NCBI GenBank assembly: GCA_021819025.1
Contig: JAKASN010000005.1
Location: forward strand, 1-15,976
DNA length: 15,976 bases
Reading direction: 5' to 3'
From: Actinomycetes bacterium
GTDB taxonomy: Bacteria; Actinomycetota; Acidimicrobiia; Acidimicrobiales; Acidimicrobiaceae
Shown: positions 1-15,976 of the stretch, piece after piece
Layout of the letters: the number at the start of each line of letters is the position of its first letter
Numbering within the stretch: position 1 is the stretch's first letter
Position numbers and translations under genes: made by a program
Notes under the pieces: model-generated
Databases searched by the model: none
What the model was told of the DNA's origin: nothing
Seen by the model: only the letters and a program-made list of their open reading frames with translations

Positions 1-918
1 TCGCTTAGCGAGGCTGCGGCGACCTGGATGGGGTATCGCTTCGACGTTGAAGTGGGGGTCGATGCCGTGGGAGCTTGTGTGGGGTCAAAAGAGTTCGTGG
101 CGAGTTTGCCGCAATATCTCAAGCTGCGCGATCCCTCGCGCTCCACGGTGCTCTATCCCTCGGTCTCGTATCCCACCTATGCGATGGGAGCGACCCTCGC
201 GGGCTGTGATGCGGTGGCGGTACCAGTTGGCAAAGATGGCGAGCTCGACTTTAGCGAGATCCCGCCCAGAGTGCTCGACGATACCCTGTGTTGCTGGGTC
301 AATTCGCCCTCTAACCCCACCGGCAAAGTCTCCGGATATGACCAAGTGGTGGCCCTGGGCCGCGAGTATGGCTTTGTCGTGGTTTCCGACGAGTGCTACG
401 TGGAATTCACCTGGAACTCATCCCCAGCCACGGTTCTTGAACTTGGTGCCCAGGGGGTTCTCGCGCTGCACTCGCTTTCCAAGCGTTCCAACTTTGCGGG
501 AGGGAGAGTGGGGTTTTACGCTGGCGACCAGCATCTCGTCTCGTACCTCTCCGAGGTGCGCAAACACGCCGGCGCCATGGTGGCAGGACCGATGCAGATC
601 ATCGCCGCCGCGCTCTTGGGTGACCAGGAACACGTTGAGGCCCAGCGGGAGCTCTATCGACAGCGCCTTGAGATCTTGATTTCGATCGCCGCTGCGCTCG
701 ATTTCGACGTCGCGATGCCCGAGGGGGGATTTTACGTCTGGATCGACGGCGGGGACAAAGATGGATTTGAGTTGGCGAGACTTTTTGCCATGCGCACTGG
801 CATCGTGGGAAGCCCCGGTGAGTTCTACGGCAGTTCTTCGAAGGACTTCCTGCGTATCGCGGCGGTGGCCCCGACATCCAAGCTCAGCGCCATTGCCGCT
901 AGTTTGTTAGGGAATTAA
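1..918 (+). CDS. dapC: N-succinyldiaminopimelate aminotransferase DapC (5' partial)
   Basis: PLP-dependent class I/II aminotransferase that should convert N-succinyl-2-amino-6-ketopimelate plus glutamate to N-succinyl-LL-DAP in the succinylase branch of lysine/meso-DAP synthesis (cytosol). The frame is open from base 1, so the N-terminus lies outside the window; 305 residues are visible of a family of roughly 360-400. Seen: the NSPSNPTG substrate/PLP loop (near 301-324), SDECY with the PLP-ring Asp and Tyr (near 385-400), and SLSKRSNFAGGRVGF, where the Schiff-base Lys is the codon at 481. The SLSKRSN-AG-R-GF signature is typical of actinobacterial DapC, which with the dapD and dapE neighbours decides the call. 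The gene ends 30 nt before dapD, so co-transcription is likely. A less specific aminotransferase is the only real alternative. Confidence 0.9.
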   Translation, partial: SLSEAAATWMGYRFDVEVGVDAVGACVGSKEFVASLPQYLKLRDPSRSTVLYPSVSYPTYAMGATLAGCDAVAVPVGKDGELDFSEIPPRVLDDTLCCWVNSPSNPTGKVSGYDQVVALGREYGFVVVSDECYVEFTWNSSPATVLELGAQGVLALHSLSKRSNFAGGRVGFYAGDQHLVSYLSEVRKHAGAMVAGPMQIIAAALLGDQEHVEAQRELYRQRLEILISIAAALDFDVAMPEGGFYVWIDGGDKDGFELARLFAMRTGIVGSPGEFYGSSSKDFLRIAAVAPTSKLSAIAASLLGN

Positions 919-948
919 TACAGCCAAGCGAGCCAAGGGAAGTATGCA

Positions 949-1770
949 ATGACGCTACAAGATGCCATCGAGGCCCTCTGGGCAAAGCGCGACGAGGTCG
1001 ATCTTCGCGCCAAGGAGAACTTCACCACCATTGCCGAGGCGATAGACGGACTCGACCAAGGAGACTATCGCGTCGCTTACTACGACGCCGAGGGTTCCGT
1101 GGTGGTAAGTGAGTGGCTCAAGCGCGCCATCTTGTTGTTGTTTCGCGCTACCGAGGCAGAAGTGTCGGTCGCGGGACCCTTCGAGTATCGCGACAAGATA
1201 CCTCTCAAGAGCGGTTACGAGGCTCTCGGGGTACGAGTGGTACCGGGAGCCTCGGCGCGCTGGGGGGCTTATCTCGCCCCAGGGGTCACCATGATGCCAA
1301 GCTATGTCAATATCGGAGCCCGCGTCGGGGGTGGAACCATGGTCGATACCTGGGCGACGGTGGGGTCATGCGCCCAGGTGGGCGAACGGGTGCACCTCGC
1401 CGGGGGCGTTGGAATCGGAGGGGTTCTCGAGCCCCCCCAAGCCGCGCCGGTCTTCATCGACGACGACGCCTTTATCGGATCTCGCGCCATGATCACCGAA
1501 GGAGCTCGGGTTGGTGCGGGCGCCGTGGTGGGCGCGGGAGTGATCCTCAACCCATCGATTCCGGTAATAGACACCGAGAGCGGCGAGGAGATTTCCCGGG
1601 GGATAGTGCCTCCTTGGTGTGTCGCGGTGGCCGGTTCGCGTGCCAAGACTTACCCGGGAGGGCAGTTCTATCTTCCTTGTGTGCTGGTGATCAAACGCCT
1701 CGAGGTTGGGGAGCGCCATGACAAGGTGGCCCTAAACGACTTTCTCCGCGATGCGGGAGTGGCGCTGTAG
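949..1770 (+). CDS. dapD: Tetrahydrodipicolinate N-succinyltransferase DapD
   Basis: Transfers succinyl from succinyl-CoA to tetrahydrodipicolinate, the step before DapC. The 273 residues match the ~274-residue E. coli-type enzyme rather than the longer mycobacterial form. After a helical N-terminal domain (about 1-95) comes a left-handed beta-helix of hexapeptide repeats with the hallmark run MPSYVNIGA, GGGTMVDTWATVGSCAQVG, VHLAGGVGIGGVLEP (about 110-165), then FIGSR and further repeats. The ATG has a good ribosome site, AAGGGA at 935-940 with 8-nt spacing. The stop overlaps the dapE start by one base, so translational coupling is likely. Nothing looks broken. Confidence 0.95.
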   Translation: MTLQDAIEALWAKRDEVDLRAKENFTTIAEAIDGLDQGDYRVAYYDAEGSVVVSEWLKRAILLLFRATEAEVSVAGPFEYRDKIPLKSGYEALGVRVVPGASARWGAYLAPGVTMMPSYVNIGARVGGGTMVDTWATVGSCAQVGERVHLAGGVGIGGVLEPPQAAPVFIDDDAFIGSRAMITEGARVGAGAVVGAGVILNPSIPVIDTESGEEISRGIVPPWCVAVAGSRAKTYPGGQFYLPCVLVIKRLEVGERHDKVALNDFLRDAGVAL

Positions 1771-2846
1771 TGGAAGGCGGCTCTGTCGATCTCGTTGCCC
1801 AGACCAAAGAGCTGGTGGCAATTGCGTCGGTATCGCGCGACGAGACCGAGATCGCCGACTACATTTGGGCCCAACTTCGCGCCAACGCCGGCTTTGTCAC
1901 CACCCGGGTCGCCAACAACATCATTGCCGTCGTACCTGGATATGACCCCGCCCATGGCGTGGTCATCGCTGGACATCTCGACACCGTGCCGCCGTCGCTG
2001 GCGACGCTTGCAGCCGAGGGGCCCGATGAAGTTATCGGGGTGGGTGCGGTGGACATGAAAGGTGGCTTGGCGGTGATGCTCGCTTTGGCGGCGTCTCGCC
2101 CCACGCAATCGGTCAAGCTGGTGTTCTACGCTTGTGAAGAGATCTCAAGAAGCCACTCCGGCCTTCTCGAGATCGAAAGAGCAGACCCCGGGCTTCTCGA
2201 GGGGAGCGCCGCGATTGTCATGGAGCCGACCGGAGGCTGGATCGAGGCAGGCTGTCAAGGCACCGCCAAGTTTCGCGTCACCGTGGGAGGACGCCGGGCC
2301 CACACTGCGCGACCCTGGATGGGTAGCAATGCCATTCACCGTGCCCACGGCGTCCTCGCTTGGTTGAGCTCCTATGAGCCGGCCGAATACAGCATCGACG
2401 GATGCCGCTACCGTGAAGCGCTCTCGGCGGTAAGCATCGCCGGCGGCATTGCGGGCAACGTGGTGCCCGAGGTGCTCAGCTTGGATATCAACTATCGCTT
2501 CGCCCCTCGTGGACGCGACCAAGAGGCTCTCAAAGAGCTCTCTGCCCAACTTGAAGCGCTTATCGATGCGTCCAGCGGAGATGCGGTTGAACTCATCGAG
2601 TGGGCGCCCTCGGCACCGCCGAGCCTCAGCAACCCCACCATCGCCACGCTGGTTGGCCTGGCCAAGGGTCAAGTGCGCGCCAAGCTCGGATGGACTGATG
2701 TGGCCTTTTTTTCAGAGCGGGCCATTCCAGCCTGCAACTTCGGACCCGGTGATCCGCTTATGGCACATAGCGAACTCGAAGTGGTCACCCGCGCGGAGCT
2801 TGACGAAGTCGCAGAGGCGATTTTGGCGTTATTTGCTACTAGCTGA
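1770..2846 (+). CDS. dapE: Succinyl-diaminopimelate desuccinylase DapE
   Basis: M20-family di-zinc amidohydrolase that removes succinate from N-succinyl-LL-DAP, completing the dapC-D-E set. 358 residues from a GTG that shares its first base with the dapD TAG; a GGGAG lies about 10 nt upstream inside dapD. Seen: GHLDTVPP with metal-binding His69 and Asp71; AVDMKGG with the bridging Asp95; ACEE with catalytic Glu123 and ligand Glu124; VMEPTGG with ligand Glu152; the lid-domain motif GRRAHTARPW; and the C-terminal ligand His333 in GDPLMAHSELE, preceded by TDVAFFSE. All expected metal ligands are present. M20 members are easily mislabelled, but operon context makes DapE secure. Confidence 0.92.
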   Translation: MEGGSVDLVAQTKELVAIASVSRDETEIADYIWAQLRANAGFVTTRVANNIIAVVPGYDPAHGVVIAGHLDTVPPSLATLAAEGPDEVIGVGAVDMKGGLAVMLALAASRPTQSVKLVFYACEEISRSHSGLLEIERADPGLLEGSAAIVMEPTGGWIEAGCQGTAKFRVTVGGRRAHTARPWMGSNAIHRAHGVLAWLSSYEPAEYSIDGCRYREALSAVSIAGGIAGNVVPEVLSLDINYRFAPRGRDQEALKELSAQLEALIDASSGDAVELIEWAPSAPPSLSNPTIATLVGLAKGQVRAKLGWTDVAFFSERAIPACNFGPGDPLMAHSELEVVTRAELDEVAEAILALFATS

Positions 2847-2858
2847 GTCGTCGACTCA
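2844..2858. terminator. Possible short bidirectional hairpin between convergent dapE and lexA
   Basis: TGAGTC (2844-2849) and GACTCA (2853-2858) form a perfect 6-bp stem with a 3-nt loop, starting at the dapE stop codon and lying in the 22-bp gap before the lexA stop. There is no T-tract on either side, so it is a weak candidate for intrinsic termination. Confidence 0.25.
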
Positions 2859-2868
2859 AGCGCAGCAG

Positions 2869-3534
2869 CTAGAACTCCCGTTGCAAGAAGACTACTTTGC
2901 CGTAGATCTCCACCTCAGTGGCGTCGAACTCCATGGGCTGGTAGTTGGGATTGGCCGGGTTGAGGGTGACGCGATTGCGCTGGTAGTCAAAGTCGAAACG
3001 CTTGATCGTCGCCTCTTGCTGGTCGAAGATTCCTGCCACGACAATCTCCCCTGAGTTTGCGGTGTTTTGGTGCTTTGCCACCACGATGTCGCGCTCAAGA
3101 ATTCCGTCCCCGATCATGGAGTCGCCCTTGACACGTAAGGCAAAGAGTGTGCCTGGCGATCCCACGTGGCGGGGTACCGCCACCGAGTCGCCGGTGTAGT
3201 TCTCCGTGGCGAGGGTTCCTATCCCCGCGGCGACATCTCCGAGCAGAGGTACCGCTACGGTCTCGTCGGAGATGGAAAGTTCGTCACGGCCGGGAAGGTT
3301 AACCCTTAGGGCTCGCGGCTTGGAGGGATCGCGCTCAATAAAGCCCTGCTTTTGGAGCACACCAAGATGGAACTGCACCGAAGATGGGGAGGCGAGGCCA
3401 CAAGCTTCACCGATCTCTCTAACCGAGGGAGGATACCCGCGCGACTTCTGTGTCCGGTCGATGAAGGCGAGGATGTCCCGACGCTTCTTGGTCAGCAGAT
3501 CACTGGAAGCTGGTTGCATAGGCATTGCTTGCAT
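2869..3534 (-). CDS. lexA: LexA SOS repressor / self-cleaving S24 peptidase
   Basis: Transcriptional repressor of the DNA-damage response; activated RecA triggers self-cleavage. 221 residues. The N-terminal winged helix (about 15-78) shows RGYPPSVREIGEACGLASPSSVQFHL and the wing IERDPSKPRALRV. The C-terminal S24 domain shows the cleavage dipeptide Ala103-Gly104 (VAAGIG), nucleophile Ser139 (KGDSMIGDGI) and general-base Lys178 (ATIKRF). Domain and catalytic residues are complete, so it should be functional. Start choice is uncertain: ATGs lie at 3534, 3525 and 3519, none with a Shine-Dalgarno, and a GATAAT (-10-like, complement of 3535-3540) directly abuts the first, so the mRNA may be near-leaderless and begin at the second or third ATG. 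It is divergent from the LysM gene with a shared SOS box, implying autoregulation. Confidence 0.96.
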   Translation of the reverse strand: MQAMPMQPASSDLLTKKRRDILAFIDRTQKSRGYPPSVREIGEACGLASPSSVQFHLGVLQKQGFIERDPSKPRALRVNLPGRDELSISDETVAVPLLGDVAAGIGTLATENYTGDSVAVPRHVGSPGTLFALRVKGDSMIGDGILERDIVVAKHQNTANSGEIVVAGIFDQQEATIKRFDFDYQRNRVTLNPANPNYQPMEFDATEVEIYGKVVFLQREF

Positions 3535-3583
3535 ATTATCAGGTAATTCTCGTTAGGCAGGCGAATTGTTCGAAAAAACCGAA

Positions 3584-3597
3584 CGAACAAGCGTTCT
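3584..3597. promoter_or_regulatory. SOS box (LexA operator) between lexA and the LysM gene
   Basis: CGAAC-AAGC-GTTCT matches the actinobacterial/Gram-positive LexA operator CGAAC-N4-GTTCG with a single mismatch in the last base. It lies 44 nt upstream of the chosen LysM start and about 50 nt upstream of lexA, and touches a -10-like TATAAG (3597-3602) for the LysM gene, so bound LexA would block that promoter. A second inverted pair, GTTCG (3568-3572) and CGAAC (3580-3584), sits alongside but has the opposite half-site orientation and a 7-nt spacer. Confidence 0.8.
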
Positions 3598-3628
3598 ATA
3601 AGATAGCATGAGTGTTCGAGAGACGGTT

Positions 3629-3634
3629 GAGGAG
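3629..3634 (+). promoter_or_regulatory. Ribosome binding site deciding the LysM gene start
   Basis: GAGGAG six bases before the ATG at 3641. The in-frame ATG at 3608 has no such site and lies only a few bases after the likely -10, so 3641 is preferred. Confidence 0.65.
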
Positions 3635-3640
3635 TGCACC

Positions 3641-4090
3641 ATGAATCCAACGCTTGAGAGTTCCGCCAGTTCTAAAAGATTCCCATACCCGGTGTCGCCG
3701 CACAACGCGGCTCGGGTGACGAGGACGCCCCAGCTCAGGTTGGTAGCCGACTCTGAGGCATTTGCTAAGGTCGCGGTAGTCGATTCCCATTTCGGCACCC
3801 TTAGAGAGGATCGTTCTCGGCGTGCTACGCATTCGGTCAAGTCGGTAGCTTTCGTGGTGTCGACGCTTCTGATCGCAATTTTGGGGATCTTTTTCGTGAG
3901 CGTCAAAGACGCCCAGACTTCGCCGGGGCTGGTCTCCAATACTCTCTACACAGTTAGATCCGGCGATACCATCTGGTCAATAGCGACGCGCTTTGCCAAC
4001 GGGGGAAACGTCTCCGCCCTTGAATACCGCCTCTTTGAAGAGACCGGCACCACGTCTTTGACTCCCGGAGAAAAGATCCGTATTCCTTAG
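3641..4090 (+). CDS. LysM-domain membrane protein, probable SOS-induced division/cell-wall factor
   Basis: 149 residues: a cytoplasmic N-terminal stretch (about 1-66), one membrane helix (about 68-88, AFVVSTLLIAILGIFFV) and a C-terminal extracytoplasmic LysM peptidoglycan-binding domain (about 101-149: YTVRSGDTIWSIATRFA ... LTPGEKIRIP). This single-helix plus LysM layout, divergent from lexA under an SOS box, matches the genomic place of YneA in Bacillus and Rv2719c (ChiZ) in mycobacteria, which delay division after DNA damage. From this I infer damage-induced expression and a role at the envelope; no catalytic domain is visible, so hydrolase activity is not claimed. The next conserved neighbour, nrdR, is displaced by about 3 kb of inserted genes. 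Confidence 0.8.
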   Translation: MNPTLESSASSKRFPYPVSPHNAARVTRTPQLRLVADSEAFAKVAVVDSHFGTLREDRSRRATHSVKSVAFVVSTLLIAILGIFFVSVKDAQTSPGLVSNTLYTVRSGDTIWSIATRFANGGNVSALEYRLFEETGTTSLTPGEKIRIP

Positions 4091-4172
4091 CAGTTAGCGG
4101 CGACGTGTTTCCTCCCTGAGGAGCTTTGAGCCCCGTGTTTGTGACACTTCAAGGCGAGCAGGGGAGATACTC

Positions 4173-4418
4173 TTGGCAAGGCAATGGAGTTGTCGTGCTC
4201 TGTCTGAAGCCTTCGGCGTCGAGGATAATTGTGGCATCGATGGCTATCCTTTGGAGACTTTGCTGAGTCGAGCTGACCTGCAGAGCCTCAAGCGCTGGGT
4301 CTTCGTAGATGCCATATTTGGAGGGCGCAAAGGCGCGCAACGGCTTGCGATGGTGGCAAAGGGACCTCCCCGGGGGCGAAAGTCCTCAATAGGCCTGATG
4401 CTGGGGGCATTGGGCTAA
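4173..4418 (+). CDS. Small hypothetical protein (doubtful)
   Basis: An 81-residue frame from a TTG with GGGGAG at 4161-4166 and 6-nt spacing, which is a good ribosome site. The middle looks protein-like (acidic-hydrophobic N-terminal half, then a basic Gly/Arg/Lys-rich tail), but I recognise no family, signal peptide or membrane helix. It fills the gap between the LysM gene and the convergent c-di-GMP enzyme. It could be a real small gene, a remnant, or chance; the competing reverse-strand frame at 4149-4340 looks less plausible. Confidence 0.3.
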   Translation: MARQWSCRALSEAFGVEDNCGIDGYPLETLLSRADLQSLKRWVFVDAIFGGRKGAQRLAMVAKGPPRGRKSSIGLMLGALG

Positions 4419-4458
4419 CCGCGCCCGCGCAAACGAGTGCTATGGCGCGAGGTAGTTT

Positions 4459-6888
4459 TCAGTTGCGGATTTCGCCGCTTCGGTAGGGCCTGAAGTCGCT
4501 GGTGTCAAAGCGGGCTCGCTTGGGCGCTTCGCCAAGGGGATCGAGAAGTCCGAGGAGGCGCCCCACTGCGTCAGGGGCGATGGGGCGTGAAAATAAGTAG
4601 CCTTGGCCAGTTTCGACCTCTTCATCCTTGAGACGCTGACGCTGGAGGTCAGTTTCGATGCCCTCCGCGACGGTTTCGAGCCCGAGAACTTTGCCGAGTT
4701 GGGCGAGAGTATGTATTAGCGCCATGGACTCTTGGGAATCTCCAACCTCTGATACGAAGGATCGGTCAATCTTGAGTACGTCAACTGGGAACTGGCGTAG
4801 ATAGGCGAGCGAGGAGTAGCCGGTGCCGAAGTCGTCGATGGCAAGGCGGACCCCGAGCGACTTGAGCTGCTGGAGGCGTACCGCGACCATCTCGGCATCT
4901 CTCATGAGGACGGTCTCGGTCATTTCCAGGATGAGCAGTTCAGCTTCAAAGCCGCTCTCTTCAAGGGCGTCGCGGACGTCATCGAGGAGCTGGGGGACTT
5001 CGAGTTGTTTCCCCGAGACGTTGATGGCCACGCTGATGCGGTGTCCCTCAGCGCACCACGCTGCACCTTGTCGGCACGCTTGGTGCAGTATCTTGCGGCC
5101 CAGAGGTATGATAAGGCCAGTCTCTTCGAGTTCGTGGATGAAGCTTTCGGGCTCGATGACTCCCTTTTCGCGATGGTTCCAGCGCAGCAATGCTTCGACT
5201 CCGGTGATGGCGTTGCTCTCGAGGTTGAAGATGGGCTGGTACAAAAGGAAAAATTCGTCGCAGGCCAAGGCGATGTCCAACTCCACGCCGAGCATATGGC
5301 GGCTGGTGACCGCAGACTGCATTTCGGTGGCAAAGATCACCGCACGGCGCTTACCAGCGGCCTTGGCCCGATAGAGCGCGATGTCGGCATCGCGGAGTAG
5401 CTCTTCGGGCCTGGCGCGGTCACCCATGGCGATGCCGATGCTGGCATTCACGCGAAAGGTAGCGTCGCTTCCGGGGATCTCAAAGGGCGTGCTCAGTACG
5501 TCGAGGATGCGATCGGAGACGACTTCGATCCCAGCGTCAAGTGAGGGCCCCTCCACCAGGATGACGAACTCGTCGCCTCCGAGGCGCCCTACGGTGTCCT
5601 CTCCGCGGATGGTGCCCGCCAGCCTCGCCCCCACTGCGGCGAGCAGTGCATCGCCAGTGCGATGCCCCATGGTGTCGTTGACGCCTTTGAAGTCGTCGAG
5701 GTCCAAAAAGAGTACCGCACAAGAGAGGCCATGGCTTCTCGCGCGCGCCAGCATGTGCTCGATACGATCGAGTATCAATGCCCGGTTGGGCAGACCGGTG
5801 AGCGAGTCGTGCAGAGCCTGGTAGCGCAGTTCTTCGGTGCGAGTGCGGACCAGCTCTTCGGCCCTGGCGCGACCTGAACCGAGCAAATCGATGACCCCGG
5901 CTAAAAAGACGCTGAGTGCGATGCCGCCGAGGAGCAGCGCCAGCGCATCTCCGTCTCCAATGATGCTTGCGCTCGAGACGTACCCGTAGGTCTGAGTCCT
6001 CCAGCCTTGATGGAGGTTGGTGGTAACTAGATGCGATCCCTTCGGCGCATTGCCGTCGCTGATGGTGACATTTGAGGTGGGGGTGTGATAAACCAGCGAC
6101 AATGCGATGCCGGGGTGGGAGTCCAGGATGCGACCCAGCATCACCTTCGGGTCGAGCACCACGTTCATCCATCCGATGAATGCTTTGCGTCGTGCCCCAA
6201 CCGTCGCTGGGAGCGCTCCATTCGCGTAGATGGGATCGATGACCTCCACATAGGTCTTCTTGGCGATGGCGAACGGAGCGTAAGCGTAAATTGCCAAGTC
6301 CCGGGTGGTCTGGCTCACGGCGCCCAAGGCACCCGCGCAATAGTCGAGTCCGAGAGGCGGCGCGTCCTTGACAACCCGTGTTGCTTGGAGCTGAGCAAGG
6401 CAGTAGTAAGGCCGGGATCCCGAGGGAGTTACTCCCAGTCTTGGGCCCCCAGGCACTTCTGTGGCACCCCAAGTGGCGTGGCGCGCTTGAAATTGCGCCA
6501 GCTGCGCGCCTGGGACGACGGTCACCATCGCTGAGCTGATGATCTCCGGAAAGCGATCCAGCGCCCATATCGCGCGCACCCGCTGTGTAAATTGTGCTTC
6601 GCTGATTGATGGGTTGTCAGCGACAAACGCCGCAGCGCCGATGAGAAAGTCCTGTTCGCGTGCGATATTGAACGCGACGTTGGAGGTTATCTCGCCTGCG
6701 GTGGCTTGTAGCGCCCGCTGTGAAGTGGCGGCGTCGTTATTAGCGAGGCTCTGTGCGCCAAGAGATGAGACCACCACGCCCACAGCGACAACCAACGCAG
6801 CCACTGCGGTCCAGGCGTGAAACTTGCTCCTGATAGTGCTGAGCAAGGAGCTCACGCGGCTCACCTTCGCTCTCGAAATCCGCGCCAT
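4459..6888 (-). CDS. CHASE-GGDEF-EAL cyclic-di-GMP synthase/phosphodiesterase, membrane bound
   Basis: 809 residues from the ATG at 6888. Layout: short basic N-terminus, membrane helix (about 26-43), extracytoplasmic CHASE-type sensor (about 63-300), second helix (about 315-336), GGDEF domain (about 358-518) and EAL domain (about 538-783). The GGDEF motif is intact (RLGGDEF, 437-441), with an RxxD product-inhibition site (RGED, 428-431) five residues before it. The EAL domain keeps GVEALLRW (EAL 565-567), EMTE, DDFGTGYSSL (685-694), LKID and EGIET, so both making and breaking c-di-GMP look possible; the net direction cannot be read. A GTG at 6984 gives a 32-residue extension without a good ribosome site. 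It sits divergent from nrdR and splits the usual lexA-LysM-nrdR order. Confidence 0.9.
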   Translation of the reverse strand: MARISRAKVSRVSSLLSTIRSKFHAWTAVAALVVAVGVVVSSLGAQSLANNDAATSQRALQATAGEITSNVAFNIAREQDFLIGAAAFVADNPSISEAQFTQRVRAIWALDRFPEIISSAMVTVVPGAQLAQFQARHATWGATEVPGGPRLGVTPSGSRPYYCLAQLQATRVVKDAPPLGLDYCAGALGAVSQTTRDLAIYAYAPFAIAKKTYVEVIDPIYANGALPATVGARRKAFIGWMNVVLDPKVMLGRILDSHPGIALSLVYHTPTSNVTISDGNAPKGSHLVTTNLHQGWRTQTYGYVSSASIIGDGDALALLLGGIALSVFLAGVIDLLGSGRARAEELVRTRTEELRYQALHDSLTGLPNRALILDRIEHMLARARSHGLSCAVLFLDLDDFKGVNDTMGHRTGDALLAAVGARLAGTIRGEDTVGRLGGDEFVILVEGPSLDAGIEVVSDRILDVLSTPFEIPGSDATFRVNASIGIAMGDRARPEELLRDADIALYRAKAAGKRRAVIFATEMQSAVTSRHMLGVELDIALACDEFFLLYQPIFNLESNAITGVEALLRWNHREKGVIEPESFIHELEETGLIIPLGRKILHQACRQGAAWCAEGHRISVAINVSGKQLEVPQLLDDVRDALEESGFEAELLILEMTETVLMRDAEMVAVRLQQLKSLGVRLAIDDFGTGYSSLAYLRQFPVDVLKIDRSFVSEVGDSQESMALIHTLAQLGKVLGLETVAEGIETDLQRQRLKDEEVETGQGYLFSRPIAPDAVGRLLGLLDPLGEAPKRARFDTSDFRPYRSGEIRN

Positions 6889-7020
6889 AGCGCCACCGGT
6901 GGCCACCTTTTCATTGATGCCAAAAAGAGTATTTTCGACGCAAAGTGCCCTGGGGTTGAGCGATAATACGCCCAACTGGCGCACCCCGCGAGCCCTTGAT
7001 GCTCGGTTTTGCCCGCTTGC

Positions 7021-7050
7021 TTGGCTATTGCGGGTAGTTTCGGATACTCT
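7021..7050 (+). promoter_or_regulatory. Possible promoter for nrdR
   Basis: TTGGCT (7021-7026) and TACTCT (7045-7050) with an 18-nt spacer form a moderate sigma70-like pair about 45 nt upstream of the nrdR ATG, in the divergent gap with the c-di-GMP enzyme. Confidence 0.35.
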
Positions 7051-7094
7051 TATGCCATCGGCTCGATATTCGCCGAGGCTAGAGGTGTGAAGGT

Positions 7095-7556
7095 ATGCGT
7101 TGTCCGGGTTGCGGCGATCAGGAGAATCGCGTAGTCGACTCCCGGGTGATTGAGGATGGTCGTGCCATTCGCAGGCGCCGGGAGTGTTCGGTGTGCCTGC
7201 GGCGCTTTACCACCTTTGAGCGGATAGAAGAGTCACCCCTCATGGTGGAGAAGCGCTCCGGGGAGCGGGAACTCTTTGATCCCAGCAAGCTCTACGGCGG
7301 AATTGCTGCGGCGATGAAGAACCGCCCCATCACTGAGCTGGAGATACAAAAGGTGGTCAACGAGATCGAGGAGTCTTTGCGCTTGCACGGTAGTGAAGTT
7401 CGCAGCGCCGAGATTGGAGCACTGGTACTGCGCCACCTTCGCGAGATCGATAAGGTTGGCTATCTCCGTTTTGCCTCGGTGCACAAATACTTTGAGCACG
7501 CTGAAGATTTCGAGCGCGAGGTGGCGGATTTGCGCATTGACCCGGAATCTCCTTAG
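7095..7556 (+). CDS. nrdR: Transcriptional repressor NrdR
   Basis: Zinc-ribbon plus ATP-cone regulator that represses ribonucleotide reductase genes in response to nucleotide levels. 153 residues, the normal size. Seen: zinc ligands Cys3, Cys6, Cys31, Cys34 (MRCPGCG and RRECSVCLRRFTTFER), the DNA-binding basic stretch (GRAIRRRRE) and the ATP-cone (about 46-136, beginning LMVEKRSGERELFDPSKL). AGAGG lies 9 nt before the ATG. Its closeness to lexA and a LysM gene fits actinobacterial order. No ribonucleotide reductase gene or recognisable paired NrdR box is in the window, so its targets lie elsewhere. Confidence 0.96.
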   Translation: MRCPGCGDQENRVVDSRVIEDGRAIRRRRECSVCLRRFTTFERIEESPLMVEKRSGERELFDPSKLYGGIAAAMKNRPITELEIQKVVNEIEESLRLHGSEVRSAEIGALVLRHLREIDKVGYLRFASVHKYFEHAEDFEREVADLRIDPESP

Positions 7557-7633
7557 CGATAACCAATCGGGTGAGGGAGGGGCGAGGAATTCTCCTGAGC
7601 CGAGGGGGAGTAGCCTTAGAGGTGCTATCTCTT

Positions 7634-7639
7634 GAAAGG
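7634..7639 (+). promoter_or_regulatory. Ribosome binding site deciding the SRPBCC gene start
   Basis: GAAAGG, six bases before TTG 7646. The upstream in-frame GTG at 7571 would add 25 residues that do not look like the start of the fold. Confidence 0.55.
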
Positions 7640-7645
7640 CACCCA

Positions 7646-8083
7646 TTGACTTCGCGTAAAGTTTCAGAATCTGTTGAGGTGGGTGCGTCAGCGGCGACGG
7701 TCTTCGATCTCCTCGCCGATGTGCGCCAGCACGCCGCCTTTGACGGATCCGCCACGGTAAAAGGAACGATCGATGCTCCGCCGCGACTCTTTAAAGGCGC
7801 CAAGTTCCGCATGTCGATGCGCTTGATCGTGCCCTATCGGACCACCAACGAAGTCGTGGAGTTCGAAGAGGGGCGCCTCATCGCATGGCGCCACTTTGGC
7901 CATCACATCTGGCGCTACGAACTTGAGGATCTCGGGGATTCCAGGTGTCGAGTCACCGAGACCTTTGATTTTGAGGGTGCGCGCAGTCCGCTCGCCCTTG
8001 AGCTTGCCAATGCGCCTGCTCGCAACCGCAGCGCCATCAAGGCGACTCTGCTGAACCTGCAACTTCGATTCGGTGCCGAGTAG
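7646..8083 (+). CDS. SRPBCC (START/polyketide cyclase-like) family protein
   Basis: 145 residues from a TTG; an upstream GTG at 7571 would make 170. The chain follows the SRPBCC plan of a helix-grip ligand-binding fold: an opening strand (RKVSESVEVGASAATVFDLLADV), the first helices, a curved sheet including VVEFEEGRLIAWRHFG and YELEDLGDSRCRVTETFDFEG, and a long C-terminal helix (NRSAIKATLLNLQLRF). Such proteins bind small hydrophobic ligands; the ligand cannot be told and no catalytic residue is evident. It starts 90 nt after nrdR on the same strand and may be co-transcribed. Base use is like the core genes, and it is the last clearly intact gene before a decayed stretch. Confidence 0.75.
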   Translation: MTSRKVSESVEVGASAATVFDLLADVRQHAAFDGSATVKGTIDAPPRLFKGAKFRMSMRLIVPYRTTNEVVEFEEGRLIAWRHFGHHIWRYELEDLGDSRCRVTETFDFEGARSPLALELANAPARNRSAIKATLLNLQLRFGAE

Positions 8084-9139
8084 CCAAGCGCCTTCTCATG
8101 TGAGTCCCTAAGGGCGAGTTGGCTCGCCTACCTGATGGCTGGGAAGTTTTTGGGAGCTGGGACGAAGGAGAGGTTTACTTGGTCGTGCTCGCCTATTTGG
8201 CCTCGTGGTCACCGTGACGGTCTTTGGGGCTTGGGGCGCGAGCTGCACTCGGGGCCCAGCTGTGAGCTGGCGCTACCACGAGCACAGAAAAAAGACCCCC
8301 TAGCCCTAGGTGAGCTGCTTGGCGCCCTGGGGTAGGCCTGTTATGGGCGATTCCCGAGCTCAGGTGCGGGGCTTATCTTCCTGGTGGGGGCGGATCCCAG
8401 GGTGACGATGATGAAGTGCCGGGGTTGCTCCTCGGTGCGGGCTTAGCGCAGGATCCGCCAAAGACAGGCGCGGTGGCCCGATGCGCTCATCATCGAGGTC
8501 TAGGGCACTGGCGCGGCGGCCGCTGGGATTGCGGTCGCTCTTGGGCTGCAATCGGGCCTCGTGCTCGCTAACAAGCCCACGTCGCGATGCGAGTTGGGCG
8601 TCGAAGGGCTCTTTATCGCTCGCAAGGGCTAAGATGGAAGTTGTAATCTAGGGTGTTTCAGATATGTCCCACCTCGGATTTCCGCTCTAGCACGGGCACC
8701 ATTGCGGTGACTCAAGAGGCAAATCTCACGTGCGAGTTCAAACAAACCTTTTGTCTTTCATTTTGGCGTCCCGTCTCATTTTTTGATTCGACGATGCCGT
8801 TGCCACTTTTGGCAGATAGAGCCCGAAGGTGCGTCGAGAAAAAATTACCTATCACAAAGCCAAGCAAGGTCGACGAGTTCGTCCGGTGGCCCAGGAGCTG
8901 CTTGTTTTTCCAATTTTTAATTCCCTTGGGGCGAGGCCATCAACCTCAAGCTCGATTGCCTCGCGCGATCGAGCCGCAAAGCTCGAAGGCGTGATCGCCG
9001 CGGCGAGTGATTCGTCGTTGGGGCTCTACGAGAGGGCCGCGTTGTTGGCGTCTAAGCGGTAATCCTAGGGCATGAGCTGGGCGTATCACCGGAGCCGGGC
9101 TTGTTCGGTTCCGAGGTGATATTGCGAATCTACTACTAA
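8084..9139. other. Gene-poor, probably decayed stretch between the SRPBCC and globin-EAL genes
   Basis: About 1 kb without a convincing gene. Frames are broken by stops yet stretches look once-coding, notably 8357-8632 (see separate entry) and 8970-9062, which reads GVIAAASDSSLGLYERAALL before a TAA. A hairpin with CGGAGCC and GGTTCCG arms sits near 9090-9115. The 66-residue frame at 8135-8335 lacks a ribosome site and is not called. Confidence 0.4.
8357..8632 (+). pseudogene. Possible decayed fragment resembling DXP reductoisomerase (Dxr)
   Basis: One frame with two stops (TAG at 8444 and 8501) reads GLIFLVGAD..., then DALIIEV-stop-GTGAAAAGIAVALGLQSGLVLANK and ends ...GVEGLFIARKG-stop. The block of small hydrophobics followed by LANK recalls the NADPH/substrate segment of Dxr (typically ...G..GL..T.AAL..G..LALANKESLV), but the ESLV part is missing and the rest does not match. 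This is a by-eye resemblance only; it might be a decayed piece of another Rossmann-type enzyme. Confidence 0.25.
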
Positions 9140-9175
9140 TTGGCACTTGGAAGATGGTGCAGTGCGGGTGATGTT

Positions 9176-11308
9176 GTGAATCTAAAGAAAAATGACCTTG
9201 AGTTAAATAGTGTTGCGATGAGGCGACGAAGCCGTGCCGTCGACGCTGCAATCGAAGCTTTCATGGCACGTGCCAATGCCAAACTCGCCCAAGAAGCGGG
9301 ACCCGCCAAAGTCTTGGGCTTTCTCAACCAAGGTGAGACCTCGAGCTTTTGGGCTTCGCAGGAGCGATTTCTCCGCGATCTCATCGACCACCGCGGCACG
9401 AGAGATGAGATGGACAAGTACGCCAGGCGGCTCGGTTATGCCCATGCCATGGTTGGTGTCAAGCCAAGTTGGGTGCTGGGGATGATCCCCCTTTTTGGCG
9501 AGCTCTTCCATGAAGTAGTCAAGGCGATCCAATTCGCCCCGTGCGAGAGCGACTTGACCCTAAATGCCATGTCAGAGCGCCTTGGCGCTGCCCTTCGTGC
9601 CATGGTCTACGTAGATGAGAGCATCGACGATCTCCTCGCGGATTGCATCGACGAGGTGAATGCCGCGATTTCCGCAGCCACCACCAGCGTGGATCTCATC
9701 TGCAGCACCATCGCCGCAATCCAAGCTTTCGCGGGCGTCGCCAGCGTAGCCTATGGGCGCGCCGATGGCAAGGGGAACCTCTTATACGAATACTTTGAGG
9801 GTGCGGAGTTCGCACGCTACCTCGAACTTGTCACAAGTGGCGCTGCGGCTGCGATGACTTCGTTGCCCGGGGCCGCGACGGGGCACGGTCCCTCGGGACG
9901 AGCGTGGCGCAGTGGGCAAATCCAACATTCGTCGTCCTTCTCTACGGACCCCACCATGGCGCCATGGCAGCAAGTGGCCGAGAGGCTCGGTCTGCGCAGT
10001 TTGTTGGCGTTGCCGATCTTAAACAGCACCGGGGACTCTATCGGCGTGGTGAACATCTACTCGAAGTGGCCGGGCTACTTCGCGCCCCACAAGCGCTACC
10101 GCGCCTTTGCCTACATCCAACAGGCGATGAGCGCTGCTTTGGTGCAACTCGACGCGGGACCAGTGGTTCCCGCCTCCCAGCGCGACAAGTTCCGCGAAAT
10201 GTTGCGCGGTGACTCCCTTGAAATGCACTTTCAACCCATCGTCGACCTACGCAGCGGAAATATTGTCAAGCTCGAAGCACTGGCGCGATTGCGAGGCCAC
10301 GCCGGAGTGTTGATCACCCCAGCGCAGTTCATGGGGGCTTTTGGATCTGAGGATCTCTACGTGCTTTTCCAGCGCGGCTTGGCGATCTCCATCGCGGTGC
10401 TAGAACGCCTCGAGTCCCAGGGTATCAAGACCGATGTGTCGGTGAACCTCCCCACTCAAGGGACCAAGGATCAGCGCTACTACGAGGCGGTGGCCCTAGC
10501 ATTGGCGTCCTCGAGTGTCGCGGCTGAGCGTCTCACCCTGGAGTTGACTGAAGAGGGAAAGCTCAGTGAGACCACCCTCGATGAGGCACCTGAGCTATGT
10601 CGAATGCGCTCTCTGGGTGTGCTGATCGCCCAAGACGACCTTGGCGCTGGCTACAGTTCTCTGCTGCGCCTCGAGCGCTTTGGCTTTCACGACGTCAAGA
10701 TCGACCAGGAGCTCATTCGCGGGGCGGGGGACGCCCGTAACGCTTTGGATCTCATTCAGCACCTCACCGGGCTTGCTCATGACCTGGGCATCGGCGTCGT
10801 CGTCGAAGGCCTCGAAGGTCCCGCGCTCCTCGAAGCCGCCGCGATCATGGGAGCAGACTACGGTCAAGGCTATGGCATTGCCCGACCAATGCCCGAAAGC
10901 GAGATCGCAGCTTTTTTCGCCGACTTTCGCTGGAGCACTGACGTCACCTCGCCGGTTACAGCCCTTGGCGCCCTCGCGGCAATGCGGCGCTGGTCGCGCC
11001 AGTTGCTGGCGATGGGCAACTACGGGAATCTCATCGAAAGCTCTATGCCCATCGATGAATTGAAGCATCTCCTGCGCGGCTTTCCCGAACTCGACCTCGA
11101 AGGCCACTTCTCGCGCCATTACCACGGTAGCGCCGCTGCACGGGCGCTTTCCTTGGCCGAGCTCGAAGAGAAGCTATCGGGTCTATTCGCGAGCGAGCCT
11201 CGCCCCGTCCGAGGCGCTTCGCACCCCGAGCGCCGCCGCGACCCGAACAAGGGAGATAGAAGCCGGCTTTGGGAAACTACTGAGAGGTGTCCGCAGCGAT
11301 TGCTCTGA
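9176..11308 (+). CDS. Globin-like sensor - GAF - EAL cyclic-di-GMP phosphodiesterase
   Basis: 710 residues from the GTG at 9176 (GGGTGAT just upstream); TTG 9140 and ATG 9218 are alternatives. No signal peptide or membrane helix, so cytosolic. Residues about 20-150 resemble the globin domain of globin-coupled sensors: KYARRLGYAHAMVGVKPSWVLG fits the pattern H-x-RIGL-P-x-W-Y, with His90 at the proximal haem position. A GAF-like domain follows (about 173-323, ending GVVNIYSKWPGYFAPHKRYRAFAYIQQA). The EAL domain (about 333-578) keeps Glu367 of EAL, Asn424, Glu456, Asp487-Asp488 (QDDLGAGYSSL), Lys508, Glu544 and Gln564, so it is likely active. A further ~130 residues at the C-terminus match nothing I know. 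There is no GGDEF domain. Expected role: c-di-GMP hydrolysis controlled by O2, NO or redox; the sensor call rests on one motif. Confidence 0.85.
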   Translation: MNLKKNDLELNSVAMRRRSRAVDAAIEAFMARANAKLAQEAGPAKVLGFLNQGETSSFWASQERFLRDLIDHRGTRDEMDKYARRLGYAHAMVGVKPSWVLGMIPLFGELFHEVVKAIQFAPCESDLTLNAMSERLGAALRAMVYVDESIDDLLADCIDEVNAAISAATTSVDLICSTIAAIQAFAGVASVAYGRADGKGNLLYEYFEGAEFARYLELVTSGAAAAMTSLPGAATGHGPSGRAWRSGQIQHSSSFSTDPTMAPWQQVAERLGLRSLLALPILNSTGDSIGVVNIYSKWPGYFAPHKRYRAFAYIQQAMSAALVQLDAGPVVPASQRDKFREMLRGDSLEMHFQPIVDLRSGNIVKLEALARLRGHAGVLITPAQFMGAFGSEDLYVLFQRGLAISIAVLERLESQGIKTDVSVNLPTQGTKDQRYYEAVALALASSSVAAERLTLELTEEGKLSETTLDEAPELCRMRSLGVLIAQDDLGAGYSSLLRLERFGFHDVKIDQELIRGAGDARNALDLIQHLTGLAHDLGIGVVVEGLEGPALLEAAAIMGADYGQGYGIARPMPESEIAAFFADFRWSTDVTSPVTALGALAAMRRWSRQLLAMGNYGNLIESSMPIDELKHLLRGFPELDLEGHFSRHYHGSAAARALSLAELEEKLSGLFASEPRPVRGASHPERRRDPNKGDRSRLWETTERCPQRLL

Positions 11309-12687
11309 GGGCTGCCCAAGGCGAGGAGGTGTTATCCCCGCACAAGCTCATCTTTGCGTTAGCGACAGAGCGAAGTGAGCTCGGATCCCTTTTCGACGAG
11401 GTGCTTCTCTAGGCCAAGGAGTGCTCGCCGCTTCGATTGCCACGGTGCTCCAACGCGGCGCCCCCGGGGCTCTTCAGCGCAGAGCCGCTCCGAGTCTGAA
11501 CGCCGCAGCCCGATCCGCCTTTTTTCGTTACATCCCACGCGATGTGCGCGTGGACGCCTTGCCGAACGTCGGTGGCCGATCTCGCCGATCGCCGCATGGA
11601 TCCCGTGTGCCGGAATGTTTTAGAGTTCCCCACGGCGCGAGAGCCGCACAACCTTCGGGGCCGCCCGTTGAAAAGATAGCGATGCGTTGATAATCGGGAC
11701 TTTCTCGTTGTCGAAACTGACCCCCGACGTGTCGGATGCATTTGGGCTGATGGCTCTTGAGGGATGTGGCGACCTGGTCTCAGATACCCTGGGGCGCGAA
11801 ATGTTCGCACAGGGATAAGGAATGCAATTTGGCCATTACCGCGACCAACGCGATGCCAAGGTGGCGATGAGGTTATTTTTTGACTCTACTGCTGGAAGAG
11901 CGCCGACGGCGAACTCGGCAGATGGTATCTAATAGTGGAGTGTTGCGACGGTTTAGCTAGCCTAATGATCCTTTGATATCGAGAGCGCTACGAGGAATAG
12001 AATCGCAGAGGAGCACCTCGTTAACGGTTTAGAAGCTAGGTACTTAGTTTGCCACTCATGACATCGCCAAACGGCGCGGCCCTGCCATGAACAGCTCGAT
12101 ACCGCTTACCCCTGGTTTCGGCTAAAAGAAAAGAAGAAAAGAAGCCGCGTTAGGGGTCGGATTGTGTGTAGATTCACTTGCCGCGTAGCGGCGGTCATGG
12201 CACTTAGGAAATGTAACAAAAACTAGAGGCAAAGGAGGCGTACCATCATCGCCAGTTCCAGGAATACCCAAAAGCGAAGCCAGACCCCCACCTGGCCTTA
12301 GAGGTGCCAACTGTCGAGCCTGGGCGTCCGCTCCGTCGAAAATAGACTGTGGTCGCCAACTGCTGTGTTCGAATTTCATCGTTGTTTTGTTCGCGGCTTA
12401 ACCGCTTAGTGGGTTTGCCCCGACATTGAGGTGAAGCATAAGCGCGTTTAATAGGAGCTTGGGCGTTCTGGAGCGCACTCAAATCGAAAGCCGTCGCCGC
12501 GCGGTTGTAGTCTTTGGGGTGACTTCGGGCCGCAGGGGTTGCGCCCAATGTATTTCGTAATTGTCTTGCTCCACCTGGCATCGGATAAATCGCGCCTTTG
12601 GCAGGTGATAAATGCCTCTCAGAGTTGACGCCGGGTCAATTGCATTTAGCAACTATTCAGTTCCGGGGCAGATCTTGCCAGCTGATA
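11309..12687. other. Gene-poor stretch, partly decayed coding DNA
   Basis: Nearly 1.4 kb with no convincing gene on either strand. Between about 11400 and 11820 protein-like stretches move between frames (one ends VADLADRRMDPVCRNVLEFP, another FLVVETDPRRVGCIWADG, a third AFGLMALEGCGDLVSDTLGR), which suggests a frameshifted old gene, but I cannot assign it. From about 11900 the DNA is more AT-rich, with a purine-only tract near 12124-12144 and an AAAGGAGG at about 12232-12239 that is not followed by a usable start. No RNA gene was recognised. Confidence 0.4.
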
Positions 12688-12716
12688 TTGACAGATTGTG
12701 TTATCCAAACTATCTT
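12688..12716 (+). promoter_or_regulatory. Sigma70-like promoter for the TasA-like/signal peptidase module
   Basis: A perfect -35 TTGACA (12688-12693), a 17-nt spacer and -10 TATCTT (12711-12716, four of six consensus bases). It would give a leader of roughly 105-110 nt before the ATG at 12831. It is the best promoter match found in the window. Confidence 0.6.
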
Positions 12717-12818
12717 AGCCCTCGGGCGAGCAATGCTTGAAGGTCGTAGGTGGTCGCCTGACCTTTACAGCGCAAATGGCGAAACCGGCGCCCGTACTTA
12801 GTCATGCAAAGCATCGAA

Positions 12819-12824
12819 GAAGGA
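12819..12824 (+). promoter_or_regulatory. Ribosome binding site deciding the TasA-like gene start
   Basis: GAAGGA six bases before the ATG at 12831. The in-frame ATG at 12804 has no comparable site and would put nine polar residues ahead of the signal peptide. Confidence 0.65.
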
Positions 12825-12830
12825 ACGGTA

Positions 12831-13592
12831 ATGAAGGTTTTTGATCATATCGGCATCAAGCTGGCGGCACTCGCCATAACAGGAGGCACAGGAGTTATGC
12901 TCTTTGCTTCCTCTCCAGTTAGCACTGACTTTACGGCGGTCAGCTCCCAGCATTTGGGGGCACAGGGAGCGTTTGTAGGCCTCAACGTAACGCAGGGTTC
13001 GTTCAATGTATCCAACCTGGTACCCGGTGGGCCGGCCAATACTCCCCAAGACATTACTTTTGAGAATACCGGTACTGTTCCTGAAGCACTGAATATTATC
13101 TTTGGTAGCATTACCACGAACGTAGCCGGTCTGACTCTCAGCGGTACGCCTTTGCTCCCTGCTGGCACGGATCCGTTGACTCAGCTTGAGATTGTTGTAA
13201 CGCCAGCTAATTCAGGAGCAGTCACAGCTTTCGGATCCGCTGCAACGCAGACCTTCAACTTCAGCCAGATTACGGGTCAGTCCGGAGTCTCTTTCTCACA
13301 GGCTAACGGTGTGACAACAATTTCTGGGATAGCACCGCAGCATCTGGCGACCGTTCTTCCCGGTACCAGCAATGAAATCGAGGTTGCCGTCTCCTTCCAG
13401 CTCGCGGCTGACGGGGGAACTGCTCCGTCTTACATAAATCCGGATGGAACTGTCGGTATTTACGGTAATGACTGGATGAATGCCAATATCCAAATCCCTT
13501 ATATGGTTCAGGCGGAGGCCGGCGGCAGCGCTAGCAATCCGGTTGCCACGCCGTTTGAGCCCTCAGCGGTGTACCAGCCGACTGTGAGTTGA
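12831..13592 (+). CDS. Secreted TasA/camelysin-like protein with SipW-type signal peptide
   Basis: 253 residues. N-terminus MKVFDHIGIK then a hydrophobic core LAALAITGGTGVMLFA (about 11-26), like the signal peptides cut by SipW-type peptidases. The mature chain follows the TasA-family opening: a short strand (GAQGAFVGLNV), then FNVSNLVPGG and ITFENTGTVPEALNI, comparable to the NLSNLKPGD and F-FENNGS motifs of TasA. The rest is beta-rich and full of Thr, Ser, Gly, Ala and Asn. From residue 11 onward there is no Lys, Arg or Cys. It lacks the C-terminal membrane anchor or sorting signal of a pilin. Its partner is the signal peptidase downstream. Likely an extracellular fibre or surface protein; the family call is by pattern, not search. 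More A/T at third positions than the dap genes suggests a different history. Confidence 0.7.
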   Translation: MKVFDHIGIKLAALAITGGTGVMLFASSPVSTDFTAVSSQHLGAQGAFVGLNVTQGSFNVSNLVPGGPANTPQDITFENTGTVPEALNIIFGSITTNVAGLTLSGTPLLPAGTDPLTQLEIVVTPANSGAVTAFGSAATQTFNFSQITGQSGVSFSQANGVTTISGIAPQHLATVLPGTSNEIEVAVSFQLAADGGTAPSYINPDGTVGIYGNDWMNANIQIPYMVQAEAGGSASNPVATPFEPSAVYQPTVS

Positions 13593-13636
13593 TGCGCACT
13601 AACGTACTGCAATCCAAGGACGATTGAAACGGAGTT

Positions 13637-13676
13637 GCCGGGTCCGATCGATCCGAATGGAGAGATCGGATCCGGC
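13637..13676 (+). promoter_or_regulatory. Hairpin between the TasA-like and signal peptidase genes
   Basis: Arms 13637-13649 (GCCGGGTCCGATC) and 13664-13676 (GATCGGATCCGGC) pair over 13 bp with one G-U wobble and a 14-nt loop. There is no T-run after it, so it resembles an attenuator, a processing site or an mRNA-stabilising stem rather than a full terminator. It lies about 45 nt after the first gene and 158 nt before the second, and could keep the structural protein in excess over the peptidase. Confidence 0.5.
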
Positions 13677-13820
13677 CCGCTCGTGGCAGATATCTTCGTG
13701 CAGCGGTCCAAGGGTAGCGCTGTGTATTTTGGCTCCATCGAGTCAAGGACTAGGAGCTACGCTTGCCGAGCAGAGGCAATCAAATAACGACAAAATGCCG
13801 AGGTGGTGGGGTGGAGTTCA

Positions 13821-13825
13821 TGGAG
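13821..13825 (+). promoter_or_regulatory. Ribosome binding site supporting the signal peptidase GTG start
   Basis: TGGAG with 8-nt spacing to GTG 13834. ATG 13795 and TTG 13624 are in frame but poorly preceded, and the longer versions would translate through the hairpin region. Confidence 0.45.
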
Positions 13826-13833
13826 ATGGCAGC

Positions 13834-14430
13834 GTGCAAACGGATATTGTGAGGCTCTTCTCGAGAGAGTGGCCATGCATCGTGAGACGGACTGTTGTAG
13901 TCGTGCTGATAGCCCTATTGGCAGTTGGAGGGCTTTTTGTGGCTTCGACGAGTCACAGTTACGTTACCACGCCATCGATGTGGCCCAATATACCTCCGGG
14001 ATCTTTGATATTCGTGAGGAGCGAACCGTCGTATCATGTCGGTGAAGTAATCGAGTTTCGCGCTAATGGTTTGGTATGGGCCCATCGATTGATTGGGATA
14101 ACGCATGCTGGTGATTATGTCACCAAGGGTGATAATCCCGCAAATGTACCGGATATTTTCGTTCCGCCCGTCACAAAACAGGACGTCATCGGTGCCGTTG
14201 TCGCCGCGCCGCGGTTTCTTGGCTTTCCAATCCTGGCGATGAAGCATCCGAGCTATGCGTTGCATTGGTTTGTTACGGAGTTAGGCACGGCGGGCAAACT
14301 GGCTGTACTGATGATAGAGCTTCTGTTGTTTGCCTGGTTATTGAAATATCGACGGCGCACTGACGCGAAATCAGCAATGAGGGGAATTGTGGTATCACCA
14401 ACTGCATCCTTGGATAAGACTCGGAGTTGA
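13834..14430 (+). CDS. Signal peptidase I, SipW/SEC11 (S26B) type
   Basis: 198 residues from GTG 13834 (in-frame ATG 13795 would add 13). Membrane serine protease that removes signal peptides on the outer face. Layout: short basic N-terminus, membrane helix (about 20-38, RTVVVVLIALLAVGGLFVA), catalytic domain, second helix (about 155-170, AVLMIELLLFAWLL) and basic tail (KYRRR). Box B is TTPSMWPNIPPGSLIFV with nucleophile Ser48. The box that holds the general-base Lys in ordinary bacterial LepB reads WAHRLIG here, so His84 replaces it, as in archaeal/ER SEC11 and Bacillus SipW. YVTKGDN supplies Asp100, and Asp107 follows. Placed after a TasA-like gene, it is probably the dedicated peptidase for that protein. 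Codon use (ATA, GTA, AGA, TTA) is unlike the dap cluster. Confidence 0.85.
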   Translation: MQTDIVRLFSREWPCIVRRTVVVVLIALLAVGGLFVASTSHSYVTTPSMWPNIPPGSLIFVRSEPSYHVGEVIEFRANGLVWAHRLIGITHAGDYVTKGDNPANVPDIFVPPVTKQDVIGAVVAAPRFLGFPILAMKHPSYALHWFVTELGTAGKLAVLMIELLLFAWLLKYRRRTDAKSAMRGIVVSPTASLDKTRS

Positions 14431-14434
14431 CTTG

Positions 14435-14536
14435 ATGGCGCGCGCTCAGCGTCGTCGCATACTGGCAATAATCGGAGGCATTCCCACCGGGCGTGTGCAC
14501 ACAAAAAAATATCGCATCCTCAAGACAGGTACTTAG
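14435..14536 (+). CDS. Very small basic ORF after the signal peptidase (doubtful)
   Basis: 33 residues from an ATG only four bases after the signal peptidase stop, with GGAG eight bases upstream, so it is well placed for coupled translation. The N-terminus is MARAQRRR followed by a short hydrophobic ILAIIGGI and then a basic tail ending YRILKTGT. It could be a small membrane-associated peptide, or the start of a third gene of the module cut short: it opens like a signal-anchor but stops at 14534. No family is recognised. Confidence 0.3.
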   Translation: MARAQRRRILAIIGGIPTGRVHTKKYRILKTGT

Positions 14537-15626
14537 TGAAATTAGCTCGCGTGTTGGATGCTCAAGTGCGCATGTTCGACCCGGAATAAAGCAGGCGGCG
14601 CATGGGCGGAAGAGACTAATAATTGCGAATGCGACTAATGCAAGGTTACGAGCTGGATCGTGGAAAGGCGTGAGCGGTTGGGGATAGGTGACCCACCATA
14701 TAATGCCCGGAAAGTGTTACTCAGATAAATTTTGTGTCGGAAAATCAATAGGAAGTTTCCGAGTGCTGCTGCGTACTAGATGTATCGCAGTCGATAGCGC
14801 AAAGAAGTGACGAGTTTTCGCTGGGTTTTGTGGCGATACGATAGAATTCCGTGGGTCGTGCGTTACCCGCTGCGTGTTGCGTTTGTGCGCGATCCTCTCT
14901 CAAATTGAAGGTAACCCTGATGGATCGAGGGTTGCCTCGCTCTCAAATTGCCGGTGTGGGTGTTTTGACATCCATGGTTGGCGCCACATATGCAGTGGTG
15001 AGAGTAAGGCAGAGTGTTGCCTAGGGGTACGCTCTCCAACGTCCTAGACCGACTTGATGACTGGTCGCAACGCCAGGACCGACCGGTGGGCGCTCCCCGC
15101 CAATAGCGGTGATCCAGGGAAACGACGCAAGCGGCGTGCCATGGCGCATTCCCAATTGCAGTTTTACAAACCAATTCCAAACAGACTGCACCGTGTTCCT
15201 TGCACCAAAAGTACGCGAGCCTCGCCAGTGTTCTTTGCCGTGTGTTCTTGGCGCTTCCAGAAGCGGTCTCGTAAATTATAGATTCGAGGGAGACCACGCA
15301 TTCGTTCATCGGGCAGATCCGGGGTGGTGCGCGGTGCTGGTTATGGGTCGTTGGAGCTTCCACCGCCACGGAGTCCGCATGTGTTTGTATTCGCCAGGCG
15401 CGCTAGGAATGTGCGTTGTAGGCGAACGGGCTTGCGAGTGAATTCGAAGGGGAACTTTTTCGCGACCAAGATGCAGCTAAATCGGGTACTACGAAGCCGC
15501 GAATAGTTGCGGATTGATCTCGGTCGACAGGTTCTAGAAATCGACGCAGTGTGCAGGCTCTTGGGCCGGTAAACGGTGCGGAGCAAGTGAGATACCTGAA
15601 ATTCTTACGGAGGTAAGTGACGCGGA
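14537..15626. other. Stretch without convincing genes downstream of the secretion module
   Basis: About 1.1 kb of mixed-composition DNA. The longest frame (complement of 14863-15369, 168 residues) is rich in Cys, His, Trp and Arg, has no recognisable motif or ribosome site and looks like chance. No tRNA, transposase or rRNA was seen. A repeat-flanked hairpin at 14897-14950 is listed separately. Confidence 0.4.
14897..14950. repeat. Hairpin flanked by an 11-bp direct repeat
   Basis: CTCTCAAATTG occurs at 14897-14907 and again at 14940-14950. Between them lies an inverted repeat, AGGTAACCCT (14909-14918) and AGGGTTGCCT (14928-14937), which pairs over 10 bp with one G-U wobble and a 9-nt loop. 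Direct repeats directly flanking a palindrome could be the footprint of a tiny insertion with target duplication, or a protein-binding site. Only one copy is visible in the window. Confidence 0.45.
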
Positions 15627-15976
15627 TTACATTTGGATGGCCTCGCGGAGCGCTTGATGGATCTTGCCATTGCTGGCGACGAGCATTCTGGCACTCGGCT
15701 CAGCGTCGCTGCCGCCTGTAACGCTTCCGCCGGCTTCGGTGACGATCAGCGCGCCCGCTAGGTAGTCCCAGGGCCATAGGCCGCTCTCGTAATAGCCGTC
15801 GAGTTCTCCAGCGGCAACCATACAGAGATCCAGAGACGCCGCGCCGGCGCGGCGAATGTCGCGTACCTTGCCAAGGATGGCCGCGAGTATCCGTCCCTGG
15901 GTGACGCGCATCTCGTCGGAGTAGGAAAAGCCCGTTCCGATCAGCGCGTTGGAGAGGCGATCCTGGTCAGAGATCG
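15627..15976 (-). CDS. Inositol monophosphatase family protein (N-terminus beyond window)
   Basis: Mg2+-dependent, Li+-sensitive type phosphatase of the IMPase fold (SuhB, histidinol-phosphatase HisN and related enzymes). Only the C-terminal 116 residues are visible; the frame is open to the window edge. Seen: LIGTGFSYSDEMRV, the helix RDIRRAGAASLDLCMVAAGELDGYYE and the second metal/substrate motif LWPWDYLAGALIVTEAGGSVTG, whose WD Asp is a metal ligand. The first metal motif (DPIDGT type) would lie outside the window. Substrate cannot be assigned from this half. It is followed by the gene-poor stretch, with no operon partner in view. Confidence 0.9.
   Translation of the reverse strand, partial: ISDQDRLSNALIGTGFSYSDEMRVTQGRILAAILGKVRDIRRAGAASLDLCMVAAGELDGYYESGLWPWDYLAGALIVTEAGGSVTGGSDAEPSARMLVASNGKIHQALREAIQM

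Follow-up and report, generated by a model that had tools for sequence, protein, structure and literature searches.

Do two adjacent genes in an acid-loving, iron-oxidising actinobacterium encode a matrix fibre protein and the enzyme that frees it for assembly? Their products look like a remote relative of TasA, the biofilm fibre protein of Bacillus, and the matching enzyme that removes its export tag. Our main reading, to which we give a probability of about 0.72, is a two-gene export unit in which a jelly-roll subunit of the TasA/camelysin superfamily is paired with its own S26B peptidase and would build a fibre via a donor strand. The pair lies in a window of 15,976 nucleotides (the whole stretch of DNA analysed), which is the entire contig JAKASN010000005.1 of a genome that is 74% complete and in 543 contigs.

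Table 1. Features of the gene pair and its surroundings, in window coordinates
Feature	Position	Strand	Remarks
7.5 kb holding the pair and the GAF-EAL gene	8084..15626		Absent from G374 and G498 (L135, L136)
Promoter-like site TTGACA-17-TATCTT	12688..12716	+	About 115 bases 5' of the start codon
AGGA ribosome-binding core	12821..12824	+	6 nt before ATG 12831
Gene 1, TasA-like protein with export signal, predicted beta-sandwich	12831..13592	+	253 aa, ATG
Putative signal peptide, residues 1-32	12831..12926	+	Hydrophobic residues 11-25, then conserved T32-x-F34 box; by eye
Hairpin, 13-bp stem, no T run	13637..13676	+	Between gene 1 and gene 2
GGAG ribosome-binding core	13822..13825	+	8 nt before GTG 13834
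Gene 2, S26B (SipW/SEC11-type) signal peptidase	13834..14430	+	198 aa, GTG

The two open reading frames follow one another on the same strand, each with a plausible ribosome-binding site. N-termini of gene 1 homologs in the family alignment line up with the ATG at 12831, not with position 12804. The promoter claimed in the earlier note is present as a site, but not above chance, since one was found and shuffled sequences give 2.0 +/- 1.3. Flanking the pair on either side, 11309-12830 and 14431-15626 are without recognisable genes. A Pfam scan of seven ORFs of the gene-poor gaps gave no match, six ORFs scanned between 11309 and 15626 besides the pair had none, and no tRNA or Rfam features were found within the window.

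Judged by its sequence, gene 2 codes for a signal peptidase of family S26B, as had been proposed. It scores 56 bits against TIGR02228 (cut-off 51.85), and a profile of six relatives finds human SEC11C (E 7.1e-8) and SEC11A (E 1.4e-7). It shares the S26B catalytic domain with these members of the signal peptidase complex; unlike them, it is bacterial, adjoins one putative substrate gene and has its own C-terminal region. Because it reaches 28.7 bits against NF046067, the Bacillus SipW equivalog model (cut-off 190), we regard it as SipW-like and not as the Bacillus SipW equivalog. In the S26B family a Ser-His-Asp triad is catalytic, and His replaces the Lys of P-type enzymes. The triad first named for this protein was Ser48-His84-Asp100. 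Its Ser and His stand, both being invariant in the ten aligned S26B proteins, but Asp107, also conserved in 10/10, is a likelier third member of the triad than Asp100, which is kept in nine and is Glu in the remaining one.

Current protein family models do not pick up the branch to which gene 1 belongs. Its protein has no usable match in Pfam or NCBIfam, and none of 12 family members has one in either collection, including the TasA/camelysin model PF12389 and the SipW-dependent signal peptide model TIGR04088, so the profile search that the earlier note had proposed came back empty. In the source genome as a whole, PF12389 (at E 0.001) is absent and TIGR04088 has no match. A large protein search found one relative besides the window's own protein with the single sequence as query and six with an alignment query; Acidithrix sp. 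C25 supplied one of the six, annotated as a hypothetical protein. Matches to Pfam Adeno_PIX (E 0.024, below its cut-off) and to a hexon-interlacing protein in the PDB (E 0.1) were rejected as noise.

The N-terminus is the strongly conserved part of the family, with G18, G19, L24, F25, T32 and F34 invariant in 12/12 members. Ten other Acidimicrobiia proteins of the camelysin/TasA type have an A-x-F box with invariant Ala27; matched by eye, T32-x-F34 may correspond to this box, with Thr replacing Ala27. Candidate cut sites, also by eye, lie after residue 30 or residue 32, and both are kept because hhalign placed F25, not F34, at the A-x-F box. Tat export was rejected by eye, the window protein being without a twin arginine; the relatives P0005 and P0007 have RR, but without the full Tat motif.

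Remote homology of gene 1 to the Acidimicrobiia camelysin/TasA-type proteins is supported by profile-profile comparison, in which hhalign gave 95.8% over 169 columns and 100 shuffles gave at most 0.7%. The structure models suggest that gene 1 probably has a TasA-like fold. TasA ranks first in Foldseek with model 1 and in VIA-align with both models, but Foldseek with model 2 disagrees, with TasA absent among the 50 matches listed and the bundling pilus 7ueg at rank 28 (E 0.028). The structure search asked for in the earlier note is mostly in agreement. The label of a TasA-pattern protein is supported by the profile-profile and most fold comparisons, and not by the Pfam and NCBIfam models or by that one search. 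TasA scores are nearly tied with those of unrelated jelly rolls, and our confidence in the main reading is slightly lower because of this near-tie and of the archaeal pilus standing above TasA in one search.

Two other readings of gene 1 have to be weighed. The protein could be a surface protein or adhesin with a jelly roll that is exported, depends on the S26B peptidase and does not polymerise, its likeness to TasA stopping at the fold. We think this unlikely, since the homology found by hhalign runs along the domain and the conserved N-terminal segment with a dedicated peptidase fits the TasA arrangement. Alternatively, the fibre could have its nearer kin in the bundling pili of archaea (AbpA/AbpX type), with Bacillus TasA more distant. 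These filaments are reported to be structurally related to TasA (cited in the available text of PMC9674648), so this second alternative overlaps the main reading. It draws on the model 2 search, on the match of the peptidase to TIGR02228, an archaeal-type model, and on an Acidimicrobiia PF12389/TIGR04088-type profile that touches AbpX at E 0.02. The same profile, however, finds TasA far more strongly (9.3e-9), the structural match to 7ueg is weak, and 7ueg is not among the matches listed in the three comparisons that place TasA first; we consider a closer kinship with the archaeal pili improbable.

In the two-gene export unit that we favour, the Sec pathway would move the gene 1 product across the membrane via its N-terminal signal, and the membrane peptidase encoded by gene 2 would cut this signal off, with Ser48 as nucleophile assisted by His84 and probably Asp107. 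The freed N-terminus would probably insert as a donor strand into the next subunit, and the subunits would form an extracellular fibre of a biofilm or streamer matrix. In TasA the donor strand comprises residues 28-38, according to an excerpt of PMC9674648, and an excerpt of PMC10269814 reports Phe at P2' and poor cutting of TasA by E. coli signal peptidase I. We infer the cleavage of gene 1 by gene 2, the cut position, fibre formation and the role of the fibre, as well as the self-contained nature that the earlier note ascribed to the module.

The survey of relatives bore out the pairing. Of the order, 397 genomes were sampled; nine have a match to the putative fibre family and eight have one to the peptidase branch (246-341 bits; next best score 55.1), and all eight belong to the nine. 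Six of the eight supplied the sequences for the peptidase model, which leaves G570 and G493 as finds independent of it. In both of these the pair is split, each gene at the end of its own contig, as a break in the assembly would produce, and the fibre match of G493 (60.9 bits) is a fragment of 42 residues lying at a contig end. The genes are adjacent in the other six, in tandem in five (the window, G214, G417, G571 and G535) and divergent in G387. The ninth fibre-family genome, G484, contributes no more than a weak relative of greater length (42.7 bits). The neighbourhood of the pair differs from genus to genus: A. ferrooxidans has sugar ABC transporter genes and helicase-like ones there, whereas G417 and G571 have transketolase genes and kinase-like ones (labels by eye from translations). 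These counts support a conserved unit of a gene 1 type protein and a dedicated S26B peptidase. That the two genes adjoin without any relation and gene 2 makes a general housekeeping enzyme is very hard to credit: the 241-base gap with its strong hairpin means that one common transcript is not required, but 8/8 peptidase-branch genomes carry the fibre gene, the pair is kept though its surroundings vary, and four of six same-genus genomes are without both.

The intergenic gap of the window has a whole-gap fold of z -3.98, with a 50-nt piece at -32.6 kcal/mol, and its hairpin is a possible attenuator or terminator. Strong hairpins of differing sequence occur in the gaps of all five tandem pairs (whole-gap z -1.7 to -4.4), the weakest fold being that of G535, which 13 of 200 shuffles equal. 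Against 80 other gene ends, in a control that used mono-nucleotide shuffles, three of the five gaps lie past the 10th percentile by energy and three by z, a different three each time; A. ferrooxidans is unremarkable over the first 150 bases. This hints at a conserved hairpin between the fibre and peptidase genes, with an enrichment that the control supports in part.

Longer, weaker TasA-like relatives are encoded at L076 6338-7288 (G417), L079 6154-7071 (G571) and L082 6756-7559 (G484). Those of G417 and G571 are distant from the pair and end in a C-terminal hydrophobic segment and a basic tail; they are possible surface anchors, and the stretches fetched around them gave no S26B match.

The earlier note held the module to be remarkable for lying outside Firmicutes, which the survey does not support. 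Of the 247 Acidimicrobiia genomes sampled, 25 have PF12389 (Peptidase_M73; 24 above cut-off), which is often beside an S26B peptidase, and nine have TIGR04088. A two-sequence profile (E up to 0.01) detected an S26B peptidase in the fetched flanks of seven of the ten best PF12389 loci; two of the three without one lie by a contig end. The general arrangement is already known in Acidimicrobiia; the present pair differs in that each of its genes belongs to a branch of its own. The PF12389 proteins, some with the TIGR04088 signal, are of the same class as gene 1 and remotely homologous to it, but the partner peptidases form a separate clade (99/98; four outside rows only, long branches) and profile scores are at least 211 bits against at most 51. 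Like tapA-sipW-tasA of Bacillus subtilis, as described in the accessible parts of PMC9674648 and PMC10269814, the pair would combine a jelly-roll matrix protein bearing an export signal at its N-terminus with a signal peptidase of the ER type. Unlike in that operon, no third gene was recognised beside the pair by a Pfam scan of neighbouring ORFs, the order is substrate then peptidase, the sequence of gene 1 is too distant for Pfam and NCBIfam models, and the conserved box is T-x-F instead of A-x-F. A literature search of partial coverage for TasA, camelysin or SipW in Actinobacteria/Acidimicrobi- returned no title on the subject, which does not imply absence from print.

Was the pair acquired? 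A composition differing from that of the core genes had been noted, and the difference is real but mild. GC3 is 0.531 for gene 1 and 0.523 for gene 2, against 0.634-0.716 for ten other window genes, yet two of 61 ORFs of at least 150 codons on 13 other contigs are at or below these values (printed median 0.63; two masked stretches were left out of the count and kept in the median). Two genomes of the same genus (G374, G498) have 28 bases between their matched genes for an SRPBCC protein and inositol monophosphatase, an interval that in the window is taken up by the 7.5 kb of Table 1. A. ferrooxidans carries the pair at another place, and its NrdR and monophosphatase genes are separated by three others. 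The pair is present in two of six sampled same-genus genomes, the four without it being 89-95% complete. No exact direct repeats of at least 10 bases were found between 7951-8350 and 15351-15700. Well-supported inner branches number only 2/9 and 2/8 in the trees; the window peptidase groups with those of G417 and G571 (94/98), not with that of same-genus A. ferrooxidans, with long branches flagged. Possible acquisition, as the earlier note suggested, has support in these findings, with loss in relatives as the alternative.

A GAF-EAL gene (9140-11308) lies 5' of the pair on the same strand, within the 7.5 kb; its product is a possible c-di-GMP phosphodiesterase, with a protoglobin-like N-terminus below cut-off. 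A CHASE-GGDEF-EAL protein is encoded at 4459-6984 between LysM and NrdR genes; A. ferrooxidans showed none between its counterparts of these two genes (L137).

A matrix role of the pair fits the lifestyle of these organisms, as a correlation only. Acidithrix ferrooxidans Py-F3 (G214), of the same genus as the window, has the pair (L060), and in culture its long filaments entwine into gelatinous streamer-like growths, according to an excerpt of PMC4187193; Acidithrix sp. C25 came from iron snow aggregates, as the available part of PMC8223813 states. Against a tight link, just two of five sampled genomes in the genus of G417 and G571 have the pair. It is doubtful that the pair is an orthogonal Acidimicrobiia branch of TasA/SipW, a co-diverged mobile two-gene cassette in which the change from A-x-F to T-x-F lets only its own peptidase act and which serves as scaffold of acid-mine streamers and iron snow. 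Since A. ferrooxidans Py-F3 both has the pair and forms streamer-like growths, the matrix idea can be tested in a cultured strain. If the main reading is true, a family recorded as a hypothetical protein in Acidithrix sp. C25 would acquire a function, open to experiment, in the matrix that holds acid streamers and iron-rich aggregates, and the close partnership would provide a naturally occurring case in which to follow the joint change of an S26B peptidase and its substrate.
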